Shown here: piece after piece, positions 1 to 64,000 of the stretch
How positions within the stretch are numbered: the stretch's first letter is position 1
Layout of the letters: every line of letters begins with the position of its first letter
DNA from: Serratia liquefaciens
GTDB taxonomy: Bacteria; Pseudomonadota; Gammaproteobacteria; Enterobacterales; Enterobacteriaceae
Direction: 5' to 3'
Assembly: GCF_027594825.1 (NCBI RefSeq)
Contig: NZ_CP088930.1
Span: 1,426,001-1,490,000 of the forward strand
DNA: 64,000 bases
The notes under the pieces: generated by a model
Database searches by the model: none
What the model saw: only the letters and a program-made list of their open reading frames with translations
Told to the model about the DNA's origin: nothing
Translations under genes and position numbers: made by a program

Positions 1-101
1 ATCGCGTTAAATTACCCTCGTGAATATTCTATGTCAATAAATGTAAACAGTTCTTCTATTCATTATCGTGCTATAAAACCAGCAGTTTTAATTATATAAA
101 T

Positions 102-114
102 GATAAGTATTACT
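102..114 (+). promoter_or_regulatory. Fur-like box upstream of fepB
   Basis: The sequence GATAAGTATTACT matches the 6-1-6 Fur core GATAATnATTATC at most positions and lies about 25 bases before the fepB start. Iron-repressed transcription is expected for this family. The left half of the window edge (1-100) is AT-rich and probably holds the divergent promoter of a gene outside the window. Confidence 0.45.
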
Positions 115-137
115 ATTTAACTTCTAAGGAATGCTTT

Positions 138-1097
138 ATGAAGAAGAACCTGTTCTTCGGCTTCGCGCTGTTTGGCCTGCTGGCCATGGGTGCAGCCCAG
201 GCAGCAGATGCCGGTTGGCCGCGCAAAATCGAAACTTCACACGGCGTGATCACCTTGCAGCAGCCCCCTGCCCGCATCGTTTCCACCAGCGTTACCGTCA
301 CCGGCACCCTGCTGGCGATTGATGCGCCAGTGATCGCCAGCGGTGCCACCACGCCCGGCAGCCGTCTGGCGGACTCACAAGGTTTCTTCCACCAATGGAG
401 CGCTATCGCGGCACAGCGCGGCGTAAAGCGCCTGTACATTGGTGAACCCAACGCAGAAGCCATTGCCGGTGAAGCGCCCGACCTGATCATCATCTCCGCT
501 ACCGGCGCCGACTCCGCCGTGCGCCTGTACGATCAGCTGTCCGCCATTGCCCCGGTGCTGGTGGTCAATTACGACGACAAAAGCTGGCAGGCGCTGGCGA
601 TCGAGCTGGGCCAGGCCACCGGACACGAAGCCAGGGCGCAAAAAATCGTTGATGATTTCGATAGCCGCGAAAAGTCGCTTAAGCAGCGCATGACGCTGCC
701 GGAACAACCGACCTCCGCCCTGGTCTTCAGCGCCGACGGCAAATCAGCCAACCTGTGGACCGCCGAATCTTCCCAGGGGCAAATGCTCAAGCAGTTGGGC
801 TTCACCCTGGCGGTTCCGTCAGACAAGCTGAACAACAGCCGCAGCATGGGAATGCGCAAAGATATCATTCAGCTCGCCGGGGAAAACCTGGCAGAAGGTC
901 TGAACGGCCAGACGCTGATGCTGTTTGCCAACAACGACAGCGACGCACAGCGACTGATGGCCAATCCTTTCCTCGCGCACCTGCCGGCGGTACAACACAA
1001 GCGGGTTTATGCGCTGGGCAATGACACCTTCCGACTGGACTATTACAGCGCCAGCAACCTGCTGACGCTGTTGGAAAAACAGTTTATTTCTCAGTAG
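138..1097 (+). CDS. fepB: Ferric-enterobactin periplasmic binding protein FepB
   Basis: A 319-residue binding protein that captures ferric catecholate siderophore in the periplasm and hands it to the FepDG permease. A signal peptide ends near residue 22 (hydrophobic core, then AQA|AD), followed by a class III (FepB/BtuF-type) binding fold. An AAGGAATG stretch precedes the ATG. In E. coli fepB is divergent from entCEBA, so those genes may lie just left of the window. The 3' end overlaps the convergent entS by 14 bases. The assignment rests on similarity to FepB and on the surrounding fep/ent genes. Confidence 0.93.
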
Positions 1098-2352
1098 TTC
1101 CCGCGGCGGGCTGGAGATCGCTTTCCTGCCCGCCAAGGCTCACCTGACGCAGCCCTTTCATCGCGAACGCCAGCACCACACCCAGTATCGCCACGCCAAA
1201 ACCGAAGCTGGTAGAAGTCATGGCCGGCAGCATAAACGCCCCCATCGCCCCCAGCAGCAGGGCACCCAATGCGTCCCCCACCACGTTTTGCGCCGTCCAC
1301 AGGCCATTAATGCGCCCCAGGAAAGCATCCGGCGTCAGGTTCTGAATCAGCCCGTACTGCAGCAAGGAGTTCAATGCGCTCAGGTAGCCAAACACCACCA
1401 GGAAGAACAGTGCCAGTCCGTACCAGGGCATCAGACCGAACAGGCCGATAGCGACAAACGCGCCGATCGCCGTCATCAGCATCATCCAACCCGGTCGCGC
1501 CACGTGCGCCACACGGCCACTGGTGAAGGCGCCAATTGCCGCGCCCAGCGGCACGGCGGAATACATAAAGCCCAGCTGCGCCGCACTGACCTGCCACATG
1601 CCGGACATCGCCGGGTACAGCACTCGCACCGCGCTGGCCATGGTCAGCAACGCGCCGATCAGCGCCACCATGCCAATCACCCGGTTACGAAACAGGAAGC
1701 CAAAACCCCCGGCCAGTGCGCGCAACGGATGCTCGCGTGGCTGAGGTGGCGGCAACAGCTGCGGCAGCTGCAGCAAAGGGATCAACGTCAGCAAGGTGCC
1801 GAACGCCGCCAAAGCGTAGTTCCACGTTACGCCGGCGTTGGCAATCACCAACCCGCCGATCGCCGGGGAAAGAATGGAGCCAAAACGTACCGTCAGCATG
1901 CTGATGGCACCGGCCTGAACGATATTTTCACGCCCGACCAGCGCAGGCGTCGCCGCCAGTAACGCCGTCACGCCCACCGCCCCGAAGAACCCGTCCCAAA
2001 CCGCCAGCAGATAAATCAGCGTCAAGGAGGGCGCAGGCAAGGCGGCATTAAGGCACAGGCCGATAAAGCCAATGCCACAGGTGGAACGAGCGAAGAGGAT
2101 CAGACGGCGACGCTCATAGCGGTCGGCCAGTACGCCCCCCATCAGCAAGCCGGCAAACATGCCGCTGCCAGCCAGCGTCACGGACAACCCGACCAGCAGC
2201 GTCGACCCGGTCAGGGTCTGGATCTGTACCGGGATTGCAATGGCCATCAGCCCGAGCGCTAAAATGGAAATAAAACGCGCGCAGAACACAGCGCGAAAGG
2301 CGCTATTGGTCTTAAGCAGGCCAAAATCAAGCAAAATAGAGGGCTTACTCAT
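1084..2352 (-). CDS. entS: Enterobactin exporter EntS (MFS)
   Basis: A major facilitator superfamily exporter of about 422 residues that moves newly made enterobactin across the inner membrane. The N-terminal region around [11 protein letters not shown] and the loop motif [12 protein letters not shown] are typical of EntS, and about twelve hydrophobic segments are visible. I chose the ATG at 2352, preceded by GAGAAAG, which aligns with the E. coli start; an upstream in-frame codon at 2400 would add 16 unlikely residues. It is divergent from fepD across a Fur-like box and ends tail to tail with fepB. Confidence 0.93.
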
Positions 2353-2439
2353 TAGCTTTCTCACCACAACTAAAGAAAAGGGGCAGCGTCTGTGCTGCAA
2401 TAGCGAAGGGACTCATGGTACCATAGATGAAAACAATCA

Positions 2440-2460
2440 ATAATGATAATAAAACTCATT
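2440..2460. promoter_or_regulatory. Fur-like box between entS and fepD
   Basis: The AT-rich divergent spacer holds AATGATAATAAAACTCATT, which carries one good Fur half (GATAAT) and a degenerate second half. It could control both entS and fepDGC, as the E. coli entS-fepD spacer does. This was judged by eye only. Confidence 0.5.
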
Positions 2461-2486
2461 CATATTCAATAAAATAATGGATTGTT

Positions 2487-3560
2487 ATGTTACGGATTAC
2501 ACGCAATTGCACACCGTCCATTCCGCTGCCCAGCGACCGTCTTGCGGGTGGCACTCCCCGCTCATTTCGTCGCAAGCTGCTTGGCTTGCTGATAGCGGTT
2601 TGCGCCCTGCTGGTCGTCATGCTGCTCAGCCTGTCGCTCGGTGCCAAATCTATCCCCTTCGATACGGTTATCCAGGCGCTCAACGGCCAATGTAGCGGTG
2701 CCGACTGCACCATCATTACCAACGCCAGACTGCCGCGCACATTGGTTGGCGTGTTGGCGGGCATCGCCCTGGGCTTGTCCGGCGTCCTGATGCAAACCCT
2801 CACCCGCAATCCGCTGGCCGACCCCGGCATTCTCGGCGTTAACGCCGGCGCGGGTTTTGCCGTGGTGCTGGGCATCACTTTCTTTGGTGCCGCTCACGTC
2901 GGCGACTATCTGTGGTTCGCCTTTGCCGGCGCTATGTTTGCCGCCCTGCTGGTCGCGCTGATTGGCGCATTGGGCGGCAGCAGCCTGAACCCGGTCCGCC
3001 TGACGCTGGCCGGCGTCGCGCTGGCGGCGGTGCTGGAAGGCATGACCTCCGGTATTTCCCTGTTGAACCCGCTGGTCTTCGATCAGCTTCGTTTTTGGCA
3101 GGCCGGTTCGCTGGATATTCAAAATATGCAGGTGGTACGCACCGTCGCCCTGCCGATCCTGTTGGGCACTGCAATCACGCTGTGGATGAGCAAATCGCTG
3201 AACAGCCTGAGTATGGGCAACGAGCTAGCCACCGCGCTGGGCACCGGCATCGTCCGCACCCAGCTATTGGGACTGCTGGCGATCACCCTGCTGTGCGGTG
3301 GCGCCACCGCCGCCGTCGGCCCGATAGCCTTTGTCGGCCTGATGATGCCGCACATTGCCCGGCGGCTGGCCGGTTCCGAGCTGCACTGGATGCTGCCATG
3401 GACGTTGGTATTGACCCCGATCCTGCTATTGAGCGCCGACCTGATCGGCCGCTTCCTGGTCGCCGGCGAACTGCGCGTTTCCATCGTCACCGCGCTTATT
3501 GGCGCACCGCTGCTGATCATGCTGGTTCGTCAACGCCATATGTTCAGGAGGCAGCGCTAA
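2487..3560 (+). CDS. fepD: Ferric-enterobactin ABC permease FepD
   Basis: A 357-residue FecCD-family permease subunit that forms the inner-membrane channel with FepG. Typical motifs are visible: RLPRTLVGVLAG near residue 80, LTRNPLADPGILGVNAGAG in the coupling region, and GPIAFVGLMMPHIAR near residue 285. About nine to ten membrane segments fit. The N-terminus is longer and more polar than usual and the ribosome site at the 2487 ATG is weak, so the true start could be further in. Its stop shares a base with the fepG start (TAATG). Confidence 0.93.
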   Translation: MLRITRNCTPSIPLPSDRLAGGTPRSFRRKLLGLLIAVCALLVVMLLSLSLGAKSIPFDTVIQALNGQCSGADCTIITNARLPRTLVGVLAGIALGLSGVLMQTLTRNPLADPGILGVNAGAGFAVVLGITFFGAAHVGDYLWFAFAGAMFAALLVALIGALGGSSLNPVRLTLAGVALAAVLEGMTSGISLLNPLVFDQLRFWQAGSLDIQNMQVVRTVALPILLGTAITLWMSKSLNSLSMGNELATALGTGIVRTQLLGLLAITLLCGGATAAVGPIAFVGLMMPHIARRLAGSELHWMLPWTLVLTPILLLSADLIGRFLVAGELRVSIVTALIGAPLLIMLVRQRHMFRRQR

Positions 3561-4585
3561 TGTCGATGTCCGCAGCCCGCCAAATGGCCAACCACAAAAT
3601 GCGCGCCCTGTCGCGACCGGCGCTAACCGCGTTACTGCTATTGCTTGCCGCCCTGGCGCTGGCTATTTATGCCCTGGGTTCAGGCGCTCTTTCGCTCAGC
3701 GCCCTGCAGGTGATCGACGCCTTGCGCGGTGAAGGCCCGGCCAACCTGGCGGTGATCGTCACCCAGTGGCGCTTGCCACGCGTGGTAATGGCACTGTTGT
3801 TGGGCGCAGCGCTCGGCATCAGCGGTGCCATCTTCCAATCGCTGCTGCGCAACCCGCTGGGCAGCCCCGACGTCATCGGTTTTAATACCGGCGCTTACAG
3901 CGGCGTGCTGGTGGCAATAGTGCTGTTTAACGGCGGCGTTTTCGGCATTACCTCCGGGGCGCTGGCCGGAGGCCTATTGACCGCCTCGCTGATTTATCTG
4001 CTGGCATGGCGCAACGGCGTTGAGTCATTCCGCTTGATTATCGTCGGTATCGCCGTGCGCGCTCTGCTGGTGGCCGGTAATACCTGGCTGATCATCAGCG
4101 CCTCACTGGAGTCCGCCATGACCGCCGGGTTGTGGAGCGCCGGGTCGCTCAACGGCGTGACCTGGGCAAAAAGTTTGCCGGTGCTGGCGGTGATTGCGCT
4201 GTGCTGCCTGTTGCTGCTGATGCTGGCCCGCCGCATGCGGCTGCTGGAAATGGGTGATGACACCGCCTGCGCGCTCGGCGTACCGGTGGAGCGCTCACGG
4301 GTGCTGCTGTTATTGGTCGGCGTCACGCTGACTGCCGCCGCCACCGCCGTAGCCGGACCCATCTCCTTTATTGCGCTGGTGGCCCCCCAGATTGCACGAC
4401 GCCTGTGCGCCAACCGCAGCGTCCTGTTGCTGACATCCCTGACGGGGGCCCTGTTACTGCTGCTCGCCGATGTCGCAGCGCAACGCCTGTTTATGCCTTA
4501 TCAGTTGCCGGTCGGGGTATTGACCGTCAGCCTGGGCGGCATTTATCTGATTTGGCTATTAATCCGTGAGTCACGAAAAAAATGA
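3560..4585 (+). CDS. fepG: Ferric-enterobactin ABC permease FepG
   Basis: A 341-residue partner permease of FepD in the FecCD family. LRNPLGSPDVIGFNTGAYSG and GPISFIALVAPQIARRL are the family's coupling and C-terminal motifs. GGAGG lies nine bases before the ATG at 3560, which overlaps the fepD stop (TAATG). A longer open frame reaches back to 2912 inside fepD, but that part is out of frame with fepD and has no family similarity. The end overlaps fepC by four bases (ATGA), so fepDGC is a translationally coupled operon. Confidence 0.93.
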   Translation: MSMSAARQMANHKMRALSRPALTALLLLLAALALAIYALGSGALSLSALQVIDALRGEGPANLAVIVTQWRLPRVVMALLLGAALGISGAIFQSLLRNPLGSPDVIGFNTGAYSGVLVAIVLFNGGVFGITSGALAGGLLTASLIYLLAWRNGVESFRLIIVGIAVRALLVAGNTWLIISASLESAMTAGLWSAGSLNGVTWAKSLPVLAVIALCCLLLLMLARRMRLLEMGDDTACALGVPVERSRVLLLLVGVTLTAAATAVAGPISFIALVAPQIARRLCANRSVLLLTSLTGALLLLLADVAAQRLFMPYQLPVGVLTVSLGGIYLIWLLIRESRKK

Positions 4586-5382
4586 ATGCTGAACCTTTGC
4601 AGCCCGCGCCGTTACGCGCCGAAAACCTGACGCTCGGCTATGACAAAAAAATCGTCGCGCGCGACCTGTCCGTTTCTATTCCGCACGGCGAACTGACGGT
4701 CATTATCGGGCCGAATGCCTGCGGTAAATCGACCTTGCTGCGCACCCTCAGCCGCCTGATGCAACCGCAGGCCGGGGCTATCTGGCTCAACGGCAAACAC
4801 ATTAGCGACTATGCCACCAAAGAGGTGGCGCGCCAGTTGGGGCTGCTGCCGCAAAGCTCGACCGCGCCGGGTGACATTACCGTGTTTGATCTGGTGGCAC
4901 GCGGCCGCTATCCGCATCAGCGTCTGTTCAGCCGCTGGCGCGAGGAAGACCAACAGGCGGTCGAACAGGCCATGCGCTCCACCGGCGTGTTTGAACTGGC
5001 TGAACAGCCGGTTGATACGCTCTCCGGCGGACAGCGTCAACGGGTCTGGATTGCCATGGTATTGGCGCAGCAAACGCCGCTGCTGCTGTTGGATGAGCCG
5101 ACCACCTGGCTGGATATCAGCCATCAGATCGACTTGCTGGAGCTGATGCGTCAGCTAAACCGTGAAAACGGCCATACGCTGGTGGTGGTGCTGCACGACC
5201 TTAATCACGCCTGCCGTTACGCCACCCATCTGATTGCCATGCGCGACGGCAAGGTGGTGGCCGAGGGGGCACCGAAGGATATTGTGACGCCGGAATTGAT
5301 CGAAAAGGTCTACGGCCTGCGCTGCATGATCATTGACGATCCCGTCTCGCACACGCCGTTGGTAGTGCCGCTGGGTAAGTAA
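4582..5382 (+). CDS. fepC: Ferric-enterobactin ABC ATPase FepC
   Basis: A 266-residue ATPase powering FepDG. It has a Walker A (GPNACGKST, near residue 44), a signature motif (LSGGQRQRVWIAM, near 148), a Walker B (LLLLDEPTTWLD) and a switch histidine (VVLHDLNHA). The length is normal for the FepC/FhuC/BtuD group. It is the last gene of fepDGC and is convergent with entF across an ERIC element that may help end transcription. Confidence 0.94.
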   Translation: MNAEPLQPAPLRAENLTLGYDKKIVARDLSVSIPHGELTVIIGPNACGKSTLLRTLSRLMQPQAGAIWLNGKHISDYATKEVARQLGLLPQSSTAPGDITVFDLVARGRYPHQRLFSRWREEDQQAVEQAMRSTGVFELAEQPVDTLSGGQRQRVWIAMVLAQQTPLLLLDEPTTWLDISHQIDLLELMRQLNRENGHTLVVVLHDLNHACRYATHLIAMRDGKVVAEGAPKDIVTPELIEKVYGLRCMIIDDPVSHTPLVVPLGK

Positions 5383-5417
5383 GACAACACATCAGAGTCC
5401 TAAGTATATTATCAAGT

Positions 5418-5545
5418 TATACCCTATGGATTTCACGTTGCAGCTAGGCGCCCAGCTCACTCATCCCCAGGCGCTTACTTCAGTAAGTAACTGGGGTGAG
5501 TGAGTGCAGGTAACAACGCTGCAGCTTGAAATACGACGGGTATTA
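5418..5545. repeat. ERIC element between fepC and entF
   Basis: A palindromic intergenic element of about 127 bases. Its centre has the diagnostic ERIC inverted repeat, with CATCCCCAGGCGCTTACTT on one arm and AAGTAACTGGGGTGAG on the other. Terminal sequences are ATACCC and GGGTAT. A second copy lies at 52149-52273. The boundary falls on the entF stop codon (5543-5545). ERIC elements are known in enterobacteria, usually in transcribed spacers. Confidence 0.9.
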
Positions 5546-8500
5546 CAACGCTCGAAGTATGCGGTTCAACAACGGTCCTAATACCTTGAACGACGTTGGT
5601 GAAACGATATCCACGTGCGCGCAGTCCAGTTCATGAACCTGTAGCGCATCTACATACTGCGACCAGGTCTGCTGAACATCCATCCCTTCCTGCAACGTCT
5701 GACGCGCGACAAACAGCGTCGCCTGCCCTTTGAAATTTGCCGTGTGGGTGGCGGAAAGCAGACGAACCGAATCGGCATAGTTGGCTTCGATATTATCGAA
5801 CATCGCCACGCGGGTTTCGCCCAACGCCGGATCCAGCGCATCCTCAGACACCGCCAGGAACTGCTGACGTTCGCGCTGAACCTCTTTCAACACGTTGTCA
5901 TCCAGCATGACGTCCCAGTTTTGCGTTTCCGGCGGATAGGTATCCAGCAACCCAAGGAAAGCCACTTCTTCGCCCCGCGCCTGTAGTCGCGCGGCGATGC
6001 CCTGCGCCAGCGTGCCTCCCAGCGAGTAGCCGATAAAGTGGTATGGGCCCTTAGGCTGCACCTGCAAGACCGTCTCCAGATGCGCGTCGCACACCTGATC
6101 CATATTCTCGCTGAGCGCCAGCGGGCCATCCGGCCGTGGCGACTGAATACCTACCAGCGACCAATGCTGATCGATGTAACGCGGCAGCACGCTGAACTGC
6201 CAGGAGAAACCGGAAGCCGGATGCAGGCAGAACAGCGTTGGCCCTTCGGTGGTGCGCAGCGGCAGAACGCTGTCAAAACCGGTTTTGTCAGCTTCTTCCT
6301 GAGTGCGTTCCTCAGCCAACAGCTGCGCCAGCTGTTCCACGCGGGAAGCCACCATCACCTGCCCTACCGACACCGCCTTGCCCAGCTCACGCCGCAGCTC
6401 CGCCGCCAAGCGCATCGCCAGCAACGAGTGCCCGCCGAGGGCAAAGAAGTCATCGTCGGCAAACACGGTTTCGCGTTGCAGCAGACGAGCGAACACGGCC
6501 GCGATCGCCGTTTCCAGCCCCGCTTGCGGTTCACGTCCTGCGGCGCGGGTTGCGCCTTGCGGCTGCGGCAACGCTTTACGATCCAGCTTGCCATTGGCGC
6601 TCAGCGGCAACGCCTCCATCTCGACCAGTGCCACCGGCACCATATGCGGCGGCAGGCGATCGGCCAATGCAGCACGCAGGACGTCCAGATCAAGGCGGAC
6701 ACCGGGCTGGGCCACCAGATAACCCACCAGTTGACGGGCATCGCCACCGCCAGGATCGGTTGGCGTATTTTCCAGCACCAGCGCATGAGTCACCGCCTGT
6801 TTGATGCCTGGCAGCGACAGCAAGGCATGATCGATTTCACTCAATTCAATGCGTTGCCCACGAATTTTTAACTGATCGTCGCTGCGGCCAAGGTATTCCA
6901 CCTCGCCTCCCGGCAACCAACGGGCGACGTCACCCGTGCGGTACATCCGCCCGCCATCGCCCTCAGGATCGGCGACAAAGCGGCTGGCGGTCAGTTCAGG
7001 TCGCCCCAGATAACCCTGCGCCAGTTGGACGCCGGTAAGATACAAATCACCGGCCACGCCTGGCGGTACTGGCCGCAGCCGCGCATCGAGGATGCGCAAA
7101 CCGGTATTCCAAACCGGCAAACCGATAGGCACGTTGGCGCCAGTAACGGCAGCCAAGGCTTCGCCCCAGGCTGGATGCCAGCTGACGTCCACCGCCGCTT
7201 CGGTCGGCCCGTAGAGGTTATGCAGCGGTACCGCAGTGCGGCTTTGCCACAGTCGGCACAACTCCGCCGGTAAGGCTTCGCCGCTGCAAAATACCTGGCG
7301 TAACGGCGCGCAGCACGCTACCGCCTGAGGGCTGTCCAGCGCGCTGACAAAGGCCGCCAGCATCGAAGGAACAAAGTGCATGGTGGTGACGCGGTGTTGA
7401 TCAACCAGCTGCAGCAGCTGTTCCGGATCGCGGTGCGCTTCAGGCGGGGCCATCACCAACCGGGCACCCACCATCAGCGGCCAGAAAAATTCCCATACCG
7501 AAACGTCAAAGCTGCAAGGCGTTTTCTGCAACACCACATCGCCCGCCGCCATCGGATACTGATGCTGCATCCACAGTAAACGGTTGACGATCGCCTGATG
7601 CCCCACCAACACGCCTTTCGGTCGCCCGGTCGAACCGGAGGTAAAGATAATGTAGGCCGGGTGATGCGGCGTAGGCCCGTTGAGCGTGACGTTGGCTGCG
7701 CTGTCTTTCGGCAACGGCGCGTCATACAGCAAGATCTCGCCCTTGCCGGCAAAGCGTGCCTGCTGGGTCGGTTCGGTGATAATCAGGCGCGGCGCAGCGT
7801 CTTCCAGCATCATGCCAAGGCGCTCGTCAGGGTAACCGGTGTCCAGCGGCAAATAGGCCGCCCCGGCTTCGACAATGGCCATTAACGCCAGCGACAAAAA
7901 GACCGAGCGCGGCAAGGCGACGGCGACGATATCACCGGGCTGTACGCCCTGTTCCGTCAACTGACGCGCCAGCGCGGCAACCTGTTCACGAGTTTCGCGA
8001 TAGGTAAATTGGTATTGCGCATCGGCCAGCGCCGGGGCATCAGGCGTTTTTTGCGCCTGTTCAGCCAGCAGGCCGGAAAGGGTTTGCGCCGGCACCGGAT
8101 GTGCCGTGTCGTTAACACGGGCCAACAGTTGGCAGTCTTGCTCGGTGAGTAAATCGGCGTCACCGATCGGCATTTGTGGCTGTGCGGCAAACTGGCGCAG
8201 CAGCAGGGGCAGACGTTGCAGATGCGCCGCCAGCTCATCACGCTGATAACGCTCGGCATTGGCCAGCAGATCGACCTTCAGCGTACCGGCTTCATCGAGG
8301 TACAGTGCGATCTCCAGATCGCGCACCGGGCCGGAGGCCAGCTCATGGGTGATGCCTTCGATACCGCCGAAGTCCAACTGGAAATCGAACATCTTGAAGT
8401 TGAATACGGTGCCGTACAGCGGCTGGGCATCGCCAATCCGCCCCAAATCGCGCTGCACCTGCTCCGCCTCGTAGCGCTGATGGCGACGAACGATTTTCAA

Positions 8501-9520
8501 CTCGCGACCGATATTGCCGGCGACCTCGCTCAGCGTCGCCTGAGGGGCGAGGTGCATTTCGATCGGCAAGACGTTAATCACCGGTCCGTTGGCGCACAGG
8601 GCGGCCGAACCGGTACGGCGCATAAAGATAAAACCGGCGCTGAAGCTGGCATGCCCGCTCAGGCGAGAAACCCAAAGCGCCACCAGCGCCAGCGCCATAT
8701 CCGCGACGCTGAACTGCTGCTGACCGGCGTTCACCAGCTGAGTGAAGTCTTGGCGATCGCACAGCTGCGATAAACGGTGAATTCGGGTGGTTGGCGTCTG
8801 GCCGGCCAGCGGCTGCGGGCAAAGGGTGGCCGGCGTCGGCAACTGCTGCGCCTTATTCAACCAGAAGGCGGCATCGCGCTGACAAGTGGGCGACTGCGCG
8901 TAGCGTTGATATTCCTCGACCACGTCGCTGAATGCGCTAAAAGGCGTCGGGCCCGGCCGCTCATTGTGCAACGTCCGGGTGTAAATATGGGCAATTCTGC
9001 GAGCAATGGCGGTGAAACTGAAGCCATCCACCAGGATATGGTGATAACGCTGATACCAAAACCAGCGCTGCTCCGACAGGCGGATCAGCATATGACGATA
9101 CAACGCATTGCCGCTGCCAATGCGCAGATCGCCGGACATATCCAGTTCCATGAGGGCACGCGCCGCCGCAGCGGCATCCGGAGACTCGCTGAGATCGATC
9201 AGTTCCACCGGCAGGACTGCCAGCGCGGGATCATGCCACTGCATCGGCACGCCATCACGCTCTTCAAAGCGGAATTGCAGGGTGTCCACTTCGGACAGCC
9301 CCTGCTCAATCGCCCGCAGCAGGCACGCCTGATCCAACGGGCCGTTCAACTCAATATAGTGGGAAACCGCATAAGCGTTGGCATGCGGTGAAATCTGATC
9401 GGCAACCCAGATCCCGGGTTGCGCGGCGACCAACGGCAGTTCAGTGGCGAACGGCTGTTCGGTCGGTAATACGGTGCTGTCTGACAAAGTACTGACTCCT
9501 GTTATCGGTATTGGCGTCAT
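5543..9520 (-). CDS. entF: Enterobactin synthetase component F (NRPS, EntF)
   Basis: A four-domain non-ribosomal peptide synthetase of about 1325 residues that activates serine, condenses it with 2,3-dihydroxybenzoate and cyclises the product. The condensation domain has HHILVDG near residue 161. The adenylation domain has IFTSGSTGRPKG near 627. The carrier domain has FFALGGHSLLA near 1029, where the serine takes phosphopantetheine. The thioesterase has GYSLGG near 1164. I chose the ATG at 9520, which overlaps the MbtH gene stop (TGATG); a GTG at 9523 is an equal alternative. The stop lies at the edge of an ERIC element. Serine specificity is inferred from the EntF match and context. Confidence 0.94.
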   Translation of the reverse strand: MTPIPITGVSTLSDSTVLPTEQPFATELPLVAAQPGIWVADQISPHANAYAVSHYIELNGPLDQACLLRAIEQGLSEVDTLQFRFEERDGVPMQWHDPALAVLPVELIDLSESPDAAAAARALMELDMSGDLRIGSGNALYRHMLIRLSEQRWFWYQRYHHILVDGFSFTAIARRIAHIYTRTLHNERPGPTPFSAFSDVVEEYQRYAQSPTCQRDAAFWLNKAQQLPTPATLCPQPLAGQTPTTRIHRLSQLCDRQDFTQLVNAGQQQFSVADMALALVALWVSRLSGHASFSAGFIFMRRTGSAALCANGPVINVLPIEMHLAPQATLSEVAGNIGRELKIVRRHQRYEAEQVQRDLGRIGDAQPLYGTVFNFKMFDFQLDFGGIEGITHELASGPVRDLEIALYLDEAGTLKVDLLANAERYQRDELAAHLQRLPLLLRQFAAQPQMPIGDADLLTEQDCQLLARVNDTAHPVPAQTLSGLLAEQAQKTPDAPALADAQYQFTYRETREQVAALARQLTEQGVQPGDIVAVALPRSVFLSLALMAIVEAGAAYLPLDTGYPDERLGMMLEDAAPRLIITEPTQQARFAGKGEILLYDAPLPKDSAANVTLNGPTPHHPAYIIFTSGSTGRPKGVLVGHQAIVNRLLWMQHQYPMAAGDVVLQKTPCSFDVSVWEFFWPLMVGARLVMAPPEAHRDPEQLLQLVDQHRVTTMHFVPSMLAAFVSALDSPQAVACCAPLRQVFCSGEALPAELCRLWQSRTAVPLHNLYGPTEAAVDVSWHPAWGEALAAVTGANVPIGLPVWNTGLRILDARLRPVPPGVAGDLYLTGVQLAQGYLGRPELTASRFVADPEGDGGRMYRTGDVARWLPGGEVEYLGRSDDQLKIRGQRIELSEIDHALLSLPGIKQAVTHALVLENTPTDPGGGDARQLVGYLVAQPGVRLDLDVLRAALADRLPPHMVPVALVEMEALPLSANGKLDRKALPQPQGATRAAGREPQAGLETAIAAVFARLLQRETVFADDDFFALGGHSLLAMRLAAELRRELGKAVSVGQVMVASRVEQLAQLLAEERTQEEADKTGFDSVLPLRTTEGPTLFCLHPASGFSWQFSVLPRYIDQHWSLVGIQSPRPDGPLALSENMDQVCDAHLETVLQVQPKGPYHFIGYSLGGTLAQGIAARLQARGEEVAFLGLLDTYPPETQNWDVMLDDNVLKEVQRERQQFLAVSEDALDPALGETRVAMFDNIEANYADSVRLLSATHTANFKGQATLFVARQTLQEGMDVQQTWSQYVDALQVHELDCAHVDIVSPTSFKVLGPLLNRILRAL

Positions 9521-9726
9521 CACGCCTTACGCAGCGAAGCGGGCCGCATATCCTGCCAATGCTGTTCCAGCCAAATCACGCACAGCGCCCGTGCCGCCGG
9601 GCCAAACACCGGCGTCCACCCCGCCGGCACTGCGCTGAAGTCCGGCCACAGGCTGTATTGCAGTTCATCATTCTGCACAATCAGGCAGCTTTGTTGCTCG
9701 TCATCGAACGGGTTCAGAGTTTCCAT
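9520..9726 (-). CDS. ybdZ: MbtH-like NRPS partner protein
   Basis: A 68-residue MbtH-family protein that binds and stabilises the EntF adenylation domain. Family landmarks are NPFDD at residues 5-9, SLWP, PAGW and the C-terminal WxDMRP. It overlaps fes by 26 bases and entF by one, the same fes-ybdZ-entF order as E. coli, so the three genes are translationally coupled. Confidence 0.93.
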   Translation of the reverse strand: METLNPFDDEQQSCLIVQNDELQYSLWPDFSAVPAGWTPVFGPAARALCVIWLEQHWQDMRPASLRKA

Positions 9727-11071
9727 CGCGGACTCCTTGGGCAGTGAAGGTTAGCTTGATCGAGGGAGAAAAAGATTGATCCGCCCACAGTGCCTGCAGA
9801 CCGTCTATCAGGCCGCCACGCCAGCACAAATGATCGTGCCCCCCGGCTACCACCCGGTATTGCACCCGGTGACCGGCATCACGCAGCAAGTCTGCCATCC
9901 GATCGTTGACCCGACGCGCCACTTTTTCATGCACGCCGGCTTCCATAAACACCTTCAGCTTGCCTTTGCCAACGCCCTGCTCAACCTGATGCAGTAACCA
10001 ACCGGCGTCGGTCGGGATTTCCGCCAGCTGATACATGTCGCGACGTGGCCACCAGAAAGAGCTGGACTGGCAGATAACCCCGCCAAAACACTGTGGCCAG
10101 TGCAGCCCGGCATACAACGATGACAAGCCGCCAAAACTTTGGCCGCATACCAGAGTACGGGCAGGATCGCGTTGGTACGGCGCCCATTCGGCGACCTGCG
10201 GCAGCAATTCTTCCTGCACCGCCAGCCAGAAATCTTCATTGCAGGCCAGCTCCCGGGAACGGTGTTTGAGATCGATAATGTCAATCAGCAGATAAACCGC
10301 TTCCGGCAGCTTGCCCTCGCGGGTCAACTGCATCAGCGGATCCCAGACCGGCATGTTGCTCGCCCAGAACTGACCATCCAGCAATATCGCCAGCGGACGT
10401 TGTGTTGGATCACCTTCGCCGGTGGTATAAACCCAGACGTCACGGGTATTGCCCAGCCGCTCGCTGTGCCAACGGTGGCGCTGTAAACGCGCGGGTGGCG
10501 CTGGGGTACAGCGACCGCTGGCGACCGCATAGCGATCGAAATCCTGCCAGGCCGGTTGCGGCAGCGCTTCCGGCATATGCAGCCCCGACAACACGTGGCC
10601 GCCGACACCTGCCCAGGAACGATGGGGATTCAGCAGGTCCTGGGTCGCACCGGCAAACACCTGATGCCACCAATGACGGACCGAATGCATATTGGCGTGC
10701 GTATCCTCATCGTTTTGGATCAGTGGACGGTCGTCCATACAAGGAATAAAGCAGTAGCTGCCGCGCCAATCGGCGCTCAGTTCGGTTTGCCAGTACCAGA
10801 CGTCGGTCCCTTCCAGGCGTTGCAGGCTCTGCGGCGGCGACGACTGATGGTGGTCGGTCAGGCAATTGATGTGGATCCAGACCCGCTGATAGGCTGAAGT
10901 GAGTTCACATCCCTGAGGGTCACGCCATAAAAAGGTGACCTTCCCGCGTCCATCCCCTTGCAGCTCCACCAGCGGCGTGCCGCGTTTGGCGATATTCAGC
11001 CACCATCCATGGCGCCCGGCGTGCTTGCTCGATAATAATCTGCTGCTTTCTGACTCGGATTTTGTTTTCAA
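9701..11071 (-). CDS. fes: Enterobactin esterase Fes
   Basis: A 456-residue cytoplasmic esterase that hydrolyses the imported ferric siderophore so iron can be released. The alpha/beta-hydrolase nucleophile elbow CGQSFGG lies near residue 320 and the catalytic histidine region AGGHDHLCWR near 415. The N-terminal domain matches the Fes/IroD type. It starts the fes-ybdZ-entF operon and is divergent from fepA across a 320-base spacer with a Fur-like box about 95 bases from its start. Confidence 0.92.
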   Translation of the reverse strand: MKTKSESESSRLLSSKHAGRHGWWLNIAKRGTPLVELQGDGRGKVTFLWRDPQGCELTSAYQRVWIHINCLTDHHQSSPPQSLQRLEGTDVWYWQTELSADWRGSYCFIPCMDDRPLIQNDEDTHANMHSVRHWWHQVFAGATQDLLNPHRSWAGVGGHVLSGLHMPEALPQPAWQDFDRYAVASGRCTPAPPARLQRHRWHSERLGNTRDVWVYTTGEGDPTQRPLAILLDGQFWASNMPVWDPLMQLTREGKLPEAVYLLIDIIDLKHRSRELACNEDFWLAVQEELLPQVAEWAPYQRDPARTLVCGQSFGGLSSLYAGLHWPQCFGGVICQSSSFWWPRRDMYQLAEIPTDAGWLLHQVEQGVGKGKLKVFMEAGVHEKVARRVNDRMADLLRDAGHRVQYRVVAGGHDHLCWRGGLIDGLQALWADQSFSPSIKLTFTAQGVRDGNSEPVR

Positions 11072-11391
11072 AACGCCTATTCACTATTTAGCTGGCAGCT
11101 TCAGGAAAGCCGGTAGATTCACGGCGCGAGGCGCTGCCCAAGAAAACGGTAAGTCGAATACTATTGATAATTATTTGCGTTTGCAATAGTGTGTGTAGGC
11201 TCGTAAACAGGGCAGGTATTCTTCAACAGGGACGGATACCGAATTTTAGCGCTGAATCCAATGTCGTGGCCACTGCGTCTTGGCCGATTGGGTTTCTCTT
11301 TCCGAAAACAAAAAACTACAACCGCCCTTCTCACACCTGGAGAGCTACCGCTTCGGTGCCCCGAGAAAGGCAGCAAGGTAGGAACTCTCAG
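11072..11391. promoter_or_regulatory. fes-fepA divergent promoter region with Fur-like box
   Basis: This is a 320-base gene-free spacer. At 11166-11178 GATAATTATTTGC matches a 6-1-6 Fur box well. The box is enclosed by a perfect six-base inverted repeat, CTATTG at 11161-11166 and CAATAG at 11184-11189. The remaining 200 bases before fepA have no stop codon in the fepA frame, but I see no coding signal there; it is probably a long untranslated leader. Confidence 0.6.
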
Positions 11392-13671
11392 ATGAACAGC
11401 AAACTATCACGTTATTCCTTAGCCACACTCATCGGGTTAGGGTTAGGCGCGTCCGCTTTTGCCCACGCCGCACAGCAAACTGACAGCACCACAGAAACAG
11501 ACAACGTCGCCACAAGCAAGAAAGAAGCCACCGAGGACACCATTGTCGTCACCGCCGCCAAGCAGAACCTGCAGGCGCCGGGGGTTTCTACCATTACCGC
11601 CGACGAAATCAAAAAACGCCCACCTGCCCGTGATATCAGCGAGCTGATCCGCACCATGCCCGGCGTTAACCTGACCGGCAACTCCACCAGCGGCCAACGC
11701 GGCAACAATCGCCAGATCGATATCCGCGGCATGGGCCCGGAAAACACCCTGATCCTGATCGACGGCAAACCGGCCAGCAGCCGCAACTCGGTGCGTCAGG
11801 GCTGGCGCGGTGAGCGTGATACCCGTGGCGATACCGCCTGGGTACCGCCGGAAATGATTGAACGTATCGAAGTGCTGCGCGGCCCTGCGGCGGCACGTTA
11901 CGGTAACGGCGCCGCCGGCGGCGTGGTCAACATCATCACCAAGAAGAACACCAAAGAGCTGCACGGCTCGCTGAATACCTATTTCGACGTGCCGGAGCAC
12001 AAGCAGGAAGGCTCGACCAAGCGTACCGACTTCAGCCTGTCCGGCCCGCTGACCGACCAGTTGAGCTTCCGGCTGTTCGGGGGTTACAGCAAAACTCAGG
12101 CCGATGCCTGGGACATTAACGAATCGCATAAGTCCGAGCGTGTAGGGGCCTATGCCAGCAGCATTCCTTCCGGCCGTGAAGGGGTGGTAGATAAAAATAT
12201 CGACGCCTTGCTGCACTGGGACTTCGCTCACCTGCAGTCGCTGGAGTTTGAATACTCCTATGGCCGCCAGGGCAACCTGTACGCCGGTGACACTCAGAAC
12301 ACCAACACCAATGCGCTGGTCCAGAGCAACTATGGCAAAGAAACCAACCGTATCTATCGCGAGACCTTCGGCCTTAACCACCGTGGTGCCTGGGATAACG
12401 GGGTCAGCACCAACAACTACGTTCAGTTCGAGCGCACCCGCAATACGCGCCTGAACGAAGGGTTGGCCGGCGGTACCGAAGGTATCTTCGACGCCAAAAA
12501 CGAAGGCTTCGGCACCACCAAGCTGGACGATTTCCTGGCGCACAGCGAAGTCAGCGTGCCCTTCGAGCTGGGCGTGACGCAAACTGCCACCCTGGGTACC
12601 GAATGGAACCAGCAACGCATGAAGGACGGTTCATCCACCAGCCAGACGATGATGGGCGGCACCATACCCGGTCAAGGTAGCGGTACTCGTAGCCCTTACG
12701 CATCCGCCCATATCTTCTCGCTGTTCGCCGAAGACAACATGGAGCTGACCGACAGCACCATGCTGACGCCGGGCTTGCGTTACGATCTGCACTCCGAAGC
12801 CGGCAACAACTGGAGCCCGTCGCTGAACCTGTCACAGGAACTCGGCGACAACTTCACCCTGAAAATGGGTATCGCGCGTGCCTACAAAGCGCCTAACCTG
12901 TACCAGACTAACCAGAACTATTTGCTGTACAGCAAAGGTCAGGGTTGTTCGTCCAGCGATGTCAAAAATGGCTGCTACCTGTTGGGTAACGACGATCTGA
13001 AAGCGGAAACCAGCGTCAACAAAGAAGTCGGGCTGGAATTCCATAATGAAGGCTGGCTGGCCGGCGTGACTTATTTCCGCAACGATTACCACAATAAAAT
13101 CGAAGCGGGCAATAGCCGTATCGGTACCAGCAGCACCGGCACAGCGGTTTACCAGTGGGAAAACGTGCCGAAAGCGGTAGTTCAGGGTCTGGAAGGTACG
13201 TTGAACGTGCCGGTCAGCGAGACCGTATCCTGGAGCAACAACGCCACTTACATGATTGAGAACAAGAACAAGAGCACCGGCGACTACCTGTCGGTGATCC
13301 CTAAGTTCACCATCAACTCGACGCTGAGCTGGCAAGCGACCCAGGACCTGTCGATGCAATCGACACTGACCTGGTATGGCCGTCAAAAACCGAAGAAGTA
13401 CAACTACCAGGGTAAACCGGTCAGCGGTACGGAAACCAAGGAAGTCAGCCCTTACGCCGTGGTAGGTGCCAGCGCGACTTATGATGTGACTAAAAACATC
13501 AGCCTGACGGCGGGTATCGACAACCTGTTCGACAAACGTCAGTTCCGCGAAGGTAACTCGCAGAACGTGGGTGACCCAACCACCGGTGCCATTAACATTG
13601 CCGGCGCAGGCGCCGCCACCTACAACGAACCGGGCCGTACTTACTATATGAGCATCAACACGCATTTCTAA
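11392..13671 (+). CDS. fepA: Ferric-enterobactin outer-membrane receptor FepA
   Basis: A TonB-dependent receptor of 759 residues. A signal peptide ends near residue 26 (FAHA|AQQ), then comes a TonB box (DTIVVTAA), a plug with IDIRGMGPENTLILIDGKP and the arginine-rich segment of FepA, and a barrel ending in an aromatic C-terminal strand (YYMSINTHF). The frame stays open back to 11164, but the ATG at 11392 gives the expected signal peptide. It is divergent from fes under a Fur-like site and followed by a strong terminator at 13825. It supplies outer-membrane entry for the fep system. Confidence 0.94.
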   Translation: MNSKLSRYSLATLIGLGLGASAFAHAAQQTDSTTETDNVATSKKEATEDTIVVTAAKQNLQAPGVSTITADEIKKRPPARDISELIRTMPGVNLTGNSTSGQRGNNRQIDIRGMGPENTLILIDGKPASSRNSVRQGWRGERDTRGDTAWVPPEMIERIEVLRGPAAARYGNGAAGGVVNIITKKNTKELHGSLNTYFDVPEHKQEGSTKRTDFSLSGPLTDQLSFRLFGGYSKTQADAWDINESHKSERVGAYASSIPSGREGVVDKNIDALLHWDFAHLQSLEFEYSYGRQGNLYAGDTQNTNTNALVQSNYGKETNRIYRETFGLNHRGAWDNGVSTNNYVQFERTRNTRLNEGLAGGTEGIFDAKNEGFGTTKLDDFLAHSEVSVPFELGVTQTATLGTEWNQQRMKDGSSTSQTMMGGTIPGQGSGTRSPYASAHIFSLFAEDNMELTDSTMLTPGLRYDLHSEAGNNWSPSLNLSQELGDNFTLKMGIARAYKAPNLYQTNQNYLLYSKGQGCSSSDVKNGCYLLGNDDLKAETSVNKEVGLEFHNEGWLAGVTYFRNDYHNKIEAGNSRIGTSSTGTAVYQWENVPKAVVQGLEGTLNVPVSETVSWSNNATYMIENKNKSTGDYLSVIPKFTINSTLSWQATQDLSMQSTLTWYGRQKPKKYNYQGKPVSGTETKEVSPYAVVGASATYDVTKNISLTAGIDNLFDKRQFREGNSQNVGDPTTGAINIAGAGAATYNEPGRTYYMSINTHF

Positions 13672-13718
13672 ACAACCAGCTTAATCAAGACTGCTAACCC
13701 CCACCAGGGGGCTAAACC

Positions 13719-13793
13719 GGTAGGGGTCGAACATGTTCGACCCGATTTAACCCAGTGTTTATGCAACTGGGCGCAGCATGCAGCGCCCCTACC
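13719..13793. repeat. Composite palindromic element after fepA
   Basis: An outer inverted repeat, GGTAGGGG (13719-13726) and CCCCTACC (13786-13793), encloses three further hairpins. These are a perfect 20-base palindrome, GGGTCGAACATGTTCGACCC (13724-13743); CCCAGT/ACTGGG (13751-13771); and GGGCGC/GCGCCC around GCATGC (13769-13788). A 15-base piece, GCATGCAGCGCCCCT, recurs at 33419-33433 after crr, which suggests a dispersed family. Confidence 0.75.
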
Positions 13794-13824
13794 ATTAAAA
13801 AGCAGAGCCGATTGCCAACCACCT

Positions 13825-13851
13825 AAGGGGCTGCCATGCAGCCCCTTTTTT
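13825..13851 (+). terminator. fepA rho-independent terminator
   Basis: A ten-base-pair stem, AAGGGGCTGC/GCAGCCCCTT, with a three-base loop is followed by a run of T on the plus strand. It lies just before the stop of the convergent DppA-like gene. Confidence 0.9.
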
Positions 13852-13852
13852 A

Positions 13853-15448
13853 TTATTTCTCCAGCGAAACCTGTTTGAAGATGTGTTTGCCGAAGGGATC
13901 GATCTCGTAGCCTTTCACCTCTTTGCGCACCGGTTCAAAAATGGTCGAATGGGCAATCATCAACGCCGGCATCTGGTCATGCATCATCACCTGCGCCTGT
14001 TCATACATTGCCACCCGCTTGGCGTGATCGTTTTCCTCACGCGCTTGCGAAATCAACTTGTCGAACGGCGGATAGCACCACTTGGCCGAGTTCGAACCGC
14101 CGTTGGCCGAAACGCAGGTAAACAACGGGCCAAAGAAGTTATCCGGATCGCCATTGGCCGTAGTCCAGCCCATCAATGCCGTTTGATGCTCGCCATTTTT
14201 TATCCGCTGCAGATATTCGCCCCACTCGAAGGTGACAATTTTGGCCTTCACGCCAATCTTCGCCCAGTCGGACTGGATCATCTCCGCCATGCGTTTGGCA
14301 TTCGGGTTGTAGGGCCGCTGTACCGGCATCGCCCACAGATCTATCGCAAAACCCTGCCCCAGCCCTGCCTCTTGCAGTAACTTTTTGGCCTTCTCCGGGG
14401 AATACGGGTAATCCTCAATCTTGTCATTGCTGCCCCACTGGGTCGGCGGCAACAGGTTTTTCGCCGGCTGGCCCGCGCCGTGGAACACCGCTTCGAGGAT
14501 CGCCGGTTTGTTCACCGCCAGCGCCAGCGCCTGCCTCACCTTGACGTTATCCAGCGGCTTTTTCTGGGTATTGAACGCCAGAAAACCGATATTCAGACCG
14601 GATTTCTCCATCACCTGGATATTGGGATCCTGACGCATCCGTGTCAGATCCGCCGGGTTAGGGAACGGCATGACCTGGCACTCATTTTTTTGCAGCTTGG
14701 CATAACGCACCGCCGCATCCGGGGTAATTGAGAACACCAGGCGGTCAACCTTGGGTTTGCCTTCCCAATAGTGGTCGAACGCCTTGTAGAGGATTTTCGC
14801 ATCCTTCTGGTACTGCACCAACTGGAAGGGACCGGTGCCGATCGGGTCGTTGTCCACCCGCTGCGGGGTACCGGCCTTTAGCATCGCGTCGGCATATTCG
14901 GCGGAGAGAATGGTGGCGAAATACATGCCGAGATCGGCCACAAACGGGGCTTCAGCGCGTGAAAGCTCAAAGCGCACGGTGTTATCGTCCACTTTGACAA
15001 TGTTGTTGATCAACGTGCCAAACTCCATCGACTCAAAGTTGGTGTAAGCGCCGTTGGAAACCTTGTGATAAGGGTTATTGGCATCTTTTTGCCGCATGAA
15101 GGAGAAGATAACGTCGTCGGCGTTGAAATCACGGGTGGGGGTAAAGTATTTATTGCTCTGGAATTTCACCCCCTTGCGCAGGTGAAAAGTGTAATTTTTT
15201 CCGTCTTCACTTACCTGCCAGCTTTCGGCCAGGCTGGGCTGCAGCTCAACGGTGCCGGTTTTGAAGTCCACCAATCGGTTGTAGATCGTCGCCGAGCTGG
15301 CGTCCACCGTCGGTCCAGAGGTAAACAACTGCGGGTTAAACCCTTCCGGTGAGCTTTCGGAACAATAAACCAGCGTACTGGCGCGCGCACCGCCCATCAC
15401 CGTCAAAGCCAATAATCCCAGCGTCATTGTTATTGCTTTTGTTTTCAT
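13853..15448 (-). CDS. DppA-like dipeptide/haem ABC substrate-binding protein
   Basis: A periplasmic binding protein of 531 residues in the SBP-bac-5 family, very close to DppA. It has LVYCSESSPEGFNPQLF directly after the signal peptide (cleavage near residue 23, ARA|ST), an NPIGTGPF motif and the C-terminal AHSTIFEPVRKEVKGYE. I chose the ATG at 15448, preceded by GGGGATGG. No permease or ATPase genes adjoin it, so it presumably works with a Dpp-type transporter elsewhere. E. coli DppA also carries haem, so a role in haem uptake beside the siderophore locus is possible but unproven. Confidence 0.88.
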   Translation of the reverse strand: MKTKAITMTLGLLALTVMGGARASTLVYCSESSPEGFNPQLFTSGPTVDASSATIYNRLVDFKTGTVELQPSLAESWQVSEDGKNYTFHLRKGVKFQSNKYFTPTRDFNADDVIFSFMRQKDANNPYHKVSNGAYTNFESMEFGTLINNIVKVDDNTVRFELSRAEAPFVADLGMYFATILSAEYADAMLKAGTPQRVDNDPIGTGPFQLVQYQKDAKILYKAFDHYWEGKPKVDRLVFSITPDAAVRYAKLQKNECQVMPFPNPADLTRMRQDPNIQVMEKSGLNIGFLAFNTQKKPLDNVKVRQALALAVNKPAILEAVFHGAGQPAKNLLPPTQWGSNDKIEDYPYSPEKAKKLLQEAGLGQGFAIDLWAMPVQRPYNPNAKRMAEMIQSDWAKIGVKAKIVTFEWGEYLQRIKNGEHQTALMGWTTANGDPDNFFGPLFTCVSANGGSNSAKWCYPPFDKLISQAREENDHAKRVAMYEQAQVMMHDQMPALMIAHSTIFEPVRKEVKGYEIDPFGKHIFKQVSLEK

Positions 15449-15531
15449 TCTGCCATCCCCGGTATAGAAAATAGACTCGATGGATACCAATAAATCATGA
15501 AGTTAGGGATGTAAAGAACAAATTTTAGGCA

Positions 15532-15567
15532 TAAAAAACGGGGAGCGCCGCGTACGGCATTCCCCGT
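15532..15567 (-). terminator. Terminator of the budAB operon
   Basis: Read on the minus strand, ACGGGGA pairs with TCCCCGT (15561-15567 with 15538-15544), with an inner GCCG/CGGC hairpin, followed by six T. It lies 21 bases beyond the budB stop. Confidence 0.9.
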
Positions 15568-15587
15568 GGTTTTTACGCCTGTTGAAA

Positions 15588-17273
15588 TTAAATCATCTGG
15601 CTGAAGTTCATCTGCGCCATCAGCTTGTAGTTGTCGGCATAATCGACCGGAATGGCCACCACGACCGGCCCCTGAATTTCCATCGCCTTGCGCAGCATGG
15701 GCCGCAGGTCATCCACCGACTGCACCGCAAACCCGACCGCCCCGCACGCTTCGGCATAGGCTTTAAAATCGATAGGGCCGAATTCCACCCCGGATTTGCG
15801 CCGGTATTTGTTCACCTCCTGCATTTCCACCATGTTGTAGGCGTTATCCACCCAAATCACGTGCACGATGTTATTTTTCAGCCGCACGGCGGTTTCCAGT
15901 TCCATGCTCGACTGCATAAAACCGCCGTCGCCGGAAATTGACACCACTTTGTCGCCCGGCCGCACCAGCGCCGCGCCGATGGCCCACGGCAGCGCCACCC
16001 CCATGGTCTGCTGGCCGTTGGAAATCAGCAGTTGGCGCGCCCGGAAGCTGTAAAGGTAACGCGCAATCCAGATGTGGAAACTGCCCATGTCCACGCACAG
16101 CGTCACGTCGTCGCTGACGATATCCTGCAGCTCTTTGACGATGCGCAGCGGGTGGATTGGCATACCGCCGCGCCGTGCGGCACGTTCCGCCAGTTCGGTA
16201 CGCTGACGACCAAGATCGCTGAGGATCGACTCCACTTCGGCCGGCACGCTCACCACGCTGTTAAAGGCTTCGGTCATCATGTCGAGTGTGGCGCTGATAT
16301 TGCCCACCAGCTCAACGTCCGGGCGATAGCAGGTATCGATGTCCGCCGGCAGCACGTCGATATGCACCAGTTTCAATCGCCCCTGGCTGTTCCACATGCA
16401 GGGATCGTACTCGATCGGGCCATAGCCGACGCTGACCACCAAATCGGCCTTCTGTAACAACTGGTCGGCGGGTTGGTTATTGAACAACCCGACGCGGCCG
16501 GCAAAGCGCGCAAAATGATTAACGTCGATCACCCCTGCCGCCTGGTAGGTCCCCACCACCGGCATATGGGTACGATGCAGCAGTTGGCGCACCGCCTCGC
16601 TGTTTTCCGGGCGGCTGGCCTGCAGACCCAGCAACAGCACCGGGCATTTCGCCTGTTGGATCAGCTTAACCGCAGCGCGAATATCCTCGGCAGCGGCGGC
16701 CCCCATTCGCGGCAGCCGGCACCCCGCCAGCACCGGCGCACTGACCGGCTCATTGACGATATCCATCGGCAAACTGACGAAAGACGCCCCCGGACGGCCG
16801 AACTCGGCATGGCGGAAAGCGTTGGCGATCACTTCGGAAATCGCCGAACCGGCATGCACTTCGGCACAATACTTGGTCACCGGTCGAAACATACTCACGG
16901 TGTCCATACTCTGGTGAGTCTGTTTGAGGTTGTCGGCACGCTTCACCGCCCCGCCGAACGCCACGACCGCATCCCCTTCCGAAGTGGCGGTCGCCAGCCC
17001 GGTGATCAGGTTGGAGCTGCCCGGCCCGGAGGTCACTAACGCCACCCCGGCCTTGCCGGTCAAACGCCCCACCGCCGCCGCCATAAACGCCGCGTTGGCC
17101 TCGTGGCGCACCACCACCGTTTCTATCGACGGCGCGTCTTCCAGCGAATCGAATACCCGGTCAATCTTGGCGCCCGGAATACCGAATACGTGTTTTACCC
17201 CCTGCGCCTCCAGATTTTTCACCACCAAATCTGCGCCACATGCCCAGTTATTGTCTGTTTTTGCCTTGTTCAT
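15588..17273 (-). CDS. budB: Catabolic acetolactate synthase BudB/AlsS
   Basis: A thiamine-diphosphate enzyme of 561 residues that joins two pyruvates into acetolactate, the first step to acetoin and 2,3-butanediol. The N-terminal motif [12 protein letters not shown], the conserved [10 protein letters not shown] and the C-terminal cofactor region [18 protein letters not shown] identify the catabolic type, with no separate regulatory subunit gene nearby. AGGAGGT lies six bases before the ATG at 17273. It follows budA by 39 bases in the same operon and ends in a strong terminator. Confidence 0.93.
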
Positions 17274-17312
17274 GGAATACCTCCTGAAAATACACCCAGG
17301 ACTGTCGCGGAA

Positions 17313-18092
17313 TTAACCCTCGGCAGAACGAATTGCGCTATCCAAATCCTCGGGACAGAGGTTGGCGCGCAGAAAATCCGCATCATGCGGCAGTTGAAGA
17401 TTGAGGCGGGTGATCACGCCAAATTGCAGGCGACCATGATCAAGTTGGTAATCCAGCACGTGACCGCCACCGTTGCGATCGTCGGTGACAAAGTGCTCGT
17501 GATAACCGGCCACGCCAACGCCCTGCATATAATCAGGCGAACGGAAGCCCACCAGGGTGCCCTGACGTCGCTGGAAGGCGAAGGTCGGCTGCTCTTCTAT
17601 CGCCTCCAGCATCGGACGATAAGGCCGCTCTTGGCGCGGCACGGTGCGGGTTTCCACATGGCTGAACTCGCCGTCGACCCGCAGCGCGCAGAACAGGTTC
17701 GGCGAAGCCACCTGCTCATCGATGCACTGGTGCAACTGCGCCTTGGTGATCGGACGGTCGAAGTGTTGGGTGACGCTAGGTTGGAAAAAGGTGACAACGG
17801 CAAACGGGGTTTTCTGCTGCAAGCTGGCCGGTCGTGCGCTACCGTCGGCGCGCAACTGGTGAATTTCCTGGTCGAAGGCGATCAGCTCACCGTCGAGGTG
17901 ATTGAACGTTCCCAGGCCAAAGTTGCCGTGTTTGAGCAATTCGGCAATGGTGACCTCCCCTTCGTAAACGCCGCTGATTAATGCGCTCATCAGCGAGATT
18001 TGATAGATCTCGCCCTCCCCAACGCTCAGCGACTGCCTGGCAAACCCTTGCGCCAAATGCTGCGCGCAGGAACACCCTTGGTCTTCGTTCAT
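17313..18092 (-). CDS. budA: Acetolactate decarboxylase BudA
   Basis: A 259-residue enzyme that converts acetolactate to acetoin. HGNFGLGTFNHLDGELIAFD, GYHEHFVTDDRNGGGHVLDY (histidines likely for the metal) and the overall length fit the family. The ATG at 18092 is preceded by GGAGGAGAAG; an upstream in-frame codon at 18224 would add 44 residues without family similarity and would place the start within the leader terminator. It is first in the budAB operon, divergent from the LysR gene. Confidence 0.93.
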   Translation of the reverse strand: MNEDQGCSCAQHLAQGFARQSLSVGEGEIYQISLMSALISGVYEGEVTIAELLKHGNFGLGTFNHLDGELIAFDQEIHQLRADGSARPASLQQKTPFAVVTFFQPSVTQHFDRPITKAQLHQCIDEQVASPNLFCALRVDGEFSHVETRTVPRQERPYRPMLEAIEEQPTFAFQRRQGTLVGFRSPDYMQGVGVAGYHEHFVTDDRNGGGHVLDYQLDHGRLQFGVITRLNLQLPHDADFLRANLCPEDLDSAIRSAEG

Positions 18093-18210
18093 AACTTCTC
18101 CTCCACCAGCGCGGAGTGAAATGCCCCGCGCGTTCAAAAATGCCCACCCGAAGGTGAACAAAGATGTCGCCGGCAACGCGTTCAGGTGGAACGATTCAGC
18201 CAACGGCGAC

Positions 18211-18234
18211 AAAAAAACCGGCACGGCAGGCCGG
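18211..18234 (-). terminator. Terminator-like hairpin in the budAB leader (possible attenuator)
   Basis: On the minus strand, CCGGC and GCCGG pair (18230-18234 with 18218-18222) around a seven-base loop, followed at once by seven T (18217-18211). That is a complete rho-independent terminator 120 bases upstream of budA, with no gene on this strand between it and the divergent budR. The rest of the 437-base spacer (18093-18529) holds a CAACAA/TTGTTG repeat (18248-18279) and no convincing gene. Confidence 0.7.
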
Positions 18235-18494
18235 CGATGCCCAATGTCAACAACGGTTTAGATTCACTAATCATTGTTGGTAAACAGGGCATCAATTTGA
18301 ACGGTTAATCTGGTGTTGAAGTCATCATCAATACCGCAGGCGCACAGCGGTGCCTGAGGGAAATACTGTATTTAAAGTTCTAAAAACCGCGAGTTTTATA
18401 CGTTTTTTCTCTGTGCGGCAGGGGGAACGGCACGCCATCGCTTTCCGTAAGCCCGAAAAAAGAGTAGCCGCATTGCGACGGACGGAGAACCTGG

Positions 18495-18530
18495 TATTCA
18501 TAAGAAACGCTTTTGCATATAATGCAAAGA
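18495..18530 (+). promoter_or_regulatory. Candidate budR promoter with a start-proximal -10 box
   Basis: A perfect TATAAT occupies 18518-18523, only seven bases before the budR ATG, so transcription would begin at or next to the start codon. It is embedded in a perfect inverted repeat, TTTGCAT (18512-18518) and ATGCAAA (18522-18528). A -35 box is weak (TATTCA at 18495). Confidence 0.4.
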
Positions 18531-19432
18531 TGAATGACGCCCGCTATGTTGAACATCTGCCGATATTTCTCGAGGTGGCCCTGTTGGGCAGCTTCTCCGC
18601 CGCCGCTCGCAAGCTGGGAAGGGTGCCTTCTTCGCTGGTGCGCCACATTGATGCGCTGGAAAACGCCCTGGACACTACGCTGTTTATCCGTTCCACGCGG
18701 GGTCTGATGCTGACGGATGCGGGTGAAAGGCTGCAGGCGCGAGCAAGCACGCTGCTGACGGATATCACCGACATCCGCGCCGAACTGGCTTCGTGGAATG
18801 ACATGCCGCAAGGCACGCTGCGTATCAGCTGCCTGCCCACCTTCGGCAAAACCTATATCCTGCCGCTGTTGCCGACGCTGGCTGAACGCTACCCGCAATT
18901 GTTTGTCGACCTGGATTTGACCGAACGCCAAACCGATCCGACCCAGGAACTGTTGGATGCCGCCATCCGCATCGGCGAACAGAAAGACAGCGGGCTGTAT
19001 GCCAGCCGCATAGCGACCCAGCGCTGGGTGATGTGCGCCAGCCCTGATTATATTGCCCGTTACGGACAGCCGGCCGACCTCAATGCGTTGCCGCAACATC
19101 GGCTGATTGCCCGCTACCATAAGCAACAACCGGCCTGTTGGGCGCAAATCCTCAGCGTTCCGCTGATGAGCCGCTGCAGCATGGTGCTGCGCTGTGACGA
19201 CTTTACGGCTCAGCGCCAGGCGGCGCTGCTGGGGCTGGGGCTCACCTTTTTGCCCAACTGGGTGGTTGGGCCGGATATTCAGGCCGGCCGCTTGCTGCAG
19301 GTGTTGGAAGACCCTCGCCAGGAGCAACAGGGCATTTACCTGTTACGCCCGGTGGCGAAGGTGTCCGCTCGGCTGAACCTGTTTATTACTCTGTTAAAAC
19401 AAAGCATCGGTCAGCCGCCGAGCTGGGAGTAG
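18530..19432 (+). CDS. budR: LysR-family regulator of the bud operon (BudR-type)
   Basis: A 300-residue LysR-type protein. The winged helix-turn-helix occupies about residues 5-65 (FLEVALLGSFSAAARKLG, then SSLVRHIDALENALDTTLF), followed by an effector-binding domain. It sits divergently from budAB, the usual place of the activator of the butanediol operon, which is the basis of the name. The ATG at 18530 aligns with LysR N-termini; the frame stays open to 18350 but those residues are not LysR-like. There is no good ribosome site. The 3' end overlaps eutC by 22 bases. Confidence 0.8.
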   Translation: MNDARYVEHLPIFLEVALLGSFSAAARKLGRVPSSLVRHIDALENALDTTLFIRSTRGLMLTDAGERLQARASTLLTDITDIRAELASWNDMPQGTLRISCLPTFGKTYILPLLPTLAERYPQLFVDLDLTERQTDPTQELLDAAIRIGEQKDSGLYASRIATQRWVMCASPDYIARYGQPADLNALPQHRLIARYHKQQPACWAQILSVPLMSRCSMVLRCDDFTAQRQAALLGLGLTFLPNWVVGPDIQAGRLLQVLEDPRQEQQGIYLLRPVAKVSARLNLFITLLKQSIGQPPSWE

Positions 19433-20202
19433 CGCGGGGAAACCCGCCCCTGCAGCGCCGGGTTGTCACTTTCGTCTTTCAGTTCCACCCCGGTCAGTCG
19501 ACGCTGGAAAGCCTGCTCCAGCAGCCAGGCCAGTTTAAACGCCGCCTGTGGGTGATCGAGGCCTTCCGGACGCACGTTGGAGATACAGTTGCGCTCCGAC
19601 TCGCGCCGCCGGGTGTTCGGCCCCCAGGTGAGGTAAATACCGAGGCTGTCCGGCGACGATAAGCCCGGCCGCTCGCCGATCAACATCGCCACCGCTCTGG
19701 CCTGCAAACACTCGCCGATATCATCCCCCAGCGCGACCCGCGATTGGTGTGCCAATACCACTGGGGCAACCGAAAGCCCCAGCTCATCGAGATAAGGTCG
19801 CAGCGCCTGCAACAAAGGTAGCGCCTGACGGTGCACTGCCTTGGAGGACAAGCCGTCCGCCACCACCAGCAGCAGATCGGCCGGTTTTTCCGGCAGGCCC
19901 AGCAGCAGGCTGCGGCTGTCGGGAGCCAAACGCCGCCCGAGATCCGGCCGCCGGAGATAGGCGGTGCGATCGGCGGCCTGACTGTGCACCGTCAAGGTTT
20001 GCCAACCTTGCTCCTGCAAGGTCCCGGCCAGCGTATCGCTATCAAACGGCTGATGTACCGCATCACGCGCTTGCGCATGCGCCAAGCCGAATTTAAGCAA
20101 CTCCTCCGTAGGCAGGCTGGAGCCGGTACGCCCCAATGCAATGCGCGCATCGGTAAAGGCGCGCAATGCGTCCCAACGGTTAACGTGCACCGGTTTGCTC
20201 AT
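19411..20202 (-). CDS. eutC: Ethanolamine ammonia-lyase small subunit EutC
   Basis: A 263-residue small subunit of the adenosylcobalamin-dependent enzyme that splits ethanolamine into acetaldehyde and ammonia. FGLAHAQARDAVHQPFD, VVADGLSSKAVHRQA, GERPGLSSPDSLGIYLTW and ERNCISNVRPEGL are family hallmarks. Its start overlaps the eutB stop by four bases (ATGA), as in an obligate subunit pair. It ends tail to tail inside budR with no terminator visible. Confidence 0.94.
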   Translation of the reverse strand: MSKPVHVNRWDALRAFTDARIALGRTGSSLPTEELLKFGLAHAQARDAVHQPFDSDTLAGTLQEQGWQTLTVHSQAADRTAYLRRPDLGRRLAPDSRSLLLGLPEKPADLLLVVADGLSSKAVHRQALPLLQALRPYLDELGLSVAPVVLAHQSRVALGDDIGECLQARAVAMLIGERPGLSSPDSLGIYLTWGPNTRRRESERNCISNVRPEGLDHPQAAFKLAWLLEQAFQRRLTGVELKDESDNPALQGRVSPRYSQLGG

Positions 20203-21584
20203 CGATTCTCTCCCTGCAACGCCAGTAACAAGGGGTGATTGGCGGCGGTATCACGCAGTTGGCCTCGTTCGTCGGTAATCTGCATTTTGGTCAGCCAGTC
20301 GGCAAACTCCGGCGCGTGTTTCAGCCCCAACAATTCGCGGATATACAACGCGTCGTGGAATGAAGTGCTTTGATAATTGAGCATGATGTCGTCCGCGCCC
20401 GGCACGCCAATCAGGAAGGTCAGCCCGGCGGTGGCCAACAGCGTCAGCAGCGTGTCCATGTCGTCCTGATCCGCCTCCGCGTGATTGGTGTAACACACGT
20501 CGCACCCCAGCGGCAGCCCGAGTAGCTTGCCGCAAAAATGATCCTCCAATCCGGCACGGATAATCTGTTTACCATCGTACAGATATTCCGGGCCGATAAA
20601 CCCGACCACGGTGTTGATCAACAGCGGGGAGAAATGACGTGCCACCGCATAGGCCCGCGCTTCGCAGGTTTGCTGATCGACACCGTGGTGCGCATTGGAC
20701 GACAAACAGCTGCCCTGCCCGGTTTCGAAATACATGACGTTATTGCCTAACGTGCCGCGATTGAGGCTCAGTGCCGCCTGCTGCGCTTCCGCCAGCAGCG
20801 CCAGATTGATGCCGAACCCCTGATTGGCCGCTTCGGTACCCGCGATCGACTGGAACACCAAATCCACCGGCGCACCACGCTCCATCAGCCGCAGCGTATT
20901 GGTCACATGGGTCAGCACGCAGGATTGCGTCGGAATGGCGAAGCGCTGGATCACATCGTCCAGCATGTAATTGAGCTTTTCCAACAGCGGCAAGCTGTCG
21001 CTGGCCGGATTGATCCCCACCACCGCGTCGCCGCTGCCATACAGCAGGCCGTCAAGCATACTGGCGGCAATGCCCTGCAGGCTGTCGGTAGGATGATTCG
21101 GTTGCAACCGCACGCTAAGCCGCCCCGGCAGGCCGAGGGTATTGCGAAAACGCGTGATGACCCGGCACTTCTTCGCCACCAGGATAAGATCCTGATTGCG
21201 CATCAATTTACTCACTGCCGCCGCCATTTCCGGTGTAATACCGGCAGCCACCCGTGCCAGCATCGCGCTGTCCGCCTGCTCGCTCAGGAGCCAATCGCGG
21301 AAATCCCCCACCGTCAGGTGCGATATCGGCGCAAAGGCCAGCGCATCGTGGCTATCGACAATCAGCCGTGTGACCTCATCTTGTTCATAGGGCACCAGCA
21401 GCTGCTGGAGGAAGGTTTTCAGCGGTACATCCGCCAATGCGATGCGCGCCGCCATGCGTTCTTCTGCGCTATCCGCCGCCAGCTCCGCCAGATAATCGCC
21501 GGAACGTGCCGGTGACGCCTTGGCCAACAACTGGCGTAAATCTCTGAAACGGTAGCTGCGCCGGCTAAGCGTGGCCTGATACAT
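20199..21584 (-). CDS. eutB: Ethanolamine ammonia-lyase large subunit EutB
   Basis: A large catalytic subunit of about 461 residues, similar in length to the E. coli protein (453). VAKKCRVITRFRNTLGLPGRLSVRLQPNHPTD would be characteristic in full; the shorter core SVRLQPNHPTD and INPASDSL are seen, as is the C-terminal GVPGADDIMLNYQ. The ATG at 21584 is preceded by AGGGGG. Only eutBC is present: no shell proteins, eutA reactivase, eutR or permease gene adjoins it, so ethanolamine use here would be microcompartment-free unless other genes lie elsewhere. Confidence 0.94.
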   Translation of the reverse strand: MYQATLSRRSYRFRDLRQLLAKASPARSGDYLAELAADSAEERMAARIALADVPLKTFLQQLLVPYEQDEVTRLIVDSHDALAFAPISHLTVGDFRDWLLSEQADSAMLARVAAGITPEMAAAVSKLMRNQDLILVAKKCRVITRFRNTLGLPGRLSVRLQPNHPTDSLQGIAASMLDGLLYGSGDAVVGINPASDSLPLLEKLNYMLDDVIQRFAIPTQSCVLTHVTNTLRLMERGAPVDLVFQSIAGTEAANQGFGINLALLAEAQQAALSLNRGTLGNNVMYFETGQGSCLSSNAHHGVDQQTCEARAYAVARHFSPLLINTVVGFIGPEYLYDGKQIIRAGLEDHFCGKLLGLPLGCDVCYTNHAEADQDDMDTLLTLLATAGLTFLIGVPGADDIMLNYQSTSFHDALYIRELLGLKHAPEFADWLTKMQITDERGQLRDTAANHPLLLALQGENR

Positions 21585-21795
21585 AGCGCCCCCTGTTCTG
21601 CCCTGAATGGTCGGTGGAAGTTGCAAACCCTGTACCAAGTGTAGCCAGTCGGGGCGCGAAATTATTTTTTGTCGAAAATCAGCCGATTAACGCTCCCGCC
21701 GGGCGGTCCGCACCTGAGCAAGGCGCACTAAAATCATGCACGGCATTTCGCCTGCGGGCGCTTCGGGTTACAGTAGCCGCAACAAAGGAGAGGTA

Positions 21796-22344
21796 ATGAC
21801 CCGGCAGCAGAAAATTATCCAATGGTTACAGCAAGATGATGAAAGAATGATGGCTTTGCGCACTGCGCGACGCCTCGGGCTGAATGACTGGTGCCTGGGG
21901 GCCGGTTTTGTGCGCAATCTGGTCTGGGACCAACGCCACGGTTACGCTACGTCTACGCCGCTCAACGACATCGACGTGATCCATTTCGACCCACAGCGCC
22001 CGGAGGCGGAACGTGACCACATGCTGGAAACGCGGCTGCAAGAGTGGCTGCCACAGCCCTGGTCTGTGAAAAACCAGGCGCGTATGCATTTGCGTAGCGG
22101 TCGAGCCCCTTATCGCAATAGCGAAGACGCCATCAGTTTTTGGACCGAGGTGGAAACGGCAGTAGGTGCCCGCCTGAATGCGGACGACAGCATCACGCTG
22201 GTAGCGCCGTTAGGTCTCGAAGGGCTGTTTGCTGACACCATCACCTACAATGCCAAAAACGGTGACATCGACGCCTATGAACAGCGGGTCGCCAGTAAAG
22301 GATGGCTGCAGCGCTGGCCGCGCTTGCGGCAAATCCGTCAGTAA
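21796..22344 (+). CDS. Nucleotidyltransferase-like protein (DUF925 family)
   Basis: A 182-residue protein of the NTP_transf_6 (former DUF925) type. GAGFVRNLVWD near residue 35 and the acidic LNDIDVIHFD near 58 form the nucleotidyltransferase core, and the C-terminal GLEGLFADTITYN is conserved in the family. AAAGGAGAGG precedes the ATG at 21796. The substrate is unknown. It stands alone between eutB and the FlxA-like gene. Confidence 0.78.
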   Translation: MTRQQKIIQWLQQDDERMMALRTARRLGLNDWCLGAGFVRNLVWDQRHGYATSTPLNDIDVIHFDPQRPEAERDHMLETRLQEWLPQPWSVKNQARMHLRSGRAPYRNSEDAISFWTEVETAVGARLNADDSITLVAPLGLEGLFADTITYNAKNGDIDAYEQRVASKGWLQRWPRLRQIRQ

Positions 22345-22403
22345 AGTTTTCCCGCAGAATGCCGATACCCTGAGCAGCCGCATTCAGACTCAGGGAGAGT
22401 ATT

Positions 22404-22880
22404 ATGTCGACCAGCATTACCATGATTGTTCCGGTGAAAAACACCGTACCCGGCGTCAGCAACGTTTTTAGTGCCCCCGGGAATAAGGGCCAGGTGCTGA
22501 TGGCCAAGCCGGTGCATCAGCAGCCTGAAGGCGACAAATCCAAAGAAACCCAACAGGCTGGCGCTGGCGATCGGGTTAATCTTTCCGACAGCAGCGCTTC
22601 GGCACGGATCAAGGTGCTGAACAAACAAATTCAGGCTCTGCAACAAAAGCTGGTGGATCTGAAGGATTCGGACAGCGATCCCAAAGAGATAGAAAAGCAG
22701 AAACAGCTGATTCAGGCGCAGATCAAAATGCTGCAGGCCGAGATCGCGCGCATTCAAAAAGAAGAGATGGAAAAACAGCAGGCCGAGCAGATGGCTAAAG
22801 CCAACGAGAACATTGCCTCCGCCAAGGGCGACGGCATCAACCGCCCGACGGCCGCCAATGCCGTGGATGTGTATATCTGA
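22404..22880 (+). CDS. FlxA-like coiled-coil protein
   Basis: A 158-residue protein with a strongly predicted coiled coil over about residues 68-135, rich in Gln, Lys and Glu (KVLNKQIQALQQKLVDLKD and onward), between low-complexity ends. This pattern matches the FlxA-like family, whose function is unclear although E. coli flxA is expressed with flagellar genes. AGGGAGAG lies before the ATG. No signal peptide or flagellar gene is nearby. Confidence 0.6.
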   Translation: MSTSITMIVPVKNTVPGVSNVFSAPGNKGQVLMAKPVHQQPEGDKSKETQQAGAGDRVNLSDSSASARIKVLNKQIQALQQKLVDLKDSDSDPKEIEKQKQLIQAQIKMLQAEIARIQKEEMEKQQAEQMAKANENIASAKGDGINRPTAANAVDVYI

Positions 22881-22881
22881 C

Positions 22882-23802
22882 TCAGTAGTCCGCTTGCTGT
22901 CGGCGCTGTTGCTGCAGTAACGCCGCCTGCTGCGCCACCACCTGCCAGATAACTTCTGCCGCCGGGGTCAGCGAGCGATTTTTACGCCGCACCAACATCA
23001 GCGCGCGGTTTATTTCCGGCACCAGCCGACGCACCTTCAATTGCCCCCCTTCCGGCAGCGGTAACGCCAGCGCCGGAAAAATACTGATGCCGATACCTGC
23101 CGCCACCATCGGGAACAGCGTCGCCGGGTGGCCAATCTCCTGCACCACCTTCGCCTCCACCCCTTGCTGACGCAGCGCGCTGTCAATCAGCGGCCGACTG
23201 CCGGAGGCATAATCCTGCAGCACCAGACGACTGCCGTTCAGCGCCGACCAGTGCACCTCGGCCAGCCCGGCGAAGGGATGATCGTTACGACACAGCAGCA
23301 GGAAGGGTTCATGCAGGATAGGCTCGCAGTCCAGATCCACGACCTGTACCGGATCCACCACGATGCCAAAATCCACCTCGGCGTTGCGAATGCTGTGCAG
23401 AACCTGCTGTTGTGCCTGGTCGCGAAGCATAATGCGAATATCCGGGTACTGTTTTTCCCCTGCCGCAATACACTGCGGCATCAGGTGAGCGGAGATGGTT
23501 TGGCTGGAGGCCACCCGCACCGTACCGCTCCGCTGCACGCCGAAGCTGCGTGCATCCAGCAATGACGACTGCAGCTCATCCAGCAAGCGCTCGACGCGGT
23601 TGGCCAGCCGCTGCCCGGCGTCGGTCAGCACCACTTCTCGGGTCGTGCGATCGAGCAGGCGAACGCCGACCTCCGCCTCCAGCTCTTTCACGCTGTGGCT
23701 GACCGCCGACTGAGTCAGGCCAATGGCCTCACCGGCGCGGCTGAAACTGCGATGGCGGGCGATGGCGACAAAAACCCTGAGCTGCTTAATCGAGTAATTC
23801 AT
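22882..23802 (-). CDS. yfeR: LysR-family regulator YfeR
   Basis: A 306-residue LysR-type regulator. The N-terminal helix-turn-helix ([31 protein letters not shown]) is shown by the core [19 protein letters not shown] at about residues 20-38. It is divergent from yfeH as in enterobacteria, where YfeR is reported to control yfeH. The spacer holds two perfect inverted repeats that could be its operator. Confidence 0.85.
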
Positions 23803-23809
23803 GTTTTTT

Positions 23810-23842
23810 ATTCATAAATGAATTAAATAAATCAATTTAATT
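23810..23842. promoter_or_regulatory. Candidate YfeR operator between yfeR and yfeH
   Basis: Two adjacent perfect inverted repeats lie in the divergent spacer: ATTCAT-AA-ATGAAT (23810-23823) and AATTAAAT-N6-ATTTAATT (23821-23842). LysR proteins typically bind such dyads next to their own start. Confidence 0.5.
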
Positions 23843-23898
23843 ATTATATCCCGCCGCGCGACAATGGGCGCATTGATTTTTCATCCGAGTATGCCGCC

Positions 23899-24891
23899 AT
23901 GAGATTCTTGCCCGATCGCTTTACCCTGACGTTGATCGCCACCGTGCTGCTGGCTTCGTTCCTGCCGGCGCGCGGCGAGTTCGTCGGCTGGCTGAATGCG
24001 TTGACCATCGCCGCCATCGCCCTGCTGTTCTTTATGCACGGCGCCAAGCTGTCGCGCGAAGCCATTCTGGCCGGCAGCAACAACTGGCGGCTGCACCTGT
24101 GGGTGATGTTCAGCACCTTCATTATTTTCCCGGCGCTGGGCGTACTGTTTAAATGGTGGTCGCCGGTCAACGTCAGTCCGGAGCTGTATTCCGGTTTTAT
24201 TTATCTGTGCATTCTGCCCGCCACCGTGCAATCGGCCATCGCCTTTACTTCATTGGCGGGCGGCAACGTGGCGGCGGCGGTGTGCAGCGCTTCGGCCTCA
24301 AGCCTGCTGGGGATTTTCGTTTCGCCCCTGCTGGTCGGGCTGCTGATGAACGTTCACGGAGAGACCGGCAGCCTGCAGCAGGTGGGTTCCATCGTCCTGC
24401 AGCTGTTAGTGCCCTTTGTGGCCGGTCACCTGTCGCGCCCGCTGATTGGCAAATGGATTGAACGCAACCGCAAGCTGATCGGCAAGACCGATCAGACCTC
24501 GATCCTGTTGGTGGTTTACGCGGCCTTCAGCGAAGCCGTTACGCACGGTATCTGGCATCAGGTCGGTCTGGGATCGCTGGTGTTTATCGTGGTGGGTAGC
24601 CTGGTGCTGCTGACGATCGTGCTGGTGGTGAACACTTACATGGCGCGCTGGCTGGGCTTTAGTAAAGCCGATGAGATAACCATCGTGTTCTGCGGTTCGA
24701 AGAAAAGCCTGGCGAACGGTATCCCAATGGCCAATATCCTGTTCCCGGCCGCTACCGTGGGGATTATGGTGTTGCCGCTGATGGTGTTCCACCAGGTCCA
24801 GCTGATGACCTGCGCCGTGCTGGCACGCCGCTATCAAAAGAAACAGCAGGAAAAACAGGCGGTGCCAAACGCCGAAACGGCGCGGGGATAA
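23899..24891 (+). CDS. yfeH: Bile acid:sodium symporter-family transporter YfeH
   Basis: A 330-residue membrane protein of the SBF/BASS-like DUF4137 type with about nine to ten hydrophobic segments. ILPATVQSAIAFTSLAGGN and the C-terminal CGSKKSLANGIPMA are conserved in the YfeH group. The transported substrate is not known. Divergent from yfeR. Confidence 0.85.
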   Translation: MRFLPDRFTLTLIATVLLASFLPARGEFVGWLNALTIAAIALLFFMHGAKLSREAILAGSNNWRLHLWVMFSTFIIFPALGVLFKWWSPVNVSPELYSGFIYLCILPATVQSAIAFTSLAGGNVAAAVCSASASSLLGIFVSPLLVGLLMNVHGETGSLQQVGSIVLQLLVPFVAGHLSRPLIGKWIERNRKLIGKTDQTSILLVVYAAFSEAVTHGIWHQVGLGSLVFIVVGSLVLLTIVLVVNTYMARWLGFSKADEITIVFCGSKKSLANGIPMANILFPAATVGIMVLPLMVFHQVQLMTCAVLARRYQKKQQEKQAVPNAETARG

Positions 24892-24925
24892 TCAAACGGG
24901 CGCGACGATTGCCGCGCCCGGCCAC

Positions 24926-25140
24926 TCAGCTTTTCTTCAGCGGCTTGACCAGGTGGTCGAGCCCTTCGATTTTAATCGCCAGCGTCATTTCCATCAGCAT
25001 GCCGAGCTTGCCGTTCGGGAACTCCCCCTTGCGGGCAAACCACAGCAGGTATTCCTCGGGCAGGTCAATCAGCACCCGCCCTTGGTATTTGCCGAATGGC
25101 ATCACGGTATTGGCGATTTCCAGCAGGTTCTCTTTTTCCA

Positions 25141-25141
<1 letters not shown>
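24926..25141 (-). CDS. ypeB: DUF3820 family protein YpeB
   Basis: A 71-residue cytoplasmic protein with MPFGKYQGRVLIDLPEEYL near residues 14-32, the hallmark of DUF3820. The function is not established. Its ATG shares one base with the ligA stop (TGATG), so it is coupled to ligA, as in E. coli. Confidence 0.88.
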
Positions 25142-27165
<2,024 letters not shown>

Positions 27166-27179
27166 TCACCATCAAAGAT

Positions 27180-27202
27180 AAAAAACCCCCGGCAGGCGGG
27201 GG
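27180..27202 (-). terminator. zipA terminator
   Basis: Minus-strand stem CCCCCG/CGGGGG (27186-27191 with 27197-27202), five-base loop, followed by six T at 27185-27180. It lies between zipA and ligA, so most ligA transcription should come from its own promoter or from readthrough. Confidence 0.9.
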
Positions 27203-27240
27203 CTTTGTTGTTACGGATGTTCAGTGCGCGTAGCAGCCGT

Positions 27241-28239
27241 TTAGTCGTTGTTATCCAACACTTCACGAATGCGCGCTTTGTAGGTTTCCAGCTTCTGCGG
27301 GGTCATCATGCGGCGCTCGTCATCCAGCACCACACCACCCACGTCGTCGGCGATCCGCTGTGCCGATTGCAGCATCAGCTTGAAGTTCTGATTAGCGTCG
27401 CCATACGACGGCACCATCATGAACATCGAGACGCCCGGCGTTGAGAAATCGGACATCATCTCAGGATCAAAGGACCCTGGTTTGACCATATTCGCCAGGC
27501 TAAACAGCACAGGACCGCTGCCCGCAGGACTGATATGGCGATGGAAAATGCCCATTTCGCCAAACTGGAAGCCCGCTTGCAGCACGCTCTGCAGCAGAAC
27601 TTCGCCGCCGATCACGCCACCCTGATGTGCGGTAACATGCAGCACCAGTACGGTTTCTTTCAGTTTTGCCGGTTTAACGGCAGCAGGTGCAGGCTGAGGC
27701 TCGTGCACCACCGCTGGCTTCTCTTCCGGCTGTGGCTGATGAGCAGGTTCGGCGTGGAACGCCGGCTCCGCTGCATGCGCCACTGGCGGCAGATCGTCAA
27801 CGCGCGGTTCACGGCGCGGCGCAGGCTGCTGCGGCTCGTCGTCTTCATCCTGCGCGTAGTTGTCCAGCAGGATGTCATCATAATCCGGTCGCTGAGACAG
27901 CGGTGGCGGAGACTGATGAGCAGCCGGTTGAACGGCACGCGGTGCTGGCTCAGCCGCCGGAGCGGGCTTGTGCGCAACCACGGGTTCTTCGCGAGCGGCA
28001 TCAAAATGACCAAAGGACGGCTCATCTTGCGGGTGAGCGGAGCGTACACGCACCTCTCCCACGCCTTCATCGAGATCGTCGATCGGGGATTGTTCACGTT
28101 CCTTTTTGGAACGTTTGGCTGGGCGATCGCGAAAAAGCGATGAGCGTTCCTTACGACTGGTCCAAAGACCGTGCAATAACAACGCTATTATGGCGATCGC
28201 GCCAACAACGATTAATATCAGACGCAAATCCTGCATCAT
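27241..28239 (-). CDS. zipA: Cell division protein ZipA
   Basis: A 332-residue divisome protein that tethers FtsZ to the membrane. It starts [17 protein letters not shown], a single N-terminal membrane anchor with the outside N-terminus, followed by a basic/acidic stretch, a Pro/Gln/Ala-rich linker (about 60-195) and the FtsZ-binding domain (about 200-332, with [16 protein letters not shown]). The ATG at 28239 aligns with E. coli; an upstream in-frame codon at 28311 is not supported. Divergent from cysZ. Confidence 0.95.
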
Positions 28240-28460
28240 TGCTATCTCTGTTGTTCCAATACATTGCCACCGCGGCAAACATTCACTCTTTAACTCTATT
28301 TGCCCAAGCACACAAGTGCAAGTCCGTGCTGAACTTTATGCCAATAAAGATGATTATTCTGCCTTTTTTTGCTGTTTTTTCAGCCAATGTCACCCTAGCC
28401 AGTAGAAAATCATCCCGATATGATAGCGATGCCTGTTCAGACAAAGAGATAACTTAAGAT

Positions 28461-29222
28461 ATGTCCTATTCGCAGTCACCTTCTCACTCCACCAGCGGCT
28501 TTCATTATTTCGCCGAAGGCTGGCGCCTGATTTCGCGCCCGGGGATTAAACGCTATGTCGTCTTGCCGTTACTGGTCAACGTGCTGTTGATGGGATCCGC
28601 CTTCTGGTGGCTGTTCAGTCAGCTTGGCGACTGGATCCCCAGCATGATGAGCCATGTGCCGACCTGGCTGCAGTGGCTCAGCTATGTCCTGTGGCCGCTG
28701 GCAGTGATTTCCGTGCTGTTGGTGTTCAGCTATCTGTTCAGCACCATTACCAACCTGATTGCCGCCCCGTTCTGTGGCTTGCTGGCCGAACAGCTGGAAG
28801 GCAGCCTGACCGGCAAACCGCTGCCGGATACCGGCATTTTTGGCATTGTGAAAGATCTGCCGCGCATTATGGCGCGCGAATGGCGCAAGCTGGCCTACTA
28901 CCTCCCGCGCGCGCTGGTGCTGTTGATACTCTATTTCATCCCGGGCATCGGCCAAACGGTGGCGCCGGTGCTGTGGTTCCTGTTCAGCGCCTGGATGCTG
29001 GCCATCCAGTATTGTGACTACCCGTTCGATAACCATAAGGTCAGCTTCGCCGATATGCGCCGCGCGCTGCGCCAGCATAAAACCGACAACCTGCAGTTTG
29101 GCGCCATGGTCAGCCTGTTCACCATGATCCCCATCCTTAACCTGGTGATCCTGCCGGTCGCGGTTTGCGGTGCCACCGCCATGTGGGTCGATCGTTATCG
29201 CCCACAATTCGTCCGTTCCTGA
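28461..29222 (+). CDS. cysZ: Sulfate transporter CysZ
   Basis: A 253-residue inner-membrane sulfate channel feeding cysteine synthesis. Hydrophobic segments and the highly conserved [20 protein letters not shown] near residues 150-170 and [12 protein letters not shown] near 185 identify it. It precedes cysK, as in E. coli. Confidence 0.94.
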
Positions 29223-29260
29223 GCCGTTTTATTGGCCGCATTACGATTAATTCTTCGACA

Positions 29261-29285
29261 GGGCGCGCAATTTGCGCCCTTATCC
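29261..29285 (+). terminator. Weak terminator after cysZ
   Basis: Stem GGGCGC/GCGCCC with a seven-base loop is followed by TTATCCTT, a poor T run. The rest of the spacer up to 29406 is AT-rich and should hold the cysK promoter and a CysB site, which I cannot place precisely. Confidence 0.45.
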
Positions 29286-29406
29286 TTGTGCTTAAAACTT
29301 ATTTCCTAATAACATATAGATATACCAATTCTTTACTTCCCTGCCGGTACTGTTAGCGTATGCTTTCGACGTTCCCCACATTTTTCATAGAGTTAAAGGA
29401 CGGGCT

Positions 29407-30375
29407 ATGAGCAAGATATATGAAGACAACTCATTAACAATCGGCCATACGCCGCTGGTTCGTCTGAACCGTATCGGCAACGGACGCATTCTGGCCAAGG
29501 TTGAATCACGCAACCCCAGCTTTAGCGTTAAATGCCGCATCGGTGCCAATATGATTTGGGACGCAGAAAAGCGTGGCATTTTGGTCGCCGGTAAAGAATT
29601 GGTGGAGCCGACCAGCGGCAACACCGGCATCGCTCTGGCGTTCGTCGCCGCGGCGCGTGGCTACAAGCTGACGCTGACCATGCCGGAAACCATGAGCATC
29701 GAACGCCGCAAGCTGCTTAAGGCGCTGGGTGCCAACCTGGTGCTGACCGAAGGCGCAAAAGGCATGAAGGGCGCGATCGCCAAGGCGGAAGAAATCGTCG
29801 CCACCGATCCGAACCGTTACATCATCCTACAGCAGTTCAGCAACCCGGCTAACCCGGCGATCCACGAACAAACTACCGGCCCGGAAATCTGGGACGACAC
29901 CGATGGCGAAGTTGACGTCTTCATTTCCGGCGTCGGTACCGGCGGCACGCTGACCGGTGTCAGCCGCTACATCAAAAACACCAAAGGCAAGGCGATCACC
30001 ACCGTGGCGGTGGAGCCTACCGACTCGCCGGTTATCACCCAGGCGCTGGCCGGTGAAGAAATCAAACCGGGCCCGCACAAAATTCAGGGCATCGGCGCAG
30101 GCTTTATTCCCGGCAACCTGGATCTCGATCTGGTGGACCGCGTGGAACAAATCACCAACGACGAGGCCATCAGCATGGCGCGCCGTCTGATGGACGAAGA
30201 AGGCATTCTGGCAGGTATTTCCTCCGGTGCAGCAGTGGCCGCAGCGGTGAAATTGGCCGAAGAACCGGCATTCGCCGACAAAACCATCGTGGTGATTTTG
30301 CCGTCTTCCGGCGAACGTTATTTGAGCACCGCCCTGTTCGCCGATTTGTTCACCGAGCAAGAACTGCAACAGTAG
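29407..30375 (+). CDS. cysK: O-acetylserine sulfhydrylase A (cysteine synthase CysK)
   Basis: A 322-residue pyridoxal-phosphate enzyme that makes cysteine from O-acetylserine and sulfide. K42 in SVKCRIG binds the cofactor, [10 protein letters not shown] is the substrate loop and [11 protein letters not shown] binds the phosphate. A TTAAAGGACGGGCT stretch precedes the ATG. CysE would dock through its C-terminus. The isozyme gene cysM also lies in this window. Confidence 0.97.
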
Positions 30376-30397
30376 TGCCAGCCGTGCATAAATCGCT

Positions 30398-30426
30398 AAA
30401 AAAGCACCTTTCGGGGTGCTTTTTTG
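30398..30426 (+). terminator. cysK terminator
   Basis: AAAAAGCACC/GGGTGCTTTTTT stem with a short TTTCG loop, followed by T residues. Confidence 0.93.
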
Positions 30427-30770
30427 TGGGCTGGATCAAAGTTTATAGCAGTCAAAGATTGATTTTACCCGTCAGCTTTAGTATTTAACGGTGCATTATT
30501 TCGATGCGCAAAATTAATCGCCCTTCATTTCTTGTTTAGGCTGAATCGATTTACTCATTTGTCGCTGATGCGTTAAACACGGCATAATGAAGCGCGGATT
30601 GAAACGACGGCGGAAGCCAAATTTTTTGATCTGAAGTGCCAAACTCGTCGTTTTCTGTTGCATCAATGCTCGCCCCTGTACCATAGTCAGGCGCTAACCA
30701 GACAAGCTAAAGTCATACCCTTGGGCTAAACTTTAGCTCCACGACACACCAATAAGTTGGGGAAACATCA
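30427..30770 (+). promoter_or_regulatory. ptsH promoter and leader region
   Basis: This 344-base gene-free stretch should contain the ptsHI-crr promoters. I can place only one element firmly: a nine-base perfect inverted repeat, AGCTAAAGT (30705-30713) and ACTTTAGCT (30730-30738), about 32 bases before the ptsH ATG, likely a leader hairpin. GGGG precedes the start. A CRP site is expected from E. coli but none stood out by eye. Confidence 0.5.
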
Positions 30771-31028
30771 ATGTTCCAGCAAGAAGTTACTATTACCGCT
30801 CCGAATGGTCTGCACACTCGCCCTGCCGCTCAGTTCGTTAAAGAAGCCAAAGGCTTCACTTCTGACATCACCGTGACCTCTAACGGGAAAAGCGCCAGCG
30901 CCAAAAGCCTGTTCAAACTGCAAACTCTGGGGCTGACTCAAGGGACCGTAGTGACCATCTCCGCTGAAGGTGAAGACGAGCAGAAAGCCGTTGAGCACTT
31001 GGTAAAACTGATGGCAGAGCTTGAGTAA
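30771..31028 (+). CDS. ptsH: PTS phosphocarrier HPr
   Basis: An 85-residue phosphocarrier that takes phosphate from enzyme I on His15 ([12 protein letters not shown]) and passes it to sugar-specific EIIA domains. Ser46 is also present. Length and sequence are near identical to E. coli. First gene of ptsHI-crr. Confidence 0.98.
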
Positions 31029-31074
31029 TCGGCCCGTCTTCTTAGTTAACACCAGTCAAGAGTAAGGTAGGGTT

Positions 31075-32802
31075 ATGATTTCAGGCATTTTAGTATCACC
31101 GGGTATCGCTTTTGGTAAGGCTCTCCTACTGAAAGAAGATGAAATTGTCATCAACCGGAAGAAAATCTCTGCAGATGATGTAGAGCAGGAAGTCTCACGT
31201 TTCCTTGCTGGCCGCGCCAAAGCGTCCGAGCAGTTGGAAGCGATCAAGACCAAAGCTGGCGAAACCTTCGGCGAAGAGAAAGAAGCTATCTTCGAAGGCC
31301 ACATCATGCTGTTGGAAGACGAAGAGCTTGAGCAGGAAATCATAGCCCTAATCAAAGATGAGTTGGCTTCTGCAGACGCTGCGGCCTACACCATCATCGA
31401 AGGCCAGGCGAAAGCACTGGAAGAACTCGACGATGAATACCTGAAAGAGCGTGCGGCCGACGTACGCGACATCGGTAAACGCCTGCTGCAGAACATTCTG
31501 GGCCTGGCTATCGTCGATCTGAGCGCCATCCAGGACGAAGTTATCCTGGTCGCTACCGATTTGACCCCGTCTGAGACCGCACAGTTGAACCTGGACAAAG
31601 TGCTGGGCTTCATCACCGATCTCGGCGGCCGGACTTCCCACACCTCCATCATGGCTCGCTCCCTGGAATTGCCGGCAATCGTAGGCACCAGCGACGTGAC
31701 CAAGCAGGTGAAGAACGACGACTATCTGATTCTGGATGCGGTTAACAATAAAATTTACGTTAACCCGACCGCTGACGTTATCGATCAGCTGAAAGCCGAA
31801 CAGAACCAGTACGTCACCGAGAAAAACGATCTGGCCAAGCTGAAAGATCTGCCGGCGATTACGCTGGACGGTCATCAGGTTGAAGTCTGTGCCAACATCG
31901 GTACCGTGCGCGACGTCGCCGGTGCAGAGCGCAACGGCGCTGAAGGTGTCGGCCTGTATCGTACCGAATTCCTGTTCATGGACCGCGATTCACTGCCGAC
32001 CGAAGACGAGCAGTTCCAGGCTTATAAAGCCGTTGCGGAAGCCATGGGCTCACAGGCCGTGATCGTCCGCACCATGGACATCGGCGGCGACAAAGACCTG
32101 CCGTACATGAACCTGCCGAAAGAAGAGAACCCATTCCTCGGCTGGCGCGCGATTCGTATCGCCATGGACCGCAGAGAAATCCTGCACGCGCAACTGCGCG
32201 CCATCCTGCGCGCTTCCGCGTTCGGCAAACTGCGCATCATGTTCCCGATGATCATTTCCGTGGAAGAAGTCCGCGATCTGAAAGGTGAAATCGAGACGCT
32301 GAAGGCGCAGCTGCGTGAAGAATCCAAGGCCTTTGACGAGACCATTGAAGTGGGCGTAATGGTGGAAACACCGGCCGCGGCAGTGATTGCTCATCACCTG
32401 GCGAAAGAAGTCGACTTCTTTAGTATTGGGACAAACGATCTAACCCAGTATACTCTGGCGGTAGATCGCGGCAATGAGCTGATTTCTCATCTCTATAACC
32501 CGATGTCCCCATCAGTGCTTGGCCTGATCAAACAGGTTATTGATGCATCTCATGCAGAAGGCAAGTGGACCGGTATGTGCGGTGAACTGGCTGGCGATGA
32601 GCGTGCTACACTGTTGTTATTGGGCATGGGGCTGGATGAGTTCAGCATGAGTGCGATTTCAATCCCGCGCATCAAGAAAATTATTCGTAATACTAATTTC
32701 GAAGATGTGAAGGCGTTGGCAGCGCAAGCCTTGGCACAGCCAACGGCGCAAGATCTGATGAATTGCGTGAATAAATTCATCGAAGAAAAGACGCTCTGCT
32801 AA
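31075..32802 (+). CDS. ptsI: PTS enzyme I
   Basis: A 575-residue enzyme that uses phosphoenolpyruvate to phosphorylate HPr. His189 in [12 protein letters not shown] is the phosphorylated residue, and the C-terminal PEP-binding barrel carries [14 protein letters not shown] and MCGELAGD with the active cysteine. It lies 46 bases after ptsH. Confidence 0.98.
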
Positions 32803-32851
32803 ACTTCCACGACACTGGAACGCCGCCCAATTTAATGCTTAGGAGAAGATC

Positions 32852-33361
32852 ATGGGTTTGTTCGATAAACTGAAATCTCTGGTTTCTGATGACAAGAAAG
32901 ACACGGGCACTATCGAGATCGTAGCTCCACTTTCTGGCGAAATCGTTAATATCGAAGATGTGCCTGACGTAGTATTTGCTGAAAAAATCGTTGGCGACGG
33001 TATTGCCATCAAACCTACCGGCAACAAAATGGTTGCCCCGGTTGACGGTACTATCGGTAAAATTTTCGAAACCAACCATGCTTTCTCTATCGAATCAGAC
33101 AGCGGCATCGAGCTGTTTGTCCACTTCGGTATCGACACCGTTGAACTGAAAGGCGAAGGCTTCAAACGCATCGCTGAAGAAGGCCAGCGCGTCAAGAAAG
33201 GTGACGTCGTTATCGAGTTCAACCTGGCCCTGCTGGAAGAGAAAGCCAAGTCTATCCTGACGCCGGTGGTTATCTCCAACATGGACGAGATCAAAGAGCT
33301 GATCAAACTGTCCGGTAACGTGACCGTTGGTGAGACCCCAATCATCCGCATCAAGAAGTAA
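32852..33361 (+). CDS. crr: Glucose-specific PTS component EIIA(Glc)
   Basis: A 169-residue phosphocarrier that passes phosphate to EIIB(Glc) and regulates adenylate cyclase and sugar permeases (inducer exclusion). The two active-site histidines are H76 (ETNHAFS) and H91 ([10 protein letters not shown]) counting Met1. AGGAGAAGATC precedes the ATG. Last gene of the operon, with a terminator 17 bases later. Confidence 0.98.
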
Positions 33362-33377
33362 TTGCGAATGAGATAAG

Positions 33378-33403
33378 AACGGCGCCCCTGGCGCCGTTTT
33401 TTT
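33378..33403 (+). terminator. ptsHI-crr terminator
   Basis: AACGGCGCC/GGCGCCGTT stem with a three-base loop and a run of seven T. A 15-base fragment of the palindromic element of 13719-13793 follows at 33419-33433. Confidence 0.93.
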
Positions 33404-33445
33404 ATGTCTGTCGTGCAAGCATGCAGCGCCCCTGGGAGCCGTTAC

Positions 33446-34768
33446 TCAATTCCAACGTGGAATGCGCAGGGTAATCACCAGACCTTCCTGTTCGCCGTTG
33501 CGTGCCTCAACCTGCCCGCCGTGTGCCAGCACCACCTTGCGGGTGATCGCCAGTCCCAGCCCGTAACCCTTGCCCGACATCGACGATTTTACCCTGACGA
33601 ACGGATCAAAGATGCTGGAGAGCTTCGACTCTTCCACCCCAGGCCCCTGATCGCTGACCTCTATTTGGAACAGTTGGTCGATTCGCGTCAACACCACCGT
33701 CACCCGCTGACCATGGCTGGAGAAACGTAACGCGTTACGCACGATATTATCCACCGCGCGCCGCATCAGCTCGGCATTGCCCTTGACGGTATACTCCACG
33801 TCCGAACTGGCCTGCAGCACGATCTCGACGCCAGGGATCTGCGCTTCGTAACGCGCGTCGCTCACCACCGCATCCACCAGCCCGTACAGATCGAAGTACT
33901 CTTCATCCGGCAGACTGTTGTTCTCGGCACGTGACAGCGCCAGCAGTTCGCCAATCATTTTGTCCAGCCGCCCCGCTTCATGCTCAATGCGTTGCAGCGA
34001 GTTCTCGACGTTGCCTTCATTTTGCCGTGCCAGGCCAATGGCCAACTGCAACCGGGCCAGCGGCGAACGAAGTTCGTGCGAGACATCGTGCAGCAGTTGC
34101 TCGCGGGCGCTGACCAACAGCTCCAGCCGCTCGGCCATGCTGTCAAAATCACGCGCCACTTCAGACAGTTCATCATGCCGCCGGCGCATCGCCGGGAACA
34201 AACGTACCGATAAGTCGCCCTGGGCTACGCGGTCAAAACCGTCGCGCAGCTTGCGCATCGGCCGGGTCAGGTTCCAGGCCAGCACCGTGCTGAACAGCAA
34301 CCCCGCCAGCCCGCCGACCCAAAGCATCGGCATAGGGATATTGAATAGGTGCGGACGCCGGTTCGGGCTGTATTCTTCCCGCAGCGCGCGCATGTCGTAA
34401 CTCAGCAGGTAGCCAGCCCCCCCTTCTCCCGCCACCCATGCAGTGACTTCTTTAAGCCTGCGACGGCCTTCAAATACCGGCTCCTCCGGTGCAGGCGGCT
34501 GAGCCATTGGCGTGACGGACAGCAAGCGCCGATCGCCATCCGGCCAGTCTTTCAGCATGGCGTTCAATGCCGGCATCCCGCCATTACGCAACTGCGTGGC
34601 GGCCGATGTCAGTTGAAGCGTGACCGCCCGGCGGGCCATCGCATTTTCCGGCGGCTCATAGCGATCGCCATACAAAGAAAAAGCGACCCACAGCGCCTGG
34701 GTCATGATGATAAACGTCAGCCAGAAGCCGAGCAGGATTTTCCAGAACAGTCTTCCGCGCATGGCCAT
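33446..34768 (-). CDS. Two-component sensor histidine kinase
   Basis: A 440-residue membrane kinase. One transmembrane segment lies near residues 9-30, then a periplasmic domain of about 110 residues, a second segment near 147-166, a HAMP linker, an H-box (LLHDVSHELRSPLARL, His231), and ATPase motifs (DNIVRNALRFS, DQGPGVEE, GKGYGLGLAI). It resembles the CpxA/RstB branch of OmpR-linked kinases but is too divergent to name. Its start overlaps the response-regulator stop (TAATG). The pair is divergent from macAB, which is its likely target. The signal is unknown. Confidence 0.88.
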   Translation of the reverse strand: MAMRGRLFWKILLGFWLTFIIMTQALWVAFSLYGDRYEPPENAMARRAVTLQLTSAATQLRNGGMPALNAMLKDWPDGDRRLLSVTPMAQPPAPEEPVFEGRRRLKEVTAWVAGEGGAGYLLSYDMRALREEYSPNRRPHLFNIPMPMLWVGGLAGLLFSTVLAWNLTRPMRKLRDGFDRVAQGDLSVRLFPAMRRRHDELSEVARDFDSMAERLELLVSAREQLLHDVSHELRSPLARLQLAIGLARQNEGNVENSLQRIEHEAGRLDKMIGELLALSRAENNSLPDEEYFDLYGLVDAVVSDARYEAQIPGVEIVLQASSDVEYTVKGNAELMRRAVDNIVRNALRFSSHGQRVTVVLTRIDQLFQIEVSDQGPGVEESKLSSIFDPFVRVKSSMSGKGYGLGLAITRKVVLAHGGQVEARNGEQEGLVITLRIPRWN

Positions 34769-35448
34769 TATCGGATGCGGTAGCCGATGCTGCGCACCGT
34801 TTCAATGCTGAGCGCGTTATCCGTCAACGCCCCCAACTTCTGGCGAATGTTGCTGATATGAACGTCAACACTGCGGTCATAGGCTTCGCGCGGGCGCCCT
34901 AACCCTTTTTCCGACAGCTCGTCTTTCGATACCACCCGCTCGGGCGCGCGCAGCAACAGCTCCAGCAAGTTGAATTCGGAAGCGGTCAGATCGAAAGGTT
35001 TACCGCGCCATTCGCTGCTGCGGGTCGATGGATTGAGGGTCAGCTCACCGAAGTTAATGGCAATTTCGTCGTCCACTTCTTCCGGACGCTCGTCGAAACG
35101 ACGCAGCACCGCACGCAGGCGCGCCACCAGCTCACGGGGGTAGCATGGCTTGGGCATATAGTCATCGGCGCCCATTTCCAACCCGATAACCCGATCGATA
35201 TTGTCGCCTTTTGCCGTCAGCATAATGATTGGCATTCGACTCTTTTTACGCACGTCGCGCAATACGTCGATGCCGCTCATGTCCGGCAGCATGATGTCGA
35301 GGATCATCGCGGTGTAGTCACCTGATAACGCACCTTCCACGCCCGCCTTGCCGGTCAGCACCAGCGTGGCGTTGAACCCTTCGCCAGTCAGGTATTCACT
35401 CAGCATGGTGCCGAGTTCGAGGTCATCATCGACCAATAAAATTTTCAT
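34768..35448 (-). CDS. OmpR-family response regulator
   Basis: A 226-residue regulator with a receiver domain (phosphorylated D51 in MILDIMLPDMSG; switch lysine in DDYMPKPC) and a C-terminal winged helix (about 130-226, DRSVDVHISNIRQKLG). It is CpxR-like in sequence but distinct. It is first in a two-gene operon with the kinase, and a 174-base spacer separates it from divergent macA. That spacer contains a direct repeat ATTTTC-N3-ATTTTC near 35467-35481, the kind of tandem half-site OmpR-type proteins bind. Confidence 0.9.
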   Translation of the reverse strand: MKILLVDDDLELGTMLSEYLTGEGFNATLVLTGKAGVEGALSGDYTAMILDIMLPDMSGIDVLRDVRKKSRMPIIMLTAKGDNIDRVIGLEMGADDYMPKPCYPRELVARLRAVLRRFDERPEEVDDEIAINFGELTLNPSTRSSEWRGKPFDLTASEFNLLELLLRAPERVVSKDELSEKGLGRPREAYDRSVDVHISNIRQKLGALTDNALSIETVRSIGYRIR

Positions 35449-35622
35449 GCCTTACTCCTTCGCGGATTTTCGCCATTTTCACGCCTATTTGCCTGCTTCG
35501 CAGCCGGTTTTACTCAATCCTTACATATTCCTGAAGGCCACTTAACCGCAGCCCGGTCGACGGCGCGCTAAATTAGTGCAACAGAATTTCGTCACGCTTT
35601 TATGTCAGGGAAGCTTATCGTC

Positions 35623-36816
35623 ATGCCATCGTTTCAACGCGTTAAACGCTATCGGGTGCCCACTGTTATTGTGGCTGCTATCGCCCTATTTCTCTACTTC
35701 CGATCCCACGACGCTACAGAAACGCCGCGGTATATCACTGCGGTAGCGCAAACCCGTGACCTGGAACAAACGGTGCTGGCGGACGGTACGATAGAAGCGC
35801 AAAAGCAGGTTAGCGTGGGCGCTCAGGTGTCGGGCCAGATAAAGGCCCTGTACGTGACGCTGGGCGACAAAGTGCATAAAGGCCAGCGAGTGGCTGAGAT
35901 TGATGACTTAACCCAGCAGAACGCCCTGAGGGATGCAGAAGCGGCCTTAAAAAACGTTCAGGCGCAGCGCGCGTCCAAAATGGCGGCGCTGCGCAACAAT
36001 CAGCTGGTTTATCAGCGCCAGCAGGCCATAGTGGCGCGCGGCGTCGGTGTGCAAGCTGATTTGGACAGCGCCCAGGCCGCGCTGGTAGCCACCCGCGCCG
36101 ACATCAACGCGCTGGATGCGCAGATTATTCAGGCGCAAATCGCGGTCAACACCGCGCAGGTAAACCTCGGTTACACCAAAATCACCTCACCGATCGACGG
36201 CACCATCGTCGCGTTACCGGTAGAGGAAGGCCAAACGGTGAACGCAGTACAGAGTGCGCCGACCATCGTTAAAGTCGCCCAGTTGGCTACCATGACTGTC
36301 GAAGCGCAAATATCCGAAGCCGACGTGGTCAAGGTGAAAGCCGGCATGCCGGTCTATTTCACCATCCTCGGCGAACCGGGCAAGCGATACAGCACCCAGC
36401 TGCGGGCCATAGAGCCGGCACCGGACTCGATCAACGACGAAACCACCTCGACCAGCACCAGCAGTTCCAGCAGCACTTCCAGTTCCAGCACCGCGATTTA
36501 CTACAACGGCCTGTTCGATGTGGCAAACCCAGATGGGGCACTCCGCATCTCAATGACCGCGCAGGTGTATATCGTGCTGGCCAAGGCGGAAAATGCCGTG
36601 GTGATCCCCGCTACCGCCTTGCAGGGGGAGTGGGTACAGGTGGTCGATAGCCAGGGCAATATCGCCCGCCGTCCGGTCAAGGTCGGCATCAATAACAACG
36701 TCGACGCACAGATCATCAGCGGCGTATTGGCCGGCGAGAAAGTGATTGTCAGCCAGGTCAATGCCGCGACCCAAAGCACCCCACGGCGCATGGGTCCACC
36801 GCCGATGGGGATGTGA
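35623..36816 (+). CDS. macA: MacA-like periplasmic adaptor of a tripartite efflux pump
   Basis: A 397-residue membrane-fusion protein that links a MacB-type ABC transporter to an outer-membrane TolC channel. It has an N-terminal membrane anchor, a split lipoyl domain ([13 protein letters not shown] and [17 protein letters not shown]), a coiled-coil hairpin between, and a beta-barrel domain. Near residues 273-290 is an unusual run of Ser/Thr (about 18 residues). I chose the ATG at 35623, which has AGGGAAG upstream; an in-frame ATG at 35602 lacks one. Followed directly by macB. Confidence 0.87.
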
Positions 36817-38768
36817 TGATGAACCTACCGCCTCTGCTGCAGCTGCGCGGCATCAGCCGCCGTTTTCAGGCCGGTGAACAAAACGTCACCGTGCTGAACA
36901 ATATCAATCTCACCATTGCCCAAGGTGAAATGGTGGCGATCGTGGGCTCCTCCGGCTCCGGCAAATCAACCTTGATGAACCTTCTCGGCTGTCTCGATCG
37001 CCCAAGCGAGGGGGATTATCAGGTGGCCGGCCGCAGTACCTCTCAGCTGGATCGCGACAGCCTGGCCGAACTGCGCCGCGAACATTTCGGTTTTATCTTT
37101 CAGCGCTATCATCTGCTGGGAGATCTTAGCGCCCAAGGCAACGTGGAAGTCCCGGCGGTGTATGCCGGCCATGCGCGCGGCGCACGTCGACAACGCGCCG
37201 CCGATCTGCTGCAAAGGCTCGGCCTGGCGCAACGGTTGAATTATCGTCCCAGTCAGCTCTCCGGTGGCCAACAGCAACGCGTCAGTATCGCTCGCGCCTT
37301 GATGAACGGCGGCGAGGTGATTCTGGCGGACGAACCCACTGGCGCACTGGACAGCCACAGCGGGCAAGAAGTGATGAGCATCCTGAAAGACCTGCACACT
37401 CGCGGCCACACGGTGGTGATTGTCACTCACGATATGCAGATTGCCGAACATGCTCAGCGCATCATTGAACTTAGCGACGGCGAGATTATCGCCGACCGGC
37501 AGAAAACCACCCAAACCGTCGCACGTCTGCCGAAAACGCCGGATAGCGCCGTCAACCGCTGGCGATCCCAACGAGATCGCCTGTACGAAGCATTCAAAAT
37601 GGCACTGCTGGCGATGGCCTCCCAACGCCTGCGCACCCTGCTGACCATGCTCGGCATCATCATCGGCATCGCCTCGGTGGTGTCGGTGGTGGCGCTGGGC
37701 AAGGGCTCTCAACAGCAGGTGCTGGCCAACATCAACGCCATGGGCACCAGCACGCTGGAGGTCTATCCGGGCAAAGATTTCGGCGATATGCGTTCTGCTG
37801 CAGTGCAGACGCTGCGGGCCACCGACGCCGATGCGCTGGCGCAGCAGGGCTACGTGCACAGCGTCACGCCGACCGTTTCAAGCAGCACCACCTTCCGCTA
37901 TGGCAATCAGTCGGTCAGCGGCACGGTCAATGGCGTCGGTGAGCAGTATTTCCTGGTGCGCGGTTACAGCATCGACAGCGGCATGGCGTTTAACCGCCAA
38001 AGCGTCGACCAGTTGATGCAGGAAGCGGTGATTGACGAAAACACCCGCAACAAACTGTTTCCTCAGGGGGGCAACCCGCTTGGCGAAGTGATCCTGCTCG
38101 GCTCGCTGCCGTGCCGCATTATCGGCGTCGCCGCCAAAAAACAGAGCGGCTTCGGCAGCGACGAAACCCTTAACGTCTGGATCCCCTACACCACCGCAAT
38201 GAAACGCATGCTGGGCCAGAGCTACCTGAAAAGCATCACCGTGCGGGTTAACGACGATATCGATCTCACCAGCGCCGAAGACGGCGTGACCCGTCTGCTG
38301 AGCCAGCGCCATGGTGGCAAGGACTTCTTTGTGATGAATACCGACAGCATTCGCCAGACCATTGAGAAAACCACCGCCACCCTGACGCTGCTGGTGTCGA
38401 TGATCGCATTGATTTCCCTGGTGGTTGGCGGGATTGGGGTGATGAATATCATGTTGGTGTCGGTCACCGAACGCACCCGCGAAATCGGCGTGCGTATGGC
38501 GGTCGGTGCCCGCGCCAGCGACATCATGCAACAATTTTTGATTGAGGCAGTGCTGGTGTGCCTGCTGGGCGGCACTTTGGGGGTTCTGCTGTCGCTGGGG
38601 ATCGGCGTGGTGTTCGGCCAATTCAGCGACAATTTCACGATGGTGTATTCCACCGAGTCCATCGTCGCCGCGTTTATCTGTTCGACGCTGATCGGGGTGA
38701 TTTTTGGCTTCTTCCCGGCAAGACGAGCTGCCGGGATGGATCCGATACATGCGTTGGAAAGGGAGTAA
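36816..38768 (+). CDS. macB: MacB-like ABC exporter (ATPase-permease fusion)
   Basis: A 650-residue MacB-family transporter. The N-terminal ATPase carries GSSGSGKST (Walker A), [15 protein letters not shown] (signature) and [12 protein letters not shown] (Walker B). A membrane segment near 275-300, a large periplasmic domain and three C-terminal segments (FtsX type, [22 protein letters not shown]) follow. Start codon candidates are GTG 36813 and ATG 36816 or 36819; the second overlaps the macA stop (TGATG). The usual substrates are macrolides, peptides or haem-related compounds; the substrate here is unknown. Confidence 0.9.
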
Positions 38769-38771
38769 CCC

Positions 38772-39653
38772 TCAGCCGAAAACGCCGGTGGAGAGGTAAC
38801 GATCGCCGCGATCGCAGATGATCGCCACAATAACGCTGCCCGGATTCGACGCCGCGATCCGCAGCGCACCGGCCACGGCACCGCCGGAGCTGACGCCGCA
38901 GAAAATGCCTTCGCGCTGCGCCAGCTGACGCATGGTCTGCTCGGCGTCGGTTTGCTCGATGTCCAGCACCTGATCCACCAGCTCCGGGCGGAAGATACCC
39001 GGCAGATAGGCCGGTGCCCAGCGACGAATACCGGGAATATTGCTGCCTTCCGCCGGTTGCAGGCCAATGATCTGCACCTGCGGATTTTGGCTCTTCAGGT
39101 AACCACCCACGCCGGTAATGGTGCCGGTGGTGCCCATGCTGGAGACAAAATGGGTGACCCGCTGCTGGCTCTGCTGCCAGATTTCCGGGCCGGTGGTGGT
39201 GAAGTGGGCGTAAGGATTGTCCAGATTGTTAAACTGATCCAGCACCTTGCCTTGCCCCTGATTCTGCATGTCCAACGCCAGATCACGCGCGCCTTCCATA
39301 CCCACTTCCCGGCTGACCAGGATCAGCTCGGCCCCGTAGGCGCGCATCGCCGCCTGACGTTCCAGGCTCATGTTTTCCGGCATCAGCAGCGTCAAAGCGT
39401 AACCTTTCAACGCCGCGATCATCGCCAATGCAATGCCGGTATTGCCGCTGGTGGCCTCAATCAGCCGGTCACCGGGTTTTATCTCGCCGCGCAATTCCGC
39501 CTGCTGGATCATCGCCAGCGCGGCGCGATCCTTCACCGAGCCCGCCGGATTATTGCCTTCCAGTTTGACCCAAACCTCGCCGCCCAGCCCTGTGGCCAGA
39601 CGTTGTAATTTTACCAGCGGGGTATTGCCGATGCATTGTTCGAGCGTTGTCAC
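38772..39653 (-). CDS. cysM: O-acetylserine sulfhydrylase B CysM
   Basis: A 293-residue pyridoxal-phosphate enzyme that can use thiosulfate as well as sulfide. PAGSVKDRAAL holds the cofactor lysine, [11 protein letters not shown] the substrate loop and SSMGTTGTITGV the phosphate site. A GTG start at 39653 preceded by AGGCAAAG fits the E. coli N-terminus (TLEQxIGNTPLVKLQ); a TTG at 39695 would add 14 unlikely residues. It lies beyond a terminator from cysPTWA, and ends three bases from the convergent macB. Confidence 0.95.
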   Translation of the reverse strand: MTTLEQCIGNTPLVKLQRLATGLGGEVWVKLEGNNPAGSVKDRAALAMIQQAELRGEIKPGDRLIEATSGNTGIALAMIAALKGYALTLLMPENMSLERQAAMRAYGAELILVSREVGMEGARDLALDMQNQGQGKVLDQFNNLDNPYAHFTTTGPEIWQQSQQRVTHFVSSMGTTGTITGVGGYLKSQNPQVQIIGLQPAEGSNIPGIRRWAPAYLPGIFRPELVDQVLDIEQTDAEQTMRQLAQREGIFCGVSSGGAVAGALRIAASNPGSVIVAIICDRGDRYLSTGVFG

Positions 39654-39685
39654 GTTCTTTGCCTGTGTGTTGAAGTGCGTAATGT

Positions 39686-39714
39686 AAAAAGGCAACCCCG
39701 GGGTTGCCTTTAAA
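39686..39714 (-). terminator. Intra-operon terminator between cysA and cysM
   Basis: A perfect palindrome, AAAGGCAACC-CCGG-GGTTGCCTTT, with five T on the minus strand after the stem. The mirror A run makes it potentially bidirectional. It separates cysA from cysM and should limit readthrough. Confidence 0.88.
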
Positions 39715-39737
39715 ATGATGTTGGGAGGTAAAAACTA

Positions 39738-40826
39738 TCAGGCGCTTTTAGCTAACGCAACAGGTTGTAGCAACCGATCGCCGGCGTACAGGCGCGCATT
39801 CAGGCTGCCGACGTAATAACGGCCACCGCGAACCGGCGGCTCGTTGCCGTCGGGCAACACTACGCTGATAGGTTCCTGGTGCCAACCGATCGGCTGAACG
39901 GTCATCTGCCAGAAGTGGCCACGCGGACTGATCTCCAGCACCTGCACCGGCAACGGGCAGCGTTCGCTGCTCTCGGTGCCCACTTCCATTTCCCAAGGCC
40001 GCAGGAACAGATCCACCTTGCCCTGATGCATCGGCTGGAACGACAGCGGCCACTGGTGCGCGCCGACGAACAGCTGCGAGCCACGGATTTCTCCGCTCAG
40101 GCGGTTCACTTCGCCCATAAATTCCAGCACAAAGCGGCTGGCCGGTTCGCGGACAATTTCTTCCGGCGACCCTACCTGTTCAATATTGCCCTGGCTCATC
40201 ACCACGATACGGTCGGCCACTTCCATCGCCTCTTCCTGATCGTGGGTGACGAACACGCTGGTAAACTTCAGTTCTTCATGCAGCTGTCGCAGCCACCGGC
40301 GCAGTTCTTTACGCACCTGCGCATCCAACGCGCCGAAAGGTTCGTCCAGCAGCAAAATCTGCGGCTCTACCGCCAGTGCACGAGCCAAAGCCACGCGTTG
40401 CTTCTGGCCGCCGGAAAGCTGTGACGGATAGCGGTTAGCCAAATGGCCAAGCTGCACCATCTCCAGCAGTTGGGTCACTTTTTGTTTGATTGCCGCGGCA
40501 TTCGGACGTTCACGACGCGGCAGCACGCTCAGGCCAAAGGCAATGTTGTCGAACACGGTCATATGGCGGAACAGCGCATAATGCTGGAACACGAAACCCA
40601 CCCGGCGATCGCGGGCATGCACATGGCTGACGTCGGTACCGTGGAAGCCCAGCTTGCCGCCGCTCTGGCTTTCCAGCCCGGCGATAATACGCAGCAGCGT
40701 GGTTTTGCCGGAGCCCGACGGCCCCAACAACGCCACCATCTCACCGGAGGCAATATCGAGCGAGATATCGTTCAATACCTTGGTACGACCGAAAAACTTG
40801 TTGATACCGTTAATCTCAATGCTCAT
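39738..40826 (-). CDS. cysA: Sulfate/thiosulfate ABC ATPase CysA
   Basis: A 362-residue ATPase with Walker [10 protein letters not shown], signature [15 protein letters not shown], Walker [12 protein letters not shown] and a C-terminal TOBE-type regulatory domain. GGGAGGAAAA precedes the ATG at 40826. It overlaps cysW by 11 bases and drives CysTW uptake of sulfate or thiosulfate. Confidence 0.96.
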
Positions 40827-41691
40827 GATTTTCCTCCCGCTCGAGACGTGCATTCTGACGTTCCAGACGCCATTGCAGGCCACTCTTCAAAAATAGGGTC
40901 ACTATCGCCATCAGGGTCAGTAACCCGGCGGCGGTAAAGGAGCCAACAGTGTTGTAATCCTGTTGCAATAACTCGACCTGCAGCGGCAGGCTAAAGGTCT
41001 CGCCGCGAATAGAACCGGACACCACCGAGACCGCGCCGAATTCGCCAATGGCGCGCGCATTGGTCAGCACCACGCCGTACAACAGCGCCCAGCGAATGTT
41101 CGGCAACGTGACCCGGCGGAACATCTGCCAACCGGAAGCGCCCAGTAAAATGGCGGCCTCGTCTTCCTGGCTACCCTGGCTGAGCATCATCGGCACCAGC
41201 TCACGCACCACGAACGGACAGGTCACGAAAATGGTTACCAACACCATGCCCGGCCAGGAGAACATGATCTGGATATTGTGCGCGTCCAGCCAACCGCCCA
41301 GCAGGCCATTGCTGCCGTAAAACAGCAGGTAAATCAGCCCCGCCACCACCGGTGACACGGCAAACGGAATGTCGATCAGCGTCAGCAGCAGCTGGCGGCC
41401 CGGGAAAGTGAACCGCGTCACCAACCAGGCCAGCAAGGTGCCGAACACCAGGTTGAACGGCACGGTAATCAGGGCAATCAGTACCGTCAGCCAGATAGCG
41501 TGCAACATGTCGCGATCGACCAGATTGCTCCACATCGCGCCGGCGCCTTTGGAAAAGGCTTCGGCGAAAATCGAAATGATCGGCACCACCAGCAGCAATA
41601 CCGAAAACAGCACGCCGATACCGATCAGCGTCCACTTGCCCCAATTGACGCGCGGGCGTTCGACGCCGTTGAACTCAGAGATATCCGCCAT
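40816..41691 (-). CDS. cysW: Sulfate ABC permease CysW
   Basis: A 291-residue permease with about six membrane segments and the EAA motif near residue 190 ([22 protein letters not shown]). Its ATG shares a base with the cysT stop (TGATG). Partner of CysT in the sulfate channel. Confidence 0.96.
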
Positions 41692-42521
41692 CAGTGCCCC
41701 CCGATGCGTCGGCCAAAGCGGCTTTGCAGAACGTTAATGCTGAACAGCAACAGCAGCGAAGCCGCCAGGATCACCGAGGCAATCGCACTGGCCGCCGGAT
41801 AATCGAACTCCTGCAGGCGAACAAAAATCATCAGCGAGGTCACTTCCGTCTTCCAGGCGATGTTGCCGGCGATGAAAATCACCGCGCCAAATTCACCCAG
41901 GCTGCGGGTAAAGGAAATGGCCGTGCCGGCCAGCAGCGCCGGGGCCAGCTCCGGCATCACCACGCGGCGAAAGCTCTGCCAGCGGGTCGCGCCCAGGGTC
42001 TCTGCGGCCTCTTCATATTCGGGCCCCAGCTCTTCCAGCACCGGCTGAACGGTACGCACCACGAAGGGCAAACTGGTGAATGCCATCGCCACCGCGATGC
42101 CGAGCCAGGTGAACGTCACCTTGATGTCAAAATGCGCCAACCATTGGCCATACCACCCGGTGGTGGAAAACAGCCCCGCCAGCGTCAAACCGGCCACCGC
42201 CGTCGGCAGCGCAAACGGCAGGTCGATCAGGCCATCCAGCAGCGTACGTCCCGGAAAACGATAGCGAGTCAGGATCCAGGCCATCAGCATGCCGAACACT
42301 GCGTTAAACAGGCTGGCGACGCCCGCCGCCAGCAGCGTGACCTTATAGGCCGCAACCACCTGCGGGTTGGAAACCACTTCCCAATATTGCGCCAGGCTCA
42401 TCTGCGCCAGTTGCATCACCAGTGCGCTGAGCGGCAGCAGCAGGATCAGGCAAGTGTAAAACAGGCTGCTTCCCAGACTGAGACCAAACCCAGGCAGAAC
42501 CCGTTTGCTGGACAACAACAT
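41691..42521 (-). CDS. cysT: Sulfate ABC permease CysT (CysU)
   Basis: A 276-residue permease with six predicted segments and EAA motif (YEEAAETLGATRWQSFRRVV) near residue 165. Its ATG overlaps the cysP stop (TAATG). The tight overlaps show one cysPTWA message. Confidence 0.96.
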   Translation of the reverse strand: MLLSSKRVLPGFGLSLGSSLFYTCLILLLPLSALVMQLAQMSLAQYWEVVSNPQVVAAYKVTLLAAGVASLFNAVFGMLMAWILTRYRFPGRTLLDGLIDLPFALPTAVAGLTLAGLFSTTGWYGQWLAHFDIKVTFTWLGIAVAMAFTSLPFVVRTVQPVLEELGPEYEEAAETLGATRWQSFRRVVMPELAPALLAGTAISFTRSLGEFGAVIFIAGNIAWKTEVTSLMIFVRLQEFDYPAASAIASVILAASLLLLFSINVLQSRFGRRIGGH

Positions 42522-43543
42522 TACTTATGCCCTGCCGCTAACAGTTGATCCAACTCGCCACCGGTAGAGAAATGCGTCTTCATCACCTGCGGCCAGCCAC
42601 CAAACTGATCTTCTACACGGAACAGTTTGGTCTGTGGGAATTGGCCCTTCGCGGCCGCCATCGCCTGCTTGTCATACACGCGATAGTAGAAGCTGGTGAT
42701 CACCTGCTGCGCAGCCGGGCTGTAGAGGTAATTCAAATAATCTTTGGCGGCCTGTTCAGTGCCGTTTCTTTCCACGTTTTTGTCGACCCAGGCGACCGGG
42801 AACTCCGCCAGAATATCGACCGGCGGTACGATCACCTGATACTTGTCCTCGCCATACTGCTTGCGGATATTGTTCACTTCCGACTCAAAACTGATCAGCA
42901 CGTCACCCAAGCCACGTTCCACAAAAGTGGTGGTCGCCCCGCGACCGCCGGTGTCAAACACCAGCACGTTTTTCAGGAAACGGGTCATAAAGGCGCGGGT
43001 TTTGGCCTGATCGTTGCCGTCAGCCTGGTTGGCGGCTCCCCAGGCAGCCAGATAGGTATAACGGCCGTTGCCGGAGGTTTTCGGGTTCGGGAACACCAGC
43101 TTCACATCGTCGCGCACCAAATCGTTCCAGCTATGGATGCCTTTTGGGTTGTCCTTGCGCACCAGGAAAGCCATGGTGGAATAGAAAGGTGAGCTGTTGT
43201 TCGGTAAACGAGCCTGCCAGTCCGCCGGGATCAGTTGGCCGCGATCGTGCAGGATCTGCACGTCGGTCACCTGGTTGTAGGTCACTACGTCGGCACGTAA
43301 CCCCTGTAATATCGCCAGCGCCTGCTTGGAAGAGCCGGCGTGAGATTGTTTGATGGTCAGCTTGTCGCCCGGATGCTGCTGGTTCCACTGCTGTTCAAAA
43401 CCCGGGTTCAACGCGGTAAACAATTCACGGGAAACGTCATAGGAGCTGTTCAGCAGTTCAGCGGCCGAAACGGTACCGCTGGCTAACAGCGCCGCCGCCA
43501 ACCATCCTTTCAGCATGAAATTTTTAACCCGTGTTTGTTTCAT
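42521..43543 (-). CDS. cysP: Thiosulfate-binding protein CysP
   Basis: A 340-residue periplasmic binding protein with a signal peptide ending near residue 27 (VSA|AE) and a mature chain beginning [14 protein letters not shown], typical of the CysP/Sbp family. It starts cysPTWA. A CysB-activated promoter is expected within 43544-43710; that stretch is AT-rich and has a GGGCTTTCGCCC hairpin at 43573-43584 in the leader, but I could not assign a CysB site. Confidence 0.95.
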
Positions 43544-43710
43544 TGTGCACCTTATAGCTGAATCAATCTGCCGGGCTTTCGCCCTGATGTTGACCAGTGT
43601 ATTTATAACTAGGTGCGGAGCTGTAACGCTTTTATATACCGTTTAGTGATTTTCAAGCATCAAACGCTATAAGGCAGGGGCGGAGCGGCATGGCAGAGGA
43701 GGAAGTTAAT

Positions 43711-43734
43711 CCGGAGTCGGCATGGCCGACCCCG
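43711..43734 (-). terminator. Hairpin after yfeX
   Basis: CCGGaGTCGGC-ATG-GCCGACcCCGG forms an 11-pair stem with one mismatch nine bases after the yfeX stop. No T run follows on the minus strand, so it may be a stability hairpin rather than an intrinsic terminator. Confidence 0.4.
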
Positions 43735-43743
43735 GTGAAGAGG

Positions 43744-44643
43744 TTAAAGCGACAGCAGGCGCGTCAGCGAAGGCGCAAAGTAATAGCTGCCGGTCACCGC
43801 ACGGCTGAAACGCAGCATCGCATCACGTTTGCCGTCCAGATCGCCAAACATGCTCAGCAGCTGTTTTTCGATGTTGTGCAGGCGGGCGCAATAAGCGATG
43901 AAGAACAGCCCGTGTTTACCGCTGGCGGTACCGTAAGGCAGGCTCTGACGCAGGATCTTCAGGCCTTTGCCGTCTTCTTTCAGATCGACACGGCTGACAT
44001 GCGAGGTTTCCGGACGCTGCTCCGGCGGCAACTCTTCGCTGTCGTGCTTGGTACGGCCGATAATCTGCTCCTGCTGCTCGGTGGTGAAACGCTGCCACTG
44101 GCGCAGGTTGTGTTCGTAACGCTGCACCAGCACATAGCTGCCGCCTGCGTCTTCTTCACCTTCGGCGATGACCGCCACTTCAGGACGTTTGTCGCCCTGC
44201 GGATTTTCAGTGCCGTCGATAAAGCCGCTCAGATCGCGCTCTTCCACCCAGCGGAAGCCGTGGGTCTCTTCTTCAATTTTGATGGCGTTGCCGAACGCTG
44301 CCAGCGCCGCCTGAGCCAGCGTAAAGTTAACGTCATGACGCAGGGATTGGATGTGGATCAGCAGATCGCGCTGGGTGGCCGGGGCCAGCCCTTTGCCCAG
44401 CGGGGTGAATGGCTTCAGCTCTTTAGCGCCCTGCCCGCTGGACAGGTCGTGCCAGACGTCATAGCCAAAGGCGATCACCGCGCCCAAATGCGCATCGGGA
44501 AACTGCTGTTGCAGCTCGGTCAACGTCTGGCAGAACTGCTTGCAGCCCTGACGTAAATCGGCGAATTCGCCCTGCACGGTGGCTTCCATAAAAATGGCGA
44601 AGCGGCAGTGTTCCAGTAAAATACCGCTCTGAACCTGGGTCAT
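43744..44643 (-). CDS. yfeX: Dye-decolourising haem peroxidase YfeX
   Basis: A 299-residue Dyp-type peroxidase. It carries the family motif GFIDGTEN near residue 145, with the catalytic aspartate, a likely haem-ligand histidine further on, and the conserved [11 protein letters not shown] and [18 protein letters not shown]. No signal peptide, so it is cytoplasmic. The ATG at 44643 has GAGG upstream. E. coli YfeX has been linked to porphyrin oxidation; its role is debated. Confidence 0.94.
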
Positions 44644-44846
44644 TATCGTTATCCTCAAATCGAAATCGAGTAACAGGCAGCTGTTTGTCCATGGGTTTCC
44701 TGTTACGAATGCGCAGTATCATACCCGATGAAAACGGGATTGCCTTGCATCAGCGCAAAGAAAATAGGGTTACCCGTAACCGGGCAATCTCGCCCAAAGG
44801 TAGCGGTGATTTAACGTTCGGCGGGGATGGAAACCAGATAAACCAG

Positions 44847-44868
44847 GGGCGCCGCGGATCGGGCGCCC
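44847..44868 (-). terminator. Weak hairpin after yfeY
   Basis: GGGCGCC/GGCGCCC stem with an eight-base loop, 13 bases after the yfeY stop. It is followed on the minus strand by CTGGTTTATC, a poor T run. Confidence 0.35.
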
Positions 44869-44880
44869 AGGGGGGAAGTT

Positions 44881-45465
44881 TTATTGCGGCTTGGCGTGCC
44901 AGATGATCTTGCTGACCGTCCAGCTTTTCAGCGTGTCATCCGGTGGGATGATGTCTTGTGGTCCGGCCCACTTGCCGTCGAAGATATAGGTGACGTACTT
45001 GCTCTGCTGCGCGACGCACTCGACCTTGCCGGCATCGTCGCCGTCGGCCGGTTTACAGGCACCGAACGCCTTGCTGTACAGATCACTGAACGGCGTGCCG
45101 AGTTTGCTGCCCCACTCGGTCGCGACTTTGCTGTCCATCACGTCCACGCGCTGCACGTGACCTTTAGGTTCCCCGGTGATCACCAGCTTCACGTCGTTGC
45201 CGTCCATCGCCTGATAGTAGGAAACTATCTTGCCCTGGCTGGTGGCCATGCCACCGCGCAGGCGGTAATCGCCGTTCAGCCCGTCGTTAATGGCGCTTTC
45301 CGACATCGGGGTACCGGCGTTGAGATCGCCAACGCCCTTGGCGCTGACTTCGAGGCTGCTGCCAAACCAGTTAAGTGGCGACAGGCTGGACCAAGAGAAA
45401 TTGGACATCGTCGAACAGCCGGTCAGTAACAGCGGAAGCCCTAACAACAGTGGGCGAACATTCAT
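44881..45465 (-). CDS. yfeY: RpoE-regulated lipoprotein YfeY
   Basis: A 194-residue lipoprotein with a lipobox LLLTGC at about residues 12-17. The conserved core LNWFGSS, GTPFSDLYSKAFG and the C-terminal LKSWTVSKIIWHAKPQ match YfeY. AAGGAGC precedes the ATG at 45465; the frame is open to 45621 but without a signal peptide. E. coli yfeY is in the sigma-E regulon; I did not find a clear sigma-E promoter by eye. Confidence 0.88.
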   Translation of the reverse strand: MNVRPLLLGLPLLLTGCSTMSNFSWSSLSPLNWFGSSLEVSAKGVGDLNAGTPMSESAINDGLNGDYRLRGGMATSQGKIVSYYQAMDGNDVKLVITGEPKGHVQRVDVMDSKVATEWGSKLGTPFSDLYSKAFGACKPADGDDAGKVECVAQQSKYVTYIFDGKWAGPQDIIPPDDTLKSWTVSKIIWHAKPQ

Positions 45466-45589
45466 TTTTAGCTCCTTAACATCAATGACGGGGCACAGCC
45501 TGCTCTGCCCTGCCGCACTTGGCGTTTTGTTGCGTGCCAGCCTCTCACAACTGTCCACGCATCGCCATCGGTTGCGAGCTTGGAGTGCG

Positions 45590-45620
45590 GAAAATGAGAA
45601 AAGTGCCGCACTGCGCGGCA
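45590..45620 (-). terminator. yfeZ terminator
   Basis: Minus-strand stem TGCCGC/GCGGCA (45615-45620 with 45604-45609), five-base loop, then CTTTTCTCATTTT. It directly follows the yfeZ stop. Confidence 0.65.
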
Positions 45621-45621
45621 A

Positions 45622-46089
45622 TTAACCCACCTCATCCTGTACAACGAAACAAGCCTTAAGGCGCGCACTCAACGACAGGTAAGCCAGCGCCAACGCATCA
45701 AGCAACGCCAGCACGATGTCCAACGCCGAAGGATTGTCGTCTTGCTGCCACAGGCTAAACAGCGAGCCGCCCAACGCCGCCAGCAGTGAAGCCATCAATA
45801 CCCAGCGCCAGGCACGCCATAGCCTTGGCCACTGGTGACGACGCGGAGCAATCAAAAATGCCAACGCCGCCGGCAACCCCAGCACGATGCCATACCAGAA
45901 CCATTGGGTGTCCGGGTAAAACAGCGACAGCAGGCCTTCCCCCTGCTGGCGCGAAACCCCGGCCATCACAAACAGGATCCAGGTACGGGCCTGTAAAATC
46001 AGTACGCCCCAAAACCACAGCGGCAAACGCAACGCACCGTGCTGATCGTAATCGTCGGGGGAAAAACGGGATGGAAGTGGCTTCAACAT
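45622..46089 (-). CDS. yfeZ: Membrane protein YfeZ (DUF2919)
   Basis: A 155-residue inner-membrane protein with four hydrophobic segments. It begins with LPSRFSPDDYDQHGALRLP, the conserved N-terminal stretch of YfeZ. AAGGAATCG precedes the ATG at 46089. The function is unknown. Upstream of yfeY, as in E. coli, but a terminator separates them. Confidence 0.85.
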   Translation of the reverse strand: MLKPLPSRFSPDDYDQHGALRLPLWFWGVLILQARTWILFVMAGVSRQQGEGLLSLFYPDTQWFWYGIVLGLPAALAFLIAPRRHQWPRLWRAWRWVLMASLLAALGGSLFSLWQQDDNPSALDIVLALLDALALAYLSLSARLKACFVVQDEVG

Positions 46090-46156
46090 CGATTCCTTGC
46101 CAATATCATGATGACTTTTCAAATGGGTGCCGTGTTTATTGTTTTCAATGCGCGCG

Positions 46157-46173
46157 CTTAAGAACCCCTTAAG
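46157..46173. promoter_or_regulatory. PmrA/QseB-type box upstream of the ygiW-like gene
   Basis: CTTAAG-AACCC-CTTAAG is an exact match to the PmrA box (two CTTAAG hexamers separated by five bases), 84 bases before the start of the OB-fold gene. It could also serve the divergent yfeZ. Confidence 0.7.
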
Positions 46174-46257
46174 ATTTTCATGCTTTACTTAACCCCATCA
46201 AACCAGCAGTCCTGATTGGCAGGGCTTTAATTTTAGATTGAGATAAGGAAGCTTAAG

Positions 46258-46656
46258 ATGAAAAAATATACCCTGGCGGCATTAATTGCTCTGTGCAGCG
46301 CACCGGTTCTGGCTCAGCAAGGCGGGTTCCTCGATCCTGCGGCACCGCAAACGCACACCCAAAACGCTCAGCAAGGTGGATTCTCCGGCCCTAGCGCCGC
46401 GTTGACCACCGTAGACAAGGTCAAATCAATGAGTGATGACACCTGGGTGATGCTGCAAGGCAACATTGAACAACGCGTCGGTGACGACACCTATACCTTC
46501 CGCGACGCCAGCGGCACCCTGACGGTGGAGATCGACAGAAAACGCTGGAACGGTCAGACCATCACCCCGAAAGATAAAGTTCAGTTGGAAGGGAAAGTGG
46601 ATAAGGACTGGAGCAGTGTGGAAGTCGATGTGAAAACCATCAAAAAACTGCCTTAA
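46258..46656 (+). CDS. ygiW: YgiW/YdeI-family periplasmic OB-fold stress protein
   Basis: A 132-residue periplasmic protein with a signal peptide ending near residue 19 (VLAQ|QGG), a short region with two QQGGF repeats, and a BOF (bacterial OB-fold) domain from about residue 48 (VDKVKSMSDDTWVMLQGNI, then LEGKVDKDW). AAGGAAGC precedes the ATG. In E. coli and Salmonella ygiW stands before qseBC and helps resistance to peptides and peroxide; here it is alone. The name indicates the family rather than proven orthology. Confidence 0.8.
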   Translation: MKKYTLAALIALCSAPVLAQQGGFLDPAAPQTHTQNAQQGGFSGPSAALTTVDKVKSMSDDTWVMLQGNIEQRVGDDTYTFRDASGTLTVEIDRKRWNGQTITPKDKVQLEGKVDKDWSSVEVDVKTIKKLP

Positions 46657-46664
46657 CGCGCAGT

Positions 46665-46690
46665 TTGGGCGGTGAAGTCTCACCGCCCAA
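46665..46690. repeat. Hairpin between ygiW and ypeA
   Basis: GGGCGGTGA/TCACCGCCC forms a perfect nine-pair stem with a four-base loop, flanked by TT and AA. It sits in the 42-base convergent gap. There is no T run on either exit side, so it is only a candidate bidirectional terminator. Confidence 0.5.
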
Positions 46691-46698
46691 AACAACAT

Positions 46699-47124
46699 TC
46701 AATATTCCTGATCTTCGATCAGTCGCTTGCCCAGGCTGGTGATGCTCTGGATCTCGTAACCGAGTTTCTCGTACATCTCGATCACCGTGTCGTTATCTTC
46801 CCGCACCATCAGTTGGATCTTCGGGCAACCGCGTGCGATCAATTTTTTCTCTAACCGGCTGATCAACGCGTTGGCGATACCGCGTCCGCGATAATCCGGA
46901 TGCACGCCGAGATAATACGCCGAGCCACGATGGCCGTCGTATCCCCCCATCACCGATCCCACGACTTCCCCGCCCACTTCCGCGACCAGAAACAGATCCG
47001 GATCGTGATTCAGTTTGCGCTCAATATCCATCTCGGGATCGTTCCACGGCCGCAGCAGATCGCAGCGCTCCCACAGGGTAATGACTTCTTCAAAGTCGTC
47101 TTGTCGAAATACGCGAATTTCCAT
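46699..47124 (-). CDS. ypeA: GNAT acetyltransferase YpeA
   Basis: A 141-residue acetyltransferase. The acetyl-CoA site is [19 protein letters not shown] (about residues 70-88), and the C-terminal EMYEKLGYE is typical of the Rim/GNAT fold. The substrate is unknown. Divergent from amiA. Confidence 0.92.
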
Positions 47125-47329
47125 CGATGTTCGCCGCTGTTAATTAAGATGTTTATCTGATTATCGCGGGATTATTCACTTACGCAATATCAAACTGCGA
47201 TTTCCCCGGCCAATAATGCAGAAATCCCCGGTAACCCGCGTAATAAATGGACATAGTTATCCGGTCGATTAATGATTATCAATACGATATAACGTCGCAA
47301 AATAGAATTTGTCGATGGAGCGTAGCGTT

Positions 47330-48217
47330 ATGAAAAAGCAGGTTAATCCCTTCCTCAATTTTAAACCGCTCTCCGTTTCCCCCACGCGGCGCCAATTACT
47401 GCTCTCAGGCCTGGCGCTGGTGCTGCTCGGCAGCAAAAGCCAAACGGCCCAGGCCGAAACCGGCGGCATGCTGCGCAAACAACACGCTAAAACCGCCCCC
47501 AAACCCAGCGGCAGCAAAAGGCTGGTGATGATCGATCCCGGTCACGGCGGTATCGATTCGGGCGCCGTCGGCAGAGAAGGTTCTCAGGAAAAACACGTGG
47601 TGCTGGAGATTGCCAACCACGTGCGTCGCATTCTGCACGAGCAGGAACACGTTGAAGTGCGCCTGACGCGGGAAGAAGACGAATTTATCCCCCTGTTTCA
47701 GCGGGTAGAGATTGCCCACCAGCATCAGGCCGACCTGTTTATCTCTATCCATGCCGACGGCTTTACCAGCCCGGAAGCCTCCGGCGCCTCAGTGTTTGCC
47801 CTGTCCAATCGCGGTGCCAGCAGCGCCATGGCGCGTTATCTGTCCAATCGCGAAAATGCCGCCGATGACGTGGCCGGCGGCAAATACAAAAACCAGGACA
47901 ACTATCTGCAGCAGGTGCTGTTCGACCTGGTGCAAACCGATACCATCAACAACAGCCTGACGCTCGGCCGCCACGTGCTCGGCCAGATCCGTCCGGTGCA
48001 TCACCTGCACAGCAACAGCACCGAACAAGCGGCATTCGCGGTGCTGAAATCCCCGTCGATTCCATCGGTACTGGTCGAAACCTCATTCATCACCAATCCG
48101 GCGGAAGAACGCCTGCTTGGCACCACCGCATTCCGCGAGAAAATCGCCCGCGCCATCGCCGACGGCGTGATCAGTTTCTTCAGCTATTACGATTCACACC
48201 AACGAAAACCCGGCTGA
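47330..48217 (+). CDS. amiA: N-acetylmuramoyl-L-alanine amidase AmiA
   Basis: A periplasmic zinc amidase of 295 residues that splits daughter-cell peptidoglycan. A twin-arginine signal (PTRRQLLLSGLALVLLG, near residues 19-35) is followed by an Amidase_3 domain with zinc ligands in DPGHGGIDSGAVG, VLEIANH and SIHADG, and the catalytic glutamate in VETSFITN. The ATG at 47330 was preferred to an in-frame one at 47309. It precedes hemF, as in E. coli. Confidence 0.94.
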   Translation: MKKQVNPFLNFKPLSVSPTRRQLLLSGLALVLLGSKSQTAQAETGGMLRKQHAKTAPKPSGSKRLVMIDPGHGGIDSGAVGREGSQEKHVVLEIANHVRRILHEQEHVEVRLTREEDEFIPLFQRVEIAHQHQADLFISIHADGFTSPEASGASVFALSNRGASSAMARYLSNRENAADDVAGGKYKNQDNYLQQVLFDLVQTDTINNSLTLGRHVLGQIRPVHHLHSNSTEQAAFAVLKSPSIPSVLVETSFITNPAEERLLGTTAFREKIARAIADGVISFFSYYDSHQRKPG

Positions 48218-48235
48218 TACTGCCAGCCACGGTGA

Positions 48236-49206
<971 letters not shown>

Positions 49207-49207
<1 letters not shown>

Positions 49208-49662
49208 TGCAGATTTGGGTCGATGCGGACGCCTGTCCCAACGTGATCAAAGAAGTGCTGTTTCGCGCGGCGGATCGTACCGCCATGTCGGTAACGCTGG
49301 TCGCCAACCAACCGCTGAGGACGCCGCCCTCCAGCCATATTCACACCCTGCAGGTGGCGGCCGGTTTTGACGTGGCGGATAACGAAATCGTGCGCCGCTG
49401 CGAGAAAGGCGATCTGGTGATCACCGCCGATATTCCGCTGGCCGCCGAAGTGATCGAAAAAGGCGCGGTGGCGCTGAACCCTCGCGGTGAACGCTATACG
49501 CCGGACACCATTCGTGAACGCCTGAACATGCGCGACTTTATGGACACCCTGCGCTCCAGCGGTATCCAGACCGGCGGCCCGAATACGCTGAACCAGCGCG
49601 ACCGTCAGCAGTTCGCCAACGAGCTGGACAAGTGGTTGCAGCAGGCAAAACGGGCGCAGTGA
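49207..49662 (+). CDS. yaiI: UPF0178 (DUF188) family protein YaiI
   Basis: A 151-residue protein of the YaiI/YqxD family, beginning [18 protein letters not shown], with [15 protein letters not shown] and the C-terminal GGP. The fold is NYN/PIN-like, suggesting a nuclease, but the activity is unproven. Coupled to hemF (TAATG). Its last codons lie in the first copy of a 25-base direct repeat. Confidence 0.92.
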
Positions 49663-49825
49663 TTGCGCCCGTCAGGCTGCTGATAAAGTCCTTTGCGGTC
49701 AAAAGTTCTGCTTTCAGTGCTAATAAAAACAAAGAATTATGTCTTCAGGTTTCCCCCAAACATCCGAAAACCCCGTTTTTCGGGTGTTTGCCATCAATCT
49801 AAACGGGCGCAGTGATTGCGCCCGT
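49648..49825. repeat. 25-base direct repeat bracketing a 128-base insert after yaiI
   Basis: The same 25 bases, beginning AAACGGGCGCAGTGATTG and ending CGCCCGT, occur at 49648-49672 (over the yaiI stop) and at 49801-49825 (just before the receptor stop). Each copy also contains an ACGGGCGCA/TGCGCCCGT inverted repeat. The 128 bases between hold a CCGAAAA/TTTTTCGG hairpin near 49770-49797. Confidence 0.85.
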
Positions 49826-49832
49826 ACTCCAC

Positions 49833-52073
49833 TTAGAATCGCACCTCCCCGCCGAAGATATAGGTTCGGCCGCGGGCGGTGTTGGTCGGTGAGAAGTCTC
49901 TAGACTGCGATGGCAGGGAATTCATCTTGTTCAACGCATCGGAATAGTCTTTGTCCATCAGGTTCTGCACGCTGAATTTCAACAGCAGATTACGGTTGAA
50001 CTGATAGGTGCTGTACAGATCGATAATCGTCGGGATATGCGGCGCAGGCTCTTTCAACAATTGCTCATTTTCGTCGACGTTCGAATCAGGTGAAAGACGT
50101 ACCGCTTTGCCGGTGTACTTTATCAGCCCGCCCAACGTCAGCTTTTCATCCAACAGACGCACCCCGCTGTCCAGCGTGAAATACATCTCCGGGAGTTCGG
50201 TGACATCCCCCGCGCCAAACACATTGCTGGCCTGATTGGTGGGTTGGCTGGTGTGCTCTTTGCTCAGAGAGAGTTTGGTGTAGGCAAAACCGGCGTCATA
50301 CATTGCCTCCACTTCCACCCCGCGTGTTCTGACCGGCTCATAAGCATTGCTGTACATGGTCATACTGACATTCACATCGGCGTTATCCCACTCTTCCTGC
50401 GTCGCCTGGGATCGGTTGCACTTCTGGCGATTGCTGCACACCATGTAACTCTGGCTGGAAATGTAATTTTTGATCTTTGATTCAAAATACACCGCCTTCA
50501 GTTGGAAGCTGTCCTGCTTGAACAGCAGGTCATGAGCATTGGCGTTGAAGCCGGCCTGGTAGGTTTCGGCGGTTTCGCCCTTCAGGAACGGGTTCATCGA
50601 CTGCCCGCCGCTGTTGGCGAAGAACACCTCCTGAATATTCGGCCCGCGCATCGACTTGCTGTAGCTGACAAACGGCTGCAACCATGGCGTCACCTGCGCC
50701 GACAACAGCACCGACGGATTAAAACCGTGCTCTTTCAAATTGATATTGCTGGCCCCCTGCGGGAAGCAGGCCACGCGATCATCACAGGCCGGTTTATAGC
50801 CGGAAATGTCATAGGAGCTGTAGTTCAGATCAAAGTTGCTCTGCCAGATGCCGTAGTTAAGCTGCAGCCCACTGTAAAGGCTGGCGATATTTTGTTTACC
50901 CGCGATCCCCACCGGAGAACTTTCGGCCTGGTTATCATCGGTCACCAGCCCGGAAGCGTGCTTCTTATATTCGTTACGAATCAGCTTGCCACCATAGCTG
51001 AAGGCAAAATCGACCTCCTGCAGGCTGAAACGGCTGGTGTTATTGACGTCCAGCGCGTCCGAGATATTTTTCGCCTTGCTGTCGCTAAACCCTGCCATAT
51101 TATCAGACATAAAATTCTGCTCACCCCGGCTGGTACTGGCTGTCAGGTTAAAATCAATCAGCTCGGAGAAAGGCGCATAGTGATATTTAATATAGAAGTC
51201 ATTACTGTCGATATGACGGCGGGTTATTTTATTCTGGTAGGTCCTGGCCGACAGTTCGATACTATTAAAAGCGTCTGGCTTAATATCGACTTTGAATAAC
51301 TGGGATTTAGGGTTCTGTCGGTAGGTTTTATCAACGTTGAATTCTTCGCTGTCAAAACCCGAACCGTTCTTGTAATTAGACGTGATGGAACTGCCGCTGA
51401 TGGCCGCCATTGCCCCCAGGCTGCCGCCTTCGCCAAAGGCGCTGGTTTTCCCGCCCACGGCAATCATGCCGCTGCGGCCGATGCCGTTATTGCCGACGGA
51501 AAATTTGGTGCGCACGCCAAAGGGATTATCCGAAAACACCACGTCATCCACACCCAGGGTGCGGAAGTTGGCGCTGCCTGCCAAAGCATTCACTCCGGCG
51601 GAGCCTGTTGCATTCCCACGCGCTACATCAACACCGACGATAAAATTGGGATCGATCAGTGCACCAAACTGGCTGGTGGGTAAACCGCCGTGTGCTGCAT
51701 CGCTCGGCGAACTGCCGTAGTAGTTCTGGGTAATGCCATCCACCATGGTATTAACCCGGCCAAAACCGCTCATGCCGCGAATATTGACGCTAACCGATCC
51801 CTGGCCCGGATCGATTTGGGTATAGGTGCCCGGCATGCTGCGCAAAATGCTGTCTACCGATTCGAGGTTCTTATTTTCCCCTCGTGAGCTGAAGGCACCG
51901 GGTTTTTCCAACGCCTCCTTTTCGCTACGGTCGCTTTCCGTCGCGGCAGAAACGTTCAACGGGCTAAACACCACTTTGCCGTTGCCATTGTCCGCCCCAT
52001 CCTGCGCAGCCGTCGCCGTCCCGATCAGCGCTATTCCCGCCCCGATCAGGCTTACCAGTAATTTAATTTTCAT
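49833..52073 (-). CDS. TonB-dependent haem/haemoprotein-type receptor
   Basis: A 746-residue outer-membrane receptor. The signal peptide ends near residue 22 (ATA|AQD). A TonB-box-like VVFSPLNVSA, the plug (SVNIRGMSGFGRVNTMVDG, close to HasR) and a barrel ending in FGGEVRF follow. A variant of the haem-receptor FRAP/NPNL pair is seen: SMRGPNIQEVFF then MNPFLKGETAETYQAGF. Cysteine pairs (CDDRVAC, CSNRQKC) suggest disulfide-bonded outer loops. TCTGGGGACCT precedes the ATG. It is last of four co-oriented genes with an oligopeptidase, a TonB paralogue and a ChaN lipoprotein. The ligand is unknown; haem or an iron protein is inferred. Confidence 0.85.
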   Translation of the reverse strand: MKIKLLVSLIGAGIALIGTATAAQDGADNGNGKVVFSPLNVSAATESDRSEKEALEKPGAFSSRGENKNLESVDSILRSMPGTYTQIDPGQGSVSVNIRGMSGFGRVNTMVDGITQNYYGSSPSDAAHGGLPTSQFGALIDPNFIVGVDVARGNATGSAGVNALAGSANFRTLGVDDVVFSDNPFGVRTKFSVGNNGIGRSGMIAVGGKTSAFGEGGSLGAMAAISGSSITSNYKNGSGFDSEEFNVDKTYRQNPKSQLFKVDIKPDAFNSIELSARTYQNKITRRHIDSNDFYIKYHYAPFSELIDFNLTASTSRGEQNFMSDNMAGFSDSKAKNISDALDVNNTSRFSLQEVDFAFSYGGKLIRNEYKKHASGLVTDDNQAESSPVGIAGKQNIASLYSGLQLNYGIWQSNFDLNYSSYDISGYKPACDDRVACFPQGASNINLKEHGFNPSVLLSAQVTPWLQPFVSYSKSMRGPNIQEVFFANSGGQSMNPFLKGETAETYQAGFNANAHDLLFKQDSFQLKAVYFESKIKNYISSQSYMVCSNRQKCNRSQATQEEWDNADVNVSMTMYSNAYEPVRTRGVEVEAMYDAGFAYTKLSLSKEHTSQPTNQASNVFGAGDVTELPEMYFTLDSGVRLLDEKLTLGGLIKYTGKAVRLSPDSNVDENEQLLKEPAPHIPTIIDLYSTYQFNRNLLLKFSVQNLMDKDYSDALNKMNSLPSQSRDFSPTNTARGRTYIFGGEVRF

Positions 52074-52148
52074 AGGTCCCCAGAAATAACCAAAAAGATT
52101 TTATGGCCGACAATGCCCAGCATAAAGCCCACCGAAATCGACGGTAAA

Positions 52149-52273
52149 TATACCCGTCATCTTTCAAGTTGCAGCGTTGTTACCTGCACTCGCTCACCCC
52201 AGTTACTTACTAAAGTAAGCGCCTGGGGATGAGCGAGCTGGCCGCCTAGCTGCAATTTAAAAGCTATAGGGTA
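52149..52273. repeat. ERIC element between the oligopeptidase and receptor genes
   Basis: About 125 bases starting TATACCCGTCAT and ending TATAGGGTA, with the ERIC core CACCCCAGTTACTTAC/GTAAGCGCCTGGGGATGAG. It lies 76 bases upstream of the receptor start, so it would be part of any message running from the upstream genes. A second copy is at 5418-5545. Confidence 0.9.
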
Positions 52274-52329
52274 TTTATTTTTTATTATTTTAATAAGCTG
52301 CCGGGTTTATTGCCCGGCGGCCAGAAGGG

Positions 52330-54462
52330 TTATTTGCGCGTTTTCTGATCCACCGCCAAAATAAAGCTGTATTCCAGGGCGCTATTTTCCAGCCGCGTCA
52401 GACGGCCCGATTTGCCGCCGTGCCCGGCCGTCATATCGGTGGCCAGCAGCAGCAGTGAATCCCCCTGTTTAAAGCGACGCAGTTTGGCCACCCATTTTGC
52501 CGGTTCCCAATATTGCACCTGCGAATCATACAGGCCGCTGGTCACCAACAGGTTCGGGTACGCCTGCTTGCGCACGTTGTCATAGGGGCTATAAGACTTC
52601 ATCAGCGCATAGGCTTCTGGTTGATTAGGGTTGCCCCACTCTTCATATTCCCCGACGGTCAGTGGAATGCTGTCGTCAAGCATGGTGGTCAAAACATCCA
52701 CAAAAGGCACCTGCGCCACCACCGCGTTATACAGCTGCGGCGCCTGATTGATCACCGCGCCCATCAACAACCCCCCGGCGCTGCCGCCCATGGCGTAGAT
52801 ACGCCCCGGTTGGCCGTACCCCTGTTTTATCAGTGCCTGGGTGGCATCGATAAAGTCACTGAAGGTGTTGGGTTTATGGCTCAGTTTTCCCTGTTGATAC
52901 CAGTTCTGCCCCAGCTCACCGCCGCCACGCACGTGGATCAGCGCATAAACAAAACCGCGATCCAGTAAACTGATGCGGTTGGCGCTGAAGGCCGGATCCA
53001 TACTCATGCCGTAAGCACCATAGCCGTACACCAGCAGCGGACTGTGTCCCGGTTTGAACATCGCACGGTTGTAGACCAGCGAGACTGGCACCTTCACACC
53101 GTCACGCGCGCTGATCCATACCCGTTCACTGTGGTACTGGCTGGGATCAACCCCTTTAACTTCCTGCTGTTTCAACAGGGTACGAGTGCCTTTATCAAGA
53201 TCCCATTCGTAGGTGCTGGTCGGCGTGGTCATCGCCGAATAGCCGTAGCGCAGGTGTTGATTGTCCGGATCGGGGTTATAGCCCAGCCAGGCCATGTAGC
53301 TGGCGTCATCGAACGGAATGCTGCGCTGGGTTTTGCCGTCCCAACTGATTTGCCGTAGCTGCACCAGGCCGTCGCCGCGCTCTTTGACCACCAGCCAGTC
53401 GCGGAACAGGGTGAAGCCTTCGACCTCGCGTTTTTCCTGCGGCGCAATCAACGTCTGCCACGGTTTATCCAGCGCTGCGGTGTGATACAGACCAAAATGC
53501 GGGCTTTGGTGATTGGAGCGCAAATAGAACTCGCCGCGATAATGGTCGAGGTAATATTCATGGCCGTTCTTGCGAGCGGCAAACAGCACCGGCGCTTTCA
53601 GCGGTTGGTTGGCATCGATCAGCCGCGCCTCAGAGGTAGTGTTGCCGCTGACGGTAATAATGACGTAGTCGCGGGAGGAGGAATGGGCCAGGCTCAGATA
53701 AAACGCCGCGTCATTTTCCTGATACACCAGTTTATCGTCCGCGACCGGCGTGCCGAACTGATGGCGATAAACCTGATACGGCAACAGGGTTTGCGGATGG
53801 TTGCGAATATAAAACAGCGTCTTGCCATCGTTGGCCCACACCATGTCGCCAGAGGTATTTTCAATCACTTCCGGTGCCCATTGCTCGCTGTCGACATTAC
53901 GCAACGAAATACGGTACTGCCTGCGCCCCTGGAAATCCTCGGCGATCGCCATACGCTGATTGTCCTGGCTGATCTCCAGGCCGCCGACGCGGTAGTAAGC
54001 CTGCCCTGCCGCGCGCTGGTTGGCATCCAGCAAGGTTTGCCATGGTGCATCGGCGGTAAGAGCCTGACGCTGGTACAAAGCAAAATCCTTGCCCACCGCA
54101 TAGCTTTCCTGATAGCGGTAGCCGTTCAGTTGATAAGGCACCGAGCGATCTTCCGGGCTCATGCGGCCCAGCATTTCCTGGTACAGCGTATCGCGCAGTT
54201 TTTTGTACGGCTGCATCATCTGTTCGGTGTAATGGTTTTCCGCCGTCAAATAATCCAGCATCTTTTTATTCTGGCGGCTGTCGTCGCGTAGCCAATAGTA
54301 ATCATCCATCCGGGTTTCACCCTGGGCGGTCAATTTTTTCGGGATGATTTCCGCACTGGGAGCCTGCGGTGCCGCCTGAACGGCCTGGCCCATTAAGCTT
54401 AATGAAATCACGACAGAGGTTGCCGCACGCCAACAACGGCCCGGCAAAAGTGGATATTTCAT
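52330..54462 (-). CDS. Exported S9A oligopeptidase (oligopeptidase B-like)
   Basis: A 710-residue prolyl-oligopeptidase-family serine peptidase. Unlike the usual cytosolic PtrB it has a signal peptide ending near residue 30 (AVQA|APQ), so it should act in the periplasm. The blade propeller (about 60-450) is followed by the hydrolase domain, with nucleophile GGSAGG near residue 560 and histidine region TAGHGGKSG near 685. RDDSRQNK resembles PtrB. GTGAGGGACT precedes the ATG. It lies between a TonB paralogue and a haem-type receptor, suggesting it processes an imported ligand. Confidence 0.87.
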   Translation of the reverse strand: MKYPLLPGRCWRAATSVVISLSLMGQAVQAAPQAPSAEIIPKKLTAQGETRMDDYYWLRDDSRQNKKMLDYLTAENHYTEQMMQPYKKLRDTLYQEMLGRMSPEDRSVPYQLNGYRYQESYAVGKDFALYQRQALTADAPWQTLLDANQRAAGQAYYRVGGLEISQDNQRMAIAEDFQGRRQYRISLRNVDSEQWAPEVIENTSGDMVWANDGKTLFYIRNHPQTLLPYQVYRHQFGTPVADDKLVYQENDAAFYLSLAHSSSRDYVIITVSGNTTSEARLIDANQPLKAPVLFAARKNGHEYYLDHYRGEFYLRSNHQSPHFGLYHTAALDKPWQTLIAPQEKREVEGFTLFRDWLVVKERGDGLVQLRQISWDGKTQRSIPFDDASYMAWLGYNPDPDNQHLRYGYSAMTTPTSTYEWDLDKGTRTLLKQQEVKGVDPSQYHSERVWISARDGVKVPVSLVYNRAMFKPGHSPLLVYGYGAYGMSMDPAFSANRISLLDRGFVYALIHVRGGGELGQNWYQQGKLSHKPNTFSDFIDATQALIKQGYGQPGRIYAMGGSAGGLLMGAVINQAPQLYNAVVAQVPFVDVLTTMLDDSIPLTVGEYEEWGNPNQPEAYALMKSYSPYDNVRKQAYPNLLVTSGLYDSQVQYWEPAKWVAKLRRFKQGDSLLLLATDMTAGHGGKSGRLTRLENSALEYSFILAVDQKTRK

Positions 54463-54486
54463 AGTCCCTCACGATGGTTTTACATC

Positions 54487-54528
54487 GGCAACGCCTTCTT
54501 TTGTTTCAGCAAACAAAAGGCCGCTGCC
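54487..54528. repeat. Intercistronic hairpin between the tonB-like and oligopeptidase genes
   Basis: CTTTTGTTT-CAGC-AAACAAAAG is a perfect nine-pair stem, extended outward by GGCAACG/CGCTGCC with one mismatch. It fills most of the 77-base gap. It may mark processing or partial termination. Confidence 0.6.
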
Positions 54529-54539
54529 GTCGGCATAAA

Positions 54540-55340
54540 CTATTGGACGGCGTTGAACGCCGCCAGATTAAAATCAATCGGCATCGTCACCCGAACCTTG
54601 TCCTGCTGAAGCATCTCAACCGGTGGCTGCGGCAAGGGCTGCGCCCGAGTCACCACCGACAGCGCCTCCCGATCCAGCGAGGCGGTGCCTGATGACGCCT
54701 GCAATCTCAAATCAGACACCCGCCCCAGCGCATCCACCGTGAAGGTCACCTGCGGCATGCCGCTACGGCGACGGCGCTGCGCATCTGGCGGATAACGCTT
54801 GATGCGATTCAACTGCCCCTTTACCTGGCTTTCCCACGACAGCTTGGCCTGCAGCTGACTGGCAGAATCGCTGCTCAGCGGCGCCGCCGCCTGCTGGGCA
54901 ATATTCAACGCTTTCGGTGCGGCGGCGCTGGAAGCGGCGGCACGTTTAGTCTCTTTCGCCTGCTCCTCCGGCTTTGGCTGGGCTTTCTGCGGCGGTCGCC
55001 GCTCAGTTCGCTTTTTTTCAGCCACGGCAATCTTGGTGTTTTCAGCCCGCGCCAACTTCGGCAAATCGGGTTGTTCCTGCTGTTCGGCCGGCTGTGCCGC
55101 GGAGGATTGCGCCTGCTGTATACCTAAGGGTAAGGGTTTGGGGCTTTCCGGCGCTTCAATCTGCGCGGCCCAGCTCATCATCACCGCCGGAGGCGGCAAT
55201 GACATCGGCGGCAGCGACCGTGGCGGCCAGTAAAACAACAGCACCAGCGCCACATGTGCCGCGATAGCGCACAAAAAACCGCGCGCCCAGCTCGGTTGCG
55301 GCATCGCAGGGGCCGAAAAAGAGAAAGACTGACTTAGCAT
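54540..55340 (-). CDS. TonB-family energy transducer (paralogue)
   Basis: A 266-residue TonB-like protein. One N-terminal membrane segment (LCAIAAHVALVLLFYW, near residues 23-38) is followed by a Pro/Glu/Lys-rich spacer (about 60-150) and a TonB C-terminal domain (about 180-262) with YPPDAQRRRRSGMPQVTF and SSGTASLDREALSVV. A dedicated TonB for the nearby receptor is the natural reading, comparable in kind to HasB or FusB. A perfect Fur box lies 49 bases upstream. No exbB or exbD is in the window. No clear ribosome site was found at the chosen start. Confidence 0.85.
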   Translation of the reverse strand: MLSQSFSFSAPAMPQPSWARGFLCAIAAHVALVLLFYWPPRSLPPMSLPPPAVMMSWAAQIEAPESPKPLPLGIQQAQSSAAQPAEQQEQPDLPKLARAENTKIAVAEKKRTERRPPQKAQPKPEEQAKETKRAAASSAAAPKALNIAQQAAAPLSSDSASQLQAKLSWESQVKGQLNRIKRYPPDAQRRRRSGMPQVTFTVDALGRVSDLRLQASSGTASLDREALSVVTRAQPLPQPPVEMLQQDKVRVTMPIDFNLAAFNAVQ

Positions 55341-55388
55341 AGGGACATTAGATTACTTAATTGCGAATGATTGCAGATCACATTTGCT

Positions 55389-55401
55389 AATGATAATCAT
55401 T
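55389..55401. promoter_or_regulatory. Fur box upstream of the tonB-like gene
   Basis: AATGAT-A-ATCATT is a perfect 6-1-6 inverted repeat matching the Fur core, in an AT-rich stretch 49 bases before the start. Iron-repressed expression of the tonB-like gene and those after it is expected. Confidence 0.8.
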
Positions 55402-55442
55402 TGTAATTATTATTAACAGCCCTTTTCACTGCCTTAACACAT

Positions 55443-56282
55443 TCATTTTACTGCCGGGGTGATCCACAGGTAATCGGCCACCTGTTTATCGACCTGCACA
55501 CCGGGTTCCGCCAGCATCAGTACCGTTGGCAACGCAGCCGGTTGCAAATCCTGCACGTGCAGTGGCACTCCTACGGATTTGGCTGCATGGTAGCCACCGG
55601 CAATCAACAGCGCGGGAGTGGGCGCGGCCAGCAAGCGTTCAGCCATGCGTCGGTCGCGCTGCTGTTGGATCGCCAGCATCGCATGCAATTGCTGAGGTTC
55701 AATCTTGCCGCCGTGCGAAGTGCGGATGGTTTCTTCCAGCGCTTTCTGCACCACCGGACGCACCGACAGCTGGCCCTGCGGGAAACTTGGCTGCTGATAA
55801 AAAGCCATGATTTCATCGCGATCCAGGTTAGCCGACCACAGCGGATAGGGTGCACGCATCGCCGCCATGACCACATCGCCGTACAGTGACCATTTCCACC
55901 CCGACTGCCAGCCGATCAACTCCGCTACGCGTCCGTCACGAACGCTGGGCTCCCCCTGCAGCCACTGTTTCACCTGATTAACTTTGTCTTGCTGATTCGG
56001 GTTAATCATTTCCATCAGCACGCTGCCCTGGGGACGCTGCTGTGGCAGGTTTTGCACCAGCCACAGTTCAATCTGATGGTGATAGGGGTTATCGTGTTTT
56101 TCGCCGACGATGACCCGGGGTTGAGCGGCCAAACGGGCCAGAAGCTGGTCAGGTGACAGGCTTTCTCCACTGCGTAAATCCGTAATTTTGCCCAAACTAT
56201 CAAGGGTATTTTTTGGCGAGGAAACCGGGGTTTGGCTACAGGCGCCGAGCGCCAGCGCGGCCAATAAAATCAAAAGTCTCAT
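55443..56282 (-). CDS. ChaN-family iron-regulated haem-binding lipoprotein
   Basis: A 279-residue lipoprotein with lipobox LGAC (residues 12-15). VIVGEKHDNPYHH near residue 58, MEMINPNQQ and the C-terminal PALLIAGGYHAAKSVGVP match the ChaN/PhuW family. Campylobacter ChaN binds two haems at a dimer interface and is encoded next to a TonB-dependent receptor and tonB genes. Here it heads the co-oriented iron module under a perfect Fur box. Confidence 0.85.
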   Translation of the reverse strand: MRLLILLAALALGACSQTPVSSPKNTLDSLGKITDLRSGESLSPDQLLARLAAQPRVIVGEKHDNPYHHQIELWLVQNLPQQRPQGSVLMEMINPNQQDKVNQVKQWLQGEPSVRDGRVAELIGWQSGWKWSLYGDVVMAAMRAPYPLWSANLDRDEIMAFYQQPSFPQGQLSVRPVVQKALEETIRTSHGGKIEPQQLHAMLAIQQQRDRRMAERLLAAPTPALLIAGGYHAAKSVGVPLHVQDLQPAALPTVLMLAEPGVQVDKQVADYLWITPAVK

Positions 56283-56317
56283 GATGCTGCCCTGTCATAA
56301 AAAGTGGCGACATTATA

Positions 56318-56330
56318 GATAATAATTATC
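56318..56330. promoter_or_regulatory. Fur box upstream of chaN
   Basis: GATAAT-A-ATTATC is a perfect match to the 6-1-6 Fur consensus, extended by ATTTGC, 36 bases before the chaN start. It is the strongest Fur site in the window. Confidence 0.88.
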
Positions 56331-56476
56331 ATTTGCATATAGAGAACCCCCTTTCCTGCGATATCGATAACTATTTTTTTACTTTAGGATCCCTGAACGC
56401 GCATTGATTTCATGAGGTATTGCGGGTATAACCAATAGCCATTTAGCAGCTTAGACGTCTATACGGGTAAAATACC

Positions 56477-57886
56477 ATGCACTCACCTGTTCCCGCCGAA
56501 GGGCAATTCAAACGCACCATGAAGGCCCGGCACCTGGTGATGCTGTCGCTGGGTGGCGTGATCGGCACCGGGCTGTTTTTCAACACCGGCTATATCATTT
56601 CCACTACCGGCGCCCTGGGTACCCTGCTGGCCTATCTGATTGGCGCACTGGTGGTCTATCTGGTCATGCTGTGCCTGGGCGAGCTTTCGGTGGCGATGCC
56701 GGAAACCGGCGCCTTCCACGTTTACGCCTCCCGCTACCTTGGTCCGGCGACCGGTTATACCGTGGCCTGGCTCTATTGGCTCACCTGGACAGTCGCACTC
56801 GGTTCCAGCCTGACCGCCGCCGGTTTCTGCATGCAGTATTGGTTCCCGCAGTCGCCGGTTTGGCTGTGGTGTTTGATCTTCTGCGCGGCCATTTTCCTGC
56901 TCAACGTAGTCACCACTCGCTTCTTTGCGGAGAGCGAATTCTGGTTCTCGTTGATCAAGGTGATCACTATTCTGGCGTTTATTATCCTCGGCGGCGCAGC
57001 CATGTTTGGCCTGCTGCCGATGAAAGACGGCACCCCGGCCCCCTTCCTGCATAACCTGACCGCCTCAGGCTGGCTGCCCAACGGCACCTTGCCAATCCTG
57101 ATGACGATGGTGGCGGTCAACTTCGCTTTCTCCGGCACGGAGCTTATCGGCATTGCCGCAGGCGAAACCGAAAACCCGGAAAAGGTGGTGCCCTGGGCGA
57201 TACGCACCACGGTGATCCGCCTGATGCTGTTCTTTATCGGTACGGTGTTTATTTTGGCTGCACTGATCCCGATGGATCAGGCCGGGATAGTCAAAAGCCC
57301 GTTTGTGCTGGTGTTTGAACGTATCGGCGTGCCCTATGCCGCCGATATCTTCAACTTCGTCATCCTGACTGCCATCCTGTCGGCCGCCAACTCAGGCCTG
57401 TACGCTTCGGGCCGCATGCTGTGGTCGCTGGCTAATCAGCGCACCCTGCCGGCCTATTTTTCTCGCGTCAATAAACGCGGCATTCCGATCAATGCGCTGA
57501 CCTTCAGCATGCTTGGCGGCGTACTGGCGCTGTTAACCAGCGTGATTGCGCCGGACACGGTGTTTGTCGCCCTGTCGGCCATTTCCGGCTTTGCGGTGGT
57601 GGCGGTTTGGTTGAGCATCTGCGCCTCACACTACGCTTTCCGCCGCCACTATCTGCGCAGCGGCCAGCCGATCGCCGGCCTGAAATACCGCGCGCCGGGT
57701 TATCCGTTAACGCCGATCGTCGGCTTTTCCCTGTGCCTGCTGGCCTGTATCGGACTGGCGTTCGATCCGGAGCAGCGCATCGCGCTTTACTGCGGGCTGC
57801 CGTTCGTCGCGCTGTGCTACGCCGCCTATTATCTGACCCGCCGCAGCGGGCAAAAAACATCTTTGGGAGAAAATCATGTCGGTTAA
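56477..57886 (+). CDS. mmuP: S-methylmethionine permease MmuP
   Basis: A 469-residue amino-acid permease of the APC family with about twelve membrane segments. [20 protein letters not shown] and [13 protein letters not shown] near the N-terminus fit MmuP. It overlaps mmuM by 11 bases, so the two form an operon for S-methylmethionine use. Confidence 0.92.
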
Positions 57887-58814
57887 CAACCCCATCGCCA
57901 CGCTGTTGGCCACCCACGGCACGCTGATTCTTGACGGCGCGCTGGCGACCGAACTGGAGGCTCGCGGCTGTGACCTCAGCGATCCCCTATGGTCGGCCAA
58001 GGTGCTGATCGAAAACCCCGAGCTGATTTATCAGGTTCATCTCGACTATTTCAACGCGGGGGCGCAGTGCGCCATCACCGCCAGCTATCAGGCCACGCCG
58101 CAGGGCTTTTTGCGCCGCGGTCTGGATCAAGCTCAATCACTGGCGCTGATCGCCAAAAGCGTGCACCTGGCGCAGCAGGCGCGCCGCGACTATCTGGCTC
58201 AGCACCCACAGGCAACGCCCTTGCTGGTCGCCGGCTCAATCGGCCCCTATGGCGCTTATCTCGCCGACGGGTCTGAATATCGCGGCGATTACGCATTGCC
58301 GCAGGAAGAAATGATCGCCTTCCACCGCCCACGGATCCGTGCGTTGGCCGAGGCCGGCGTAGACCTGCTGGCCTGTGAAACCCTGCCCTCGTTCAGCGAG
58401 CTGCAGGCGCTGCTTGCTGTGTTGCAAGAATTCCCGACGCTCGGCGCCTGGTTCGCCTTCACCCTGCGAGACAGCCAACACCTCAGCGACGGCACGCCGC
58501 TGACGCAGGTGCTGGCAGCGCTGCACGGCAATCCGCAGGCGTTGGCGATTGGCATCAACTGCATTGCGCTGGAAAATGTGGCCCCGGCGCTGCGCCAGTT
58601 TGCCGCGCTGACTGACAAACCGCTGTTGGTCTACCCAAACTCAGGCGAGCATTACGACGCGGTGAGCAAAACCTGGCACGCCTGCGGCGGTGAGCACGGC
58701 AGCCTGATTGATCAGGTAGGAGAATGGCAACGCATCGGCGCACGGCTGATTGGCGGCTGCTGCCGGACTACGCCAAAGGATATTCGCCAGATCGCGGCAC
58801 TCTGCAAGGCATAA
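57876..58814 (+). CDS. mmuM: Homocysteine S-methyltransferase MmuM
   Basis: A 312-residue enzyme that transfers a methyl group from S-methylmethionine to homocysteine, giving two methionines. Zinc-binding cysteines are visible in GINCIAL and [21 protein letters not shown] and [12 protein letters not shown] are conserved. TTGGGAGAAA precedes the ATG. The stop lies in the arm of the maeB terminator. Confidence 0.94.
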
Positions 58815-58845
58815 AAAAGCCCCCTGCGCCAAGGCGTCAGGGGGC
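58812..58845 (-). terminator. maeB terminator
   Basis: Minus-strand stem GCCCCCTG/CAGGGGGC (58838-58845 with 58819-58826), 11-base loop, followed by six T. It overlaps the convergent mmuM stop and may act on both strands to some degree. Confidence 0.9.
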
Positions 58846-58862
58846 GGTTTAATGCCAAAGGC

Positions 58863-61142
58863 TTATAACGGTTCGGTCTGTGCTTCCACAACCGCCAGCG
58901 CCACCATGTTGACGATGCGGCGCACCGAGGCGATTGGCGTCAGGATGTGTACCGGTTTCGCTACTCCCATCAGCACCGGCCCTACGGTAACCCCTTCGGA
59001 AGAGGACACGCGCAGCAGGTTGTAGCTGATACGCGCCGCTTCCATGTTCGGCATGATCAGCACGTTGGCCGAGCCTTTCAGCGGACTGTCCGGCATCAGA
59101 TCATTACGAATACTTTCAACCAACGCGGCATCACCGTGCATCTCGCCGTCAATTTCCAGCTCCGGTGCCATCTGGTTCACCAGCTCAAGCGTTTTACGCA
59201 TCTTGCAGGCCGCCGGGTTATCGGAAGAACCAAAGCTGGAATGGGACAGCAACGCGACCTTCGGCTCAATGCCGAAGCGACGCACGGTTTCCGCCGCCAT
59301 CAGGGTGATTTCCGCCAGTTGCTCAGGCGTCGGATCGTCATTGACATAGGTATCGGCGATAAAGGTGTTGCCGCTTGGCAGCAGCAGCGCGTTCATCGCC
59401 CCGGCGACATGGGCGCCCTCACGGAAGCCAAACACTTTTTCGACCACGTCGTAGTGCTCGTGATAGCTGCCGATGGTGCCGCAGATCATCGCATCCGCCT
59501 CGCCACGATGCAGCATGATGGCGGCAATCAGCGTCGGGTTGCCGATCACCGCTCGGCGCGCCTGCTCCTGCGAAACGCCTCGGCGTTTCATGATCTGGTA
59601 GTACTCGCCCCAGTATTCATTGAAACGCGGGTCGGACTCGTTGTTCACCACTTCAAAATCTTTACCCGGCGTCAGCTGCAGACCGAGTTTTTTCAGGCGC
59701 ATTTCGATCACGCTCGGGCGCCCTACCAGAATCGGATAGGCCAAGCCTTGCGACACCAATTCCTGAGTGGCGTGCAGTACCCTTTCCTCTTCGCCTTCCG
59801 CCATCACCACCCGCTTCATTTCCTTCTTCGCCTGGGCAAAGATCGGCTTCATGAACAGGTTGGTTTTGTAGACGAATTCAGACAGTTTCTCGATATAGGC
59901 ATCGAAGTCTTCGATCGGACGCGTCGCCACGCCAGACTCCATCGCGGCCTTGGCCACTGCCGGAGCAATTTTAACAATCAGGCGCGGGTCGAAAGGTTTG
60001 GGAATGATGTATTCAGGGCCAAATGACAGATCCTGATCCCCATAGGCCGATGCCACCACGTCGCTTTGCTCGGCCAGCGCCAGATCGGCAATCGCATGCA
60101 CGCAGGCCAGCTTCATCTCTTCGTTAATGGTGGTCGCCCCTACGTCCAGCGCACCGCGGAAGATGAACGGGAAGCACAGCACGTTGTTTACCTGGTTCGG
60201 GTAGTCGGAACGGCCGGTACAGATAATGGCGTCCGGGCGCACGGCTTTCGCCAGCGGCGGCAGGATTTCCGGTTCCGGGTTGGCCAGCGCCATGATCAAC
60301 GGATCCTTGGCCATGGTTTTCACCATATCCTGAGTCAAGACACCCGGGCCGGAACAACCGAGGAAAATATCGGCGTTAGGGATAGCGTCACCCAGCGTGC
60401 GCTGGCCGTTATCTTCAATCGCATAAGCCGCCTTGGTCTGCTCCATATTGGCGTCACGGCCTTTGTAGATCACCCCTTTGGAGTCGCAGACGGTAATGTT
60501 CTGCTGGCGTAGCCCCAGGGCCACCAGCAGGTTCAGACAGGCGATCGACGCAGCACCGGCACCGGAAACCACCAGCCGCACGTCGGAAATATTCTTTTTC
60601 ACTACCCGCAGGCCATTCAACACTGCGGCAGTGGTGATGATCGCAGTACCGTGCTGATCGTCGTGGAAGACGGGGATCTTCATGCGCTCGCGCAGTTTCT
60701 GCTCGATGTAGAAACACTCCGGCGCCTTGATGTCTTCCAGGTTAATCCCGCCAAATGTCGGCTCCAGCGCGGCGATGATGTCGATCAGCTTGTCAGGGTT
60801 TAGCTCATCGACTTCGATATCAAACACGTCGATACCGGAAAACTTCTTGAACAGGACGCCTTTCCCTTCCATCACCGGCTTACCGGCCAGCGCACCGATA
60901 TTGCCCAGGCCCAGCACGGCCGTACCGTTGGAAATCACCGCCACCAGGTTACCGCGCGCGGTATATTTGTAGGCCGCCAGCGGATCGGCAGCAATTTCCA
61001 GACAAGGTGCCGCGACGCCCGGCGAATAGGCCAGCGCCAGATCGCGTTGCGTTGCCAGTGGTTTGGTGGGGGATACCTGGATCTTCCCTGGGACCGGATA
61101 TTGGTGGAAATCAAGCGCACTCTGTTTGAGCTGTTCGTCCAT
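58863..61142 (-). CDS. maeB: NADP-dependent malic enzyme MaeB
   Basis: A 759-residue enzyme that oxidatively decarboxylates malate to pyruvate. The malic enzyme part (about 1-430) has [30 protein letters not shown] and [11 protein letters not shown]. The C-terminal half (about 430-759) is a phosphate-acetyltransferase-like domain with regulatory role in this class. Length equals E. coli MaeB. The leader region upstream is unusually structured. Confidence 0.96.
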
Positions 61143-61586
61143 TGTAGGTTCCTATGCTTTTTGCTTTTATGTTGAGGTAAGGCTTGTAAAGCTATGGGGC
61201 TATGAGGCTGCGTCCTGTCATTGTCCGTGGCGCCGTCGCAGACCCAAAAGCCCGTAATCAAGGCGGAGGGAGCAGAGCATAGCGGGCCTATGTTCAAACC
61301 CGACAACGCGGAGTACGGGCTTTTGGGGCGCGACCCGAAGGGCTGGGGCCATTTGAACGCGCATCTGTGTTACGAGTCGCTTATTTGGCCCACCAAACCT
61401 CACGACCCGCGCCTTGCTGCGCGTCCAAATGACCGCCAGCGGCGCTCACGTACAATGGCAGGGCACAGCCTTTAAGTATAGTGAGAGAAACGTCACAAAC
61501 TTTGAAGCGGGCCATAACCTTGATCGAAATAGTTTTATAAAAGTAAAAAAAGAAGTACCACAGGACGAAGAAGAAAAACACTGCCG
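61143..61586. repeat. maeB-chiZ gap with two large tandem inverted repeats
   Basis: This 444-base gap has no convincing gene. A perfect 14-base inverted repeat, CCCAAAAGCCCGTA (61243-61256) and TACGGGCTTTTGGG (61314-61327), encloses 57 bases. Nineteen bases later a second repeat pairs 61347-61363 with 61418-61434 at 15 of 17 positions (GGCCATTTGAACGCGCA on the left) around 54 bases. Short open frames cross both, but none has a ribosome site. It may be a structured leader of maeB, a non-coding RNA or an old repeat element. Confidence 0.6.
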
Positions 61587-61601
61587 TCAGTGCGGCGGCA
61601 G
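61569..61601 (-). terminator. chiWXYZ terminator enclosing the chiZ stop
   Basis: Minus-strand stem CTGCCG/CGGCAG (61596-61601 with 61581-61586), nine-base loop that contains the chiZ stop codon, then TGTTTTTCTTCTT. Confidence 0.75.
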
Positions 61602-61853
61602 TTTGGCGCGCCAGGCATTCAGCGTGGCCACACGGCCTGCGCAAATTTGTAACGAGGTTTGTAGCGCCAGGGTATAACTCAGCGCATCCCCCCAGGTATT
61701 GCCCGGCAGCTGCGGTTGTTCACAAGGGATAAACACCGTTTCAGGGGGTAACAGCACCACCGGTACTGCCGGCTGCGGCGGTTGGGCGCAGGAGCTCAAT
61801 AACAGCGCCAGGCATAGGCTGCCCAGCGCAGGCGTCATTTTTAATCGCTTCAC
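61587..61853 (-). CDS. chiZ: Rz1-like outer-membrane spanin lipoprotein ChiZ
   Basis: An 88-residue small lipoprotein. A basic N-terminus (KRLK) and hydrophobic stretch lead to the lipobox LLLSSC near residue 21; the mature part is proline-rich (QPPQPAVPVVLLPPE), as in Rz1. AGAGGA lies seven bases before a GTG at 61853, which I take as the start; an ATG at 61874 has no such site. The first 113 bases overlap chiY in another frame, the usual Rz/Rz1 layout. Together with ChiY it would fuse the membranes during release. Confidence 0.78.
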   Translation of the reverse strand: MKRLKMTPALGSLCLALLLSSCAQPPQPAVPVVLLPPETVFIPCEQPQLPGNTWGDALSYTLALQTSLQICAGRVATLNAWRAKLPPH

Positions 61854-62124
61854 GGTATTTCCTCTGATAAACATCGCTTTGCTGCCGCAGCTGCTGCTCC
61901 TGCTGCTGTTGGGCTGCCATCAGCGCGCGATTCTGTGCATCCTGGGTTTGCAGCGTGGCAATCAACCCCGCTTGCTGCGCCAGGGTCTTTTGCTGCTCTC
62001 CCGCCTGCTGCCGCGCCAGCTCCAGCCGGTGCGACAACAGCGAGCTATAGCCGCCAAGGCAGATGGCTACCAACAACAGCAGCAGCAATCCGCCCTGCGC
62101 CAATCTGTTCAGCCAGCCGCTCAT
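61741..62124 (-). CDS. chiY: Rz-like inner-membrane spanin ChiY
   Basis: A 127-residue protein with one N-terminal membrane segment (GGLLLLLLVAICLGG, near residues 11-25) and a long Gln-rich coiled coil (about 35-95, LARQQAGEQQKTLAQQAG and onward), the Rz pattern. Its ATG overlaps the chiX stop by four bases (ATGA). Confidence 0.78.
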   Translation of the reverse strand: MSGWLNRLAQGGLLLLLLVAICLGGYSSLLSHRLELARQQAGEQQKTLAQQAGLIATLQTQDAQNRALMAAQQQQEQQLRQQSDVYQRKYREAIKNDACAGQPMPGAVIELLRPTAAAGSTGGAVTP

Positions 62125-62522
62125 GCGGGGTAATCCCTGAAGGAAAGCTGGAAGTGCGGCCCGTCCTTCAGCGTCTTCCATTCCCCGCCCCACTCAACGG
62201 TAACCGCACACTCTCGCGCTGCGCGACGGACCGCCACCGCGATTTGCGCGTAGTAATCCCACTCCCAGGACACCACGCCCGCCGGCATGGCCACCACGTC
62301 CACCGCGTGGCCGGTCAAATGGCGGCTTTTCAGCGTCTGGCTTTGCCCACCGCGCACCAGGTCACGCTGACGCGCCATGCTGCGCCGCCCTTCGGTGATG
62401 GAAAAAGGCACCAGCGAATAATGCAGCGCCAGCCGCATCACCCGCACCAGATCCGGGTGGACGCCCAGTAAATTCGTCTCGCTGCGTGCGGTAAAACGAA
62501 TGTCTTCAATTTCATTTATCAT
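62121..62522 (-). CDS. chiX: M15-type L-Ala-D-Glu endopeptidase ChiX
   Basis: A 133-residue peptidoglycan endopeptidase. The M15 zinc motif SRHLTGHAVDVVA (His and Asp ligands) is near residue 75 and the second part WGGEWKTLKDGPHFQL near 115. In S. marcescens ChiX is needed with the ChiW holin for chitinase export. I chose the ATG at 62522, with GGGG upstream; a TTG at 62546 would add eight residues. It overlaps chiW by 11 bases. Confidence 0.85.
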   Translation of the reverse strand: MINEIEDIRFTARSETNLLGVHPDLVRVMRLALHYSLVPFSITEGRRSMARQRDLVRGGQSQTLKSRHLTGHAVDVVAMPAGVVSWEWDYYAQIAVAVRRAARECAVTVEWGGEWKTLKDGPHFQLSFRDYPA

Positions 62523-62838
62523 TTTTAAGCCCCGTTTTTTTGCCAATGAATCTTTTAATTAATGCGCTGATATAATCAGCCCCAAGGAAACCAATCAGTA
62601 CGCTGGCAAGGTTCGCCCATTTTAATTCCAGTCCGGTCAGCGCCAGCGCATCGCGTACCGTCCAAGCCAATAATGCGCACATAGCTGCATTTAATAACCG
62701 CCGCCGCATACCGACATTGCGATACGCTCCGTGTAATAACGCCATGAGGCCTGCCAAAATGGCATTCATCACCGGCTGAAGATATTCACATGCTCGCTGG
62801 ATAATTAAGCCAACAGCGTCTGGCTCTAAGCTGGACAT
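62512..62838 (-). CDS. chiW: Lambda-family holin ChiW
   Basis: A 108-residue membrane protein with about three hydrophobic segments (MNAILAGLMALLHGAY, LLNAAMCALLAWTV, LASVLIGFLGADYI) and a charged C-terminus, as in lambda-type holins. In the S. marcescens system the holin lets the endopeptidase reach the periplasm. TAGGAGTGT precedes the ATG. First gene of a four-gene overlapping cassette, divergent from chiB. Confidence 0.85.
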   Translation of the reverse strand: MSSLEPDAVGLIIQRACEYLQPVMNAILAGLMALLHGAYRNVGMRRRLLNAAMCALLAWTVRDALALTGLELKWANLASVLIGFLGADYISALIKRFIGKKTGLKNDK

Positions 62839-63134
62839 AGCTACACTCCTATTTTATTTTAATTAAACGCCAATCACGGCCGGTGAAATATCGGTACCTT
62901 CAGAATCTAGTGAAGGATGCTATAACAAAGCAAATGAATAAATACAGCCTCTAAAGTCAAATTCATTCACGCTCAACCCTGACACAACAGCCGCCAATCA
63001 AATAACGGCATGGGTCGATAAAAAATTCATCTTTACTGTGATTTTTTTCGACTTCTCTTTCCTCGGGAAATAAACATTAATAGCGGCGGGAGATTCACTC
63101 TCAATGACAAAAACCTTAACTCTGGAGAAATACC
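62839..63134. promoter_or_regulatory. chiW-chiB divergent promoter region
   Basis: An AT-rich 296-base spacer. It contains an AATGAAT (62933-62939) and ATTCATT (62961-62967) inverted repeat and several poly-T tracts. The layout would allow joint control of the lysis cassette and the chitinase. No -35/-10 pair was convincing enough to mark. Confidence 0.5.
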
Positions 63135-64000
63135 ATGTCAGAACGTAAAGCCGTTATTGGTTATTATTTCATTCCTACCAACCAAATTAATCACTATACC
63201 GAGTCCGATACTTCAATCGTACCTTTCCCGGTGTCCAATATTACACCGGCCAAGGCCAGGCAACTGACCCACATTAATTTCTCGTTCCTCGACATCAACA
63301 GCAATCTAGAGTGCGCCTGGGATCCGGAAACCAACGATGCCAAGGCGCGCGATGTGGTTAGCCGGTTGACTGCGCTGAAGGCGCATAACCCGAATCTGCG
63401 CATCATGTTCTCCATCGGCGGCTGGTATTACTCCAACGATCTGGGGGTGTCCCACGCCAACTATGTCAACGCGGTCAAAACCCCGGCGGCACGAACCAAA
63501 TTTGCCCAATCCTGCGTCCGCATCATGAAAGACTATGGCTTTGACGGTGTAGACATTGACTGGGAATACCCGCAGAGCAGCGAGGTCGACGGTTTTGTCG
63601 CCGCGCTACAGGAAATCCGCACCCTGCTCAATCAGCAGACCCAGACCGACGGCCGCCAGGCGCTGCCTTATCAACTGACCATTGCCGGTGCCGGCGGCGC
63701 GTTCTTCCTGTCGCGTTACTACAGCAAGCTGCCGCAGATCGTCGCCTCACTCGATTACATTAACCTGATGACTTACGATCTGGCCGGTCCATGGGAGAAA
63801 ATCACCAACCATCAGGCGGGGTTGTTTGGCGACAGCGCCGGACCAACCTTCTATAACGCGCTGCGTGAAGCCAATCTCGGCTGGAGTTGGGAAGAATTGA
63901 CCCGCGCCTTCCCCAGCCCGTTCAGCCTGACGGTAGACGCCGCCGTACAGCAACATCTGATGCTGGAAGGCGTGCCGAGCAGCAAAATCGTCATGGGCGT
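63135..64000 (+). CDS. chiB: Chitinase ChiB (5' part; runs off the window)
   Basis: The first 288 codons of a family 18 chitinase. The catalytic motif DGVDIDWEYP (DxDxE) is near residue 140. FSIGGWYYSNDLG and YINLMTYDLAGPWE are also seen. It begins SERKAVIGYYFIPTNQINHY, nearly the S. marcescens ChiB N-terminus as remembered, with no Sec signal peptide, as expected for a protein released through the ChiWXYZ route. TGGAGAAATACC precedes the ATG. The rest, including the chitin-binding domain, lies outside. Confidence 0.95.
   Translation, partial: MSERKAVIGYYFIPTNQINHYTESDTSIVPFPVSNITPAKARQLTHINFSFLDINSNLECAWDPETNDAKARDVVSRLTALKAHNPNLRIMFSIGGWYYSNDLGVSHANYVNAVKTPAARTKFAQSCVRIMKDYGFDGVDIDWEYPQSSEVDGFVAALQEIRTLLNQQTQTDGRQALPYQLTIAGAGGAFFLSRYYSKLPQIVASLDYINLMTYDLAGPWEKITNHQAGLFGDSAGPTFYNALREANLGWSWEELTRAFPSPFSLTVDAAVQQHLMLEGVPSSKIVMG

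Follow-up and report, generated by a model that had tools for sequence, protein, structure and literature searches.

Four genes lie on one strand of the window, the 64-kb stretch of DNA that was analysed, and encode a ChaN-family lipoprotein, a TonB-like protein, an exported peptidase of the oligopeptidase B (OpB) type and a TonB-dependent receptor (Table 1). The Pfam matches of the four proteins (PF04187, PF03544, PF02897 with PF00326, and PF07715 with PF00593, respectively) all exceed the curated cut-offs; together with the open reading frames, they bear out the gene set, strand and coordinates of a preliminary description of this DNA. A palindromic repeat at 52201-52224, between the peptidase and receptor genes, recurs at 5469-5492. 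An inverted-repeat search of this gap found none, and promoter and terminator scans gave matches no commoner than in shuffled sequence.

Table 1 Genes and sequence features of the locus, in window coordinates
Feature	Position	Strand	Remarks
TonB-dependent receptor, TdfH/HasR-like	49833..52073	(-)	746 aa
Peptidase-receptor intergenic stretch	52074..52329		palindromic repeat inside, no Fur-type box found
Exported oligopeptidase-B-type S9A peptidase	52330..54462	(-)	710 aa; triad and P1 glutamate conserved
TonB-like energy transducer of the cluster	54540..55340	(-)	266 aa
Fur-type palindrome AATGATAATCATT	55389..55401		before tonB-like gene
chaN, ChaN-family lipoprotein (PF04187)	55443..56282	(-)	279 aa
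Fur-type palindrome GATAATAATTATC	56318..56330		before chaN

Both Fur-type palindromes were recovered as perfect matches in a pattern scan, in agreement with the preliminary description, and the distance from palindrome to start codon is 35 bases for chaN and 48 bases for tonB. GATAATAATTATC is the sole match at up to one mismatch in the 64 kb (0.02 expected), and AATGATAATCATT has three matches at up to one mismatch in the window (0.06 expected). Upstream of the peptidase gene and of the receptor gene, the intergenic gaps hold no match to GATAATNATTATC at up to three mismatches. Across loci, a Fur-like site with at least 13 of 19 bases precedes chaN in 70 of 76 cases (6% of Markov controls), and one with at least 14 of 19 bases in 50 of 76 (0.9% of Markov controls); before the peptidase gene, a site with at least 13 of 19 bases is absent in all 58 loci. 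With Fur boxes before chaN and tonB only, Fur would control the other two genes, for the peptidase and the receptor, through read-through from the upstream promoters.

Gene neighbourhoods in relatives show that the four genes have been conserved as a unit. The survey of named genomes comprises the best 80 receptor loci, the receptor scan having found 109 more. tonB adjoins the receptor gene in all 80, chaN is at the locus in all 75 with enough upstream DNA, and the peptidase is at the locus in 58, from eight named families. The order chaN-tonB-peptidase-receptor is complete in seven named families, in differing genome contexts, and is also found in full in Proteus mirabilis; Chromobacterium has the order tonB-peptidase-receptor on contigs that stop before chaN. 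A family of 140 small genomes (f9), probably Pasteurellaceae, has the receptor in 30 genomes (E ≤ 1e-110) and the peptidase in 7 (E ≤ 1e-80). These seven peptidases come from three genera and all adjoin the receptor, with 24-164 bp between match ends; the genome overlap alone, kinship ignored, gives a hypergeometric value of 1.1e-5. The peptidase is thus kept beside the receptor in many relatives, as the preliminary description required of its interpretation. Of the best 80 named loci, however, 79 have 2.6 kb or more of upstream DNA and 21 of these 79 lack the peptidase, and among the 30 f9 genomes with the receptor the search found no peptidase in 23; the receptor can therefore do without it. 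Betaproteobacterial and f9 relatives have the order chaN-exbB-exbD-tonB-receptor, so the parallel drawn earlier with Campylobacter ChaN holds. A literature search at the level of titles and abstracts, with much of the literature outside its scope, found no description of the four-gene set; passages from a study of Yersinia pseudotuberculosis in plasma name ptrB and iron genes and contain nothing about the four-gene locus.

After its start codon, the peptidase gene encodes a run of basic residues, then a hydrophobic segment and ...GQAVQA-AP, a putative signal peptide as judged by eye and from hydrophobicity rather than by a trained predictor. Hydrophobic N-terminal stretches are present in the peptidases of the 58 named loci and in all seven f9 copies, although the hydrophobicity score alone is not discriminating, being also high upstream of the likely start in several housekeeping OpBs. 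The other OpB of the genome, PtrB (5008195-5010213; 58-59% identical to the locus peptidase), begins approximately 25 residues before the common YYWLRD motif and lacks an export signal. The signal-like stretch accords with the earlier view that the locus enzyme is exported rather than cytosolic. The active-site Ser, Asp and His and the P1 glutamate, whose role in OpB is described in PMC12114661, are retained in 59 of 59 and 6 of 6 peptidases, the broken f9 copy L134 having been dropped by length. Against the OpB equivalog model, the locus peptidase scores 952 bits, below the cut-off of 1313. OpB enzymes are described as limited to peptides no longer than about 30 residues and as cleaving after Arg or Lys in short peptides (PMC12114661); given this size limit, a whole haemoprotein would not be digestible by OpB.

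The locus peptidases form a lineage of their own. In the second of two trees (48 rows, with redundant rows and the very long row L003 left out and five OpBs from peptidase-less genomes added), a single branch (100/100) sets 26 locus peptidases apart from 22 other OpBs, which are a minority of the OpB matches found. In the first tree (62 rows, L003 included), the branch round the non-locus OpBs had a value of 86/100, and the label of the non-f9 locus peptidases required three changes. The order inside the locus clade is unsure in the second tree, because the long f9 and Pantoea branches join there, a join flagged by the program. Independent recruitment of the f9 peptidase (37% identical) was rejected, since the second tree places it on the locus side. 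Receptor and peptidase distances are correlated over 29 loci (r = 0.885; largest value in 999 permutations, 0.312).

These data bear on two rival readings of the peptidase. Exported OpBs away from such receptors do exist: in an Aeromonas-like family (f25), no receptor match was found in three 14 kb stretches or in one Aeromonas caviae record. The locus enzyme might likewise feed on peptides and simply share an iron-controlled operon; the neighbourhood, the separate clade and the matched receptor and peptidase distances make such a passenger improbable. The peptidase might instead act as a guard that destroys cationic peptides, such as bacteriocins and antimicrobial peptides, riding through the receptor, a role that would suit the specificity of OpB for Arg and Lys and the greater divergence of receptors (66-68% identical at one site) than of peptidases (80-86%). 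Several host genera are insect-associated, which was also counted for this role. A guard, however, needs no lock-step with one particular receptor, none of the 22 tree-placed non-locus OpBs falls in the locus clade (most OpB matches being outside the tree), and all seven f9 peptidases found adjoin the receptor; we regard it as an unlikely, though not a negligible, alternative.

The best NCBIfam model for the receptor is TIGR01785, at 254 bits against a cut-off of 317, so that the earlier label of haem-type receptor, though reasonable at the family level, is not secure from NCBIfam. The predicted structure used here was built from 57 rows (mean pLDDT of 77); an initial model, built from 21 rows, was of low quality (mean pLDDT of 54). 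The nearest solved receptor is TdfH (9oaa; fold E of 3e-56 and TM of 0.79), which is also top by sequence (373 bits with the A1 profile), and the second fold match is HasR. Some Serratia quinivorans orthologues of the receptor are named by NCBI after NMB1497. In what we take to be the places of His128, His461 and the motifs, the plug-loop His is present in 57 of 57 aligned receptors (54 by pattern and 3 by eye) and, by eye, in 22 of 23 f9 receptors, the remaining sequence being incomplete there; it is present in HasR and absent from TdfH. The barrel His between the FRAP- and NPNL-type motifs is absent in 54 of the 57, with one receptor having a His and two unmatched. These histidines and motifs are described for HasR-type receptors in PMC6449446.

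With TdfH as the top match of the receptor by both structure and sequence, zinc piracy in the fashion of TdfH/CbpA has to be weighed, and PMC3814407 cautions that similarity had led to a mistaken assignment of haem function to TdfH. The Fur-type boxes, ChaN, the haem ABC link of relatives and the plug His absent from TdfH stand against zinc and leave it a most improbable cargo. Haem-ABC-type transporter genes lie around the receptor gene in 13 of 23 f9 loci; the top matches of the two f9 binding proteins tested are solved haem-binding proteins (HmuT, E of 2e-83; HutB, E of 4e-43). Slam, a Slam-type lipoprotein, TonB and the receptor occur together in 4 of the 23. Near the receptor in the best 80 named loci, no haem ABC gene was found with one f9 binding protein as query, and the f9 Slam and the L117 lipoprotein had no matches; the genome itself encodes two HmuT-like binding proteins, away from the locus. 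Because exbBD, Slam-type lipoproteins and a haem ABC transporter are also encoded at the loci of relatives, haem is the best-supported cargo, and the transporter in the same cluster lends independent support to the haem reading of the preliminary description.

By its name, the chrysobactin oligopeptidase CbsH would hydrolyse a siderophore. That the locus peptidase similarly opens a Lys- or Arg-bearing peptide siderophore is very unlikely: CbsH offers a precedent (gene name and product in PMC4079955), but the receptor is of the haem/TdfH kind and relatives have the haem ABC transporter. The haem ABC link and the kind of receptor were the grounds for setting aside both the zinc and the siderophore reading.

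ChaN has a lipobox in addition to PF04187, with Cys15 present in 98% of the 108 rows of an alignment (the ChaN of the window and 107 retrieved sequences, of which at least five were retrieved twice). Invariant in all 108 are GExH 60-63, G229xxH232, E91, W125, W129, W131, Y134, N152, H190 and D210, which include two GxxH motifs and a conserved Glu; Tyr231 of GxYH is present in the ChaN of the window and replaced in 22 of 23 f9 loci, a pattern that complicates the earlier interpretation. An active site of two GxxH motifs defines the Tiki superfamily. The Pfam description places PF04187 in this superfamily, and ChaN may be a second hydrolase of the locus. Digestion could then proceed in two steps, with ChaN as a metal-dependent hydrolase nicking an imported protein and the OpB-type peptidase finishing the short pieces, which would get round the OpB size limit. 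The invariant residues, the replacement of the GxYH Tyr in 22 of 23 f9 loci and the superfamily assignment are consistent with this scheme, but C. jejuni ChaN reportedly binds haem, we know of no hydrolase activity of ChaN, and chaN is also present in peptidase-less loci, so that we consider it doubtful. There is a similarly small chance that a haem-bearing peptide or small unfolded protein is imported by the receptor and TonB, that ChaN is both Tiki-type hydrolase and haem acceptor, and that the peptidase finishes the fragments. If true, such import and digestion would make the locus a second system of the Fus kind, one that serves haem and was assembled independently from unrelated enzymes.

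Several features are legible in the sequence: a conserved unit, Fur-type boxes, a peptidase with an intact active site and an export signal, and the haem ABC link of relatives. They lead us to favour, with about an even chance of being right, a haem-acquisition module under Fur control, with an OpB-type peptidase of its own in the periplasm that probably cuts a peptide entering with haem. A conserved exported peptidase beside the receptor suggests that the bacteria digest something arriving with haem. The cargo, the entry of a peptide, the substrate of the peptidase and the order of steps are as we infer them. Counting against this reading are the loci that lack the peptidase, the missing barrel His, TdfH as the nearest solved receptor, the OpB size limit, the lack of a Fur-like site before the peptidase gene in 58 loci, and the absence of a match to one f9 haem-binding protein near the receptor in the best 80 named loci. 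Under iron shortage, Fur would leave the promoters before chaN and tonB, from which the peptidase and receptor genes would also be read. The receptor, of the TdfH/Hup/HasR kind and driven by the TonB of the cluster, would take haem at the surface from a haemoprotein or haem-peptide, and the peptidase would cut the accompanying peptide after basic residues in the periplasm. The lipoprotein ChaN would take up the haem and deliver it to a haem ABC transporter; the genome has candidates for this transporter away from the locus, and some relatives encode it inside the cluster. In several families, a peptidase lineage is tied to one kind of receptor, which suggests that peptides come attached to some sources of haem or iron, a step outside the usual picture of haem uptake. 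The locus offers a concrete route to testing ChaN function and can be approached genetically in Serratia and Photorhabdus.

The components resemble several known systems. The locus peptidase has the triad and P1 glutamate in common with PtrB but is exported, belongs to a separate clade and scores below the equivalog cut-off. The likeness to C. jejuni CtuA-ChaN is one of gene content, with ChaN alongside a receptor; C. jejuni ChaN is also accompanied by exbB-exbD-tonB, an arrangement shared with the betaproteobacterial and f9 loci, and to our knowledge the C. jejuni locus has no peptidase. The CtuA-ChaN ligand is given as lactoferrin or transferrin (PMC6083913). The Acinetobacter hemophilin system HphA-HphR-HsmA(Slam)-TonB (PMC8560813) is also alike in gene content, with a comparable set in 4 of 23 f9 loci, whereas the best 80 named loci lack the Slam and L117 lipoprotein matches.

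TdfH/CbpA (Neisseria gonorrhoeae; N. meningitidis NMB1497), the nearest solved receptor by fold and sequence, has 901 aa and lacks the plug His of the shorter locus receptor, which is accompanied by ChaN, TonB and the peptidase; cbpA answers to Zur, whereas the locus has Fur-type boxes. TdfH/CbpA is described as binding calprotectin and serving zinc uptake, and Haemophilus influenzae Hup as approximately 53% identical to CbpA (PMC3814407). Hup extracts haem from haemoglobin (PMC2627913) and is likened to the locus receptor through this published relationship. HasR of Serratia marcescens has the plug-loop His in common with the locus receptor and is served by a TonB-like protein of its own system, HasB (PMC6449446), as is the locus receptor; the latter lacks the barrel His, and the locus adds ChaN and an S9 peptidase. 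The parallel with Pectobacterium Fus drawn in the preliminary description stands for its logic but not for its enzyme, which is S9 here rather than M16. FusA-FusB-FusC-FusD likewise combines a receptor, its own TonB-like protein and a periplasmic peptidase in one cluster, and its uptake of a protein as a nutrient has been described as without precedent; the M16 peptidase FusC accepts a whole protein (PMC7593965), whereas the S9A peptidase of the locus has a peptide-size limit.

ORF, Pfam and palindrome-match checks placed the four genes of the locus and both Fur-type palindromes where the preliminary description had put them. The window receptor is 100% identical to the receptor of a Serratia liquefaciens locus recovered by the contig scan. 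The host genome, a single contig of 5.35 Mb, encodes a second oligopeptidase B (OpB), 58–59% identical to the locus peptidase and devoid of an export signal, which is taken to be the housekeeping PtrB; a third S9 match is distant (25%). The same genome has one match to PF04187 and six to TonB_C, counting the locus TonB-like protein. The palindromic repeat AGTTACTTACTnnAGTAAG occurs twice in the window (0.01 chance matches expected).

Coordinates of individual features in the window and in related loci
Feature	Sequence	Coordinates
Palindromic repeat, copy within the locus	window	52201-52224
Palindromic repeat, other copy	window	5469-5492
YncE-like propeller gene	L114, related locus	7504-8646
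Serratia locus with a divergent receptor	L179	8254-10515

The linkage between peptidase and receptor is real and spans several families: the proposed gene-neighbourhood comparison bore it out in 58 of the best 80 named loci and for 7 of 7 peptidases found in f9, a family of small genomes from the same order (probably Pasteurellaceae). The named loci are the best 80 of 189 relatives from a receptor-alignment scan of genome contigs, a set selected for closeness and heavy in Xenorhabdus (17), Janthinobacterium (15) and Photorhabdus (11). Neighbouring genes were scored by tblastn (E ≤ 1e-5, same strand, within 6.5 kb of the receptor). Across these best 80 loci, tonB was matched in all 80, chaN in 76, exbD in 21 and a YncE-like propeller in five. 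The four loci with no chaN match (L029, L068, L073 and L074) all lie near contig ends, and chaN was found in 75 of 75 loci with at least 6.5 kb present upstream; one of the 22 loci with no peptidase match, L029, lies at a contig end and is unjudgeable. The Slam, lipoprotein and haem-binding protein of f9, used as queries under the same limits, matched none of the 80 loci.

Peptidase and receptor are separated by 56–480 bp in the named loci. Peptidase-bearing loci occur in Yersiniaceae, Hafniaceae, Enterobacteriaceae, Erwiniaceae, Morganellaceae, Chromobacteriaceae and Chitinibacteraceae, in one record labelled Comamonadaceae, and in Proteus mirabilis. Flanking genes vary: Serratia and Yersinia nurmii have maeB upstream of the locus and yaiI with hemF downstream of it; in Photorhabdus, Xenorhabdus and Providencia, maeB is accompanied by what we presume to be xseA-guaB-guaA; other loci sit in still other contexts. 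Two Serratia loci, L012 and L179, occupy the same site with receptors 66–68% and peptidases 80–86% identical; Serratia has two receptor types.

The loci of Janthinobacterium, Massilia and Pseudoduganella lack the peptidase and carry exbB-exbD between chaN and tonB (identity from Pfam applied to the Iodobacter pair); exbD was matched in 16 of 17, the remaining one being L029. In a Hafnia locus (L018), exbB- and exbD-like genes lie immediately upstream of chaN; none of the remaining enterobacterial loci has an exbD match in that position. Peptidase-less Enterobacteriaceae loci encode a YncE-like protein, a seven-bladed propeller, directly after the receptor (5 of 5 among the best 80: L017, L072, L076, L078 and L083), as does one further locus (see table); it is present in 0 of 58 peptidase-bearing loci. 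The protein scores below the cut-off of the YncE model. The propeller and the S9A peptidase, which has a propeller domain of its own, may substitute for each other. Thirteen genomes with peptidase-less named loci yielded only other OpB matches, all away from the receptor, and the five placed in a tree fall outside the locus clade.

Fur control had been proposed for the module as a whole. The best match to the 19-base Fur consensus was sought in approximately 200 bp upstream of each gene and compared with Markov controls. Upstream of chaN, 50 of 76 loci match at 14 or more positions (control 0.9%) and 70 of 76 at 13 or more (control 6%); upstream of tonB, 21 of 77 match at 14 or more (control 1.4%). 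Matches precede the receptor in 9 of 80 loci (control 1.6%) and the peptidase in 0 of 58. On these counts, predicted iron control is well supported at chaN and partly at tonB, and is supported for peptidase and receptor solely through shared transcription.

Wider searches scored few first-look candidates per genome (five in the same-order sample, up to seven in an f9 search, two in the class-wide sample), and their counts are lower bounds. The receptor was found in at least 8 of 197 same-order genomes (E ≤ 1e-120), five of them in f9, and in at least 2 of 369 class-wide genomes (E ≤ 1e-70). The peptidase adjoins it in two of the eight (G000 and G177), and a more distant S9A peptidase, under the search cut-off, does so in an f9 genome (G054). 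Among 140 f9 genomes, at least 30 have the receptor and at least 7 the peptidase; these seven peptidases all adjoin the receptor, with 24–164 bp between match ends, and span three genera, so that they do not represent seven independent events. In one f9 locus (L134), receptor and peptidase genes are each broken in two, and intact relatives exist. In another family of the class, a distant receptor (30%; L150) has chaN- and tonB-like matches alongside.

Haem is the best candidate for the cargo. All 23 f9 loci read carry chaN upstream of the receptor and on its strand, either adjacent or separated by other cluster genes; 13 contain haem-type permease and ATPase genes, accompanied in 12 cases by a match to a binding protein, and four contain Slam. 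The fullest order (L135, L136 and L138) is chaN-peptidase-receptor-lipoprotein-exbB-exbD-tonB-binding protein-permease-ATPase. Two lipoproteins were compared with family libraries: that of L115 weakly matches a Slam-dependent lipoprotein model, below cut-off, and that of L117 weakly matches FHBP_C and TbpB_B_D, just over the cut-offs. In comparisons of two of the binding proteins with solved structures, that of L118 matches HmuT (E 2e-83); for that of L117 the first match is HutB (E 4e-43), and haem-binding proteins from Pseudomonas and Shigella (2r79 and 2r7a, which we take to be PhuT and ShuT) come next. These matches, drawn from relatives rather than from the window itself, are the strongest evidence for haem. 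Elsewhere, the host genome encodes two HmuT-like haem-binding proteins that share 50% and 46% identity with the L118 query.

The receptor's top solved match by sequence and fold is TdfH of N. gonorrhoeae (9oaa), followed by HasR, ChuA, PhuR and ShuA. All 57 aligned receptors have a plug-loop histidine; HasR likewise has one in this loop, whereas the aligned loop of TdfH has none. No column of the alignment reaches 80% histidine, and a barrel histidine is absent; four columns reach 80% cysteine (430 and 436 in 57 rows, 546 in 53, 552 in 51). Because the barrel histidine is absent, haem capture, if real, would not rely on the two-histidine scheme that PMC6449446 describes for HmbR and HemR.

ChaN, described by Pfam as 'Haem-binding uptake, Tiki superfamily, ChaN', is taken to have haem binding as its predicted main role; it may also be a hydrolase. 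Two GxxH motifs, Glu91, His190, Asp210 and a number of Trp, Tyr, Gln and Asn residues are invariant in 108 of 108 alignment rows, some of them duplicates. The GxYH tyrosine is substituted in 22 of 23 f9 loci.

The catalytic triad is intact in all 65 peptidase sequences checked, and the P1 glutamate, equated through spacing with Glu603/Trp607 of PMC12114661, is retained. That paper describes a glutamate that sets P1 specificity in OpB and a substrate limit of approximately 30 residues; on both grounds, the substrate is likely to be a peptide or unfolded piece containing Arg or Lys. In all seven f9 copies, too, the start codon is followed by a hydrophobic stretch. Locus peptidases separate from the other OpBs placed in the tree, and their distances track receptor distances (r = 0.885), to which host kinship contributes. 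Exported-looking OpB-type peptidases also occur in an Aeromonas-like family (L120–L122 and L181), where such a receptor was not found nearby; the placed rows fall in the non-locus clade.

Clustering of a receptor with ChaN is already known, as is, from the Fus system, the pairing of a receptor with a periplasmic protease; the literature searched yielded no case of an exported OpB-type enzyme linked to a haem-type receptor.
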